This document shows, in pieces, positions 1 through 44,101 of a stretch of DNA of 44,101 nucleotides (positions are counted from its first letter, which is position 1; every line of letters begins with the position of its first letter). The stretch lies in contig JAJZCZ010000007.1 of assembly GCA_021828805.1 (NCBI GenBank), positions 1 to 44,101 of the forward strand, read 5' to 3'. The stretch comes from Nitrospirota bacterium. GTDB lineage: Bacteria; Nitrospirota; Leptospirillia; Leptospirillales; Leptospirillaceae. The notes under the pieces are model-generated. The model was not told the origin of the DNA. It did no database searches and was given only the letters and a program-made list of their open reading frames with translations. The position numbers and the translations under genes are program-made.

Positions 1-1
1 T

Positions 2-649
2 CTCCTCGTCAGCGGGGGGTCGAGTACCACCACCAATCAGATTATGCAGGCAATCTTTCAGGCGATTCCCTGCCTCAATAACAACTCCTGCACCCAGACC
101 TATCTCAACAACCTGGCCACCGCCGTTGAGATCCTGGCCAACACCCCCTGCAGCGGAACAAACACCGTCGCCAACAACTGCCCCGACTCCTCCACCATCA
201 TAGTGGCGGACATGGTGTACATCCTGGCCGCCGCCCAATATGCCACCGGCATCGTCTACACGAATAGCACCTGGGAGGTTTGCTCCAGTCAAGGAGGAGG
301 CCTCACCGGATGCACCTCCGGCCTCTCAACAATCACGAGTAAAACCATTGCCGGGACGCAGCTTGGCAACATTGCCGCAATCATCGACAACATCTCTGTC
401 ACCGGCGGGACCCCCACCATCACGATCAACGGGGCCAATATCGTCAATGTCGTTCCCTACTTCCTGGCCTCCTTCGGCACCTCGACCAATGCGAACATCG
501 TGGACCCGCTCAACCAGTTCCTCAACAGCATTAACTGCTACTCTTCAAGCACCTCATCAACCTGCGAACCCTCCAGTCAGGTAAAGACTGCACCCTCCAG
601 CGTCTCTTTTAACTCCGCTGCCCTGACCCGGCTTATGGCGACATTCTAA
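2..649 (+). CDS. C-terminal part of a secreted Asn/Thr/Ser-rich protein of unknown function (partial)
   Basis: The reading frame is open to the left edge of the window, so this is only the last ~215 residues of a longer protein; the first ATG visible is at 44 but need not be the start. I do not recognise the family. The composition is rich in Asn, Thr, Ser, Ala and Ile, with few charged residues, as is common for exported or surface proteins. Eight cysteines fall in four close pairs (for example CLNNNSC near the start of the visible part and CYSSSTSSTC near the end), which suggests disulfide-bonded loops outside the cytoplasm. It ends with a Phe, as many outer-membrane proteins do. The next gene, a predicted outer-membrane barrel, starts 40 bases downstream on the same strand, so the two may form one envelope operon. 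Function is not assigned. Confidence 0.7.
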   Translation, partial: LLVSGGSSTTTNQIMQAIFQAIPCLNNNSCTQTYLNNLATAVEILANTPCSGTNTVANNCPDSSTIIVADMVYILAAAQYATGIVYTNSTWEVCSSQGGGLTGCTSGLSTITSKTIAGTQLGNIAAIIDNISVTGGTPTITINGANIVNVVPYFLASFGTSTNANIVDPLNQFLNSINCYSSSTSSTCEPSSQVKTAPSSVSFNSAALTRLMATF

Positions 650-689
650 CTCTAACTGCGGCCCTCAAACGTCCAAAGGATCCTTGACG

Positions 690-1835
690 ATGAAAAATCG
701 AACGCTGCATCACTTCAGAACCCTGGCAGTCGGGGGAATCTTCGGAGTCGCCCTTCTTCTCTCGCCCCTTTCCCGTCCGGCCCTGGCCGGACCCTCCGGT
801 ATTGCAGGAACGGCTCTCTTCCAGCAGTTCCCCATGCTGTATCAGGGAGTCTCCGTCGAGGGTATGGGCGGCGCCTTCACCGCCGTGGCCAACGACGAGA
901 ACGCCCCGTTCTATAACCCGGCGGGACTCGACAACATTCAGAGCTCAACCTTTGCCATCCTCAACATCTCAGGCGAAATCTCCTATCCCTCCCTCTACCC
1001 CAACCTCACCAACAGTATCCAGGGTCTGTCATCGAGCAATACCTCGGGGTACATCAATGCCTTCAATAACATTGCCGGCCAGACCGAATACGCCCGGGTC
1101 GCCGACTGGTCGAACTTTACCACCCACGACTTTTCCATCGGCCTTCTCACGAACAACCAGCTGGCCGCGATTGCCAATGCCACCCCGACCACCAACAACC
1201 TCGCCTCAGCCGCCGCCCTTTCCGACACGGGTATCGTCATCAGTGGCGCTTATGGCTTCTTCAATCACCACCTCCAGATCGGCGGAACGCTCATGGGGCT
1301 CGAGCAGTATTTCTTCAACCTGCCCTCGCTCTCCGTCACACAGGTCTCGAACTTCTCCAATACACTCTCAAGCAATCTCTCTAACAGCTTTGGCGTTGTC
1401 GGCAACCTTGGAGCCATCTACCACTTCGATGCTCCGTTAAACCCCACCGTGGGTGCCTCGATCCTGAACGTGGGAACCGCGAGCTTCGGCAGTGCCGGAT
1501 CCCTCCCCCAGATCATCAACGCCGGGATCGGCATCGACCCTGACATCGGTTTTGGCCAGTTGATCGCCGACATCGACTACGTCGACATTACCAACTATCT
1601 CTATTACACCGGAGACTCTCTCTGGCTCCATACCCGGTTCGGCATTCAGTACAAGTTTCCCTACATTCTGACCCTGTCAGCCGGTCTTTATGAAGGCTAC
1701 CCCACCGTGGGCGCCGGGATCGATCTCTGGGCGGCAAAACTCAATGCCTCCTACTACACAGAAGAGGCAAGCCCCATCCCGGGACTTGAACCCAACCATA
1801 TTCTCGCTCTTCAGATCGCCTTCGGCTGGATGTAG
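690..1835 (+). CDS. Outer-membrane beta-barrel protein, UPF0164/PorV or FadL-like
   Basis: About 381 residues with an N-terminal signal peptide (hydrophobic stretch GIFGVALLLSPL, cleavage likely after RPALA). The mature part contains GMGGAFTAVANDENAPFYNP followed by AGL, the hallmark of the UPF0164/PorV/PorQ and FadL/OmpP1-like barrels; the rest alternates polar and hydrophobic residues as beta strands do and ends IAFGWM. Members of these families sit in the outer membrane and act in uptake of hydrophobic compounds or as shuttle proteins in secretion; which applies here cannot be read from sequence. I prefer ATG at 690 over TTG at 684, because AAAGGA at 675-680 is 9 bases from the ATG but only 3 from the TTG. 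The gene follows the Cys/Asn-rich secreted protein and is followed by a terminator. Confidence 0.8.
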   Translation: MKNRTLHHFRTLAVGGIFGVALLLSPLSRPALAGPSGIAGTALFQQFPMLYQGVSVEGMGGAFTAVANDENAPFYNPAGLDNIQSSTFAILNISGEISYPSLYPNLTNSIQGLSSSNTSGYINAFNNIAGQTEYARVADWSNFTTHDFSIGLLTNNQLAAIANATPTTNNLASAAALSDTGIVISGAYGFFNHHLQIGGTLMGLEQYFFNLPSLSVTQVSNFSNTLSSNLSNSFGVVGNLGAIYHFDAPLNPTVGASILNVGTASFGSAGSLPQIINAGIGIDPDIGFGQLIADIDYVDITNYLYYTGDSLWLHTRFGIQYKFPYILTLSAGLYEGYPTVGAGIDLWAAKLNASYYTEEASPIPGLEPNHILALQIAFGWM

Positions 1836-1866
1836 AACCAGGCAATCCCTTCTTGCTCAAGCAATA

Positions 1867-1892
1867 AAAAAGGCGCCAACAGGCGCCTTTTT
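1867..1892. terminator. Bidirectional intrinsic terminator
   Basis: A perfect stem AAGGCGCC/GGCGCCTT with a 4-base loop AACA. It is flanked by A's on the left and T's on the right, so it reads as an intrinsic terminator on both strands. It lies 31 bases after the barrel gene and about 60 bases beyond the stop of the convergent rnc gene. Confidence 0.9.
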
Positions 1893-1954
1893 CATTGGAT
1901 CTTCACATCTTGTATTCCGGGTCTCATCACATCACAACAGCACAACACGCCTCA

Positions 1955-2725
1955 CTAAGATCGGGGATGCCCCGAGGGCGATGTTTCTTTAGGAGAGGGA
2001 AGATCGGTTGTCGTCCGGGCAATCCGTTCAAGCGCTGATTTTGCCGCCTTCTGTTCGGCCTCTTTTTTCGAGTGGCCATCTCCTTCCCCCCACACCCGGT
2101 CCCGGATACGAACGGCCACCTCGAAAACCTTCTGGTGGTCCGGTCCAGACTGACCGGTAATCACGTACTGGGGAAGGGTTTCAAGCTCCCGCTGGCAATA
2201 CTCCTGAAGCTGCGTCTTGTAGTCGGCGACCGTCTCTCCACGGGAGGCGCTTTCGAAGAGCTCCCGGAATTCCCGGAGAATGAACTGGCGCGCGGGATCA
2301 AGACCTCCATCTTGATAGATCGCAGCGATGACAGCCTCCAGCGCATCGGAAAGAATGGAGTTCTTCTCCCGTCCCTGGGTCATCTCTTCGCCACGGCCAA
2401 TCAGAAGATAGCGACCAAGTCCGATATTGCGGGCAATCTGGGCAAGCGAAGGCTCGGAAACAATCCGCCCTTTAAGCTTTGAGAGCACCCCCTCCGGTGA
2501 GTCGGGCCAGAGAAGCATCAGATACTCGGCCACGACAAGACCCAGGACCGTATCCCCCAAAAACTCAAGGCGCTCGTTGTCGCGACGGCTCCCGCTCTTT
2601 TTCGTCTCATTGGTGAAAGATTTGTGAATTGTCGCCTCTTCAAGGCGCTCGAGAGAGGAAAAGCGATAACCCAGTCGCTCTTCTAGAACTGGAAGATTTT
2701 GCATCCACTGGGAGCGGGGAAGCAT
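1955..2725 (-). CDS. rnc: Ribonuclease III
   Basis: 256 residues, the usual length. RNase III cleaves double-stranded RNA, including rRNA precursors, as a homodimer. The signature NERLEFLGD is at residues 50-58, giving metal-binding and catalytic candidates E51, E54 and D58. SDALE near 126-130 supplies D127 and E130. A double-stranded RNA-binding domain covers about 166-236 and ends in the conserved KKEAEQKAAKSALE. The start ATG at 2725 has AAAGGGG five bases upstream. The gene is the last of the fab operon, 33 bases after fabF, an arrangement (acpP-fabF-rnc) common in many bacteria. The C-terminal ~20 residues (Pro/Ser-rich) are a dispensable-looking tail. Confidence 0.97.
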   Translation of the reverse strand: MLPRSQWMQNLPVLEERLGYRFSSLERLEEATIHKSFTNETKKSGSRRDNERLEFLGDTVLGLVVAEYLMLLWPDSPEGVLSKLKGRIVSEPSLAQIARNIGLGRYLLIGRGEEMTQGREKNSILSDALEAVIAAIYQDGGLDPARQFILREFRELFESASRGETVADYKTQLQEYCQRELETLPQYVITGQSGPDHQKVFEVAVRIRDRVWGEGDGHSKKEAEQKAAKSALERIARTTTDLPSPKETSPSGHPRS

Positions 2726-2758
2726 CGAAGCCCCTTTACAGTGAGAGAGAGGAAGGCC

Positions 2759-4012
2759 TCAGTCGACGCGACCAATGACGAGTGAAGCGTTGGTTCCGCC
2801 GAAGCCAAAGGAGTTTTTGAGGATCGTCCGGACAGGCCGGCGACGAGCCCCTTCCGTAACATAGTCAAGGTTACATTCCGGGTCCGGATTCTCGACATTG
2901 ATGGTGGGAAGGATAACCCCATGGCGGAGCGTCATAAAAGCCATGGCCGTTTCCACACCTCCGGCAGCCCCCAGAAGGTGCCCCATCATCGACTTGAGCG
3001 CGGTGACAGGAACCTTGTCGGCATGGCTTCCAAACACTGTCCGAAGTGCCTTTGTCTCCAGCTTGTCAGCAAATGTCGAGGTGGCATGAGCACTCACATG
3101 CTCGATCTCTTCAGGAGCGAGGCCCGCATTGGACAGAGCCATCTTCATACAGCGAACGGCACCGGAAGCGTCATCGGGAGGCGCCGTAATGTGGTAGGCA
3201 TCCCCGGTCAGACCATATCCCAGAACCTCTCCATAAATCGTCGCCTTCCGGGCCCGGGCTCCTTCGAGGGTTTCGAGGACAAGAACCCCGGCCCCTTCAC
3301 CCAGAACGAATCCATCCCGATCCCGGTCAAACGGTCGGGAGGCTCTTGTCGGATCGTCATTTCTTGAGGAGAGGGCCCGGGCGGCTGCAAAGCCGGAGAC
3401 GGTCAGAGGGGTAAAGGCGGATTCGGCGCCGCCGGCGAACATGACATCCGCATCTCCACGGCGAACCATATGGTAGGCATCTCCGATGCAGTGAACCCCG
3501 GTCGCACAGGCGGTTACCGCACAGGAGTTTGGTCCTTCAAGCCCCATCCGGATCGCAATCTGACCCGAAGCGAGGTTGATCAGCACCATGGGAATAAAAA
3601 AGGGAGACACCTTGCGGGGACCTCCCTCCACGAGCTGACTGTGGTAGTACTCGATTCCTCCGATACCCCCGATTCCGGAACCGACATAGACGCCTATGCG
3701 CTCGCGGTTGGCGTCCCCGATTTCAAGACCCGCATCGTCAGCGGCCATCTGGGCGGCTGCGATGGCGTAATGGATAAACGTGTCCATCTTTTTAATTTCT
3801 TTCCGGTCAATCCACTGACCCGGATCAAATCCCTTCACCTCCCCCCCGATACGAACGGGAAGCGCGGAGGGGTCGAAGCGGGAGATCGAAGAGACGCCTG
3901 AGCGGCCGGCAATGGCCGAATCCCAGGTCTCTTTCGCCGTGTTGCCCAGGGGGGAGACAACACCCACCCCGGTGACAACGACCCGCCTGTCCTGAAGGGG
4001 ACGGATGGGCAT
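2759..4012 (-). CDS. fabF: 3-oxoacyl-[ACP] synthase II
   Basis: 417 residues, full length. It condenses malonyl-ACP with acyl-ACP in each elongation round of type II fatty-acid synthesis. The Cys-His-His triad is visible: C169 in VTACATG, H309 in SAHATST, and H345 in SMMGHLLGAAG with the conserved K340 just before. The first residue of the second motif is Ser rather than the more usual Asn. The start ATG (4012) overlaps the acpP stop by one base (TGATG), which implies translational coupling to the carrier protein it works on. It is followed by rnc. Confidence 0.97.
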   Translation of the reverse strand: MPIRPLQDRRVVVTGVGVVSPLGNTAKETWDSAIAGRSGVSSISRFDPSALPVRIGGEVKGFDPGQWIDRKEIKKMDTFIHYAIAAAQMAADDAGLEIGDANRERIGVYVGSGIGGIGGIEYYHSQLVEGGPRKVSPFFIPMVLINLASGQIAIRMGLEGPNSCAVTACATGVHCIGDAYHMVRRGDADVMFAGGAESAFTPLTVSGFAAARALSSRNDDPTRASRPFDRDRDGFVLGEGAGVLVLETLEGARARKATIYGEVLGYGLTGDAYHITAPPDDASGAVRCMKMALSNAGLAPEEIEHVSAHATSTFADKLETKALRTVFGSHADKVPVTALKSMMGHLLGAAGGVETAMAFMTLRHGVILPTINVENPDPECNLDYVTEGARRRPVRTILKNSFGFGGTNASLVIGRVD

Positions 4013-4242
4013 CAGACCCGCTCGCTGATGTAATCGACAGCGTTCTGAACGGTGGAGATCTTTTCAGCATCCTCATCCGGAATCTCGATACCAAATTCTT
4101 CTTCGAGCGCCATGACGAGTTCGACGGTATCGAGAGAGTCGGCACCAAGGTCTTCGACAAAATGGGATTCGGGATGGACTTCTTCCTCGTCCACACCCAG
4201 CTGCTCTGCAATGATTTTTTTGACCCGGTCATTAATTGCCAT
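4012..4242 (-). CDS. acpP: Acyl carrier protein
   Basis: A 76-residue acidic four-helix protein carrying the DSL motif at residues 35-37. S36 is the site for the 4'-phosphopantetheine arm that carries growing acyl chains. It is the shared substrate carrier for FabD, FabH, FabG and FabF, encoded around it, and probably also supplies PlsX, the OlsB-like acyltransferase and the acyl-ACP desaturase elsewhere in the window. An AGGAGG Shine-Dalgarno site lies a few bases before the ATG. It sits 57 bases after fabG and overlaps fabF by one base. Confidence 0.98.
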
Positions 4243-4299
4243 GAAAGAAAACCTCCTGAGAAAATGTCTCGCCCGGGAACTGCCCCGGGCGTCGCCGCA

Positions 4300-5061
4300 T
4301 CACGGCATGGCGAGCCCGCCATTCACTGGAATGACTGCACCCGTAATATAGCCCGCTGCGGGATCGGCAAGAAAGCGGACCGCATGAGCGATCTCCTCTC
4401 CCGTTCCGAACCGGCGCACGGGTATCCGATCCAGGACTCCGGACGTAACGCTCTCCGGAAGTCCCGCCGTCATGTCTGTCTCGATAAAACCCGGGGCTAC
4501 CACATTAACGGTAATGCCTCTCGAGCCCACCTCGAGGGCCACCGATTTGGAAAAGGCCTCAAGACCTCCCTTGGAGGCCGCATAATTGGCCTGACCGGCA
4601 TTTCCGGTGGTTCCCACAACCGAGGAGATGGAGATGATCCGCCCATATCGCTGCTTCATCATAGGGCGCAGGACGGCCCGGACCATCCGGAAAGGACCGA
4701 CAAGATTGACGTCGATGACCTCCCGGAAATCCTCTTCCTCCATTCTGACGAGGAGTTTGTCCCGAACGATCCCGGCATTGTTCACAAGAATATCAACCCT
4801 TCCCGAGCGATGCAAGATCGACTCGACAGCTCCATCGATCGAGGCGGAGTCGTTCATGTCCAGACGGACAACGTCTCCCCGCTCCCCTCCGGGAAGGTCT
4901 CCCACACGGGACTTCAGCTCGTCCTCCTTGGAGCGGCAGCCAAAGTACACCCGGTATCCGGCCTCCAGAAGCCCCTTGCCCACCGCCCAGCCAATTCCCC
5001 GGTTGGCTCCGGTCACCAGTGCGGTATAGACAGGGGGAAGGGAGACCTCTTTGTCGCGCAT
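4300..5061 (-). CDS. fabG: 3-oxoacyl-[ACP] reductase
   Basis: 253 residues, a short-chain dehydrogenase/reductase that reduces 3-oxoacyl-ACP with NADPH. The Rossmann cofactor loop TGANRGIG is at 17-24, NNAG at 94-97, and the catalytic residues are S147 (in ISSVVG), Y160 and K164 (YAASK). The C-terminus GYITGAVIPVNGG is typical. It is about 8 residues longer at the N-terminus than E. coli FabG; the ATG at 5061 has GAAGGAG upstream and only two bases separate it from the fabD stop, so the start is well supported. Confidence 0.97.
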   Translation of the reverse strand: MRDKEVSLPPVYTALVTGANRGIGWAVGKGLLEAGYRVYFGCRSKEDELKSRVGDLPGGERGDVVRLDMNDSASIDGAVESILHRSGRVDILVNNAGIVRDKLLVRMEEEDFREVIDVNLVGPFRMVRAVLRPMMKQRYGRIISISSVVGTTGNAGQANYAASKGGLEAFSKSVALEVGSRGITVNVVAPGFIETDMTAGLPESVTSGVLDRIPVRRFGTGEEIAHAVRFLADPAAGYITGAVIPVNGGLAMP

Positions 5062-5063
5062 CG

Positions 5064-5993
5064 TTACTCCTTCGCCACTTTGGGGTCAGTGGTGACCCAG
5101 GAGAGCTTCTCCGGTCGCCCCATCTGCCGTTCAACTCTCTTGCCAAGACCTGTCAGAACAGCACCGGAACCCACCTCGACAAGGCGTGAGACCCCCGATG
5201 AAATCACTGTTTCCATCGACTTCGTCCACTCCACGGGAGACTCCAGCTGGCGGACGAGGAGCTCCCGGATCCTGTCAGAAGCCTCCCCCGGCCCCACCAG
5301 TGAGGCGGTCACATTTGCCACGACCGGAACATTAAGGGGCGTGAATGAAGTCCTGGCGAGGAGCTCCTTCATCGCCCGGGCCGCCGGGCTCATCAGCGCC
5401 GTATGGGAAGGAACAGAAACAGCCAGGGGGACGATCTTGCGAACTCCGGCGGACCGAAGGGCTTCGATCGCCTTCTCAACCGTCTCTTTCTGGCCGGCGA
5501 TCACGCATTGGCCGGGACAATTGTCATTAGCCACAGACACCACCCCTCCGGAAGCTTTGCGAACCTCTTCCAGGACACGGTCGATTTCCTCCCTCGCGGG
5601 GCCCAGAACGGCTGCCATAAGCCCTGTCCCGGCCGGAACCGCCTCCTGCATGAACTCGCCCCGGCGATGAACCAGGAGAAGGGCATCCTCAAAAGCCAGG
5701 GCCCCGGCCGCCACATACGCGGAATACTCTCCCAGACTGTGGCCCAGGACAACAGAGGGAGTTTCCTCCTCAAGGCGGCCAAGAGCCAGAACACTGCACA
5801 AAAGAAGCAGCGGCTGGGTCCAGCGGGTCTGGTCGAGAATTCCCGAAGGCTCGTCCCGGGAAATCTTGAGCACATCGGCCGCAAGAATCTCCGAGGCCCG
5901 GGCAATAAGAGCGCGCTCCCCGCTTCCGTCGAAGCGATCGAGCATGCCGGGAGACTGGGACCCCTGTCCGGGGAAGAGATAGGCTGTTTTCAT
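5064..5993 (-). CDS. fabD: Malonyl-CoA:ACP transacylase
   Basis: 309 residues. It moves malonyl groups from CoA to ACP to feed chain extension. The sequence begins MKTAYLFPGQGSQ (the family's GQGSQ oxyanion motif), has the nucleophile S86 in GHSLGEYSA, R111 in the substrate pocket and the catalytic His at about 197 in SVPSHTALM. A longer frame exists up to 6026, but the ATG at 5993 gives the canonical N-terminus and overlaps the fabH stop as ATGA, so it is the start. It lies between fabH and fabG. Confidence 0.97.
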   Translation of the reverse strand: MKTAYLFPGQGSQSPGMLDRFDGSGERALIARASEILAADVLKISRDEPSGILDQTRWTQPLLLLCSVLALGRLEEETPSVVLGHSLGEYSAYVAAGALAFEDALLLVHRRGEFMQEAVPAGTGLMAAVLGPAREEIDRVLEEVRKASGGVVSVANDNCPGQCVIAGQKETVEKAIEALRSAGVRKIVPLAVSVPSHTALMSPAARAMKELLARTSFTPLNVPVVANVTASLVGPGEASDRIRELLVRQLESPVEWTKSMETVISSGVSRLVEVGSGAVLTGLGKRVERQMGRPEKLSWVTTDPKVAKE

Positions 5994-6988
5994 GTGCGGC
6001 TCCTTTTCTGGAGATCGGCTTCCCACGTGAGAAGCCCCGACCCCCAGGTTACACCGGCCCCGAAGGCCGTCAAAAGAACACGGTCTCCCTCATGGACCCG
6101 CCCTCCCCTCACCGCCTCGTCGAGGGCGACAGGAATCGAGGCGGCCGATGTATTTCCGTACCGGTCGATGTTAACCATCACCTTTTCGGGGGGAAGCGCC
6201 AGACGGGAAGCCAGGGCATCAATGATGCGCACATTCGCCTGGTGAGGAACCAGCAGGGCAACCTCGGCAGGAGAGACCCCGTCGAGGGCGAGAACCTCCA
6301 GAACAGACTCCTGCAGCTGGCGTACGGCCATCTTGAAGGTCTCGCCCCCCTTCATCCGTATCGTGGCCGCCTCTTTTGTCAGCCGCGTTCCACCGGCCGG
6401 AACGTGAATCATCTCCCAGTGCCGTCCGTCGGCCCCCAGCCGGAAGGAGCCCAGCCCCCGGGAGACCGTGGTGGAGCTTTCAACAACCACAGCTCCGGCA
6501 CCATCCCCGAAGAGGATCGCTGTTCCACGATCCTTCCAGTCAAGGGACCGGCTCATGACCTCCGAGCCGATCACGAGAAGCCGGCGGGCCGCTCCCGTCT
6601 CCACGAGACTCTTGGCGACTGTCATGGCGTAGACAAATCCCGAGCAGACGGCATTGAGGTCAAAGGCAAAGGCCCGGGTGGCGCCCAGACGCGCCTGCAC
6701 CAGACATGCGGTCGAGGGAAAAGCGATATCGGGAGTCGCGGTCGCCAGAAGAATGCCGTCAATATCGGCAGCGGTCAAATCAGCGGACTCAAGGGCCTTT
6801 TTGGCCGCCTCGACGGCGAGATCCGATGTGGCCTCTCCCTCCGCCGCGATCCGCCGCTCCCGGATGCCTGTCCGCTCCCGGATCCAGCTGTCGCTCGTGT
6901 CGAGATAGGCCGCAAAGTCGTCGTTGGTCATGATCCGGGACGGGGCATAGGAGCCGGTCCCGGTAATGACAGCACGAAGAGTCTTCAC
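5990..6988 (-). CDS. fabH: 3-oxoacyl-[ACP] synthase III (initiating condensing enzyme)
   Basis: 332 residues. It starts fatty-acid synthesis by condensing acetyl-CoA with malonyl-ACP. The triad is C115 (NAVCSGFVYA), H249 (VPHQAN) and N279 (YGNTSAASIP). Translation starts at a GTG that overlaps the plsX stop (GTGA), and the gene's own stop overlaps the fabD ATG. The last ~10 residues (LQKRSRT) are a short extension beyond the usual end. Confidence 0.97.
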   Translation of the reverse strand: MKTLRAVITGTGSYAPSRIMTNDDFAAYLDTSDSWIRERTGIRERRIAAEGEATSDLAVEAAKKALESADLTAADIDGILLATATPDIAFPSTACLVQARLGATRAFAFDLNAVCSGFVYAMTVAKSLVETGAARRLLVIGSEVMSRSLDWKDRGTAILFGDGAGAVVVESSTTVSRGLGSFRLGADGRHWEMIHVPAGGTRLTKEAATIRMKGGETFKMAVRQLQESVLEVLALDGVSPAEVALLVPHQANVRIIDALASRLALPPEKVMVNIDRYGNTSAASIPVALDEAVRGGRVHEGDRVLLTAFGAGVTWGSGLLTWEADLQKRSRT

Positions 6989-8052
6989 CCTGCGGCCTCT
7001 CTGTCTCCCTCGGAGCCCATTTCAGATCTCAGGGCCTCGGTCAGCCCCGACGCGGCAAGGCGGTCGGCCATTCCGATGGCGTTCTTGATCGCCAGGGCAT
7101 TCGAGCGTCCGTGGCAAATCACGAAAAGCCCTCCCACGCCCAGGAGAGGAGCCCCTCCATACTCGGCCCAGTCAATTCTTTTCTTCATCCGGGAGAGCGC
7201 GGGCCGCAGAAGCAGTCCGCCGATCTTCGAGCGAAGATCCGAGCGGGCCGCTTCCCGCATCATCTCCATGATCGTCTGGGCCAGCCCTTCGGCCTCCTTG
7301 AGGACAATATTCCCCACAAATCCGTCACAGACAACGACATCGGTCTCTCCCGAAAAGATGTCTCGGGATTCGATCGGGCCGGCGAACCAGGGAAAGGACT
7401 TCCCGTGGTCGCTCCCTTCTCCCCTGCCCCGAAGCAAATCGATCGTCCGGGCGACAAGCTCGTTTCCCTTGGACTCCTCCTCTCCATTGGAGAGAACGGA
7501 GACACGGGGATTATCGACAGCAAAAAGATGACGGGAAAGGAGTCGGCCCATACGGGCAAAGGAGACAAGATGGGAGGGTTTGCAATCGACGTTGGCGCCT
7601 CCGTCGACGAGAATAAAATGGCTGGCGTTCCGGGAAGGAGCGGGGGACTTCCGGGAGGGACCGCAAGGGAGGATCGTTCCGATGGTGGGGCGCTCAACCC
7701 CCTTGATCCGGCCAAGGACCCACATGGCGGCGGCCAGGGAGGCCCCGGAGTGTCCGGCAGAAACAGCCCCCTGCACATGGCCCTTCTTGACAAGCTCCGA
7801 GGCCACCCAGACGGTGGACTCCCGGCGCTTTCGGACATCGGACGCCTTGTCAGTCATGTCGATGACATCTTTCGCCTCGACAATCTCAAAGGACGTCTCC
7901 GGAAGCGAGAGGGCGCGAAGGCGCTCACGAATACGGTCAGGATCTCCGACCAGGATGACCTCGGTCCCAAACTCCCGTCTGGCGAGGTCAGCCCCTTCGA
8001 CCAGGGGGTCGGAACCAAAGTCCCCACCCATCGCATCGAGAGCGATCTTCAT
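6985..8052 (-). CDS. plsX: Phosphate acyltransferase PlsX
   Basis: 355 residues. PlsX converts acyl-ACP to acyl-phosphate, the acyl donor used by PlsY in phospholipid synthesis, and so links the fab operon to membrane lipid synthesis. The diagnostic N-terminus MKIALDAMGGDFGSDPLVEG is present, as are GSGHSGA-like (VSAGHSGASLAAAMWVLG) and DGFVGNIVLKEAEG stretches. The order rpmF-plsX-fabH-fabD-fabG-acpP-fabF is classic. No strong Shine-Dalgarno sequence sits near the ATG; it is 18 bases after the rpmF stop. Confidence 0.97.
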   Translation of the reverse strand: MKIALDAMGGDFGSDPLVEGADLARREFGTEVILVGDPDRIRERLRALSLPETSFEIVEAKDVIDMTDKASDVRKRRESTVWVASELVKKGHVQGAVSAGHSGASLAAAMWVLGRIKGVERPTIGTILPCGPSRKSPAPSRNASHFILVDGGANVDCKPSHLVSFARMGRLLSRHLFAVDNPRVSVLSNGEEESKGNELVARTIDLLRGRGEGSDHGKSFPWFAGPIESRDIFSGETDVVVCDGFVGNIVLKEAEGLAQTIMEMMREAARSDLRSKIGGLLLRPALSRMKKRIDWAEYGGAPLLGVGGLFVICHGRSNALAIKNAIGMADRLAASGLTEALRSEMGSEGDREAAG

Positions 8053-8070
8053 TATGGCGTGGTCGGATCC

Positions 8071-8253
8071 TCAGCCGTTCTTGACGCGGAGAACGGTGCG
8101 CTTGTTGTAGGTCCCGCAGGAGAGACAGGCATAATGAGGCTGCTTGGGCTCACCGCAGGCGGGGCAGGTCACCACAGCCGAAAGGGTCAGCTTCTTGTGG
8201 GTCCGTCGCTTGTCGCGCCGGGCGCGGGAGATCTTGGTTTTTGGATGTGCCAC
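8071..8253 (-). CDS. rpmF: 50S ribosomal protein L32
   Basis: 60 residues, basic, with the typical start MAHPKTKISRARRDKRRTHK and a zinc-ribbon of four cysteines in two CxxC pairs (CPAC and CLSC, residues ~30-49). The start codon is GTG, preceded by AAAGGAG at a 6-base spacing. An imperfect hairpin lies 30-65 bases upstream in the leader. Coupling of this gene to plsX and fab genes is common. Confidence 0.97.
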   Translation of the reverse strand: MAHPKTKISRARRDKRRTHKKLTLSAVVTCPACGEPKQPHYACLSCGTYNKRTVLRVKNG

Positions 8254-8282
8254 GAAAAACTCCTTTTACGTTTGTATGGACC

Positions 8283-8318
8283 GGTGACACGCCCCACATG
8301 GGGCCAAAAATGGTCACC
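8283..8318 (-). promoter_or_regulatory. Imperfect leader hairpin upstream of rpmF
   Basis: GGTGAC (8283-8288) pairs with GTCACC (8313-8318), and inside it GCCCCA (8291-8296) pairs with TGGGGC (8299-8304), separated by an asymmetric internal loop. It sits in the 140-base gap between yceD and rpmF, 30 bases upstream of the rpmF GTG. There is no T-tract, so it is not a plain terminator. It may be a leader structure or a protein site; function is not established. Confidence 0.45.
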
Positions 8319-8393
8319 GTCACGATTTCCCGTATCAAACCGGGGTCATTTCACTGAATCGGTCCCCTCCGACCTGAGCCCTCCCGTGGGGGG

Positions 8394-8879
8394 TCAGACA
8401 TCGTCCGGATGGCCACAGTCTCCTTGATTTCTGTCTTGTCCGCAGACCGGACAAAGCCCCCGGCAATCTTCCCGACATACCGGGTAGAAGGGAAGATCGG
8501 TGAGGATGAGCTCCCGAAGCCAGGGGCCAAGATCAACCCATCCGTCACTTCCGTACCGCTCGAGGGATTCGGGGTCCGGGTCTTTCTGGTGAAAAAACAT
8601 TGTCCGCTCGGCAGTCTCCCCCTTCCGGACAAACTCCGAAAGGCACCGGACACAGGTCAACGGGATTTCGTAGGAGACGGAAAGGTCCACGTGGACATCG
8701 GTCCCGTCTCTTCCGAGCTCACCGGTGATCCGGCCATCGATACGGGAAAACTCTTCCCGGGTTTCTGCCTCGAGAAAGACCCGGGGAGCCAAAGCCACCT
8801 CTTCAGAGAGGGAAAGGTCCACCTCAAGGGGCTCTGTCACACGGGTATCGGGAATACTGTCAATATGGAATCTAAGCAT
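8394..8879 (-). CDS. yceD: YceD family protein (DUF177), 23S rRNA/L32-linked
   Basis: 161 residues of the DUF177/YceD family, nearly always found directly upstream of rpmF and implicated in 23S rRNA accumulation. The family pattern of an early SYEIPLTCVRCL segment (around residue 70) and a late Cys cluster (VCREDCRGLCPVCG near 133-146) is present; the four cysteines CxxxCxxxCxxC may hold zinc. It is 140 bases upstream of rpmF and 15 bases downstream of proS. The ATG at 8879 has no recognisable Shine-Dalgarno sequence, which is unusual for this window. Confidence 0.9.
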   Translation of the reverse strand: MLRFHIDSIPDTRVTEPLEVDLSLSEEVALAPRVFLEAETREEFSRIDGRITGELGRDGTDVHVDLSVSYEIPLTCVRCLSEFVRKGETAERTMFFHQKDPDPESLERYGSDGWVDLGPWLRELILTDLPFYPVCREDCRGLCPVCGQDRNQGDCGHPDDV

Positions 8880-8894
8880 TACAAAGGGTTCATT

Positions 8895-10184
8895 TTAGGC
8901 ATCGGGACGTCCGGTGTCAACCGCTCCGGTCGAACCAAGGTGATCGGCAATCCACTCGGAAAGTCCTGAAATATCCACAGTATGGCGCTCTCCTGTCCCT
9001 CGGACCTTAATTTCGGCCTGGTTTTCCCGGAGTCCTTTTTCTCCCAGGATCACCTGAACCGGAAAGCCGCAGAGATCGGCATCCGCAAACTTGACCCCGG
9101 CACGCACATCCCGGTCATCGACGAGAACCTCCTCCGGGAATCGCTCCTCAAGAAGTCCCGAAATCCGGAGCCCTTTTTCTGCCAGGGAGGCATCACGTCC
9201 CCCCAGAGGAAGGACCGCCACCGCAAAAGGAGCCATCGCCAGAGGCCAGATGATCCCGTTCTCGTCGTGTGACTGTTCGATCCCCGCCGCCAGGAGACGG
9301 CTGACGCCGATCCCGTAGCACCCCATGTGAAAGAGCGTCTCCCGTCCGTCCGGATCAAGAAAACTGGCCTCCATGGGCGCACTGTAGCGTTCTCCCAGGT
9401 CAAAGACGTGGCCGACCTCGATGGCTGTTGTCCGTTCAAGCGGTGCCTGGCAGAGAGGACAACGGGTTGCCGTTCCTGCCAGTTCCACGTTGGAGGCATA
9501 GCGGCAGGAGCCGCAGAACACCACGGTGTCCTCTCCCGAGGGGGCCAGCACCATAAACTCATGGGAAGAGGAGCCTCCAATATTTCCGGTATCGGCCTCC
9601 ACCATTCTCACCGAAAGCCCCAGACGGAAAAAAATCCGGAAGTAGGCCTCCTGCATGACACGGTAACACTCGGCCCCCTCCTCCTTCGAGCGGGCGAAGG
9701 AGTAGGCGTCCTTCATAACGAACTCCCGTCCCCGCATCAGACCGAACCGGGGACGCATCTCGTCGCGAAACTTTGTCTGAATCTGATAGAGGGTCACCGG
9801 AAGCTGCCGATAGCTGTTGAGAAGCCCTGACGCCAGTTCGGTCACAACCTCTTCGTGCGTCGGTCCCAGGGCGAAGGAACGGTCATGCCGGTCGGTGAGA
9901 CGGAAGAGTTCCTTGCCGTATTTTTCCCAGCGCCCTGTCCGCTCCCACAACTCCGCCGGCTGCAAGGCTGGCATCAGGATCTCGAAGGCGCCCGCCCTGT
10001 CCATCTCCTCCCGGACAATGCGTTCCACCCGGCGAAGCACCCTGGTTCCGAGGGGAAGAAAGTCATAGAGACCTCCGGCGACCTTTCTCACGTAGCCGCC
10101 TCTGAGCATGAGCCGGTGGCTGACGGTCTCCGCCTCGGCCGGATCCTCATGGAATGTGACATAGGGAAGACGGGTTGTCCTCAC
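8895..10184 (-). CDS. proS: Prolyl-tRNA synthetase, short form lacking the INS editing domain
   Basis: 429 residues; a class II aminoacyl-tRNA synthetase that charges tRNA-Pro. Motif 2-type residues lie in TKFRDEMRPRFGLMRGREF (around 137-155) and motif 3 is GCYGIGVSRLLAAGIEQ (288-304); the C-terminal anticodon-binding domain follows from about 320. The usual bacterial enzyme is ~570 residues because a ~180-residue editing domain (INS) sits between motifs 2 and 3. Here only about 20 residues join YASNVELA to AIEVGHVFDLG, and this short joint holds cysteines C224, C227, C242 and C245 as two CxxC knuckles, likely a zinc site. The GTG start overlaps the ispG stop (GTGA). Aminoacylation should be intact; loss of cis editing is inferred. 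Confidence 0.95.
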   Translation of the reverse strand: MRTTRLPYVTFHEDPAEAETVSHRLMLRGGYVRKVAGGLYDFLPLGTRVLRRVERIVREEMDRAGAFEILMPALQPAELWERTGRWEKYGKELFRLTDRHDRSFALGPTHEEVVTELASGLLNSYRQLPVTLYQIQTKFRDEMRPRFGLMRGREFVMKDAYSFARSKEEGAECYRVMQEAYFRIFFRLGLSVRMVEADTGNIGGSSSHEFMVLAPSGEDTVVFCGSCRYASNVELAGTATRCPLCQAPLERTTAIEVGHVFDLGERYSAPMEASFLDPDGRETLFHMGCYGIGVSRLLAAGIEQSHDENGIIWPLAMAPFAVAVLPLGGRDASLAEKGLRISGLLEERFPEEVLVDDRDVRAGVKFADADLCGFPVQVILGEKGLRENQAEIKVRGTGERHTVDISGLSEWIADHLGSTGAVDTGRPDA

Positions 10185-11341
10185 GCCTTCTCCGCGCTGA
10201 TGGCTTCAGCCGGGGCCATGGGAAGAGAAATCCGGTGACCATGATCATCCCGAAGGCCAGAGACTCCTGCCTTCTTCATCATTTCCACCTTTTTCTCAAC
10301 CTGGGCAATCAGAAGTTCTTCGAGGTCCTGCGACGGGATTTTCTTCACAACCTCCCCGTTTTCGAAGAAGATTCCGACCCCCTGGCCGCCCGCAATCCCC
10401 AGATCGGCCTCCTTGCCCTCTCCGATTCCGTTGACCACACATCCCAGGATGGAGATATCCATGGTCTCCTGCACATGGGAGAGACGCTCTTCCACCCGGG
10501 CGGCCAGGCCAACCACGTCGATTTCGAGGCGGCCGCAGGTCGGGCAGGCAATCACATTCACCCCCCTCTTTCGAAGTCCCAGGGACTTGAGGATCCCCCA
10601 GGCCACCTTGACCTCCTCGGCAGGGTCGGCCGCCAGGGAGACCCGGATGGTGTCTCCGATGCCGCTGGCCAGAAGATACCCGAGTCCCACCGATGATTTT
10701 ACCGTCCCGGAAAGAAGGGGGCCCGCCTCACTGACTCCGATATGAAGGGGGTAGTCACAGCGCTCGGAAGCGAGGCGATAGGCATCGATGGTATCAAGAA
10801 CATTGGAGGCCTTGAGGGAAATCTTGATGTCCTGGAAGTTTTCTTTTTCCAGAAGAGCCACATGGCGCATGGCCGACTCCACCATCGCCTCGGGGGTAGG
10901 ATGCCCATAGTAATCAAGGAGGTCCCGCTCGAGGGAGCCGGCATTCACCCCGATACGGATGGGAAGGCCCCGGTCCTTCATGCGTTCCACGATGGCCCGA
11001 ACCTTGGACTGGCTTCCGATGTTCCCCGGGTTGATCCGCACGGCATCCACCCCTCCCTCGATGACGGTGAGGGCGAGATGGTAATCAAAGTGGATATCGG
11101 CGATCACGGGGATGGGCGACCTCTTGTGGATCTTTCCGACCGCTTCCGCCGCCTCCTGGTCGACCACGGCAAGGCGGATGATCTCACAGCCCACCTCGGC
11201 GAGACTTGAGATCTGGGCGAGAGTGCCCTCAATATCCCGGGTATCGGTAGTCGTCATCGACTGAACTGCCACCGGCGCGCCATCCCCGATGGGAACGGAG
11301 CCGACCATGATTCTCCGGGTTTTCCTGCGTGTGATATTCAT
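10181..11341 (-). CDS. ispG: 4-hydroxy-3-methylbut-2-en-1-yl diphosphate synthase (MEP pathway)
   Basis: 386 residues. It converts MEcPP to HMBPP in the MEP isoprenoid pathway, using a [4Fe-4S] cluster. Cluster ligands are C266 and C269 (CPTCGR), C301 (ILGCVVNGIGEG) and E308. The TIM-barrel half carries DIHFDYHLA and RINPGNIG. The frame extends to 11398, but ATG at 11341 (MNITRRKTRR) has AAGGAG six bases upstream and avoids overlapping rseP. It lies in an operon with rseP, dxr, cdsA and uppS, so two MEP enzymes and the polyprenyl synthase are co-encoded. Confidence 0.97.
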   Translation of the reverse strand: MNITRRKTRRIMVGSVPIGDGAPVAVQSMTTTDTRDIEGTLAQISSLAEVGCEIIRLAVVDQEAAEAVGKIHKRSPIPVIADIHFDYHLALTVIEGGVDAVRINPGNIGSQSKVRAIVERMKDRGLPIRIGVNAGSLERDLLDYYGHPTPEAMVESAMRHVALLEKENFQDIKISLKASNVLDTIDAYRLASERCDYPLHIGVSEAGPLLSGTVKSSVGLGYLLASGIGDTIRVSLAADPAEEVKVAWGILKSLGLRKRGVNVIACPTCGRLEIDVVGLAARVEERLSHVQETMDISILGCVVNGIGEGKEADLGIAGGQGVGIFFENGEVVKKIPSQDLEELLIAQVEKKVEMMKKAGVSGLRDDHGHRISLPMAPAEAISAEKA

Positions 11342-11351
11342 GAAAATCTCC

Positions 11352-12425
11352 TTAGCGGGGGGTGCTGAAGACCCGCATGATATCGTTATAGAAAGCAAAG
11401 ACCATCACTGTGAGAAGAATGACAAATCCGAGTTGCATCGAGAGCTCCCGCACACGGATCGAGGGGGGGCGTCTCAAAACTCCCTCCGCCGCCAGAAAGA
11501 GCAGATGTCCTCCATCGAGGACGGGAATGGGGAGGAGATTCATGACTCCCAGCGTCACGCTCACGAACCCCATGAAGAAAAGAAGGTTCGACAGGCCGGA
11601 CTTGGCAGCCTTCGCGGACATCTGGGCGATGAGGATCGGGCCTCCGAGATTCTTGGGAGAAACATCTCCGGCCACCATCTTCCAGAGAGAGACGAGATTG
11701 ATCGAGGCGATGTTCCATGTCTTGATCATGGCCATCCCCAGCCCCTCAGAGAAGCCGTAGTGCAGCGTGGTAAAGCTTCCCGAAGGACCCACCCCGATCT
11801 TTCCCTGACGCTCCGCCTCTCCGAAAAGATTCTTTCCCGACTCGATCCTGGGAACCAAGGTAAAGTTCAGAGGCTGCACACCGCGAAGGATGCCCAACAC
11901 AACGGACTGGTTCCCCCGGTGCTCGATCATGTGCCTCAGATCGTCCCATCGCGAAATCTTGACGCCGTCGACGGTGGTGATCCGGTCTCCCTTCAGGATC
12001 CCGGCCACCTGGGCAGGAGAGCCCGGAAGAACCTGGCCCACAACCGCCTCCATCACCGGAAAGCCCGACCAGTAGACGGCAGAGAAGAGCAGAATGGCCA
12101 GGAGAAAGTTCGCCACGGGACCCGCTGCGGCAATGCCCATGCGCCGGGAGACGGAGAGTGCCCCGAAAGAGCGGTGGAGATCTTCAGGAGAGACCTTTTC
12201 AGGATCAGTCTCCCCCAGCATCTTCACGTAACCGCCGAGAGGAATCCAGGAGACCCGGTATTCCGTCTCTCCGATGACCTTGGAGAAAATCGGAGGCCCG
12301 AACCCCACGGAAAACTTTTCGATCTTCACACCGAAGCGGCGGGCCACCAGATAGTGCCCCAGCTCATGGATGAGGATCAGAACACCGATGACAAGGATAA
12401 AAGAGAGGATGGCACTCAAGCGCAA
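11352..12425 (-). CDS. rseP: Site-2 (RseP-type) zinc metalloprotease
   Basis: 357 residues, membrane-embedded M50 protease. HELGH at 20-24 lies in the first transmembrane helix and the second zinc ligand motif NLLPIPVLDGGH is near residue 300. One PDZ domain follows the second helix (about 110-190, around SPAQVAGILKGDRI). RseP cleaves anti-sigma factors and leftover signal peptides within the inner membrane. The start is uncertain: TTG at 12425 gives this length, but TTG at 12419 has AAAGG at a better 8-base distance. It is co-transcribed with dxr and ispG, a very common arrangement. Confidence 0.95.
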   Translation of the reverse strand: MRLSAILSFILVIGVLILIHELGHYLVARRFGVKIEKFSVGFGPPIFSKVIGETEYRVSWIPLGGYVKMLGETDPEKVSPEDLHRSFGALSVSRRMGIAAAGPVANFLLAILLFSAVYWSGFPVMEAVVGQVLPGSPAQVAGILKGDRITTVDGVKISRWDDLRHMIEHRGNQSVVLGILRGVQPLNFTLVPRIESGKNLFGEAERQGKIGVGPSGSFTTLHYGFSEGLGMAMIKTWNIASINLVSLWKMVAGDVSPKNLGGPILIAQMSAKAAKSGLSNLLFFMGFVSVTLGVMNLLPIPVLDGGHLLFLAAEGVLRRPPSIRVRELSMQLGFVILLTVMVFAFYNDIMRVFSTPR

Positions 12426-12447
12426 GGCCTTTCTATAGGATCCGGGA

Positions 12448-13662
12448 TCAGGATCGGGACGGGGAGCAAGCCGTCACGCGAGACTCTTCCTTTCGGGCAA
12501 CGGCTTCCCGGGCCAGGGACGTTGCCCGGGCCACCGCGTCCCTGATCTCGGAGAGGGAGCCGGGGATTCGTTCCGGCGCCTCGTCGAGACCCTGTTCCCA
12601 GAGGTCAAAGATGTCAGTAAAGGAGATTTTCCCGGCCAGGAAGGCGGCCACTGCCACCTCATTGGCCATATTCAGGTAGAGAGCCCCCTGGCCAGGCCGG
12701 GAGATGGATCGTGCCGCCAGGCGTATCGCGGGGAAGGTCTCGTGGTCGGGAGCGAAAAAGGTCATCTGTCCGGTGGCCACCAGGTCGAGAAAAGGCACGC
12801 CCACCGGAAGCCGCTCTTCTCCTGAAAGGGCATACGCAATGGGACCTTTCATATCGGGAACTCCAAGCTGGGCAAGGACCGAAGCGTCCCGGAGCTCCAC
12901 CAGCGAGTGAATGATGCTCTGACGGTGGACCACCACCTCGATCCTGTCGGCCGGCACGTCGAAGAGCCAGCGCGCCTCGATCATTTCGAGCCCCTTATTA
13001 AGAAGAGTGGCCGAATCGACGGTGATTTTTGGTCCCATCTTCCAGGTGGGATGATTCAGCGCCTGGTCGCGCGTTACGTTCTCGAGGTCCTTCCGGGTCT
13101 TTCCAAAAAAGGGTCCGCCACTCGCCGTGAGAATAAGGCGGCGAACATCACTCCAGCGATGGCCGGCCATCGACTGGTAAATCGCGCTGTGCTCGGAGTC
13201 CACTGGAACGAGGCGCGCCCCTCTCTCGCTCACACGGTCAATGACTGTCTGGCCTCCAACAACAAGGGTCTCCTTGTTGGCCAGGGCGACCGTCCGTCCG
13301 GGAAAGATTCCTTCCCATGTGGGCGAGAGACCGGCTTCTCCCACGATGGCCGAGAGAAGGACCTCCGCACTCTGCATGGAGGCCACCTCGCAAGCTCCCT
13401 CCTCTCCCGCCACCACCCGGATCCCGGAACCGGCGAGAGTTGCGGCGACCTCCGGGTAGAGGCTTTCATCGACTGAAAGAACCTCCGGGCGAAACTCCCG
13501 GGCCTGCAGGAGAATCTGATCCAGATTTTTTCCACAGGCCAGACCCCTCACACGGAAACGGTCGGGGTGAGCCCGGACAATATCAAGAGCGGAGCGTCCG
13601 ATCGATCCGGTGGAGCCAAGGATCGAAAGGCCGGTCACCCGTGCTGTGCTGTCATTGGTCAT
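12448..13662 (-). CDS. dxr: 1-deoxy-D-xylulose 5-phosphate reductoisomerase
   Basis: 404 residues, the committed step of the MEP pathway (DXP to MEP with NADPH). The nucleotide loop GSTGSIG is at 16-22; metal and substrate residues lie in PVDSEHSAIYQ and in VDSATLLNKGLEMIEA. It starts at ATG 13662, with GGGAGG upstream, 39 bases after the cdsA stop. The C-terminal ~20 residues are a charged tail. Together with ispG in the same operon it marks the organism as using the MEP route. Confidence 0.97.
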   Translation of the reverse strand: MTNDSTARVTGLSILGSTGSIGRSALDIVRAHPDRFRVRGLACGKNLDQILLQAREFRPEVLSVDESLYPEVAATLAGSGIRVVAGEEGACEVASMQSAEVLLSAIVGEAGLSPTWEGIFPGRTVALANKETLVVGGQTVIDRVSERGARLVPVDSEHSAIYQSMAGHRWSDVRRLILTASGGPFFGKTRKDLENVTRDQALNHPTWKMGPKITVDSATLLNKGLEMIEARWLFDVPADRIEVVVHRQSIIHSLVELRDASVLAQLGVPDMKGPIAYALSGEERLPVGVPFLDLVATGQMTFFAPDHETFPAIRLAARSISRPGQGALYLNMANEVAVAAFLAGKISFTDIFDLWEQGLDEAPERIPGSLSEIRDAVARATSLAREAVARKEESRVTACSPSRS

Positions 13663-13701
13663 TCGAGGAAACCTCCCGTCTGCTCCCGCCCCGGAGGGGG
13701 G

Positions 13702-14535
13702 TCAGACGATGACGGGGGAGCTGAGCCCCACGTAAAAAATCAGAAAAGCATAAAGAACAGGAGCGTTAAAAAGAAGACTGTCGACCTTGTCGAGCATCCC
13801 TCCATGTCCCGGCAAAAAATGCCCCGAATCCTTCACCCCGGCCTGCCGCTTGAAGGCGGATTCCACCAGGTCTCCCAGCTGCCCGGCCACAGAAAGGGTG
13901 AGACCCAGCCAGAACATCTCAGCGCGCGTCGTCGGCCCCGGAAGCCAGGGAGCCACCGCCATGCTGGTCAGTATCCCCGCCAGAGCTCCCCCCACCGCTC
14001 CCTCCCAGGTTTTCTTCGGAGAGATCCGGGGAGCCATGGCGTGCCTGCCGAAGGCTTTCCCGACAAAATACCCGCCGGCATCGACGATCCAGGTCATCGC
14101 AAGAAGATAAAGAATCCACCGGCTGCCCCCGGGAATCCCCCGGATGAGGAGAAGGGTCCCCAGGAGAAAGGGGATGTAGACGATTCCCAGCCAGACGACC
14201 GGAAGGTGAACCATGCGGGAGATCCCCCCGGAAAGAAGGGTTCCTCCCATGACCGTCAGAAGAAGAAGGGCCGCCACCGCCTCCAGTGTCTCCGGAGGAA
14301 CCGCCCCGGTACTTTTCAGATAGATCACATAGAGAAATCCCGCCCCCGCGGTGAGGCCGAGCCAGGTTCCGCTGTCGAAGGGGATCTCCGGGAAAAGGCG
14401 GTAGAACTCATACTGGGCCAGGACCACCAGGAGGGCGAGTATCAGAAAAAAATGAAAGGGCTGGGCCCACAGAACAAGAGCCACAATCAAGGGAATGGCG
14501 ACCACGGCGACAAGCAGACGGCGAACCAGCTCCAT
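13702..14535 (-). CDS. cdsA: Phosphatidate cytidylyltransferase (CDP-diacylglycerol synthase)
   Basis: 277 residues, integral membrane protein with about eight hydrophobic helices. It makes CDP-diacylglycerol from phosphatidate and CTP for all phospholipid head-group branches. The signature near the C-terminus is intact: SAFKRQAGVKDSG followed directly by the PGHGG and LDKVDS segments. The start ATG overlaps the uppS stop by one base (TGATG), so translation is coupled to the undecaprenyl synthase. Confidence 0.96.
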   Translation of the reverse strand: MELVRRLLVAVVAIPLIVALVLWAQPFHFFLILALLVVLAQYEFYRLFPEIPFDSGTWLGLTAGAGFLYVIYLKSTGAVPPETLEAVAALLLLTVMGGTLLSGGISRMVHLPVVWLGIVYIPFLLGTLLLIRGIPGGSRWILYLLAMTWIVDAGGYFVGKAFGRHAMAPRISPKKTWEGAVGGALAGILTSMAVAPWLPGPTTRAEMFWLGLTLSVAGQLGDLVESAFKRQAGVKDSGHFLPGHGGMLDKVDSLLFNAPVLYAFLIFYVGLSSPVIV

Positions 14536-15326
14536 CAGACTTTTCCCGAATCACAGCCGGAGTCTCCGGAGTGGCCTTCCCCTTCTCCGCCAAAGCGCCG
14601 TTGGCGGTCCTGATAATCCATAAGAGCCCTCTTGAGATTCTCTTCCCCGAAATCGGGCCAGAGGACCGGATCAAAATACAGCTCCGTATAGGCGATTTGC
14701 CAAAGGAGAAAGTTGCTGATGCGATGCTCCCCGCTGGTCCGGATGAGAAGATCCGGAGGGGGGGTCCCTGCGGTATCGAGATAGCGTTCGAAGGCCGCCT
14801 CGGACAGAGCATCCGGTTCGGCACGTTCCGCCCGGACATCTTCCGCAAATCGCCGGATCGCCGCCAGAATCTCCTCCCTGCCGGAATAGGAGAGCGCCAG
14901 GATAAGATCCATGGCCTCCCCCTCCCGGGTACTTCTTTCAACTCCCTCGATCCTTTTGAGCACCGACTGGGGAAGACGCGAGCGGTTTCCAATGGTCCGG
15001 AACCGGATCGCCTTTTCCTTCATCAGAGACTCTTCCCCATCGAGATAGTCTTCAAGAAGGGCCATAAGAGCATCCACTTCCGGACGGGACCTTTTCCAAT
15101 TTTCCCACGAGAATGCGTAGAGGGTCAAATAACGGATCCCCCAGGCCCGGCAGGCCGAGACCGTCTTCCGTACAGCCTGAGCCCCCTGCCTGTGTCCTGC
15201 GACTCTGGGGAGAAAGCGTTGCTTGGCCCAGCGACCGTTGCCATCCATGATGAGCGCAAGATGAAGCGGCGGCTTGACCAGCCAGGAAGGACGCTCTTCT
15301 GTCGCGGGGTTGGCGGAGGAGCTCAT
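14535..15326 (-). CDS. uppS: Undecaprenyl diphosphate synthase (cis-prenyltransferase)
   Basis: 263 residues. It extends farnesyl diphosphate with isopentenyl diphosphate to the C55 carrier lipid for peptidoglycan and surface polysaccharide. Motifs: IMDGNGRWAK with D28 as the catalytic residue, FSWENWKR, and RTSGEHRISNFLLWQ with the following AYTELYF. The stop overlaps cdsA and the start overlaps the stop of the unknown periplasmic gene (ATGA). The C-terminal ~15 residues are Gly/Asp-rich and not conserved. Confidence 0.97.
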   Translation of the reverse strand: MSSSANPATEERPSWLVKPPLHLALIMDGNGRWAKQRFLPRVAGHRQGAQAVRKTVSACRAWGIRYLTLYAFSWENWKRSRPEVDALMALLEDYLDGEESLMKEKAIRFRTIGNRSRLPQSVLKRIEGVERSTREGEAMDLILALSYSGREEILAAIRRFAEDVRAERAEPDALSEAAFERYLDTAGTPPPDLLIRTSGEHRISNFLLWQIAYTELYFDPVLWPDFGEENLKRALMDYQDRQRRFGGEGEGHSGDSGCDSGKV

Positions 15327-17257
15327 CGGCCGCTCTTACTCCCTTCCGGCCGGTTGGTCAGGGAAGGCGTCCCGCCAGACGGTTCGACCGCATGACGGAC
15401 CTCCTGAGGCAGGGCAAAAAAGAGGACGGATCCTTCTTTGACAATCAGGTTCTGGATATTCATGAAGTTGAACACAGGTTCGGTCCCCACTTCGAGAAGG
15501 GGCTGGCCGGTCTTCCGGTCGGAAACAATGGCGATGTCCCGAATAAAATTCTTCACCCGGGTCAGCTCCCCGAGAAGAACCCAGTTGATGCCCGTCCAGC
15601 GATAGAAATACACCTGCCCGTACTGATATCCCTGAAAGTTCCCGAACCCTGACGACATCGGGATGTTTTTGTAGACAATGGCCACCGGACGACCCGGGTC
15701 ATTCGAGGGTATCAGGGTCAGGGTCCGCCCCTTCACACGAACACTCCGGGACTGTACGGGAAGAAGGGCGTGGGGACGACCGAAGACGAAGTGGTTGGAA
15801 TAGCCTCCCAAAAAGATCGGGCTTTTGAATCGCAGGTCACCACGAGCGTCATAGTATTCGAGATGGTTGTCCGAGGCGATCTTCAGAAAGGCATCCTGGC
15901 TTCCGGTCCGGACAGGCTGTGTTCCAAGAAGGGTAATGACCTTAGGCCAGCCGACGATCTCTCCCTTCTCAAAATGATCGAGCTTCCAGTCAAGATAGTG
16001 AATGTGACCCAAAAAGGCCTTGTTCACCCCCATCTTCTGAGCAATGAGACGCGTCTTTCCATCAGGGAGCGTGACGATACGGATATACCAGGGAAGGTGC
16101 TTGGCGATCCGGTGAAAGGTCGTTCCGTCATAGTCGAGCACGTAGGAGTCCGGCGATCCACCCACAATATTGGTCACCGCCACCTGCTCGACTCCCGGAT
16201 GGTCCCTGTCGGGAGGAATGACGGAGCCCACCGAGATAAAGACATGGCGGTTATAGGGAACCCGGGCATCGGACTCCCGGAAATGGGTCCGGATCCGGTT
16301 GCTCCCGATGGTTCCGATAATGATTCTCCTCCCGTCCGAGATGACGGTCACCGGTCCCGTTCCCGGAATCAGTTTCCCTTCCCCGAGAAAGAAGGGGATC
16401 ACAGGTATCTGGACAGACCGGAGAGGAACGGAGAGGGGTGGAAGTTTGGCCGCATGAAGATCCGGAGAGGCTCCGGCGAGGAGTGAGTCCCCGGAAAGAC
16501 TCCCCGCGAGGGGATGAACACCTGCGAGAACCGTGTGGAGGGAAAAGGCTCTCTCTCCGCTGATGGCCCCGTTCACATCAAGGTCGAGAACGACCTTGTC
16601 GCCCAACAGGGTCGTATCCACAAGCACCAGCCCCTGCGCCCTGAGACTTTTTGCCAGGGCCACCCTGTAAGCCGGATCGGTCAGGGAGCCCTTCCCCATC
16701 TTTCTCATCGCAAGGTCAACCCGAAAGGGATCGACCACGGTGAAGCGTCCCGCTTTTCCGATAGCTCTCGTCAGATGGCTCATGACGGCGAGATCGGCAT
16801 AGCGGGAAGAAGGAACGAGAGCGATCCGGACGAGAGAGGCCGGCAGGCGGTAATCATCCCCGGAACGGACATGGCCGGATCCACGAAAAATACCTTGCGA
16901 GCTCGTCGCTCCGACGGAACGGACCTCGACCCATCCCACCTTTTCCTCCCGGTGGCCGATGGTGACTCCGGTATAAAAATCACGAAAAGGCGGGCCCGGT
17001 CGATAGATCATGACCATGGTCCCGGGATAAAAGCCTGCATCCTCTCCATGATCGAGAGTGACCATGCGGGAGCCGGTTTCGGTCACATGTCCTTCGACCG
17101 GAGGATAGAAGGTCTTGAGGATATTGACAACATCACGAGAGCGGGCCGTGGTCTCCACCGCCCCGGAGGAGACGGGCGGCGCGGGAGGCGGAAGGGCGTG
17201 GGCCCGAACGGGAAGAAGGGAAGGAACGAGTAGGACAAGAAGACAAAGAAGGAGCAT
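15323..17257 (-). CDS. Predicted periplasmic protein with FlgT/TolB-like N-terminal region and beta-propeller-like C-terminal half
   Basis: 644 residues starting at ATG 17257 with a Sec signal peptide (MLLLCLLVLLVPSLLPVRAH, cleavage near RAHA). A longer reading frame runs up to 17797, but that extension overlaps fhs and is Arg/Gly-rich, so it is not coding. After a Pro-rich linker, the segment around 45-130 (EGHVTETGSRMVTLDHGEDA and YPGTMVMIYRPG) resembles the FlgT C-terminal-like or small beta-barrel fold seen in CsgG/FlgT-type lipoproteins. Next, about 135-220 (YADLAVMSHLTRAIGKAGRF ...) looks like the TolB-N/FlgT middle domain. From about 270 on, repeated beta-rich blocks such as VAVTNIVGGSPDSYVLDYDG and DIAIVSDRKTGQPLLEVGTE look like VCBS/FG-GAP propeller blades. 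I cannot name a function. It sits between fhs and uppS with an ATGA overlap to uppS, so a role in envelope lipid or surface assembly is only a suggestion. Confidence 0.75.
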   Translation of the reverse strand: MLLLCLLVLLVPSLLPVRAHALPPPAPPVSSGAVETTARSRDVVNILKTFYPPVEGHVTETGSRMVTLDHGEDAGFYPGTMVMIYRPGPPFRDFYTGVTIGHREEKVGWVEVRSVGATSSQGIFRGSGHVRSGDDYRLPASLVRIALVPSSRYADLAVMSHLTRAIGKAGRFTVVDPFRVDLAMRKMGKGSLTDPAYRVALAKSLRAQGLVLVDTTLLGDKVVLDLDVNGAISGERAFSLHTVLAGVHPLAGSLSGDSLLAGASPDLHAAKLPPLSVPLRSVQIPVIPFFLGEGKLIPGTGPVTVISDGRRIIIGTIGSNRIRTHFRESDARVPYNRHVFISVGSVIPPDRDHPGVEQVAVTNIVGGSPDSYVLDYDGTTFHRIAKHLPWYIRIVTLPDGKTRLIAQKMGVNKAFLGHIHYLDWKLDHFEKGEIVGWPKVITLLGTQPVRTGSQDAFLKIASDNHLEYYDARGDLRFKSPIFLGGYSNHFVFGRPHALLPVQSRSVRVKGRTLTLIPSNDPGRPVAIVYKNIPMSSGFGNFQGYQYGQVYFYRWTGINWVLLGELTRVKNFIRDIAIVSDRKTGQPLLEVGTEPVFNFMNIQNLIVKEGSVLFFALPQEVRHAVEPSGGTPSLTNRPEGSKSGR

Positions 17258-17307
17258 GGTGGAACGCTTCCGTCTTCCCGAGATGAAAATTTCTGCCCGG
17301 ATAACTG

Positions 17308-18996
17308 TCAAAGGATCCCCGCGATCTCGCCCTCGGCCGTCAGACCGATACGGGCAAAAGCCGGGTCGGAGGGCAGACCCGGCATCGTTTGAGTCTCTCC
17401 GGCGATCGCCAGAACAAATCCCGCCCCGGAGAGAACGCGAATCTCCCGGATAGGAAAGGCGAAGCCGGAGGGTGAATTTTTCAAGGCAGGATCGTGGGAG
17501 AGGGAGGCCCAGGTCTTGGCGATGCATACAGGAAAAGCTGCCGCCTCCGTTTGTGCAATCCGGGCCAGCTCCGCCCGGGCGCCATCGGACCACACCACCG
17601 ATCCTGCGCCGTAAACCTTCATCGCCACCGTCGCGACCTTTTCCTCCAGAGACATCTCCAGCGGATACAGGGGACGAAACGCCTTCTCTCCCGGGCCACT
17701 TTCCTCGGTGGCGGCAAGGACGGCAAGCGCCAGGTCCCGTGCTCCCTCCCCCCCGTCCCGGAAGTGGGTCGAAACAACCGCATCCTTCGCCCCGCAAGAG
17801 ATCGCCGCTTCCCTGATTGCCCGGACCTCCTCGCCGCTATCCCCCTCACCGCTATTGATCGCCACCACAACAGGGACACTAAACTGCCGGAGGATTCCAA
17901 TATGGCGCACCATGTTGGAGAGCCCCTCCGTGAGAGCCGGAAGGTTGGGACGGGAGAGCTCAGGGGGAAGCGCACGTCCCTGCTTCACCTCGCCCACACC
18001 GCCATGCATCCGGAGGCCCCGGGCAGTGACTACCAGAACCGCCACATCGGGTCCACGGCCCAAAACCCGGCACTTGATGTCGAAAAACTTTTCCCCTCCC
18101 AGATCCGAGCCAAAACCGGCTTCGGTGACGACACAGTCTGCGGTGGCGAGGGCGACACGGTCTCCCAGAACCGAGCTGTTGCCGTGGGCAATATTGGCGA
18201 ATGGAGAGCCATGAATAATGGCCGGCGTCCCCTCGCTCGTCTGCATGAGGTTCGGCCAGAGCGCCTCGCGAAGAAGGGCCGTCATGGCCCGGTCGACCCG
18301 AAGATCTGCCGCCGTCAGGGGCTTCCCCTGGCGATTTCTTCCGAAGGTAACCCGCGCGATTCTTTCTCCAAGATCTTTCCAGGAGACAGCGAGAGCGAGG
18401 ATGGCCATGATCTCGCTGGCTACGGCAATCTCGAAACGGCTCTCCCGGGGAATCCCGAATCCAGGGCCCCCCAGGCCCACAACCACACGCCTGAGAGCCC
18501 GGTCGTTGAGGTCAACCACCCGGCTCCAGGAAACCGTCAGGGGATCGATATCAAGAGTGTTGCCATGGTGGAGAGAGTTGTCGATAGCTGCCGCAAGAAG
18601 ATTGTGGGCCGCCGCCACCGCATGGATGTCTCCCGTCAGGTGAAGGTTCAGGACGCTCGACGGCTCAACCGTTGAGCGCCCTCCACCGGCGCCCCCTCCC
18701 TTGATTCCAAACACTGGCCCCATGGAAGGCTGCCGCAGGGTCACCACCGATTTCTTGCCAAGGCGTGACAGCCCCATGGCCAGCCCGATCGACGTCGTGG
18801 TCTTGCCTTCTCCGGCAGGGGTGGGGGTCATCCCCGAAACCAGGATATACCGGGCCGATGGCGGGGAAATAGTGCCGGCAAAGCGGGGATCGATCTTTCC
18901 CCGGCCGGGACCATACGGGTGAAATGAGTCGTCAGGGATCCCCAGATCCTTCGCTATTTGGGCAAGATTACCTGGCTTTAGAAGAGAATCGGACAA
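17308..18996 (-). CDS. fhs: Formate--tetrahydrofolate ligase
   Basis: 562 residues, the usual size. It makes 10-formyl-THF from formate, THF and ATP for one-carbon metabolism. The P-loop-like TPTPAGEGKTTT is at 57-68, followed by RQPSMGPVFGIKGGGAGGG; folate/formate-site segments VSWSRVVDLNDRALR and ATADCVVTEAGFGSDLGGEK are intact. The start is TTG at 18996 with AAGGAG nine bases upstream. A promoter and a leader of about 165 nt lie upstream, which makes this the first gene of the fhs-(unknown)-uppS-cdsA-dxr-rseP-ispG-proS run. Confidence 0.96.
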   Translation of the reverse strand: MSDSLLKPGNLAQIAKDLGIPDDSFHPYGPGRGKIDPRFAGTISPPSARYILVSGMTPTPAGEGKTTTSIGLAMGLSRLGKKSVVTLRQPSMGPVFGIKGGGAGGGRSTVEPSSVLNLHLTGDIHAVAAAHNLLAAAIDNSLHHGNTLDIDPLTVSWSRVVDLNDRALRRVVVGLGGPGFGIPRESRFEIAVASEIMAILALAVSWKDLGERIARVTFGRNRQGKPLTAADLRVDRAMTALLREALWPNLMQTSEGTPAIIHGSPFANIAHGNSSVLGDRVALATADCVVTEAGFGSDLGGEKFFDIKCRVLGRGPDVAVLVVTARGLRMHGGVGEVKQGRALPPELSRPNLPALTEGLSNMVRHIGILRQFSVPVVVAINSGEGDSGEEVRAIREAAISCGAKDAVVSTHFRDGGEGARDLALAVLAATEESGPGEKAFRPLYPLEMSLEEKVATVAMKVYGAGSVVWSDGARAELARIAQTEAAAFPVCIAKTWASLSHDPALKNSPSGFAFPIREIRVLSGAGFVLAIAGETQTMPGLPSDPAFARIGLTAEGEIAGIL

Positions 18997-19025
18997 AGAA
19001 AACAGCTCCTTATTTCTGACAGAAG

Positions 19026-19095
19026 ACTCCCGCTCATCACCGCTTCACCGGGACAGGCCGCTCCGGCTGGGCCGGCGAAGCGGCCTGAGTGTTGC
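19026..19095 (-). promoter_or_regulatory. Structured 5' leader of fhs: strong hairpin
   Basis: In the minus-strand leader, CAGGCCGCT pairs perfectly with AGCGGCCTG (nine base pairs). Inside it CCGGC pairs with GCCGG around a CCA loop, leaving a TCG bulge. A second possible stem TCCCG/CGGGA follows towards the start codon. There is no run of T's, so this is not an ordinary terminator. Position between a promoter and the fhs ribosome-binding site suggests a cis-regulatory leader, but I could not match it to a known riboswitch class by eye. Confidence 0.5.
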
Positions 19096-19169
19096 CTCCC
19101 GCGCCAGACCCTTAAAAACCGTGGATACCATCCGAAACACATCCCGCCTTCGACTGCAGGTATCAGGAA

Positions 19170-19198
19170 AGAATATCCGATAGGGACGGAGGGTTCAA
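19170..19198 (-). promoter_or_regulatory. Sigma-70-type promoter for fhs
   Basis: -35 TTGAAC (19193-19198), 17-base spacer, -10 TATTCT (19170-19175), reading towards fhs. It predicts a transcript start near 19163 and an untranslated leader of about 165 nt. Confidence 0.6.
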
Positions 19199-19231
19199 GC
19201 GCCCTCGCTCCCCGCGATTGCCCCTCTTCGC

Positions 19232-19987
19232 TCAGAAGGACTCGCTCTTTGCCTCTCTCAAAATCCGCTCTTCATGGCGACGCCTTCGCTTCTCTCCCCA
19301 GAGCGCAAAGAGGATGCCTCCTTCATAAAGGAGCAGCAGGGGCACAAACATGATCATCATGTTGAGAAAGTCCTGCGTAGGAGAAAGAATCGACGCCAGA
19401 ACGGCATTCCCCACAATCGCCCCCCGCCGGTGGGCACGATAAAAATCCGCCGAGGCGATGCCTCTCTCCGCCAGGAACCCCATCACAACAGGAAGTTCAA
19501 AAATGAGGCCAAAGACAAAAATAAACCGCGTTTCAAAGGAAACGGTCCGGTCCACCGACATAAACGGCCGGAGTCCCTCTCCGAGGCCAAAGTGAACAAG
19601 GAAGGAAAGGGCTGTCGGAAGGGCCACAAAAAAGGAAAAAGCCACCCCTGCCAGAAAGAACAGCGTTCCCCCTCCCACCCAGAGGAGAAGCGAGCGGCGC
19701 TCGGATTTGTAGAGGCCTGGAGAGATAAAGGACCAGAGCTCGAAGAGAAAGCCGGGAAAGGCCAGAACAAGTCCACCGGCAACGGCCGTCTTGAGGGTCA
19801 CCCAGAAGGCTTCGGTCGGAGTTGTAAAGACAAGGGGGGTTCCCGCCACCTTCCCGAGAAAGGAGACGGCCTTCTCGGAAAAGGGAAAGCTCGCCAGAAA
19901 GCCCAGACCCAACCAGACAAGCATGCGAAGTATCCGCCGGCGGAGCTCGACGAGGTGTCCCATGAACGGGAGAGGATGTTCAGCCAA
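19232..19987 (-). CDS. tatC: Sec-independent protein translocase TatC
   Basis: 251 residues, six transmembrane helices. TatC is the receptor for twin-arginine signal peptides in the Tat export channel. Conserved pieces include HLVELRRRILR after the short cytoplasmic N-terminus, the FxxP-type segment at the second helix (FPGFLFELWSFISPGL), FEL(P)VVMGF and SPTQDF before the last helices. It starts at TTG 19987, with GGAGAGG upstream, 14 bases after the tatB-like stop. Confidence 0.96.
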   Translation of the reverse strand: MAEHPLPFMGHLVELRRRILRMLVWLGLGFLASFPFSEKAVSFLGKVAGTPLVFTTPTEAFWVTLKTAVAGGLVLAFPGFLFELWSFISPGLYKSERRSLLLWVGGGTLFFLAGVAFSFFVALPTALSFLVHFGLGEGLRPFMSVDRTVSFETRFIFVFGLIFELPVVMGFLAERGIASADFYRAHRRGAIVGNAVLASILSPTQDFLNMMIMFVPLLLLYEGGILFALWGEKRRRRHEERILREAKSESF

Positions 19988-20001
19988 AGGGGCCTCTCCG
20001 C

Positions 20002-20292
20002 TTAAATCTCAGAGGCAGGAGGCATTATCGGCTCTCCCCCTTTCTGGTGGCTCTGGGATAACGGGCTCCAGGCAGGAGGAGGGGCCGGTGTCCCGCCGGC
20101 AGAAAGAGCCGCATCGGTCATCAGGGTCTCCCTCACCCCCCGAAGCTCCTCGAGAACGGGAAGAAACATTCGTCTCAAAACGACCGCTGCCCTCGCGACA
20201 CGTTTGGCGACCACAGGCCAGTCGGCCGGCTTCACCAGAAGAAGAAAGAGAAGAGCGATAAAGAGAAGGTCCGGAAGACCGATTCCAAACAT
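20002..20292 (-). CDS. tatB: Twin-arginine translocase subunit TatB/TatA-like
   Basis: 96 residues. The N-terminus MFGIGLPDLLFIALLFLLLV is one transmembrane helix followed by the hinge KPADWP and an amphipathic, Arg-rich helix (VAKRVARAAVVLRRMFLPVL), the TatA/B architecture; the MFxIG start favours TatB. The C-terminal third is Pro/Ser-rich and disordered-looking. It starts at ATG 20292, two bases after the stop of the small DUF465 gene, with no good Shine-Dalgarno site of its own, so it may depend on coupling. It is directly followed by tatC. No separate tatA is in the window. Confidence 0.85.
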   Translation of the reverse strand: MFGIGLPDLLFIALLFLLLVKPADWPVVAKRVARAAVVLRRMFLPVLEELRGVRETLMTDAALSAGGTPAPPPAWSPLSQSHQKGGEPIMPPASEI

Positions 20293-20294
20293 GT

Positions 20295-20507
20295 CTAGGA
20301 AGATCCCGGAGAATGGTCGAGGTGGTGTTCCCCCTGGACAATTTTTTCTTTCAGGTCCCGTTTTTCCCACTTGAGGCGGGTCACTTCCCGGTTTTCCTCC
20401 TCGGTCAGGATTCCCCGGCGGGCCAGTTCGGAAAGACGGGTGTCGAGGGCATCGTGACGGCTCTTCATCGTTGCAATCTCGTGGCGCTTCTTGGCGGCAT
20501 CATCCAT
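20295..20507 (-). CDS. DUF465/YdcH-like small coiled-coil protein
   Basis: 70 residues, highly charged and helical. The pattern HEIATMKSRHDALDTRLSEL followed by a turn and EVTRLKWEKRDLKEKI fits the DUF465 (YdcH) family of two-helix coiled-coil proteins of unknown function. ATG 20507 has AAGGAG at an 8-base spacing. It is translationally close to tatB (2-base gap) and 18 bases after rimI. Confidence in the gene is good; the biological role is unknown. Confidence 0.8.
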   Translation of the reverse strand: MDDAAKKRHEIATMKSRHDALDTRLSELARRGILTEEENREVTRLKWEKRDLKEKIVQGEHHLDHSPGSS

Positions 20508-20525
20508 CGGAGAGACTCCTTCAAC

Positions 20526-21050
20526 TTAAGATGTGGCGACATCCCTAACCGGTTCCCGGACGGTTTTTCGAACCATAACAACCCCGTCTTCCTTGGGGTT
20601 TTGATAGTACGCCTTTCGAACACCCTCGACTGTGAAGCCCAGGGAGTAATAAAGAAAGCGGGCGGCCCGGTTGGACTCACGGACCTCGAGATAGGAGGCG
20701 GCCACCCCCTGTTGATCGAGGTCGGACAAATAGGAGGCGAGAAGCCTCCGGCCCAGACCCCGTCTCCTGTCCTCCCGTCTGACATACAGCAGATGGATCT
20801 CGGCTTCGGAGTCGAGGACCCATCCGCCGACAATCCCCGCAAGTGCCGCCTTGGCAGGATCAACGATCCCGGAAAAACGGCCGAGCCGGCCGGAGGCGAA
20901 TTCGGCGACGAGAGCGGGGCCCGCACCAAAGGACTGTCTGTCTTCAGCAGGCATCTCCAGAAGAAATTTTTCGACCATGGCAGGCCAGAGGCCTGTTGTC
21001 AGGTCGACGACGCGGGGGGGGGACAGGGGGGAGGAGAGATCCTCTGGCAT
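20526..21050 (-). CDS. rimI: Ribosomal-protein-alanine N-acetyltransferase (RimI-like GNAT)
   Basis: 174 residues. GNAT fold: the acetyl-CoA loop is RREDRRRGLGRRLL (about residues 91-104) and the C-terminal RimI signature EVRESNRAARFLYYSLGF is followed by REAYY-like RKAYY. RimI acetylates the N-terminus of ribosomal protein S18; substrate is inferred from family. The gene is next to tsaB, a common pairing. I chose ATG 21050 (GGAG eight bases upstream) over TTG at 21056. The N-terminal ~20 residues are Pro-rich and atypical. Confidence 0.88.
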   Translation of the reverse strand: MPEDLSSPLSPPRVVDLTTGLWPAMVEKFLLEMPAEDRQSFGAGPALVAEFASGRLGRFSGIVDPAKAALAGIVGGWVLDSEAEIHLLYVRREDRRRGLGRRLLASYLSDLDQQGVAASYLEVRESNRAARFLYYSLGFTVEGVRKAYYQNPKEDGVVMVRKTVREPVRDVATS

Positions 21051-21103
21051 GGGCAAGACTCCGGGACTTTCATGAGAGTTCGGCAGTGTTCCGGACAGGG
21101 CCT

Positions 21104-21133
21104 ATCTTATCCGTTAACGACCAATTCCTGCAA
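21104..21133 (-). promoter_or_regulatory. Candidate promoter for rimI-ydcH-tatBC
   Basis: -35 TTGCAG (21128-21133), 18-base spacer, -10 TAAGAT (21104-21109), in the 133-base gap between tsaB and rimI and reading towards rimI. Both boxes match consensus at four positions. Confidence 0.45.
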
Positions 21134-21183
21134 GCTCCCTCTCCCCGCCGGAAAGTCGTCAAAATCCCGATCCTCGCCTTCTC

Positions 21184-21879
21184 CTAAGAGAAAACGGAGT
21201 CGCGTCCGTAAAGAAGGTCCGAAGAGTCCTCCCCGCCCCCGGACTCTTTCTCCGAAAAAGCCAGGGCCCCCATCACGCTGGCGGCAGGATAGAGCAGAAC
21301 CGGAGGAAGGAGGACGGTCCCTGCCGGAGGGGCCATGGAGCCTAAATGGACCACCCCCGGCCCCACCATACCGACATCTCCCGGAGGAAGGCCGTCCAAA
21401 ACATCCCGGGGAGAGATGGCCCGGCCGGAAAAAGCGCCTCCCGACTGGGAGGAAGGAAGACTCACCGGCGTTCCCCCCTCTGTGAGCTGGAAAAGGGCCG
21501 CATTGACCTCACCTCTCCGGGCATCGAGAAGAACCACGAGATAGTTGGCCCTTCCCGACAAAAGGAGCGCCCCCTGACGGGCCAGAACCTCAAAAGGAGA
21601 GATGGTCAGATGGGGAACCTTGAGGGCATAGGCCAGTCCCCTGCTAAAGAGGTGGCCAACCCGGATGGAGGTATAGGTTCCCGGTCCCCGGGAGGAGGAG
21701 ACAAAGGACAGAGAATCCCTGGCAACACCGGCACAGACAAACAGGGATTCAAGGGCCGTGACAAGAATTTCGGAGGCCCTCCCCGGACGAAAGGCGGTGA
21801 TACGGGAAAGGGTTGCGGACTCTTTTAGAAGAGCCAGATCGACCCACTCCGTGGAGGTCTCAACCGACAGATGAATCAT
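21184..21879 (-). CDS. tsaB: tRNA threonylcarbamoyladenosine biosynthesis protein TsaB
   Basis: 231 residues, ASKHA-fold pseudo-peptidase partner of TsaD in making t6A37 in tRNAs. The start MIHLSVETSTEWVDLALL and the segment SSRGPGTYTSIRVG (equivalent to GPGSFTGLRIG) are diagnostic, as is the C-terminal LLYGRDSVF. ATG overlaps the radA stop (ATGA). The family is essential in many bacteria; tsaD and tsaE are not in the window. Confidence 0.93.
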   Translation of the reverse strand: MIHLSVETSTEWVDLALLKESATLSRITAFRPGRASEILVTALESLFVCAGVARDSLSFVSSSRGPGTYTSIRVGHLFSRGLAYALKVPHLTISPFEVLARQGALLLSGRANYLVVLLDARRGEVNAALFQLTEGGTPVSLPSSQSGGAFSGRAISPRDVLDGLPPGDVGMVGPGVVHLGSMAPPAGTVLLPPVLLYPAASVMGALAFSEKESGGGEDSSDLLYGRDSVFS

Positions 21880-23312
21880 CGGGCCCCTCCCGACGGGGGG
21901 GATTTTTTCTCGGAAAAAGGCGGCTTTTCAAGAAAAGCAAGCGCCGCCCTGAGGTCGCTCACGGGATGGTAAACGAGCCCGCGGGGCAGAGGACGGGACT
22001 TTCCGGCGGGAAGAACCGGTCCCACCATATGAGAAAATCCCAGCCGCGCCGCTTCGGTCATACGCTCAAAAATCCCGGGAATACGGCGGACTTCCCCGGC
22101 GAGACCCACCTCCCCAACCACGACCCACCCGGCAGGCAGGACCAGCTCCCTGACGCTGGAGACGACTCCCAGGGCAATGCCCAGATCCAGGGCCGTCTCC
22201 TCGATCTCCACCCCGCCGACAACGTTCAGGTAAAGGTCCATCCCGGAGAGATCCAGTCCGATCCGGCGGACGAGAACCGCGGTGAGGAGGGCCAGCCGAT
22301 TTGAGCTGACGCCCTGGGTAACCCGTCTCGGCATGGGAAGCGATGTTGGAGCCGCCAGGGCCTGAAGCTCCACCAGGATGGGCCGGGAACCCTCCATCCC
22401 GCAGACCACGGTCGATCCGGGGCGGCCGGGATCTCTCCCTTCGAGAAAAAAAGCCGAGGGGTTGGTCACCTCGGCGAGTCCCCCCTCTTCCATCTCGAAA
22501 AGACCCACCTCCTGGGTGGGGCCAAAGCGGTTCTTGGCCGTCCTGAGAATGCGAAGCGGCTGCCCCCGTTCTCCCTCCAGGTAAAGAACGGTATCGACAA
22601 GGTGCTCGAGAACCCGGGGGCCGGCAATGGTTCCATCCTTCGTCACATGGCCGATGACGAGGGTGGTCACCCGGGAGCGTTTGGCAAACTCGAGCAGGGT
22701 CGCCGCCGTCTCCCGAAGCTGGATCACGGAACCCGCCGATTGCGTCCATTCGGGCAAAAAGACGGTCTGGATCGAATCGACGATGAGAATATCCGGAGAG
22801 AGGCGGGCCGCTTCGGCAAGCACCAGAGAGAGATCGGTCTCAGGAAGAAGATAGAGCCCGGAATGCTTCTTCTTCCCCGCTTCGAGGCGGTCGAACCGCA
22901 TGCGGATCTGTTCGGGAGACTCCTCGCCGCAGACGACCAGAACAGTCTTTTCCCGGGCAAGATTGGCGACAACCTGGAGAACGAGCGTGGACTTTCCGAT
23001 GCCGGGATCACCCCCGAGGAGAATAAAGGAGCCGGGAACAATCCCTCCCCCGAGAACCCGGTCGAACTCCGTAAGCCCGGTCGAACTCCGGGGGAGATCC
23101 CCCACCGTGACTCCCGCAATGGGAAGGGCCCGGCTCTCTCCTTTCGTGGCCGTTGCCGCCTCCCGGACATAGCGGTCGACCCGCCCCCCGGGACTCTCTT
23201 CCGGCACCAGCCCCTCCGGGGCCTCGTGGCAGGAGGGGCAAAACCCCATCCATTTGGGCGACCGGTATCCACAGGCCGGACAACGGTAAGACTCCTGATC
23301 CTTCTTTGCCAC
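21876..23312 (-). CDS. radA: DNA repair protein RadA
   Basis: 478 residues, a RecA-like helicase that drives branch migration in recombination. Domains in order: C4 zinc finger (C11, C14, C25, C28), RecA-like ATPase with Walker A GDPGIGKST at 101-109, the RadA-specific KNRFG motif at 260-264, and a Lon-protease-like C-terminal domain (about 300-450). The start is GTG 23312 with GGGAGG nearby. It is divergent from panC with only 33 bases between the start codons, so promoters must overlap or lie within the neighbouring genes. Confidence 0.97.
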   Translation of the reverse strand: MAKKDQESYRCPACGYRSPKWMGFCPSCHEAPEGLVPEESPGGRVDRYVREAATATKGESRALPIAGVTVGDLPRSSTGLTEFDRVLGGGIVPGSFILLGGDPGIGKSTLVLQVVANLAREKTVLVVCGEESPEQIRMRFDRLEAGKKKHSGLYLLPETDLSLVLAEAARLSPDILIVDSIQTVFLPEWTQSAGSVIQLRETAATLLEFAKRSRVTTLVIGHVTKDGTIAGPRVLEHLVDTVLYLEGERGQPLRILRTAKNRFGPTQEVGLFEMEEGGLAEVTNPSAFFLEGRDPGRPGSTVVCGMEGSRPILVELQALAAPTSLPMPRRVTQGVSSNRLALLTAVLVRRIGLDLSGMDLYLNVVGGVEIEETALDLGIALGVVSSVRELVLPAGWVVVGEVGLAGEVRRIPGIFERMTEAARLGFSHMVGPVLPAGKSRPLPRGLVYHPVSDLRAALAFLEKPPFSEKKSPPSGGAR

Positions 23313-23345
23313 CCGTCCTCCCTTGACTGTGTTACACTTGAGGGC

Positions 23346-24212
23346 ATGCGCATCGCACGTTCATTCGCCGAACTCCGGACCTTTCTCCCCGCTTTCAGAA
23401 CCGCCCCCCTCTGCCTTGTTCCGACCATGGGCGCCCTCCACGAGGGCCATGGAGCCTTAGTCGACAGGGGAAAGGACGAGGGAGGGCTTGTTGCCGTCTC
23501 GATCTTCGTGAACCCTCTCCAGTTCGGTCCGACCGAAGATCTTGCACGTTATCCCCGCACCCCGGAACAGGACATCGCCTTCCTCGAGAAAAGAGGAGCC
23601 GATCTGCTCTTTCTGCCACGCCCCGAAGAGATTGTCCCTCCGGATGCCACGATAACGGTCAACCCCGGCCCTGTCGGAACGCTTTACTGCGGAGCTTCGC
23701 GACCCGGCCACTTCGAAGGGGTCCTGACCATTGTCCTCAAGCTCTTCCATCTCCTCAACCCGGATCTCGCCATCTTCGGGGAAAAAGACCGGCAGCAGCT
23801 CTTTTTGATTCGCAAGATGGCCAGAGATCTTGGCCTTTCCGTGCGCGTCACAGGCCACCCCACCGTGCGGGAAAGTGACGGGCTGGCCTTAAGCTCCCGA
23901 AACCGGTACCTGAGCCCCGACGAACGAACGAGGGCGGCCCTCTTTCCCCACATCATGAACGCCGTCGGGAGAAAGTGGGAGGAGACCCCTCCAAAAACCT
24001 CCGGAGAAATCCTCGCGCTCCGCACCGACCTTGAGACGCGCCTTTCCCGGGAAGGGTTTGTCGTCGACTACGTCGCCTTCGCCGACCCCGACACCTTCAT
24101 GGAGGTCTCGCTCCCTCCCCCCCGGAAGGTGGTCCTTCTCGCCGCCGTCTTTCTGGGCAAGACACGTCTGATTGACAACATCACCCTCGAATCGGGGATC
24201 TCCCGTGTATAG
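23346..24212 (+). CDS. panC: Pantothenate synthetase
   Basis: 288 residues. It joins pantoate and beta-alanine with ATP in coenzyme A synthesis. Motifs: PTMGALHEGH at 26-35 (HxGH-type adenylate loop), VSIFVNPLQFGPTEDL, and FGEKDRQQLFLIRKM; the KMSKS-like loop lies near VRESDGLALSSRNRYL. ATG 23346 is the only start close to the conserved N-terminus, and GAGGG just before it is very close, so translation could be leader-poor. It overlaps rsmI by eight bases. Confidence 0.96.
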   Translation: MRIARSFAELRTFLPAFRTAPLCLVPTMGALHEGHGALVDRGKDEGGLVAVSIFVNPLQFGPTEDLARYPRTPEQDIAFLEKRGADLLFLPRPEEIVPPDATITVNPGPVGTLYCGASRPGHFEGVLTIVLKLFHLLNPDLAIFGEKDRQQLFLIRKMARDLGLSVRVTGHPTVRESDGLALSSRNRYLSPDERTRAALFPHIMNAVGRKWEETPPKTSGEILALRTDLETRLSREGFVVDYVAFADPDTFMEVSLPPPRKVVLLAAVFLGKTRLIDNITLESGISRV

Positions 24213-25062
24213 CCATACGACCGGGGCCCTCTATGTGGTGGCCACCCCTATCGGGAACCTGAAGGATATCACATTCCGCGCCATCGAGGTCCTGAAGGGG
24301 GTTCACTTTGTGGCCGCCGAAGACACCCGGGTCACCCGCTCCCTCCTCGACCATTACGGGATCGACACCCCTTGTGTCTCCTACAACGAGCACAACCGGC
24401 TTGAAAAGACCCCGGTCTTCCTTCACCGTCTGGAAAAGGGAGAGTCGATCGCCCTGGTCTCTGATGCGGGAACGCCTCTCATCTCCGACCCCGGATCCTT
24501 TCTTGTAGAAGAGGCCCTTGACCGGGGACTGCCGGTTCATCCGGTTCCGGGAGCCTCCGCCCCCATCGCCGCCCTCTCCTGTTCCGGTCTGTTCCGCCAC
24601 GGATTTCACTTTGGGGGATTCCTGCCCCGGAAGAGAAGCGAGATTCTGAAGCAAGTCGGAGACCTCCGGCATCGCCCCGAAACCTGCGTTTTTTTCGAAT
24701 CACCCAACCGGATTGAAAAGAGTCTGGAGATCATGCGGGAGGTTCTGGGGGAGAGTCGGCGGGTGGCGGTCGCACGAGAAATCACGAAGCGTCACGAGAC
24801 CCTGTGCCGGGGAACGGTCGGAGAGGTTCTCGCATGCCTCGGGAGAACCCCTGTCAAAGGAGAGATTGTTCTTATCATCGAAGGGTGGGAGGAAGAAGAG
24901 GAGGGAGCCCTTACCCTTGATTCCATTCCCTCCCGGGTGATGGAGGCCCTTTCTGGCATTTCCCTTCCGCCTTCGGAAAAGGCCCGATTCCTTGCGCGGG
25001 CCTTCGGCGTCGATCGCAAATCCGCTTATCGTCTCCTGGAAGATCTCCCGGACAGGAGCTGA
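24205..25062 (+). CDS. rsmI: 16S rRNA (cytidine1402-2'-O)-methyltransferase
   Basis: 285 residues from GTG 24205. SAM-dependent tetrapyrrole-methylase fold enzyme that 2'-O-methylates C1402 of 16S rRNA. Family motifs: LYVVATPIGNLKDITFRA at the start, AAEDTRVTRSLLDHYGI, SDAGTPLISDPG and VPGASAPIAALSCSGL. A TTG at 24172 would add 11 residues but push further into panC; GTG 24205 overlaps panC by eight bases and matches the family N-terminus better. Its TGA stop abuts the stop of the opposite-strand tusA-like gene (TGATCA). Confidence 0.95.
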   Translation: MYSHTTGALYVVATPIGNLKDITFRAIEVLKGVHFVAAEDTRVTRSLLDHYGIDTPCVSYNEHNRLEKTPVFLHRLEKGESIALVSDAGTPLISDPGSFLVEEALDRGLPVHPVPGASAPIAALSCSGLFRHGFHFGGFLPRKRSEILKQVGDLRHRPETCVFFESPNRIEKSLEIMREVLGESRRVAVAREITKRHETLCRGTVGEVLACLGRTPVKGEIVLIIEGWEEEEEGALTLDSIPSRVMEALSGISLPPSEKARFLARAFGVDRKSAYRLLEDLPDRS

Positions 25063-25326
25063 TCAAGCCTTTCGCACGAGGATCTCATAGAGACCGTCGG
25101 GACGCGGGGTGGTTTTCAGAAGGGCATGGCCCTCTTCCTGGACGGAACGGGGAACATTCGCGATCGGCTCTCCGGGATCAAGGACGACAACCAGCGTCTG
25201 TCCGGAGTCCATCGTCTCGAGTTTGAGCTTCGTCTTAACAAAATTGAAGGGGCACTTCACCCCTCGCAAATCAATCGATGCATCAGGAGCCGCCTCGGAA
25301 CTCCCGCCATTTTTACCATCACTCAT
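25063..25326 (-). CDS. TusA/SirA-family sulfur-carrier-like protein
   Basis: 87 residues. The fold's diagnostic start LRGVKCPFNFVKTKLKLE (residues 20-37) has the TusA active cysteine C25. The usual CPxP is CPFN here, so the second Pro is lost. C25 normally carries a persulfide in tRNA thiolation, molybdopterin or sulfur-oxidation pathways. ATG 25326 has AAGGAGG at an 8-base spacing. It follows the unknown 423-aa gene by 35 bases on the same strand, so the two may be co-transcribed. Which pathway it serves cannot be told; no tusBCDE, hdr or dsr genes are in the window. Confidence 0.85.
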   Translation of the reverse strand: MSDGKNGGSSEAAPDASIDLRGVKCPFNFVKTKLKLETMDSGQTLVVVLDPGEPIANVPRSVQEEGHALLKTTPRPDGLYEILVRKA

Positions 25327-25361
25327 CTTCGTCTCCTCCTTCAATATTTTCATTCCTCCGG

Positions 25362-26633
25362 TTACTGCCCCGAAAGGAATCTCCCGACTGTTATAGGAGC
25401 TTCGACATGGGCGCTGACCCGATTGCGAAAGTGACGGACAACCACGTTTCTGGCATGCCACTCGCTGCAGTCCCGCAGAAGAAGCGCCCCCATGTTTTTG
25501 GCCGGATCGTAGAAAAAGGGATCCGACACCCGGCAGGCGGCCTTGACCTCGGAGAGGGAGTGGGGGCCGGTCTCCCAAAAGGGAAGCAGGACCAGATTGC
25601 GCCACCCGGCAGGGTCGATAATTTTTGCGATCTCTTCGACACCTGCCACCGAAAATCCTCGCTCGGTCCAGAAGCGCGAAAAACGGAAATGCGACGAGGT
25701 GAGCGACTGGGTATGAGAGACCAGGGCCGTGGAAATCTCCCGGATAAATCGGTTCATTCTCACGAGGCCTCCTCCGGCCAGGGCACTGACCGGCACCGGA
25801 ATTTCGCCCAGGAGGTGGACTCCCCCGACAAAGACAGAAAACCGGATATGCACCTCGTTACCGATCCGGACCCCCCGCTCCCTGAGAACAGGCGTGCCGG
25901 TCGACGTGGCGCCGGACTTTAACCCGGGACGCTTCCATGTCAGCCCGGACTGCGTCACCCCCTCGGAGATTTCCCCTTCAATGACATCCCGGTGCCATTT
26001 CCTGTTTCGAACAGCATAATAGAGTTCGTAAATCTGCATCCGGTGTTCCGGAAGGGGAAGTCCTGTCCTTCTCGAAAACCCTGAGTTTCCACGAAACTCT
26101 TCAGGAAACTGCTCGAGAAGCTTTGTAACGACGAACTCGGCCTCCATATCCTCAACCCACCTGTCGAGGGCGCCTCGCAAGGCGGTCGCAGGGCTCTCCG
26201 TCAGCCTTGCCGACTGCTCTCGGACCCGTGCGGGATCTTCCCCGGGAATCACCACCAGAAGTCGACCCCAGGAAAATCCCAGAAAGACTATTCCCAAAAC
26301 TGACGTATCGAACAAAAAACCAGAACGAAGAAGGAAGATATCCGAAGTCACGGGCTTTTCTTCTTTCAGATGGGCCCAGAATGCCTTGAGGTGCATCTTC
26401 TCTGCAGGGGCGGCGGCTTCTTCCATGAAGCTACGGAATCTGTCAATACTTGACCCGAGAACCCCCTCCGGCCATATCATACGAAGAGGCGGCGCCGAGA
26501 GGATGATCTCGTAGCTATGGTAAAAGAGGGCCATGTTGGACCCGAGGACCTTGGCCAGGTCCTCGAGCTCATCTCCCGGAGGAAAGGCCGATCCAAAAAG
26601 GGCCCCTTTGAGGGGCCTGTGGCTCAGAATCAA
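25362..26633 (-). CDS. Protein of unknown function upstream of tusA-like gene
   Basis: 423 residues with no motif I recognise. It is soluble-looking with one hydrophobic stretch (VLGIVFLGFSWGRLLVVIPG, about 110-130) and many aromatic and Arg residues. Central DRWVEDMEAEFVVTKLLEQF looks helical. A later part has beta-rich EVHIRFSVFVGGVHLLGEIP. The start is TTG 26633, chosen because AAGGA lies seven bases upstream; an ATG at 26534 would shorten it by 33 residues. Its start is only 15 bases from the start of the divergent acyltransferase. An intrinsic-terminator-like hairpin falls within its first 13 codons. It probably shares a transcript with the TusA-like gene. Confidence 0.75.
   Translation of the reverse strand: MILSHRPLKGALFGSAFPPGDELEDLAKVLGSNMALFYHSYEIILSAPPLRMIWPEGVLGSSIDRFRSFMEEAAAPAEKMHLKAFWAHLKEEKPVTSDIFLLRSGFLFDTSVLGIVFLGFSWGRLLVVIPGEDPARVREQSARLTESPATALRGALDRWVEDMEAEFVVTKLLEQFPEEFRGNSGFSRRTGLPLPEHRMQIYELYYAVRNRKWHRDVIEGEISEGVTQSGLTWKRPGLKSGATSTGTPVLRERGVRIGNEVHIRFSVFVGGVHLLGEIPVPVSALAGGGLVRMNRFIREISTALVSHTQSLTSSHFRFSRFWTERGFSVAGVEEIAKIIDPAGWRNLVLLPFWETGPHSLSEVKAACRVSDPFFYDPAKNMGALLLRDCSEWHARNVVVRHFRNRVSAHVEAPITVGRFLSGQ
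26595..26617 (-). terminator. Terminator-like hairpin at the start of the unknown gene
   Basis: GGCCCCT (26601-26607) pairs with AGGGGCC (26611-26617) around a TTG loop. Read on the minus strand it is followed by CTTTTT, the form of an intrinsic terminator. It overlaps codons 6-13 of the 423-aa gene if that gene starts at 26633, and would lie in its leader if it starts at 26534, so it could attenuate that gene or block antisense transcription from the acyltransferase. Confidence 0.55.
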
Positions 26634-26648
26634 AGAGATATCCTTGGA

Positions 26649-27356
26649 ATGAGAAAAATCCCTTCAAAAAAGATCTCCCGCCGGGAGGATCTTTGGTTAT
26701 TCTTCCTTTCCCTTTTCGTCTACGTCCTGATCCGTCTTTATATTGCGACTCTCCGAAAAACCTACGTCAATGCGGAAAGTTACCGGACGCGATACGCAAA
26801 AGAAGAGGGAATGATCCTTGCCTTCTGGCACAACCAGATCCTGACGCTCCCCATTTTTTATTTTGGAAGGCCCGAAGGACTCTCAACACTGATCTCTCTG
26901 TCAAAAGATGGAGAGCTCACGTCACGCATTGTCAGACGCTGGGGTATCAGAACCATCCGGGGATCTTCCCACCGCGGAGGCATGGACGCCTTCAAGGAGT
27001 TGCTCCGGCGGGCCAGAAATCCCCGTCACCACATTGCCCTGACGCCCGATGGCCCCAAGGGGCCTCCTTTTGTGGTCAAAGACGGCCTTCTGATTCTGGC
27101 CAAGCGATCCGGACGACCCATCACCCCTCTCGCGGTGGCCTACCAGCGATACACACCGCTCAAAAGCTGGGACGGTTTTCTGATACCCTACCCTTTTACA
27201 AAAGCTTACTTTGTTTCCGGGGATCCTGTCCAGATAACGGAAGAGCTTGATCCTGAAGGGCTCGACAGAGCCAGGGAACGCTTGACAGCGGCCATCCACG
27301 CAACCAATGCCCGGGCCATGTCCATGCGAAGGCCAAAGGATGGGCTTTCCTCTTGA
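26649..27356 (+). CDS. DUF374-type lysophospholipid acyltransferase family protein (paralogue 1)
   Basis: 235 residues. A hydrophobic N-terminal helix (LWLFFLSLFVYVLIRLYI) anchors it to the inner membrane. The family blocks are AFWHNQ at 58-63, SKDGEL at 85-90, RGSSHRGG at 104-111 and TPDGPKGP at 132-139, diagnostic of DUF374 proteins, which act as acyltransferases on lipids or lipid A-type substrates. Substrate is unknown. ATG 26649 is preceded by weak AAAGAGAT; the frame is open further upstream but that part overlaps the divergent gene. A close paralogue begins at 30507 in this window. Confidence 0.88.
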   Translation: MRKIPSKKISRREDLWLFFLSLFVYVLIRLYIATLRKTYVNAESYRTRYAKEEGMILAFWHNQILTLPIFYFGRPEGLSTLISLSKDGELTSRIVRRWGIRTIRGSSHRGGMDAFKELLRRARNPRHHIALTPDGPKGPPFVVKDGLLILAKRSGRPITPLAVAYQRYTPLKSWDGFLIPYPFTKAYFVSGDPVQITEELDPEGLDRARERLTAAIHATNARAMSMRRPKDGLSS

Positions 27357-27370
27357 TTACCCCCTCAGCC

Positions 27371-27400
27371 TTGCCGGAAAATAAACATTAAGAATATTCC
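27371..27400 (+). promoter_or_regulatory. Weak candidate promoter for the Slp-like lipoprotein
   Basis: TTGCCG (27371-27376), 18-base spacer, TATTCC (27395-27400) in the AT-rich gap before 27469. The -10 match is poor. Confidence 0.25.
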
Positions 27401-27468
27401 CATACCCTTCCTATCGGAAAGAGGATGGAAAACCAACACTACCACTGACCCACCGCCAAGGAGATTCC

Positions 27469-28059
27469 GTGTCGCAACCGATCTGGACAAACATCACCCG
27501 ATTGATCACGGGAGGGCTGCTCGGCCTTGGACTTGCCGCCTGCGCCTATCAGCTTCCTCCCCAACCCACGGCCTTTATTACGCGCCAGGAGCCGGACAGA
27601 CTCTCCGAGGTCCTCGCTCATAAGCCTCTTCCTAACGGAAGAGTGGCCGTTCTGGGCGGACAGATTCTCCGTCGTTACGACGGACCCACGGGACGCTACT
27701 TTCTTATCAGGGATCTTCCACTGGATGAGGATGCCTATCCTCACCCGCCGGCCGGCAAGATCCACATCGATCCGTCCCGGGAGTTCATTCTTTTTACCCC
27801 AGCGATGCACATCCTGGGGGAACACCGGGTGAAAAAGAAGCGGTCACAGAGCGCTTTTGTCGTCTTCGGGCAGGAGGAAAACCGGACGATCACCATGGGA
27901 CCCGGCCACATTGTCACCGCTGTGGGCGAAGTCCACGGGATGGCCCCCTTTCCCCAGAGCAACCACAAAAGACGTTACCTGCTCCTTGTCAGCCAGTACG
28001 TCATGCTCTGGTCGAAGGCGCGGCCGGAAGACTACCCTCTCGTCACGAAAATGCCGTAA
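27469..28059 (+). CDS. Slp-like outer-membrane lipoprotein
   Basis: 196 residues with a lipoprotein signal: hydrophobic GGLLGLGL then lipobox LAAC with C25 as the lipidated residue. The body shows the Slp-family style of short beta blocks, such as VAVLGGQILRR and GPGHIVTAVGEVHGM, followed by YLLLVSQYVMLW. E. coli Slp is a starvation/stationary-phase outer-membrane lipoprotein; here the family call is moderately sure and the function is not. The start is GTG 27469 with AAGGAG at a 5-base spacing. It is followed by a strong hairpin terminator and then a tRNA. Confidence 0.75.
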   Translation: MSQPIWTNITRLITGGLLGLGLAACAYQLPPQPTAFITRQEPDRLSEVLAHKPLPNGRVAVLGGQILRRYDGPTGRYFLIRDLPLDEDAYPHPPAGKIHIDPSREFILFTPAMHILGEHRVKKKRSQSAFVVFGQEENRTITMGPGHIVTAVGEVHGMAPFPQSNHKRRYLLLVSQYVMLWSKARPEDYPLVTKMP

Positions 28060-28067
28060 TCAAAAAA

Positions 28068-28098
28068 GTCCATGGCAGACCCCTGCCATGGACCCTTT
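28068..28098 (+). terminator. Hairpin terminator after the lipoprotein gene
   Basis: Perfect 11-bp stem GTCCATGGCAG/CTGCCATGGAC (28068-28078 and 28083-28093) with loop ACCC, followed by CCTTT. The T-tract is short, and six A's precede the stem, so it would be a better terminator on the minus strand, yet it lies 8 bases after the plus-strand stop. Confidence 0.6.
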
Positions 28099-28099
28099 C

Positions 28100-28128
28100 T
28101 TGCCACACCCAGAAAGCCTCCGTATAAT
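28100..28128 (+). promoter_or_regulatory. Promoter of tRNA-Leu
   Basis: -35 TTGCCA (28100-28105), 17-base spacer, perfect -10 TATAAT (28123-28128). The predicted transcript start is about 20 bases before the tRNA. Confidence 0.85.
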
Positions 28129-28155
28129 CGTAACGTCACATCTCCCACGACCCAG

Positions 28156-28242
28156 GCTCGGGTGGCGGAACAGGCAGACGCAGCGGACTCAAAATCCGCC
28201 GGTGGTGACACCATAGGAGTTCGATTCTCCTCCCGAGCACCA
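28156..28242 (+). tRNA. tRNA-Leu (CAA anticodon)
   Basis: Acceptor arms GCTCGGG (28156-28162) and CCCGAGC (28232-28238), discriminator A and an encoded CCA end. The anticodon stem GCGGA/TCCGC encloses CTCAAAA, giving anticodon CAA at 28190-28192. The long variable arm (class II) is typical of Leu, and the T arm contains GAGTTCGATTCTC. All structural parts fit. Confidence 0.95.
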
Positions 28243-28327
28243 ATATCAAAGCCGTTCTAAGCAAAAATTCCTTGGTAACTTTCCATTACTTTCTCACTCT
28301 CCTGTCACCCGGACAGCCACATAATAC

Positions 28328-28349
28328 CCTTAACTTTTACCTGTTAAGG
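28328..28349 (+). promoter_or_regulatory. Hairpin covering the Shine-Dalgarno site of a tiny ORF
   Basis: CCTTAAC (28328-28334) pairs with GTTAAGG (28343-28349) around an 8-base loop. The right arm holds part of the AAGGAGG Shine-Dalgarno sequence (28346-28352), so the stem could block translation of the 30-codon ORF at 28360. Confidence 0.5.
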
Positions 28350-28359
28350 AGGGTCAAAA

Positions 28360-28452
28360 ATGGCGACTTTTCGCAAGGACAATTTTTCTCCTGTAGAGGC
28401 AGTGTTGATGACGAGCAGGTCTCAAGCCTTGACGTACAGGACAGAATCATGA
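28360..28452 (+). CDS. Possible 30-residue leader peptide or small protein
   Basis: ATG 28360 has a near-perfect AAGGAGG seven bases upstream, the best ribosome-binding site in this stretch. The product begins MATFRKDNFSPVEAVLMTSR and ends after 30 residues; it is not recognisable. Its TGA overlaps the next ORF's ATG (ATGA). Real translation is plausible because of the ribosome site; it lies between the tRNA and the ornithine-lipid genes. It may be a leader peptide, or the two ORFs may be one gene split by a frameshift. Confidence 0.4.
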   Translation: MATFRKDNFSPVEAVLMTSRSQALTYRTES

Positions 28453-28631
28453 CGTTAAAGGCATCCCGTCCGGGGACCGATGCGCCGAGTCTCAGATCAG
28501 CGCAGGCGAACGGACTAAAAAAGTCCGACGAGACGGAGCGGAAGGCGCAAGAGGAAAAAGAGAATGAATGCCTCTTGGAAGACATTCGCCTTTGCTTACA
28601 TGTAAAAATTTACAGCACATTGATGACTTGA
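28449..28631 (+). CDS. Possible 60-residue small charged protein
   Basis: An open frame of 60 residues starting at ATG 28449, overlapping the previous tiny ORF as ATGA. It is rich in Lys, Glu and Ser (LKKSDETERKAQEEKENE) and contains two Cys. No family is recognised and no independent Shine-Dalgarno site is seen, so expression would rely on coupling. The rest of the gap to olsB at 28772 holds a promoter-like region and a palindrome but no gene I can see. Confidence 0.35.
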   Translation: MTLKASRPGTDAPSLRSAQANGLKKSDETERKAQEEKENECLLEDIRLCLHVKIYSTLMT

Positions 28632-28664
28632 CCGGGATGCCTCTCCCTCTCACGTTACCGTTTC

Positions 28665-28693
28665 TTGACGCTCTCGCCTCAAATCCGTAACAA
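28665..28693 (+). promoter_or_regulatory. Weak candidate promoter for olsB-olsA
   Basis: -35 TTGACG (five of six consensus bases, 28665-28670), 17-base spacer, TAACAA (28688-28693), which matches the -10 consensus at three bases. A 12-bp palindrome follows 15 bases further on. Confidence 0.35.
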
Positions 28694-28707
28694 AATGTAG
28701 ACCTTAC

Positions 28708-28719
28708 CGTCATATGACG
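28708..28719 (+). promoter_or_regulatory. 12-bp perfect palindrome, candidate operator upstream of olsB
   Basis: CGTCATATGACG is fully self-complementary and lies 53 bases before the olsB start, just downstream of the promoter-like sequence. Its size and symmetry suit a dimeric regulator. Confidence 0.4.
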
Positions 28720-28771
28720 CGACTATTCTCGGGAGCGATGACAGCCATCCAACCCGACCCGGGAGGTCGCC

Positions 28772-29563
28772 ATGTCTACATCCATGTCTCCGGTTCTTGC
28801 TCCCCTTCGCTCTTCCCCCCTCAAAGTCTCGTGGGCCCGCAACGAAAAAGATCTCCTTCGGGCGCAGCGTCTCCGGGCTCTGGCCTTTGGGTTTTCCCCT
28901 CCCCAAACCCCAGAACACCTGATTATCCCGGAGCAGGACCGGTTTGATTCCTTTGCGCGCCATCTGATCGTCGTCGATACCGACCGGGACCTCTGCGTCG
29001 GAACCTACAGGATCCTTGATTACCGGGGGGCCCAAAAAGCCGGGGGGTTCTATACAGGAACCGAGTTCGACATCAGTGCCCTGTCCCCCCTCCTCGAACA
29101 CACCGCGGAGCTCGGACGCTCGGCCGTCCACCCGGACTACCGGAGCGGAGGGGTCATTTCCCTCCTCTGGTCGGCCCTGGCCAGGGTTCTCATGAAGGAG
29201 GAGATCCAGTACCTCATGGGATGCGCCAGCTGCGACCTGACCGACCCCTCTCTCGACATCGACCGGATCTATACCTATCTTCGGAGCCAGGCCTGGGGAG
29301 AGGACTCCCAGACAGTCATCCCCTACCGCCACTACCCCTGCCTCTACCGGCCCGGCCATGATCCCCGCCCCCCCGTTCTCCCGCCCCTTCTCAAAGGCTA
29401 TGTGCGGCTGGGAGCGCAGGTTCTGGGAGAGCCCTCCCACGACCCGGTCTTCCAGACGGCCGATTTTCCTGTCTGGCTTTCGGTCAGCGAGACTTCCGGG
29501 CGTTACGCACGGCACTTCTTCCGGTCAGGACGGAAGACGGTCCGCAACCGGAGCGCTTCATGA
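28772..29563 (+). CDS. olsB: L-ornithine N-alpha-acyltransferase (OlsB-type, hemolysin-like GNAT)
   Basis: 263 residues. OlsB attaches a 3-hydroxyacyl chain from acyl-ACP to ornithine, the first step of ornithine-lipid synthesis. The PF13444-type acyltransferase blocks are visible: VGTYRILDYRGAQKAGGFYT, TEFDISAL, ELGRSAVHPDYRSGG, and LMGCASCDLTDPS. ATG 28772 has GGGAGG five bases upstream. Its stop overlaps the next gene (ATGA), and the pair OlsB-OlsA is the standard arrangement. The N-terminal ~25 residues are extra relative to the core. Substrate is inferred from family and neighbour. Confidence 0.87.
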   Translation: MSTSMSPVLAPLRSSPLKVSWARNEKDLLRAQRLRALAFGFSPPQTPEHLIIPEQDRFDSFARHLIVVDTDRDLCVGTYRILDYRGAQKAGGFYTGTEFDISALSPLLEHTAELGRSAVHPDYRSGGVISLLWSALARVLMKEEIQYLMGCASCDLTDPSLDIDRIYTYLRSQAWGEDSQTVIPYRHYPCLYRPGHDPRPPVLPPLLKGYVRLGAQVLGEPSHDPVFQTADFPVWLSVSETSGRYARHFFRSGRKTVRNRSAS

Positions 29564-30372
29564 AGGCCTCCGCACTGCCTTCTCCGGCCCCCCGGCTTCT
29601 TCCCAAAGCCCTTCGAAGCCTCCGGGCCCTCCATGTCGCCACCCATATTGCCGGATGCTTTCTGCTTCCGGCAACGAACCGGAATACGTCCCCGGAAGCC
29701 CGCGACCCTCTCTCGATCTGGTGCCAGCGACTTCTCTCGAAGTTTGGCGTGGAGGTGACAATCGATGGCTCCCTCCCGGGTCCGGGCCCCTTCCTGATCG
29801 TCTCCAACCATATCTCCTGGATGGACATTCTCCTTATCCGGCATCTCACGGCGGCCCAGTTTATCGCCAAGGAAGAAATCTCCCTCTGGCCCGTCATCGG
29901 ATCCGGCGCCAGAAGGGCCGGAACGCTTTTCATCTCAAGAGAAAAACTCTCTTCCTTCCACTCCATCCTTGAGCAGGTATGCCAGCGCTTCGACGAAAAC
30001 AAGTCCGTCGCCCTCTTTCCCGAGGGGACGACGACAACGGGAGAGTCGCTTCTTCCCTTCCGGAGCGGCCTCTTCCAGAGCTCCCTCCGGACGGGGATCC
30101 CGGTCCTTCCCGTGGCCATCCGCTATGAAACCCTGACAGGAAATCACAACCTTGCCGTCTCCTATACCGGAGGGGAAAGCTTCGGAAAATCCTTCTGGAG
30201 AACACTCGGGGAGCCCCGCATCATGGCCCGCCTCTCCCTCTGCCGCCCGATCTTCCCGGAAAAAAAGTCGAGAAAGGAACTGGCAACGGAAGCCCGGCAC
30301 TCTATCCTGTCAGCCCTTTCCGGACAAGACTCTCAGCCCGGAAAAAATCTCTCTTTCCCGCTCCCGTCGTGA
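29560..30372 (+). CDS. olsA: 1-acyl-sn-glycerol-3-phosphate acyltransferase-type (OlsA/PlsC)
   Basis: 270 residues. PlsC-family motifs: NHISWMD (HX4D, H84 and D89), AGTLFISR near 120-127 and FPEGT at 153-157, followed by LPVAIRY. Next to olsB it would add the second acyl chain to lyso-ornithine lipid, although a phosphatidic-acid role is also possible. It starts inside the olsB stop (ATGA). A stable hairpin lies immediately after its stop. Confidence 0.88.
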   Translation: MKASALPSPAPRLLPKALRSLRALHVATHIAGCFLLPATNRNTSPEARDPLSIWCQRLLSKFGVEVTIDGSLPGPGPFLIVSNHISWMDILLIRHLTAAQFIAKEEISLWPVIGSGARRAGTLFISREKLSSFHSILEQVCQRFDENKSVALFPEGTTTTGESLLPFRSGLFQSSLRTGIPVLPVAIRYETLTGNHNLAVSYTGGESFGKSFWRTLGEPRIMARLSLCRPIFPEKKSRKELATEARHSILSALSGQDSQPGKNLSFPLPS

Positions 30373-30375
30373 AAA

Positions 30376-30396
30376 AACGGGGAGTTTCTCCCCGTT
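30376..30396. terminator. Stem-loop directly after olsA
   Basis: AACGGGGAG (30376-30384) and CTCCCCGTT (30388-30396) form a perfect 9-bp stem with a TTT loop, four bases past the olsA stop. Six A's precede it, so a T-tract exists only on the minus strand; on the plus strand it is a 3'-end hairpin without a U-run. Confidence 0.5.
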
Positions 30397-30422
30397 CCCC
30401 AGTCCTCACTCAACAATCGGGC

Positions 30423-30451
30423 TTTCCATTTTTTCCTCTTTCCTCTATGAT
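30423..30451 (+). promoter_or_regulatory. Candidate promoter for the second DUF374 acyltransferase
   Basis: TTTCCA (30423-30428), 17-base spacer, -10 TATGAT (30446-30451). It predicts a start near 30458, before the inverted repeat and the ATG at 30507. Confidence 0.5.
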
Positions 30452-30473
30452 TCATAGAAGAGTGATTGATTTT

Positions 30474-30499
30474 TTGTTTAAACTGAAACATTTAAACAA
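30474..30499 (+). promoter_or_regulatory. Inverted repeat between promoter and start, candidate operator
   Basis: TTGTTTAAA (30474-30482) and TTTAAACAA (30491-30499) are perfect complements around an 8-base gap CTGAAACA. It is AT-rich in a GC-rich window and ends seven bases before the ATG at 30507, a typical place for a repressor site or a translation-blocking hairpin. Confidence 0.5.
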
Positions 30500-30506
30500 G
30501 AGCGAG

Positions 30507-31250
30507 ATGACCACTCTCCCCCTCCAGCTCCGGATCGCCTCCTACCCGGTCTCCCTTCTTCTCCGGCTCTTCCGCCTGACCAACCGGTGTCAGGTCATCG
30601 GCTTCAGGGAGTATCGTCAGCGCCTGAACAGGGGAGAGCATGTTCTCATCGCCTTCTGGCACAACCAGGGTCTCTTCATGCCCTTCGTCTGGTTTGGAAA
30701 ACCCGGACGGATCAAGCTGATCGTCTCCCGCTCGAAAGATGGAGACCTCATTGCCTCCCTCCTTCTCTGGTTCGGGATCGGCAATATCCGGGGATCCTCA
30801 AGCCGGGGAAGCACGGCGGCTCTCAAGGAGCTCCTTCGCCTCGACCGGAAGAATACAGACTCGATCGTCTTCACTCCGGATGGCCCCAAAGGCCCTATCT
30901 ACAAGGTCAAGGACGGGATCGGCTACCTTGCCATTTCCTCGAAGAAGCCGCTTTACCTCCAGAGTGTCTGCTGCACAAAATCCAAAGAACTTCACTCCTG
31001 GGACCGCTTCCGCATCCCTCTTCCCTTCGGGTGCGCCACATGGGTCTGCTCTCCGGGACTCTATCTTTCAGGCCATCCCGGGCTGACCCTTGACGAGGCC
31101 GGGAGGATCATTGAAGACGGTCTTAACTTTATCAACCGGATCACCGAGGCTCTTTCGGCCGGACAGATTACAGAAAAAGAGGCCCGGGCGCTTTTGGACC
31201 CCGAGTCCCTTCCCTGGCGCCCCTACAGCATGGCCCCCGCCGCGTCATGA
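30507..31250 (+). CDS. DUF374-type lysophospholipid acyltransferase family protein (paralogue 2)
   Basis: 247 residues. Shares all family blocks with the gene at 26649: AFWHNQ (49-54), SKDGDL (76-81), RGSSSRGS (95-102) and TPDGPKGP (123-130), plus VKDGIGYLA. The N-terminus (TTLPLQLRIASYPVSLLLRL) is a hydrophobic membrane helix. Open frames extend up to 30369 and 30447, but the -10 box (TATGAT) and inverted repeat upstream, and the match to the family N-terminus, favour ATG 30507, which has a weak AAGAG site. The C-terminal ~50 residues (FINRITEALSAGQITEKEA) have no counterpart in paralogue 1. Substrate is unknown. Confidence 0.82.
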   Translation: MTTLPLQLRIASYPVSLLLRLFRLTNRCQVIGFREYRQRLNRGEHVLIAFWHNQGLFMPFVWFGKPGRIKLIVSRSKDGDLIASLLLWFGIGNIRGSSSRGSTAALKELLRLDRKNTDSIVFTPDGPKGPIYKVKDGIGYLAISSKKPLYLQSVCCTKSKELHSWDRFRIPLPFGCATWVCSPGLYLSGHPGLTLDEAGRIIEDGLNFINRITEALSAGQITEKEARALLDPESLPWRPYSMAPAAS

Positions 31251-31355
31251 GCAAAAAGGGTGTCCTCGCTTCTTTTCTTTGTAAATTTTTGCCCCCTGTT
31301 CTTTCACCACAACTTGTTACAAAAAATTTCTGATGAATTTCCCGTAATTCAGGAG

Positions 31356-31361
31356 TATAAT
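31356..31361 (+). promoter_or_regulatory. -10 box upstream of the desaturase gene
   Basis: Perfect TATAAT in an AT-rich stretch. The -35 region 17 bases upstream (ATGAAT) is poor, so this promoter may need an activator. The 218-base gap 31251-31468 otherwise holds only a leader hairpin and no gene I can see. Confidence 0.45.
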
Positions 31362-31409
31362 GAAAGGATCCCTGATTTTTTAGCAGGAACGATTCGGAAA
31401 AGAGTGCCG

Positions 31410-31446
31410 TGTTCCGGACAGCCCTCCAAAAAGAGAGGGCGGAACA
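31410..31446 (+). promoter_or_regulatory. Bulged leader hairpin upstream of the desaturase gene
   Basis: TGTTCCG (31410-31416) pairs with CGGAACA (31440-31446), and CCCTC (31422-31426) with GAGGG (31435-31439), leaving a one-sided 5-base bulge GACAG and an 8-base loop. It lies between the -10 box and the GTG start. Confidence 0.45.
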
Positions 31447-31468
31447 TTCATGAAAGGATCAGGACAGA

Positions 31469-32323
31469 GTGCAGCTTCCCCTTGAACGACTCAGACATCA
31501 TATTGACGGATATAACAGACTTGCCGACGACTCCAACTGGAACCGGTTCAAGTCCCTTCACTGGAACGAGCTTAACCCTGCCCTTCTCACCGAAGGACAG
31601 AAAAATGCGGTTATCTTCGTCACCTACGTGGAAGACCATCTCCCCGGATATTTTTCGGAATACCAGTCCCTCTTTCCCATCGAGACTGACTCCATGGCCC
31701 TCTCCCTCCACAACCGGGAGCTCTTCCACTTCACCATCCGCGGGGGTCTTGAAGAGGATCGCCATGCGCAGGCTCTGGCACTTTACCAGTACCACTCCGG
31801 TATTGAGCCCGACCGCGACCGTCTCGAGGAAAAACTGATCGTGGAAAACAGAAAACCCTTCAGCATCGGATTTTCCGAGCCTGTGCAGGTCTTCACCTAC
31901 ACACTCCTTCAGGAGAAAGCCACCCAGCTCTACTACCAGAGCCTCTCCCGGGTGGTGAAGGAACCGGTCCTGAACCGTCTGCTCATCTACCTCACCAAGG
32001 ATGAATCACGCCACTTCGGCTTCTTTAGCGAGATGGTCGACTCCTTCGTCGAGTACTACGGCGAAAAAGTTCTCTCCCTGATTGAGGAGGTAACACTCAA
32101 CTACAAGATGCCCCTCCACAACACCATGGAAGACTATCGCCGCCGGGCAATCCTGATGGCCCGTGAGGCCCCCGGATACGACCGCATGCTCCCGCAGAAG
32201 GTTCTTATGCGCCAGCTCAAGCGGCTGGGAGAGAGGCTGCCGGATCTTTCCGACGTTATTGACGCCTCTGTCGCCCGCATGATGGATTCCCTGCGTATCA
32301 CCACCATCGAAGGCGTCGCCTGA
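31469..32323 (+). CDS. Acyl-ACP desaturase (plant-type soluble diiron fatty acid desaturase)
   Basis: 284 residues, ferritin-like four-helix diiron enzyme that introduces a double bond in acyl-ACP using oxygen and ferredoxin. The diiron ligands are visible: E55 (TYVEDHLP), E96 and H99 (EEDRHA), E149 (LQEKAT), E179 and H182 (DESRH). It starts with GTG at 31469; AAGGA lies 10 bases upstream. Mycobacterial DesA1/2 and plant stearoyl-ACP desaturases share this architecture. No FabA or FabB-type anaerobic route is visible in the window, so oxygen-dependent desaturation may be how unsaturated lipids are made; that is inference. A weak hairpin separates it from the convergent dut. Confidence 0.88.
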   Translation: MQLPLERLRHHIDGYNRLADDSNWNRFKSLHWNELNPALLTEGQKNAVIFVTYVEDHLPGYFSEYQSLFPIETDSMALSLHNRELFHFTIRGGLEEDRHAQALALYQYHSGIEPDRDRLEEKLIVENRKPFSIGFSEPVQVFTYTLLQEKATQLYYQSLSRVVKEPVLNRLLIYLTKDESRHFGFFSEMVDSFVEYYGEKVLSLIEEVTLNYKMPLHNTMEDYRRRAILMAREAPGYDRMLPQKVLMRQLKRLGERLPDLSDVIDASVARMMDSLRITTIEGVA

Positions 32324-32410
32324 CGGACGTCGCCTCCGGGTGCACGCTCTTCCGCCCCTCCCTCTCCCGGCTCCGGCTGGCAGAGGGCTCATCACCCCCC
32401 TGACGAACGC

Positions 32411-32446
32411 CTGACTCTTGTCCCGGATCTCAAGCCGGGACTCAGG
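32411..32446. terminator. Stem-loop between convergent desaturase and dut genes
   Basis: GTCCCGG (32420-32426) pairs with CCGGGAC (32435-32441), extended by CCTGA/TCAGG outside an internal mismatch. It has no T-tract. It is the only structure in the 118-base convergent gap. Confidence 0.35.
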
Positions 32447-32924
32447 AGGTTCCGGTATGGCCGAAGCCGCCCTCCCCCCGCGCCGTCACTTCCCCGAAGC
32501 TCTCCGCCACAACAAGCGCCACCGATGACAGAACCGGAAGGAACATCAACTGGGCGATCCGTTCTCCCGGCTCAACGGTGTATGTCTGCTCCCCGTCGTT
32601 GGCCAGAATGACCCCGATCTCCCCATGGTAATCGGAGTCGATGACCCCGATTCCCTGGGCCACCCGGATTCCGTGCTTGAGCGAAAGTCCCGACCGGGAG
32701 GCCACGATCCCGACAATCCCGGGATCCCGGATATCGAGGGCAATGCCTGTACCGACAAGCTGTCTCTTCCCGGGGGCGATCTTAACCGGCTCCGGGATGG
32801 CGGCGCGCAGGTCGAGCCCTGCCGATCCGGGGGTCGCCCGGGAGGGAAGACGGAAGCCGGGAGACTCCCTCAGGACACGGACGGCAATCTCCCGTGTCAC
32901 TTCCTCGTTATGCTCTCCCCTCAT
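32442..32924 (-). CDS. dut: Deoxyuridine 5'-triphosphate nucleotidohydrolase
   Basis: 160 residues, the trimeric dUTPase that keeps uracil out of DNA and makes dUMP for thymidylate synthesis. The five family motifs are present: [44 protein letters not shown] and GEGGFGHTG at the C-terminus. The start ATG overlaps the stop of the upstream lipoprotein gene (ATGA). The N-terminal ~12 residues ([12 protein letters not shown]) are extra and could mean the true start is downstream, but no better ribosome site is seen. Confidence 0.96.
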
Positions 32925-33439
32925 GGTCCCTTCTTCCCGGCATCACTTCCTCCGCCCTCCTTCGCCGTCTCTCCCGTCAATGCCGGAGCGACAGGAATAT
33001 CCAGAGAGGCAAAGCGCCCGTACACATCCCGAAGGGAGAGATGGATTGATCCTTGCGTCTCACTTGTCCGGAAGAAGACCCACCCCGGGGTCGTCGAGTT
33101 GGCGGGGAAGACGGTTGGAAGACCCAGTCTGACGAGACGTCCGAGCTTCGACCGGCTTTCCTCCACAAGCCGGCGGTCCATCAGCGCCTCCGGGACCGCC
33201 CCCTTTGAGGAGGCATACCGGTATCCCAAAAGGCGGACCTCGGCCCCCGGATTGATGACGGAGAGGTTGATCGCCAGCACCGGAAACGTCGTCCGGTGGA
33301 GGATATCCCCTCCGGCGTCGACCTGGAGGATCCGGGCGGAGACGATCGACGCCTTCACCGGCGAGGGATTTTTGTGGGGGGTGCAGCCTCCGAGGACAAA
33401 CGCCGCCAGAAGAAGAGCGGCCCCGTTTCTTCCCGTCAT
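32921..33439 (-). CDS. Predicted lipoprotein of unknown function
   Basis: 172 residues with a lipoprotein signal peptide: [14 protein letters not shown], lipobox LGGC with C19. The mature part has a beta-rich pattern (for example [20 protein letters not shown] and [19 protein letters not shown]), consistent with a periplasmic immunoglobulin-like fold, but I do not recognise the family. The C-terminal ~20 residues are Gly/Lys-rich. Its ATG overlaps the argB stop and its own stop overlaps dut, so it is wedged in an operon with housekeeping genes. Confidence 0.75.
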
Positions 33440-34302
33440 TCCGAGCCCCCCCGGACAATCTCCGTGCCCACCCCCTCAGGAGTGAAGATCTCAAGCAGGA
33501 GCGCATGGGCAATCCGTCCGTCGATCACGTGGACTTTGCCCACCCCTTCCGCCAGAGCCCGCAGACATCCCTGCATCTTGGGCACCATCCCGCCGGCGAT
33601 CACCCCCCGGCCGATCAGGGAGAGGATCTCCTCCCGGTCGAGCGAACCCAGAAGCTCGCCGCTTTCGTCGAGAACGCCGCGGGTATTGGTCATCATGATG
33701 AGCTTCTCGGCCTTCAGCGCCCCGGCAATAACGGCGGCCGCTTCGTCGGCGTTGATGTTCAGCGCTTCTCCCGTCGGCGTCACCCCCACCGGAGCCACGA
33801 TGGGAATGTACCGGTGGCGGTCGAGAAGATCGAGGATCTCCGGGTTCACCGAGACGATTTCCCCCACGTGGCCGAGATCGCGTCCCTCATGAATCTTCCG
33901 GGCCCCCACAAGAAAGCCCGCATCCCGTCCCGAGATTCCCACGGCCCGGCCGCCGTGGCGATGGACCATCGTGACGATCTCCCGGTTGATCCGCCCGGTC
34001 AGAACCATCTCCACCACCTCCATGGCATCCGATCCGGTGACCCGGATCCCGTTCACGAACTCGAAGGCCATTCCGAGGCGCCCCATCAGGGAGGAGATCT
34101 GGGGACCGCCTCCATGCACCACAACCGGCCGGATGCCGATGTGCTGGAGCAGGACCAGGTCCTGGGCAAAGGAAAGGCTCTCCTCTCCCCCGCCGTCCAG
34201 GGCCCCGCCGCCGAATTTGATGACGAAGGTCTTTCCGTGAAATGTCCGAATGTAGGGAAGGGCGTCGATGAGGACCTGGGCCTTCTCGTGAATGCTCTCC
34301 AT
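33436..34302 (-). CDS. argB: Acetylglutamate kinase
   Basis: 288 residues. Phosphorylates N-acetylglutamate in arginine (and ornithine) synthesis. Motifs: FVIKFGGGALDG near the N-terminus, VVVHGGGPQISSLM, and the late NADEAAAVIAGALKAEKLI and GGMVPKM. ATG 34302 has CGGAG at a 5-base spacing, 15 bases after the xer stop. Ornithine is the amino acid used by the OlsB-like enzyme on the other strand, a possible metabolic link but not a transcriptional one. Confidence 0.96.
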   Translation of the reverse strand: MESIHEKAQVLIDALPYIRTFHGKTFVIKFGGGALDGGGEESLSFAQDLVLLQHIGIRPVVVHGGGPQISSLMGRLGMAFEFVNGIRVTGSDAMEVVEMVLTGRINREIVTMVHRHGGRAVGISGRDAGFLVGARKIHEGRDLGHVGEIVSVNPEILDLLDRHRYIPIVAPVGVTPTGEALNINADEAAAVIAGALKAEKLIMMTNTRGVLDESGELLGSLDREEILSLIGRGVIAGGMVPKMQGCLRALAEGVGKVHVIDGRIAHALLLEIFTPEGVGTEIVRGGSE

Positions 34303-34317
34303 GGTGTCTCCGGATGG

Positions 34318-35334
34318 CTAGGGGGTGGCGGGGGGAGTGTCGTCGCGGATTTTCGCAAGCTTCCGGGCGATCTCGGACAGCCCCGTGTGAAGGTATCGTT
34401 GGGTTGAGCCCAGGGAGGCGTGACCCAGAAGAGACTGGATTTCCCGGAGATCGGCGTCCCGGTCCAGAAGATGGGTTGCGCAGGAATGGCGCAGGGCATG
34501 GGGAGAGACCGTTCCGGGAAGCTGGGCCTCCCGGGCATACTTCTTCACGATCCGGCTCACCTGCCAGGGAGAGAGAGGACCTCCATCACTGTCGGCAAAG
34601 AGGGGTCCCGTCAGAGGTGACCCGGAGGCGGAAAGATGCTCCCGCAGGGCATGAATGGCCTCCAGGGCCTCGCCGACCACCGGAACCCGCCGCTCCTTGC
34701 CGCCCTTGCCCCGGACCCGAAGAGCGGAGATCCCCGAAGACGCGTCCTCCCAGAGGAGGCCGCACAGCTCGGAAAGACGGACGCCGGTCTGGTAGAAGAG
34801 CTCAAGAATCGCCCGGTCCCGCAACTGCTTCGGGTCGTCACCCGATGCTCCTTCCCGGCGTCGAACCGGGGCGGTGACCAGCGCCTCCGCCTCCGTCTCG
34901 GTGAGAAGTGGCGGGAGAGGCCGGTCGGCCCGGGGGCCGGAGATCCCGATAAAGGGATCATCGACGACATGGCCCCGGGTCACCAGAAACCCGTAGAATC
35001 CCCGCAGGCTCGACAGGATCCGGGAGATGCTCGAGGGGGCATAGCCCCGGTCGTGGAGTCGCTTGACGAAACGAAGGGCCAGGGGACGGTCGATCCTCTC
35101 CCAGAAAAAGGCCGCGTCGCCTCCGAGAAGCCGCTCCTCCAGAACCGCAAGAAGGGCCAGATCATCCATGGCCGCCTGGACAGTCCGGGGAGACCGTCCG
35201 GACAACGCCAGGCTCTTCTGGTAGGACTGGCACAGGGGATCGGCAAGAAGAAGCGCCTTCCGTCCGGAAACGCGCTCCTCTCCCTGGGCCCCCTTTCCTT
35301 TCAGCCTCCGGTGTCCCGATCCCGTTCCTCCCAT
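34318..35334 (-). CDS. xerC: Tyrosine recombinase of the XerC/XerD type
   Basis: 338 residues. N-terminal SAM-like core-binding domain (about 35-125) and C-terminal catalytic domain. The catalytic residues are visible: Arg in GVRLSELCGL, Lys in GKGGKERRVP, His and Arg in HALRHSCATH, His in GHASLGSTQRY and the nucleophile Tyr in QRYLHTGLSE. It normally resolves chromosome dimers at dif. The gene lies just after trmFO as in many genomes. The N-terminus is ~25 residues longer than the usual Xer; ATG 35334 with AGGAGG supports it. XerC versus XerD cannot be decided. Confidence 0.9.
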   Translation of the reverse strand: MGGTGSGHRRLKGKGAQGEERVSGRKALLLADPLCQSYQKSLALSGRSPRTVQAAMDDLALLAVLEERLLGGDAAFFWERIDRPLALRFVKRLHDRGYAPSSISRILSSLRGFYGFLVTRGHVVDDPFIGISGPRADRPLPPLLTETEAEALVTAPVRRREGASGDDPKQLRDRAILELFYQTGVRLSELCGLLWEDASSGISALRVRGKGGKERRVPVVGEALEAIHALREHLSASGSPLTGPLFADSDGGPLSPWQVSRIVKKYAREAQLPGTVSPHALRHSCATHLLDRDADLREIQSLLGHASLGSTQRYLHTGLSEIARKLAKIRDDTPPATP

Positions 35335-35343
35335 GAACTCCTC

Positions 35344-36732
35344 CTACGACAGAGGGGGCCGGACCTTCCGGCGGGAGGCCACCTCTCCCCACCAGCGGTC
35401 AAAGGCCTCCCGGGCCCGGACGACGATCACCTTGCGCCTCTCGGCCTTCCCCCCCCGGACGCGTCCCGCCGGAGGAAAGAGCCCGAAGTGGAGATTGACC
35501 GGGGAGAAGCGCCCCGTTTCCTCAGGGCCGGGCTCGACCCCTTCCGCCCGGTAGGCCCCCGGAACAAGGGCCCGGACCAGGGCGCCCAGGGCCGATTCGG
35601 CCGGAGGAAGGGAAAGAGAGTCGCCCGGGGCGAGGAGAAGCGCCGTCAGCCGTCCCAGCGCCACCGACTCGGTGTAGCCCTCCACCCCCATCATCTGCCC
35701 CGTGGGGTAGACCCCCGGAAGGGCCCGGAGCGAGAGTTCGGGGGCAAGGACCCGGGGGGCGTCCAGGAAGGTGTTCCGGTGAAGGGATCCGTACCGGAGA
35801 AAGACCGCCTGGGCAAATCCCGGAAGCTTGCGGAAGATCCGGTCCTGCTCGGAATACTTGAGCTTGGTCTGGAAACCCACCAGGTTGTAGGAGGTCTCCT
35901 CCCTGTTTTCCGCCCGAAGCTGGACGACCGCATGAGGGATCTTGCCCGTCCGGGGATCGGTGAGCCCCACCGGACGAAGAGGACCGAAGGACAGGGTCTC
36001 AGGGCCGGTATCGGCCAGAGACTCCACCGGCTGGCAGGCCTCGAAAGCCCGGAGAACCTCGGGACGGTCCTCGACCCCCTCGTGGGGAGGAACCCGCTCC
36101 CCGCCCACCAGATCGTCACAGAGCTGGCGGTAGGTCTCGGCATCGAGGGGAACATTCACATAGTCCCCCTTCCCCGGCTCTCCCCAGCGATCCCCCCGGA
36201 AGAGGGGCGCGAAATCGAGGGAGGCCGCCTCCACCACCGGGCTGATGGCATCATAGAAGGAAAGCCGGTCGGAGCCGATGGCCGCCTCCAGCGCCCGGGT
36301 CAGGTCGGGATGGGTCAGGGGTCCGGTCGCGAGGACCAGGGGCCGCCCGGAGGGGATCCGGTCCACCTTCTCCCGGCGGACGGTGATCCCCGGAGCGCTC
36401 TCGACCGCCCGGGTCAGCCTCTCCGAAAAACGCTCCCGGTCGACCACGAGGGCGCCGCCTCCCGGAATCCGGCATTCAAGGGCCGCCTCGAGAACAAAAG
36501 ACCCCATCTTGCCGAGCTCCTCCTTGAGAAGCCCGTGGGCCGTTCCGGGGTCGAGGCTTTTAAGAGAATTCGAACAGACGAGCTCGGAGAGCCCTCCCGT
36601 GCGATGGGCACCGGTCATGGTCCCCGGACGCATTTCGAAGAGAAGGACCGGAACCCCGGCCGCCGCGAGGGAGAGCGCCGCCTCCGTTCCGGCGAGCCCC
36701 CCTCCCACCACCGTCACCTGCGGGGAGCTCAC
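35344..36732 (-). CDS. trmFO: Methylenetetrahydrofolate--tRNA (uracil-5-)-methyltransferase TrmFO
   Basis: 462 residues. FAD-dependent enzyme that makes m5U54 in tRNA, using methylene-THF. The FAD loop VTVVGGGLAGTEAAL is at the N-terminus and the diagnostic RTGGLSELVCSNSLKS, with its conserved Cys, follows near residue 45-60. The long frame runs to 36894, but GTG 36732 overlaps the topA stop (GTGA) and gives the standard N-terminus. Presence of TrmFO implies this tRNA modification is folate-dependent rather than SAM-dependent here. Confidence 0.95.
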   Translation of the reverse strand: MSSPQVTVVGGGLAGTEAALSLAAAGVPVLLFEMRPGTMTGAHRTGGLSELVCSNSLKSLDPGTAHGLLKEELGKMGSFVLEAALECRIPGGGALVVDRERFSERLTRAVESAPGITVRREKVDRIPSGRPLVLATGPLTHPDLTRALEAAIGSDRLSFYDAISPVVEAASLDFAPLFRGDRWGEPGKGDYVNVPLDAETYRQLCDDLVGGERVPPHEGVEDRPEVLRAFEACQPVESLADTGPETLSFGPLRPVGLTDPRTGKIPHAVVQLRAENREETSYNLVGFQTKLKYSEQDRIFRKLPGFAQAVFLRYGSLHRNTFLDAPRVLAPELSLRALPGVYPTGQMMGVEGYTESVALGRLTALLLAPGDSLSLPPAESALGALVRALVPGAYRAEGVEPGPEETGRFSPVNLHFGLFPPAGRVRGGKAERRKVIVVRAREAFDRWWGEVASRRKVRPPLS

Positions 36733-39323
36733 GGGGACGTCCCCGGATCCTCTCCCTCGGGAGCCTCCTCCCCGCAGTCCTTCTCCGGACAGACGAGGCG
36801 GATCCTGCCCCCCGCCTTCTTCTCCATGAGAAAGGCATGGCCGCAGGCGGGACAGGCCCGGGCCACCGGACGGCCCGGATAGGTCCGGTCGCATTCCGGA
36901 TAGCGGCTGCAGCCGTAGAAGATCCCCCTCTTGCCGCGGCGGGGAACGATCTCTCCGTCGCAGCCGGGGCGGGTACAGCGGATCCCGGTGGGAAGGGGGC
37001 GGGTCGTCTTGCAGGCCGGGTAGTTCGCGCAGGAGAGAAAGCTCCCGAAGCGGCCCGTCTTTACCACCATCGCCCCTCCACAGACAGGACAGGGAGGAAT
37101 GTCCGCAGGCAGGGTGACGGGCGCCGCCACCTGATCTTTGGGAGGCCAGGGGCGGGTCGTCTTGCAGGCCGGGTAGTCACTGCAGGCGAGGAAGGTCCCG
37201 AAGCGGCCCTTCCGGACAATCATGGGCTTGCCGCAGGTCTGGCAGACCTCGCCGGGCGCCTCGGGCAGGACTTCGGGCGCGAGCCCCGCCTCGGTCTGGA
37301 CGATATTCCGGGTCGTCTTGCAGGCGGGATAGTTCCCGCAAGCCAGGTAGGCGCCATGACGGCCCCACTTTTTGACCATGAGGGTCCCGCAGACCGGACA
37401 GGGGATCTCGGTGGGCTCGCTCTTGGCCTTGAGGTTGGTCATCCCCCCGCCCTTCGCGCGGCCGAGCTCCGCCGAAAAGGGGCGATAGAAGTCGTCGACG
37501 GCGTCCCGGTAGACCTTGTCTCCCTCTTCGACGGCGTCGAGCTCCTCCTCCATCCGGGCGGTGAAGGCCACGTTCAAAAGGCCGGGGAAGCTGTCCACCA
37601 ACAGACGGTTGACCGTCTGGCCGAGCTCTGTGGGGTAGAAGCGGTTTTCCTTTTTCTCCACATACTCCCGGTCGAGAATCGTGGTCATGATGGTGGCGTA
37701 GGTACTGGGTCGCCCGATCCCCTTCTCCTCGAGCTCCCGGATCAGGGAGGCTTCGTTGTAGCGGGAAGGCGGCTGGGTAAAGTGCTGGGAGGCATCGGGG
37801 GGGGCGGAGGCCACGACAGTCTCCCCCTCGTGGAGAAGCGGGAGCTCCGCTTCCTCTTCCTCGCCTCCCTCCTCGTCCTCCTCGTTTTTCTGTTTGCCGG
37901 CGGCGCTCTTTCCCCGGGCTCCCCGAACGGCGAGAAAGCCCGGATCGAGCATGCGGCGGCCGGTGGCCCGGAAGCTGTCCCGCTGGTCTCCCTCGATGAT
38001 GACGGTCGTCTGGAGGTAGCGGGCCGGGAGCATCTGGGACTCGACAAAGCTCTGCCAGATCAGCTGGTAGACCCGGAGGAGATCCCGGTCGAGAACGGAG
38101 GAGAGGGACTCGGGGGTCCGGGTCACATCGGTGGGGCGGATCGCCTCGTGGGCATCCTGGATCCCCTTCTTGTTCCGGTAGGACGGACTCTTGGGGGGAA
38201 GCCCCCTGGGATAGTGCCGCCTGATAAAATCGCGGGCCATCTCCTGGGCCTCGGGAGCGAGGCGGACGGAGTCGGTTCTCATATAGGTGATGAGACCGGT
38301 CAGCCCCTGTCCCGGAATCTCCAGCCCCTCGTAAAGCTTCTGGGCCACCTGCATCGTCTTCTTGGCCGGAAAACGGAAGCGCCGGGCTCCTTCCTGCTGG
38401 AGACGGCTCGTCGTCAGCGGAGGAGAGGGCTGGCGCTTCTTTTCATCGGCAGAGACGCTTCCGATGCGGAAAGACTCTTCCGACAGTCTCTGCAAAACGG
38501 CCTGGGCCTCCTCCTGGCTCCCGATCTCCGCCTTTTCTCCGGCGATCCGGTCGAGCTTCGCCTCAAACGCGTCCTTCTCCCGGCCCGGTTCAGTGGGGTG
38601 AAAGGTCTGGAGGATGGTCCAGTACTCGACCGGCACAAAGGCAGCGATCTCATTTTCCCGGTCGCAGACGAGGCGGACGGCCACCGACTGGACGCGCCCG
38701 GCGGAGAGACCCCGCCGCACCCGCTCCCAGAGAAGCGGCGAAAGAGAGTAGCCCACAATACGGTCGAGGGCCCGGCGGGCCTTCTGGGCATCCACCTTGT
38801 GGAAGTCGATCTCTCCCGGATGCTCAAGTGCCTGGGCGATGCCGCGGGGGGTCAGTTCATGGACCAGCACCCGCCGGATCGGCTTTTTAAGAGACGAGAG
38901 CTCGCTCGCGATATGGTAGGCGATGGCCTCCCCCTCCCGGTCGGGGTCGGAGGCGAGATAGATCTCCCGGGCCCCCCGGGCCGCCTGCCGGATCTCGTCG
39001 AGAACCTTTTTCTTCCCCTCCGACACCTCGAACTCGAGCTCGTAGTCGCGATCGACATCCACCCCGATCCTCGACGCCGGCAGATCCTTCAGATGGCCGA
39101 CGCTCGCCTTCACCCGGTAATCCGGACCCAGGATCCGGGTCAGCGTCCGGGCCTTGGTGGGAGACTCCACAACGATAAGGGTCCCTCCCCGGCCGGAGAC
39201 CACCGCCCCGTCGACGTCGGCATCGGCCGTCTTCCGGGAGGCAACTTTTTTGGAGGAGGCCGCCGTTCCCTTGGAGGAGCGGGAGCCGGGGGCTTTTTTG
39301 GATGGCTTACGAGTCACGGTCAC
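36729..39323 (-). CDS. topA: DNA topoisomerase I
   Basis: 864 residues. Relaxes negative supercoils. Toprim domain begins near TLIVVESPTKART with the acidic SDPDREGE at 125-132; catalytic Tyr347 lies in TYMRTDS. The C-terminal third holds five zinc-ribbon repeats, each starting with a CxxC-type pair (CPVC, CQTC, CPVC, CTRPGC and CPAC). Three of these have near-identical bodies ending in NYPACKTTR or DYPACKTTR. An acidic linker (about 475-490, EEDEEGGEEEEAE) and a Lys/Ser-rich N-terminal extension of ~45 residues are additions to the core enzyme. The start is GTG 39323 with AAAGGG upstream. Confidence 0.96.
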   Translation of the reverse strand: MTVTRKPSKKAPGSRSSKGTAASSKKVASRKTADADVDGAVVSGRGGTLIVVESPTKARTLTRILGPDYRVKASVGHLKDLPASRIGVDVDRDYELEFEVSEGKKKVLDEIRQAARGAREIYLASDPDREGEAIAYHIASELSSLKKPIRRVLVHELTPRGIAQALEHPGEIDFHKVDAQKARRALDRIVGYSLSPLLWERVRRGLSAGRVQSVAVRLVCDRENEIAAFVPVEYWTILQTFHPTEPGREKDAFEAKLDRIAGEKAEIGSQEEAQAVLQRLSEESFRIGSVSADEKKRQPSPPLTTSRLQQEGARRFRFPAKKTMQVAQKLYEGLEIPGQGLTGLITYMRTDSVRLAPEAQEMARDFIRRHYPRGLPPKSPSYRNKKGIQDAHEAIRPTDVTRTPESLSSVLDRDLLRVYQLIWQSFVESQMLPARYLQTTVIIEGDQRDSFRATGRRMLDPGFLAVRGARGKSAAGKQKNEEDEEGGEEEEAELPLLHEGETVVASAPPDASQHFTQPPSRYNEASLIRELEEKGIGRPSTYATIMTTILDREYVEKKENRFYPTELGQTVNRLLVDSFPGLLNVAFTARMEEELDAVEEGDKVYRDAVDDFYRPFSAELGRAKGGGMTNLKAKSEPTEIPCPVCGTLMVKKWGRHGAYLACGNYPACKTTRNIVQTEAGLAPEVLPEAPGEVCQTCGKPMIVRKGRFGTFLACSDYPACKTTRPWPPKDQVAAPVTLPADIPPCPVCGGAMVVKTGRFGSFLSCANYPACKTTRPLPTGIRCTRPGCDGEIVPRRGKRGIFYGCSRYPECDRTYPGRPVARACPACGHAFLMEKKAGGRIRLVCPEKDCGEEAPEGEDPGTSP

Positions 39324-39491
39324 GAATCAAACCCTTTCGGCAAGATGAGAAACGAGGCCTTTCGGGCTCTGTCTTTCCCCGGGAGCGGGAAAGTTTTATA
39401 TACGTCCGGGGGCCCAACGCGCCACCCGTCGGAGCGGGGCAGCAGTGAACCGGCCGGGGAGAGCGGGGGTCCGGGCAGGAAGGCGCATGCT

Positions 39492-40373
39492 TCAGGAAAG
39501 AAGTGCCGCCAGAACCTCTTCGGCAGAGCCGGCTCTCCGGGCCCCTTCTCCCTCGAGAAGAGCGGGTCCCTCGCGCTCCCATCCCCGGGCCCCCCGGTCA
39601 AAGACCAGAAGCTCGCGGCCCTCCTCAAGGGCGATGCGGGCGGTGATGTACGTTCCCGAACGCCGGCGGTGGGGACCGGCGATCACCGCCAGGGAGAGCC
39701 CGGCCACGATCCGGTTGCGATGGGGGAAGTGCCAGGCGTCAGGACCCGATCCCGGCGGATACTCCGACAGGAGCACCCCCTCCGCCCGCCCGATCTCCCG
39801 CGCGAGATCCCCGTGCTCCGGAGGATAGACACGGTCAAGCCCCGTCCCGACGACAGCCACGGTGGGACGCTTCGCCTCCAGGGCCCCCCGGTGGGCAGCG
39901 GCGTCGACGCCCCGCGCGAGCCCCGAGACAACGAGAAAGCCCGCCTCAGAGAGATTTCTGGCCAGAGCCGTTACCTCCCGGAGCGCTTCCCGACCCGCCT
40001 CCCGGGCTCCGACCACGGCGACGGAGGGTCGGTCGAGAAGGGCCGCGTCCCCCTGAAAGAACAGGAAAAGCGGGGGAGTGGCAAGGGTTCCGAGCCTCAA
40101 TGGATAGTCGGGATGCCCCGGATGCATCATCTTAAGCCCAAGCCGTTTGGCCTTGTCAAGGAGAAGGGCGAGACGCTCCTCCAGAAGGACTCTCTCCCTC
40201 AGGGGAAGGCGCTCGAGGATCCGGTCCCGGGCCGCGGCGGGATCTTCCCGGGGCTCCTCCCGAAGCCGTCTTTTCCGGGCCAGGCTGTCAAGCTCGACGA
40301 GGTGGGCCAGTCCGAAGAGGAAGCCCTCCTCCCCCTCCCGAAAACCAGACGGAAGCTCATCCGGACCGCTCAT
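39492..40373 (-). CDS. dprA: DNA processing protein DprA/Smf
   Basis: 293 residues from ATG 40373. DprA loads RecA on incoming single-stranded DNA in natural transformation. The Rossmann core shows VAVVGAREAGREA, VVSGLARGVDAAAHRGAL, TVAVVGTGLDRVYPPEHGDL, SEYPPGSGP and the FPHRNRIVAGLSLA segment. A longer frame starts at 40484, but that part overlaps a promoter and a strong hairpin in the divergent gap, so 40373 is preferred; neither start has a clear ribosome site. Competence genes are not seen elsewhere in the window. The next gene on the same strand is topA, 168 bases on, with only a weak AT-rich box (TATATAAA) in between. Confidence 0.92.
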   Translation of the reverse strand: MSGPDELPSGFREGEEGFLFGLAHLVELDSLARKRRLREEPREDPAAARDRILERLPLRERVLLEERLALLLDKAKRLGLKMMHPGHPDYPLRLGTLATPPLFLFFQGDAALLDRPSVAVVGAREAGREALREVTALARNLSEAGFLVVSGLARGVDAAAHRGALEAKRPTVAVVGTGLDRVYPPEHGDLAREIGRAEGVLLSEYPPGSGPDAWHFPHRNRIVAGLSLAVIAGPHRRRSGTYITARIALEEGRELLVFDRGARGWEREGPALLEGEGARRAGSAEEVLAALLS

Positions 40374-40398
40374 CTCCACGGGAGGGATCCTTCGAGGA

Positions 40399-40428
40399 TT
40401 GAGGGGAGGGGATACGGACAGGTAGAAT
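40399..40428 (+). promoter_or_regulatory. Candidate promoter for the small membrane protein gene
   Basis: TTGAGG (40399-40404), 18-base spacer, TAGAAT (40423-40428). It points rightward and predicts a start near 40435. Confidence 0.5.
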
Positions 40429-40433
40429 GAAGC

Positions 40434-40454
40434 GAGGGGGAGCGCCTCCCCCTC
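40434..40454 (+). promoter_or_regulatory. Perfect 9-bp hairpin at the predicted transcript start
   Basis: GAGGGGGAG (40434-40442) and CTCCCCCTC (40446-40454) pair fully around loop CGC. There is no T-tract. If the promoter at 40399-40428 is real, the hairpin forms the extreme 5' end of the transcript. Confidence 0.5.
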
Positions 40455-40498
40455 AGGTCTTTCCGGGCCCTCTCCGGATGCCATCCACAGGAGCCGCC

Positions 40499-40765
40499 AT
40501 GGATCAGTCTCTCTATCATCTCTTCCTCTATGCCACGATCATCCTGACGGCTCTCACCGTCGCGGGCCTCCTCTACTTCCTCTACGACCGCAAGCGGCGC
40601 AAGGCGGAGAGTCCCGACCCGGCCGTTCTCTCTCCCGTCGAGAGGGTCGCCGAAATCGACTCCCAGATCGCCGCCTTTCACCATCGGATCGCCCTCCTCG
40701 AAGAGGAGAAGCGCCGTCTTCTCCAGACCCAGAGCGCCGGAACTCACTCTCCCCGGTCGATGTAG
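40499..40765 (+). CDS. Small membrane protein with C-terminal coiled coil
   Basis: 88 residues. The N-terminus has one transmembrane helix (LFLYATIILTALTVAGLLYF), then a basic stop-transfer DRKRRK, then a coiled-coil stretch (VERVAEIDSQIAAFHHRIAL, followed by LLEEEKRRLLQ). It resembles many single-pass scaffold proteins but no family is assigned. ATG 40499 has CAGGAG five bases upstream. Its 3' end overlaps the convergent AAA-associated gene by 22 bases (40744-40765). Confidence 0.7.
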   Translation: MDQSLYHLFLYATIILTALTVAGLLYFLYDRKRRKAESPDPAVLSPVERVAEIDSQIAAFHHRIALLEEEKRRLLQTQSAGTHSPRSM

Positions 40766-41226
40766 AGCTCCTCCCGGGAGGAGGAGTACCCCAAAAGCTC
40801 CGCGTAGCGCCCCCAGTTCACCAAAAGCAGGAAGGATCCATCCACATCCTCGGAGGGAAAGCTCTCCGCCAGCCGGTGCTTCACCTCTTCCGCCGAAAGA
40901 CTCTCCCCCTTTTCGGCCGCAAGCCAGGAAAGCACGGTGGAAAAAAGAGGCAGGGTGAGAAGACGCTCCCTCAACGCCGTTTTTCGTCCGTTGATATCTT
41001 TCTCGAGCAGGGCTTCCCCCAGCGGAGTCAGCGCAATATCGCTCTCTGGAGTGACGACAAAGCCCAGGGATTCGGCCGAACGAACAATCTGGAGCTCCTC
41101 TCCCAGATCGAGGTGGAGGTCCAGACCGAGCTGGTAAAGATCGGAGGTGCCTCCCTTCTCTTTCAGGATCTTGAGAAGCCCCACGATCCGGCTAATCCCC
41201 GTATAAGGCTCCGATTCGCCTTCCAT
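40744..41226 (-). CDS. Stand-alone AAA-associated C-terminal domain (AAA_assoc_C) of an ABC transporter ATPase
   Basis: 160 residues. This domain is normally fused to the C-terminus of nitrate/sulfonate-type ABC ATPases, and the sequence here follows the domain style (EPYTGISRIVGLLKILKEKG, then DLYQLGLDLHLDLGEELQIV and an EGESL-like helical tail ending FLLLVNWGRYAELLGYS). Here it is its own gene 71 bases after the ATPase stop. The first ATG at 41232 has no room for its Shine-Dalgarno site; ATG 41226 has AAGGAGG six bases before it. Its frame shows no remnant linking it to the ATPase, so it is a split and not a recent frameshift. Confidence 0.8.
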   Translation of the reverse strand: MEGESEPYTGISRIVGLLKILKEKGGTSDLYQLGLDLHLDLGEELQIVRSAESLGFVVTPESDIALTPLGEALLEKDINGRKTALRERLLTLPLFSTVLSWLAAEKGESLSAEEVKHRLAESFPSEDVDGSFLLLVNWGRYAELLGYSSSREELYIDRGE

Positions 41227-41297
41227 CACCATCCTCCTTGGGTTGTTATGAAGCTCCGTCCCGTTTTGATCATTCGGGAACCTTCGAGGCCTCTTCT

Positions 41298-42062
41298 TCA
41301 GGAAATGAGCGAGAAGATCTCATCCGAGAGACGCTCGAAGTCCGGATGTTTTCTGTTTCTTGGCCGGGAAAGACGCACCGGGATTTCCTTCACGACCCGG
41401 GTGGGCCGCCGGGAGAGCACCACGACGCGGTCGGCCATGAGGAGCGCCTCCTCGATGATATGCGTCACCATCACAATCGTGCGCACCGGCATTTCGGAGT
41501 CCTGCCAGAGCATGAGAACCTCGTCACGAAGGGTGACCGAGGTCAGGGCATCGAGATTGGAAAAAGGCTCGTCCATGAGAAGGATCCGGGGCTCGATGGC
41601 CAGCGCCCGGGCCAGACCCACCCGCTGCTTCATTCCTCCGGAAAGTTCCCGGGGGTAGGCCTCCTCATAGCCATCGAGCCCCACCTTGTCGATGTAAAAA
41701 GAGACGGTCCGGTCGATCTCCGCCGTCGAGCGGCCCCGGGCCACAAGGCCCAGGGCCACGTTTTCCCGGACAGAGAGCCAGGGAAGGAGGGCAAATCCCT
41801 GGAAGACCATCGCCATATCGGAATTGATTCCCTCCTGGGGATCCCCCTTGTAGAAGACCCCGCCCGACGAGGGGGTAATGAGCCCCTGCAGAATCCGGAG
41901 CAGGGTGCTCTTGCCGCACCCCGAGGGCCCCACAATGGCGACAAACTCTCCTTCCGACACCGAAAGGGAGAGGTTTTCGATGGCCCGGTAAAAACGGCCG
42001 TCCCGGGAGAAGTCCCGGGCCACATCCTGAAGCGAGAGAAAGGGGGACGGATCAGGCGTCAT
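41298..42062 (-). CDS. ABC transporter ATP-binding protein, nitrate/sulfonate-type
   Basis: 254 residues. Walker [11 protein letters not shown]-loop [16 protein letters not shown] signature ELSGGMKQR and Walker [17 protein letters not shown] with the H-loop [10 protein letters not shown]. The N-terminus [14 protein letters not shown] from ATG 42062 has GGAGG at a 7-base spacing and overlaps the permease gene by 11 bases. It lacks the C-terminal extension, which is encoded separately next to it. Substrate is likely an anion or organosulfur compound by family (SsuB/NrtD/TauB-like), not proven. Confidence 0.9.
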
Positions 42063-43767
42063 AACTGTACCTCCGCGTGACCCGTTCATAGAGAGGAACC
42101 CAGAAGAACCGGTTGGCCACCACCACGGCAGCTGTCATGACCATGAGGGCCGAGACGATAAGAACGGGATGAGCTCCCTGGTAGGTCGCCCGGTCGAGGA
42201 AGGCTCCCAGGCCGTCGACGCCGTAGTCCTTCTTCGCGTAGACAACATACTCGGAGACGATCAGGGCGTTCCACCCCCCGCCGAAGGCGGTGATGGAGCC
42301 GGTAACGAGGGAGGGAAGAAGAAAGGGAAGAAAGACCTTCCGGATGAAGAGCCTCTGCCGGATGCCGAAGGCGAGCGAGACCTCCCGAAGCTCCGCCGGG
42401 AAGGTCCCCACCCCTGACAGAAGGTTGAACAGGAGATACCACTGCATCCCCGACATGAGGAGGAGAATCGAGGCCAGGTTCATGCTGTGGAGATGGGTGA
42501 CGACAAGGACGATCACAAAGGGAAAGAGGGCCGTCGCCGGAACCGAGGCCATGACCTCCGCCAGGGGAAAGACGATCCGGGACACCCGGGGGACGCGGAA
42601 GACCCAGTAGGCGACCGGAAGGGTCCAGAGAAGGCTCAAAAGATAGGCGACCATCAGACGAAGTGACGAATAAACCAGATCGGCCGGAAGCTCCGACATG
42701 CTCCGCCACGGAATCCCCTGACTGACCCATCGGCTGACCACACGAACCCCGGCGTACAGGCTCTCCGTGAAGAGGTATCCCCCCAAAAAACCTAAAAGAA
42801 GGAGACCCAGAAGACGAAAGCCCGGAGGGGTGGCGAAGGGGCGGGGCCGGGAGGTCCGGGAGAGCTTCCGGAAAAAGCCCGCCGCCGTTTCGGCAAGGGA
42901 GCGTCTGACCCCGGCAAGCCACGCGGAGCCGGCCAGAAGGTCGTAGACGGGGGAGGAGATCCGGGGGGTATGGCCCTCGACTTCGCCCAGCCGGAAGTTA
43001 TGGGACCACGCCAGGAAGGGCCGGAAGATCAGAAGGTCCAGAACCATGACGGTTACCACCAGGGCACCGATCCCCAGAAGCGCCTCTCCGAAATGCCCCT
43101 TTTCGGTGCTCCCCACAAGGAAGCTCCCCAGGCCCGGAAGCTCGTAGTGCACCGGACCCAGGGCAATCATTTCGCAGGCGATCAGAAAGTACCATCCCGC
43201 CGTCCAGGAGAGCACCGAGTTGTAGACAACCTTCGGCAGGGTGACCGGGACGAGAAAGCGGGCCGCCCAGAGCCAGGAGGGGGCGCGGATGCCCCGGAAG
43301 AGATCGGTCAGCTCCCGGGGAGCCGTCCGCACCGACTCGTAGACGGCAAAGGCCATATTCCAGGCCATGCTGGTGGCAATCAGAACAATCGACGCCGCCT
43401 CCACCCCCGTGCGCGTCGACGGAAAGAGCGGGACCATGACCAGCACCACCGCCGGAAAGAACCCCAGCACCGGAATGGACTGGAGAATGTCCAGGACCGG
43501 AATCAGAACACGGGGACCGAGGCGGGTCAGGGCGGCGGCAAGCCCGTAGGCATAGGCAAAGGAAAGGGAGAGAAGATAGGCCAGAAAAAGCCGGATCAGG
43601 GAGTGCAGGATGTCTCCGGGAAGATCCCGGAGATCCTCCCGGGGGATCACCGGGACTCCCGATGGAGCGGTCCGGGAAAACAGGAGGAGAACCCCCGACA
43701 GGATCACAAGCCCGAGCAGCGTCGGCCAGAGGAAGGAGAGTCGACGCAGGAGGGGAGAGTTCACGGG
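42052..43767 (-). CDS. Duplicated (fused) ABC transporter permease, anion-type
   Basis: 571 residues, about a dozen membrane helices in two homologous permease halves (the style of COG4986, ABC-type anion transport system duplicated permease). Two coupling-loop (EAA-type) regions can be seen: [20 protein letters not shown] in the first half and [20 protein letters not shown] in the second. The start is uncertain: GTG 43767 gives a clean N-terminus before the first helix, while TTG 43881 adds 38 residues that look untypical; neither has a strong ribosome site. No substrate-binding protein is visible in the window, so it must lie elsewhere or be absent. Confidence 0.85.
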
Positions 43768-44044
43768 AGCTCTCGTCTGCGAAGATGTCCGGCTTGAAAA
43801 ATTCTGCCGATCCGGTAGGATAAAAAGATGGTCACCCTTTTTTAAAACCTCACATGGAATGGCAAAAACAACACCGGCCAAGGCATCCGCTCAAGAGGGG
43901 CCGGCGATCAACGAAGACGGCATGGTCGGAACAGGCAATACGGCGGCATTATCCTTCCGGGCCCTCCGGGCCGGACCATCGACCGAAGAGTCCACCCGGT
44001 GATCAGAGCTCTCATACGATAAACCCACTTTAGCAAGGACGACC

Positions 44045-44101
44045 ATGGAGACACAAACGGCGCTCCTGTTTCTCGTCATTCTGGCCGCCGTTCTGGTCGC
44101 G
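44045..44101 (+). CDS. Start of a membrane protein (partial, runs off the window)
   Basis: ATG 44045 with AAGGA five bases upstream opens a frame of 19 visible residues beginning METQTALLFLVILAAVLVA, a hydrophobic first helix. Family cannot be determined. It is divergent from the permease gene; the 277-base gap 43768-44044 holds no other gene I can support. Confidence 0.5.
   Translation, partial: METQTALLFLVILAAVLVA

What the first reader, a model, noticed from the sequence alone, without database searches (positions are those of the whole stretch)
26649..32323. A six-kilobase envelope-lipid module: four acyltransferases, a desaturase and a Slp-like lipoprotein on one strand
Seen in sequence: two DUF374-type acyltransferase paralogues (26649, 30507), a PlsC/OlsA-type enzyme, an OlsB-type GNAT, a diiron acyl-ACP desaturase and a lipobox protein, all plus-strand, between blocks of minus-strand housekeeping genes. 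Established: OlsB/OlsA make ornithine lipids, often under phosphate stress or acid; acyl-ACP desaturases fix membrane fluidity. Inference: this is a membrane-remodelling unit, with the DUF374 pair acting on a lipid not handled by OlsA. The mix of paralogues around olsBA is not one I recognise as a described cluster.
Basis: partly seen in the sequence, partly recalled or inferred. Interest (0 to 1): 0.7.

Follow-up and report, generated by a model that had tools for sequence, protein, structure and literature searches.

The report
Lipid genes split by tRNA integration site
The six lipid-related genes are real, but they look like several separate units that happen to be neighbours (ornithine-lipid enzymes, two probable lipid A acyltransferases, a desaturase and a lipoprotein), cut in two by a tRNA gene where mobile DNA appears to insert in related bacteria.

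Summary
The genes are present as described, but "one module" fails. In relatives this tRNA looks like an island integration site: five loci carry only a copy of its 3' part upstream of olsB, and integrase, restriction, toxin or transposase genes lie there in some. The right-hand block recurs in 9 of 12 named family loci but comes apart in other genera: DUF374-b orthologues of three other genera are not near olsB, and desaturases of this family occur in a genus without detected olsB. Conserved promoter-like elements precede olsB, DUF374-b and the desaturase; only olsB and olsA overlap. DUF374 has a known role: its characterised members are LpxJ lipid A secondary acyltransferases, and both window copies keep all six residues shown to be critical in LpxJ, in a genome with LpxC, LpxK and two LpxL-type genes. 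Best reading: OlsBA makes an amino lipid; the DUF374 pair are LpxJ-type enzymes; desaturase and lipoprotein are separate units. Known enzyme kinds in a genus-specific order. One lead deserves follow-up: DUF374 and LpxL copy numbers track each other across the family.

The parts
26649..27356 (+). DUF374-a, LpxJ-type acyltransferase (start could be 26517)
   Evidence: PF04028 82.1 bits; W60, H61, D87, D134, W174, D175 match the critical LpxJ residues
27469..28059 (+). Slp-like outer-membrane lipoprotein
   Evidence: PF03843 28.8 bits, cut-off 22.5; lipobox cysteine at residue 25
28068..28093 (+). terminator-like hairpin after slp
   Evidence: 11-pair stem, loop of 4, T-rich tail
28100..28128 (+). 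promoter-like site of the tRNA
   Evidence: TTGCCA-17-TATAAT, 11 of 12
28156..28242 (+). tRNA-Leu (CAA), apparent integration site in relatives
   Evidence: ARAGORN and Rfam; partial copies before olsB in five loci
28772..29563 (+). OlsB-like GNAT N-acyltransferase
   Evidence: PF13444 87.1 bits; NCBIfam OlsB 110.3 bits, below the equivalog cut-off
29560..30372 (+). OlsA-like O-acyltransferase, overlapping olsB by ATGA
   Evidence: PF01553 91.3 bits; NCBIfam OlsA 104.1 bits, below the equivalog cut-off; overlap
30423..30451 (+). promoter-like site before DUF374-b
   Evidence: 9 of 12; TATGAT kept in 4 of 4 near relatives, less clear in distant ones
30507..31250 (+). DUF374-b, LpxJ-type acyltransferase
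   Evidence: PF04028 78.1 bits (longer frame from 30369); W51, H52, D78, D125, W165, D166; LPLAT-fold model
31469..32323 (+). diiron acyl-ACP desaturase-like protein
   Evidence: PF03405 57.7 bits; DesA2 1za0 E 5.4e-6; E55, E96, H99, E149, E179, H182 invariant in 10 sequences
25362..26633 (-). x25: unnamed 423-aa protein beside DUF374-a, kept beside a DUF374 gene in four genera
   Evidence: no Pfam or NCBIfam match; synteny

Best explanation
This is a neighbourhood of separate envelope-lipid units, not one module. Unit 1 (DUF374-a and slp) ends at a terminator-like hairpin before a tRNA-Leu that serves as an integration site in the genus. Unit 2 is olsB-olsA, overlapping genes that make an acyloxyacyl amino lipid, most likely ornithine lipid: OlsB N-acylates the amino acid with a 3-hydroxy fatty acid and OlsA esterifies the hydroxyl. 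Unit 3 is DUF374-b and unit 4 the diiron desaturase, each with its own upstream element. The two DUF374 proteins most likely work as LpxJ does, adding a secondary acyl chain to lipid A or its precursor, with partly overlapping roles. Shown: gene content, residues, linkage, partial tRNA copies, copy numbers. Inferred: substrates, transcription units, island ends, overlap of roles.
For: tRNA-Leu with promoter-like site and preceding hairpin. Partial tRNA copies upstream of olsB in 5 of 14 olsB loci examined, complete tRNA in 4, neither in 5; integrase after the tRNA in L183; HsdR, RelE, PIN, transposase and GmrSD genes in such intervals. DUF374-b orthologues in g2, g3, g5 not near olsB; desaturase family in all five genera while olsB was found in 0 of 3 g4 genomes. 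Upstream elements: GTCA 13 of 13 before olsB, GTATAAT 10 of 11 before the desaturase including L046 that lacks DUF374-b there, TATGAT 4 of 4 before DUF374-b. Six critical LpxJ residues present in both DUF374 proteins; LpxC, LpxK and two PF03279 genes in the own genome. DUF374-a reduced to fragments in G010 and G012 where DUF374-b is intact.
Against: The olsB-olsA-DUF374b-desaturase order is kept in 9 of 12 named family loci, more than indifference would predict. The promoter-like element of DUF374-b fades in distant relatives. Two LpxL-type genes already exist, so DUF374 is not needed to fill an obvious gap. The fold does not fix the acceptor. By the tree, the copies at the x25-slp position in g2, g4 and g5 group nearer DUF374-b than the window's DUF374-a, so position and ancestry disagree. 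No contig shows tRNA, island and repeat together.
Confidence: 0.68

Rival explanations
1. olsB-olsA-DUF374b-desaturase (without DUF374-a and slp) is a true co-regulated module in this genus: DUF374-b acts with OlsBA on an amino lipid, for example as an extra O-acyltransferase, and the desaturase supplies acyl chains.
For: Order kept in 9 of 12 named family loci over 50-94% protein identity. DUF374-b belongs to the LPLAT fold, whose members use many acceptors. Two LpxL-type genes already exist.
Against: Characterised DUF374 members act on lipid A (PMC6148475, passages and section 9). Orthologues in three other genera are unlinked from olsB. G018 has olsBA-desaturase without DUF374-b between; its DUF374-b lies at the end of another contig. 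Separate conserved upstream elements. No DUF374 in the fetched flanks of 68 OlsA loci outside Nitrospirota.
Confidence: 0.22
2. The whole stretch 26649-32323 is one envelope-remodelling unit under common control.
For: Six same-strand genes with an envelope theme; both halves side by side in L039, L043 (without DUF374-a) and L046 as well.
Against: tRNA-Leu, hairpin and promoter-like site inside; apparent island insertion between the halves in relatives; no PhoB-box-like repeat.
Confidence: 0.06
3. The DUF374 pair acts on another envelope lipid (lysophospholipid or glycolipid), not lipid A and not an amino lipid.
For: PatA, a phosphatidylinositol mannoside acyltransferase (recalled role), and PlsC are among the best structural matches.
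Against: All six critical LpxJ residues are present with near-identical spacing; DUF374 and PF03279 copy numbers track each other.
Confidence: 0.1

Closest known systems
LpxJ (formerly DUF374) lipid A secondary acyltransferases
   Same: Family, and the residues W60, H61, D86, D132, W172, D173 of R. typhi LpxJ (PMC6148475, passages and section 9) have counterparts in both window proteins.
   Different: Two paralogues in a genome that also has two LpxL-type genes; one sits beside olsBA.
OlsB-OlsA ornithine lipid synthesis (Sinorhizobium type)
   Same: GNAT and PlsC-type enzymes in overlapping genes, matching NCBIfam OlsB and OlsA models.
   Different: Far below the equivalog cut-offs; the Nitrospirota are not in the list of OlsBA phyla in the passage seen of PMC12493201.
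Acyl-ACP desaturases (DesA2, castor delta-9 type)
   Same: PF03405; ligand motifs E...EEDRH...E...DESRH invariant (ligand roles recalled).
   Different: Remote: best solved relative E 5.4e-6 over about 120 residues. A second copy, 64% identical, lies elsewhere in the genome.
Leptospirillum slp5-8 acid-resistance candidates
   Same: Slp-like lipoprotein near a tRNA and mobile genes, as described in PMC7231039 (section 19 and passages).
   Different: Another genus; here partial tRNA-Leu copies point to the integration site itself.

Membership tests
LpxJ (DUF374) | PF04028 match above the cut-off | tested here: met
   82.1 and 78.1 bits, cut-off 26.8
LpxJ (DUF374) | Residues critical in R. typhi LpxJ (W, H, D, D, W, D) | tested here: met
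   All six counterparts present by motif and spacing; no direct alignment to R. typhi LpxJ was made
LpxJ (DUF374) | Genome has a lipid A pathway | tested here: met
   LpxC, LpxK, two PF03279; the other lpx genes were not searched
LpxJ (DUF374) | Secondary acylation of lipid A | not testable with these tools
   needs mass spectrometry or an enzyme assay
OlsB | PF13444 GNAT and OlsB model match | tested here: inconclusive
   PF13444 87.1 bits; OlsB models 110.3 and 107.6 bits, below the cut-offs of 320 and 350
OlsA | PlsC-type domain and OlsA model match, next to olsB | tested here: inconclusive
   PF01553 91.3 bits; OlsA models 104.1 and 99.8 bits, cut-off 300; overlaps olsB
OlsB/OlsA | Makes ornithine lipid rather than another amino lipid | not testable with these tools
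   needs lipid analysis
Acyl-ACP desaturase | PF03405 fold and six diiron ligands | tested here: met
   57.7 bits; E55, E96, H99, E149, E179, H182 invariant in 10 sequences; assignment to ligands recalled; no NCBIfam desaturase model matched
Slp lipoprotein | PF03843 match and lipobox | tested here: met
   28.8 bits against 22.5, no single stretch passing 0.001 alone; lipobox
tRNA integration site (in relatives) | Repeat of the tRNA 3' part and an integrase | tested here: inconclusive
   Partial copies in five loci and an integrase after the tRNA in L183, but never both ends on one contig; the window has no repeat
Single operon or regulon 26649-32323 | No terminator or foreign gene inside, and linkage kept in relatives | tested here: not met
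   tRNA-Leu, hairpin and promoter-like site inside; linkage lost in other genera

The most novel reading that the evidence does not exclude
This family of acidophiles carries two lipid A late-acylation sets: LpxL and LpxJ paralogues that are gained and lost together, one LpxJ having moved beside ornithine-lipid genes in one genus, so that the cell could switch outer-leaflet packing between two lipid A acylation states and an amino lipid.
Probability: 0.15. Interest if true: 0.55.

Novelty: new member of a known kind. Interest (0 to 1): 0.28.

Why it matters
It corrects a tempting gene-cluster call: same strand and a shared theme do not make a unit when a tRNA integration site lies inside. It gives two DUF374 genes of this Nitrospirota lineage a testable role (LpxJ) and points to an unexpected count: four probable lipid A late acyltransferases in one genome, with LpxL and LpxJ copy numbers that track each other in the family. 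I found little on lipid A or ornithine lipids of these lineages in the searchable library.

Tried and rejected
Rejected: that DUF374 replaces LpxL; the own genome has two PF03279 genes. Rejected: a recent tandem duplication of DUF374; 36% identity and separate supported groups in the tree. Rejected for lack of support: low-phosphate control through a PhoB-box-like repeat; 0 matches in the window, 0.76 expected by chance. Led nowhere: the x25 model (alignment of 3, pLDDT 36.2) is unusable; an OlsB profile against solved structures gave one hit at E 0.28. The DUF374-b model (pLDDT 73.9) only confirms the LPLAT fold.

Cautions. G007 carries olsB on a 3.0-kb contig at 468.7 bits, far above the g2 and g3 hits of 252.6 and 190.6, so it may be a binning error. 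G017 (7% contamination) seems to hold two species' versions; L044 and L045 come from that one bin. Copy numbers: equal in 14 of 21 genomes, 9 of 10 at 86% completeness or more, Spearman 0.83 in all 21, 0.82 after ranking out completeness. This ignores shared ancestry, and some PF03279 counts rest on contig-end fragments or weak partial matches (G010, G018, G001). In the tree, four short fragments (og_L184_265, og_L196_303, og_L197_348, og_L198_302; the last two extra frames or weak matches of loci already represented) should have been dropped; they fall among the outgroup rows. In one search, 26 of 28 loci given yielded a PF03279 row; G001:C10 and G010:C36 were lost. PF04028 searches used a profile; my own DUF374 profile found all 16 outgroup loci of the phylum but was not tested outside it.
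Full report
What was checked. The window is the whole of contig C136 of a fragmented genome of 1.88 Mb, 78% complete. The nearest named records are "Nitrospirae bacterium" metagenome bins, among them UBA4572. I take the family to be Leptospirillaceae and genus g4 to be Leptospirillum itself; both are inference and recall (G004 is one contig of 2,559,538 bases). The order held 21 genomes in five genera: g1 (the window's, 14 genomes), g2 (1), g3 (2), g4 (3), g5 (1).

Observation. All six genes are present on the plus strand and match the families named. A terminator-like hairpin at 28068-28093 precedes it, and the best promoter match of the region scanned, 11 of 12, is at 28100-28128. Transcription of the DUF374-a/slp stretch probably stops before the tRNA, which starts its own transcript (inference).

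The tRNA as integration site. The complete tRNA follows slp in the window, L039, L043, L046 and L183. In L041, L042, L044, L047 and L170 only nt 29-87, 30-87 or 29-86 of the tRNA were found, 86-100% identical, from 135 bp to 3.4 kb upstream of olsB. Of 14 distinct olsB-bearing sequences given to that search, 4 have the complete tRNA, 5 the partial copy and 5 neither; those five have from 1 bp to about 1.9 kb upstream of olsB. In L183 a PF00589 integrase frame begins about 125 bp after the tRNA. Genes in these intervals include HsdR, an HsdS-type domain and RelE (L041), PIN and a transposase piece (L039), and GmrSD and Gp49-like proteins (L042). The window has no such repeat. I did not see tRNA, island and repeat on one contig, so the island ends are inferred.

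Gene order in relatives. Of the 12 named OlsA loci of the family (L039-L050), 9 keep olsB-olsA-DUF374b-desaturase. L046 has olsBA and the desaturase with no DUF374 between; its genome has a DUF374-b piece at the end of another contig (L169). L040 and L048 are contigs of 3.4 and 3.0 kb without DUF374-b after olsA; L040 has a 519-aa frame there that looks like an IS21-type transposase (recalled resemblance, not searched). Outside g1, g2 has olsBA at L171 and DUF374-b at L166; DUF374-b orthologues of g3 (L167) and g5 (L168) have no olsB in the stretch fetched. olsB was found in 16 of 21 genomes: 13 of 14 in g1, 1 of 1 in g2, 1 of 2 in g3, 0 of 3 in g4, 1 of 1 in g5. The desaturase family was found in 20 of 21, in all five genera; in g4 two genomes have two near-full copies each and the third only a 28-residue match. 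In G004 one copy lies beside a starch-synthase-like gene. The own genome has a second copy, 64% identical, on another contig. Across the phylum, olsB matched in 41 of 295 genomes and DUF374 in 164 of 295. Of 9 genomes outside the family with a clear olsB and a listed DUF374 position, 8 have them on different contigs and one 669 kb apart; the DUF374 list was cut, and contig ends leave room for a missed link. Among 68 OlsA loci outside Nitrospirota, 35 have olsB and 0 have DUF374 or this desaturase in the fetched flanks, short for many.

Transcription units. olsB and olsA overlap by ATGA. Before olsB a conserved block keeps GTCA in 13 of 13 sequences. Before DUF374-b, TATGAT is kept in 4 of 4 near relatives, with a partly kept TTTAAA inverted repeat, but this fades in more distant ones. 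Before the desaturase, GTATAAT is kept in 10 of 11, including L046 where DUF374-b is absent. These are conserved sequences, not measured promoters.

The DUF374 proteins. A library search for DUF374 with acyltransferase gave 5 papers, of which the Rickettsia LpxJ paper is the relevant one by title (PMC6148475, passages and section 9 seen). It reports that LpxJ, formerly DUF374, adds the 3' secondary acyl chain of lipid A, and that mutating W60, H61, D86, D132, W172 or D173 abolishes activity while H84 is dispensable. DUF374-a has W60, H61, D87, D134, W174, D175; DUF374-b has W51, H52, D78, D125, W165, D166. I matched these by motif and spacing, not by aligning the Rickettsia protein. The own genome has LpxC, LpxK with a PF03279 gene beside it, and a second PF03279 gene elsewhere. 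The model of DUF374-b matches GPAT, PatA, LpxM and PlsC folds. In G010 and G012 only fragments of DUF374-a remain between x25 and slp, while DUF374-b is intact, which suggests partly overlapping roles. Against a simple story, the tree puts the DUF374 copies at the x25-slp position of g2, g4 and g5 nearer to DUF374-b than to the DUF374-a of g1.

A side result. In the 21 genomes DUF374 and PF03279 copy numbers are equal in 14, and in 9 of the 10 at least 86% complete. G004 has one of each; of six g1 genomes that complete, four have two of each, G017 (contaminated) three of each and G012 one of each. The PF03279 tree shows two old groups. Shared ancestry, missing contigs and a few fragmentary matches weaken this, but it is the part most worth following.

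Verdict. The gene list holds; the single-module reading does not. The envelope theme is right, DUF374 has a published lipid A role, and the arrangement is a genus-specific order of known enzyme kinds. In the library no paper was found with Leptospirillum and olsB, with LpxJ and ornithine lipid, or with LpxJ, LpxL and Nitrospir-. One paper holds Leptospirillum and ornithine lipid: passages seen report ornithine lipids in acidic pit lakes where Leptospirillum is abundant, and none of those passages assigns them to it (PMC7565709). Two papers hold Leptospirillum, lipid A biosynthesis and acyltransferase; I saw only their listing.

Noticed in passing
window 25362-26633 (-): x25, a 423-aa protein without Pfam or NCBIfam match, lies head to head with DUF374-a and keeps its place beside a DUF374 gene in g1, g2, g4 and g5. 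Its family has matches in 19 of 21 genomes, three in the own genome.
   Followed up: partly
L041:1-9069, L042:3688-7093, L039:6256-9186: Apparent islands at tRNA-Leu(CAA) carry a type I restriction enzyme piece and RelE (L041), GmrSD and Gp49-like genes (L042), PIN and transposase genes (L039).
   Followed up: partly
window 28692-28705: A palindrome CGTCATATGACG lies in the conserved block before olsB, possibly an operator; the GTCA half is kept in 13 of 13 relatives, the other half is not.
   Followed up: partly
window 30474-30499: A 9-bp perfect inverted repeat (TTGTTTAAA / TTTAAACAA) just before DUF374-b, partly kept in near relatives.
   Followed up: partly
window 32921-33439 (-): A 172-aa protein with a lipobox-like start and no Pfam or NCBIfam match, between dut and argB (argB a recalled name), kept in relatives.
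   Followed up: no
L181:2063-3568, L182, L046 (between desaturase and dut): Part of the genus has an extra PQQ/BamB-like beta-propeller gene of about 500 aa after the desaturase; the window lacks it.
   Followed up: partly
G000:C108 and G000:C123: Two LpxL-type genes: one beside lpxK, one elsewhere; the tree shows two old groups with the lpxK-linked place held by different groups in different genera.
   Followed up: partly
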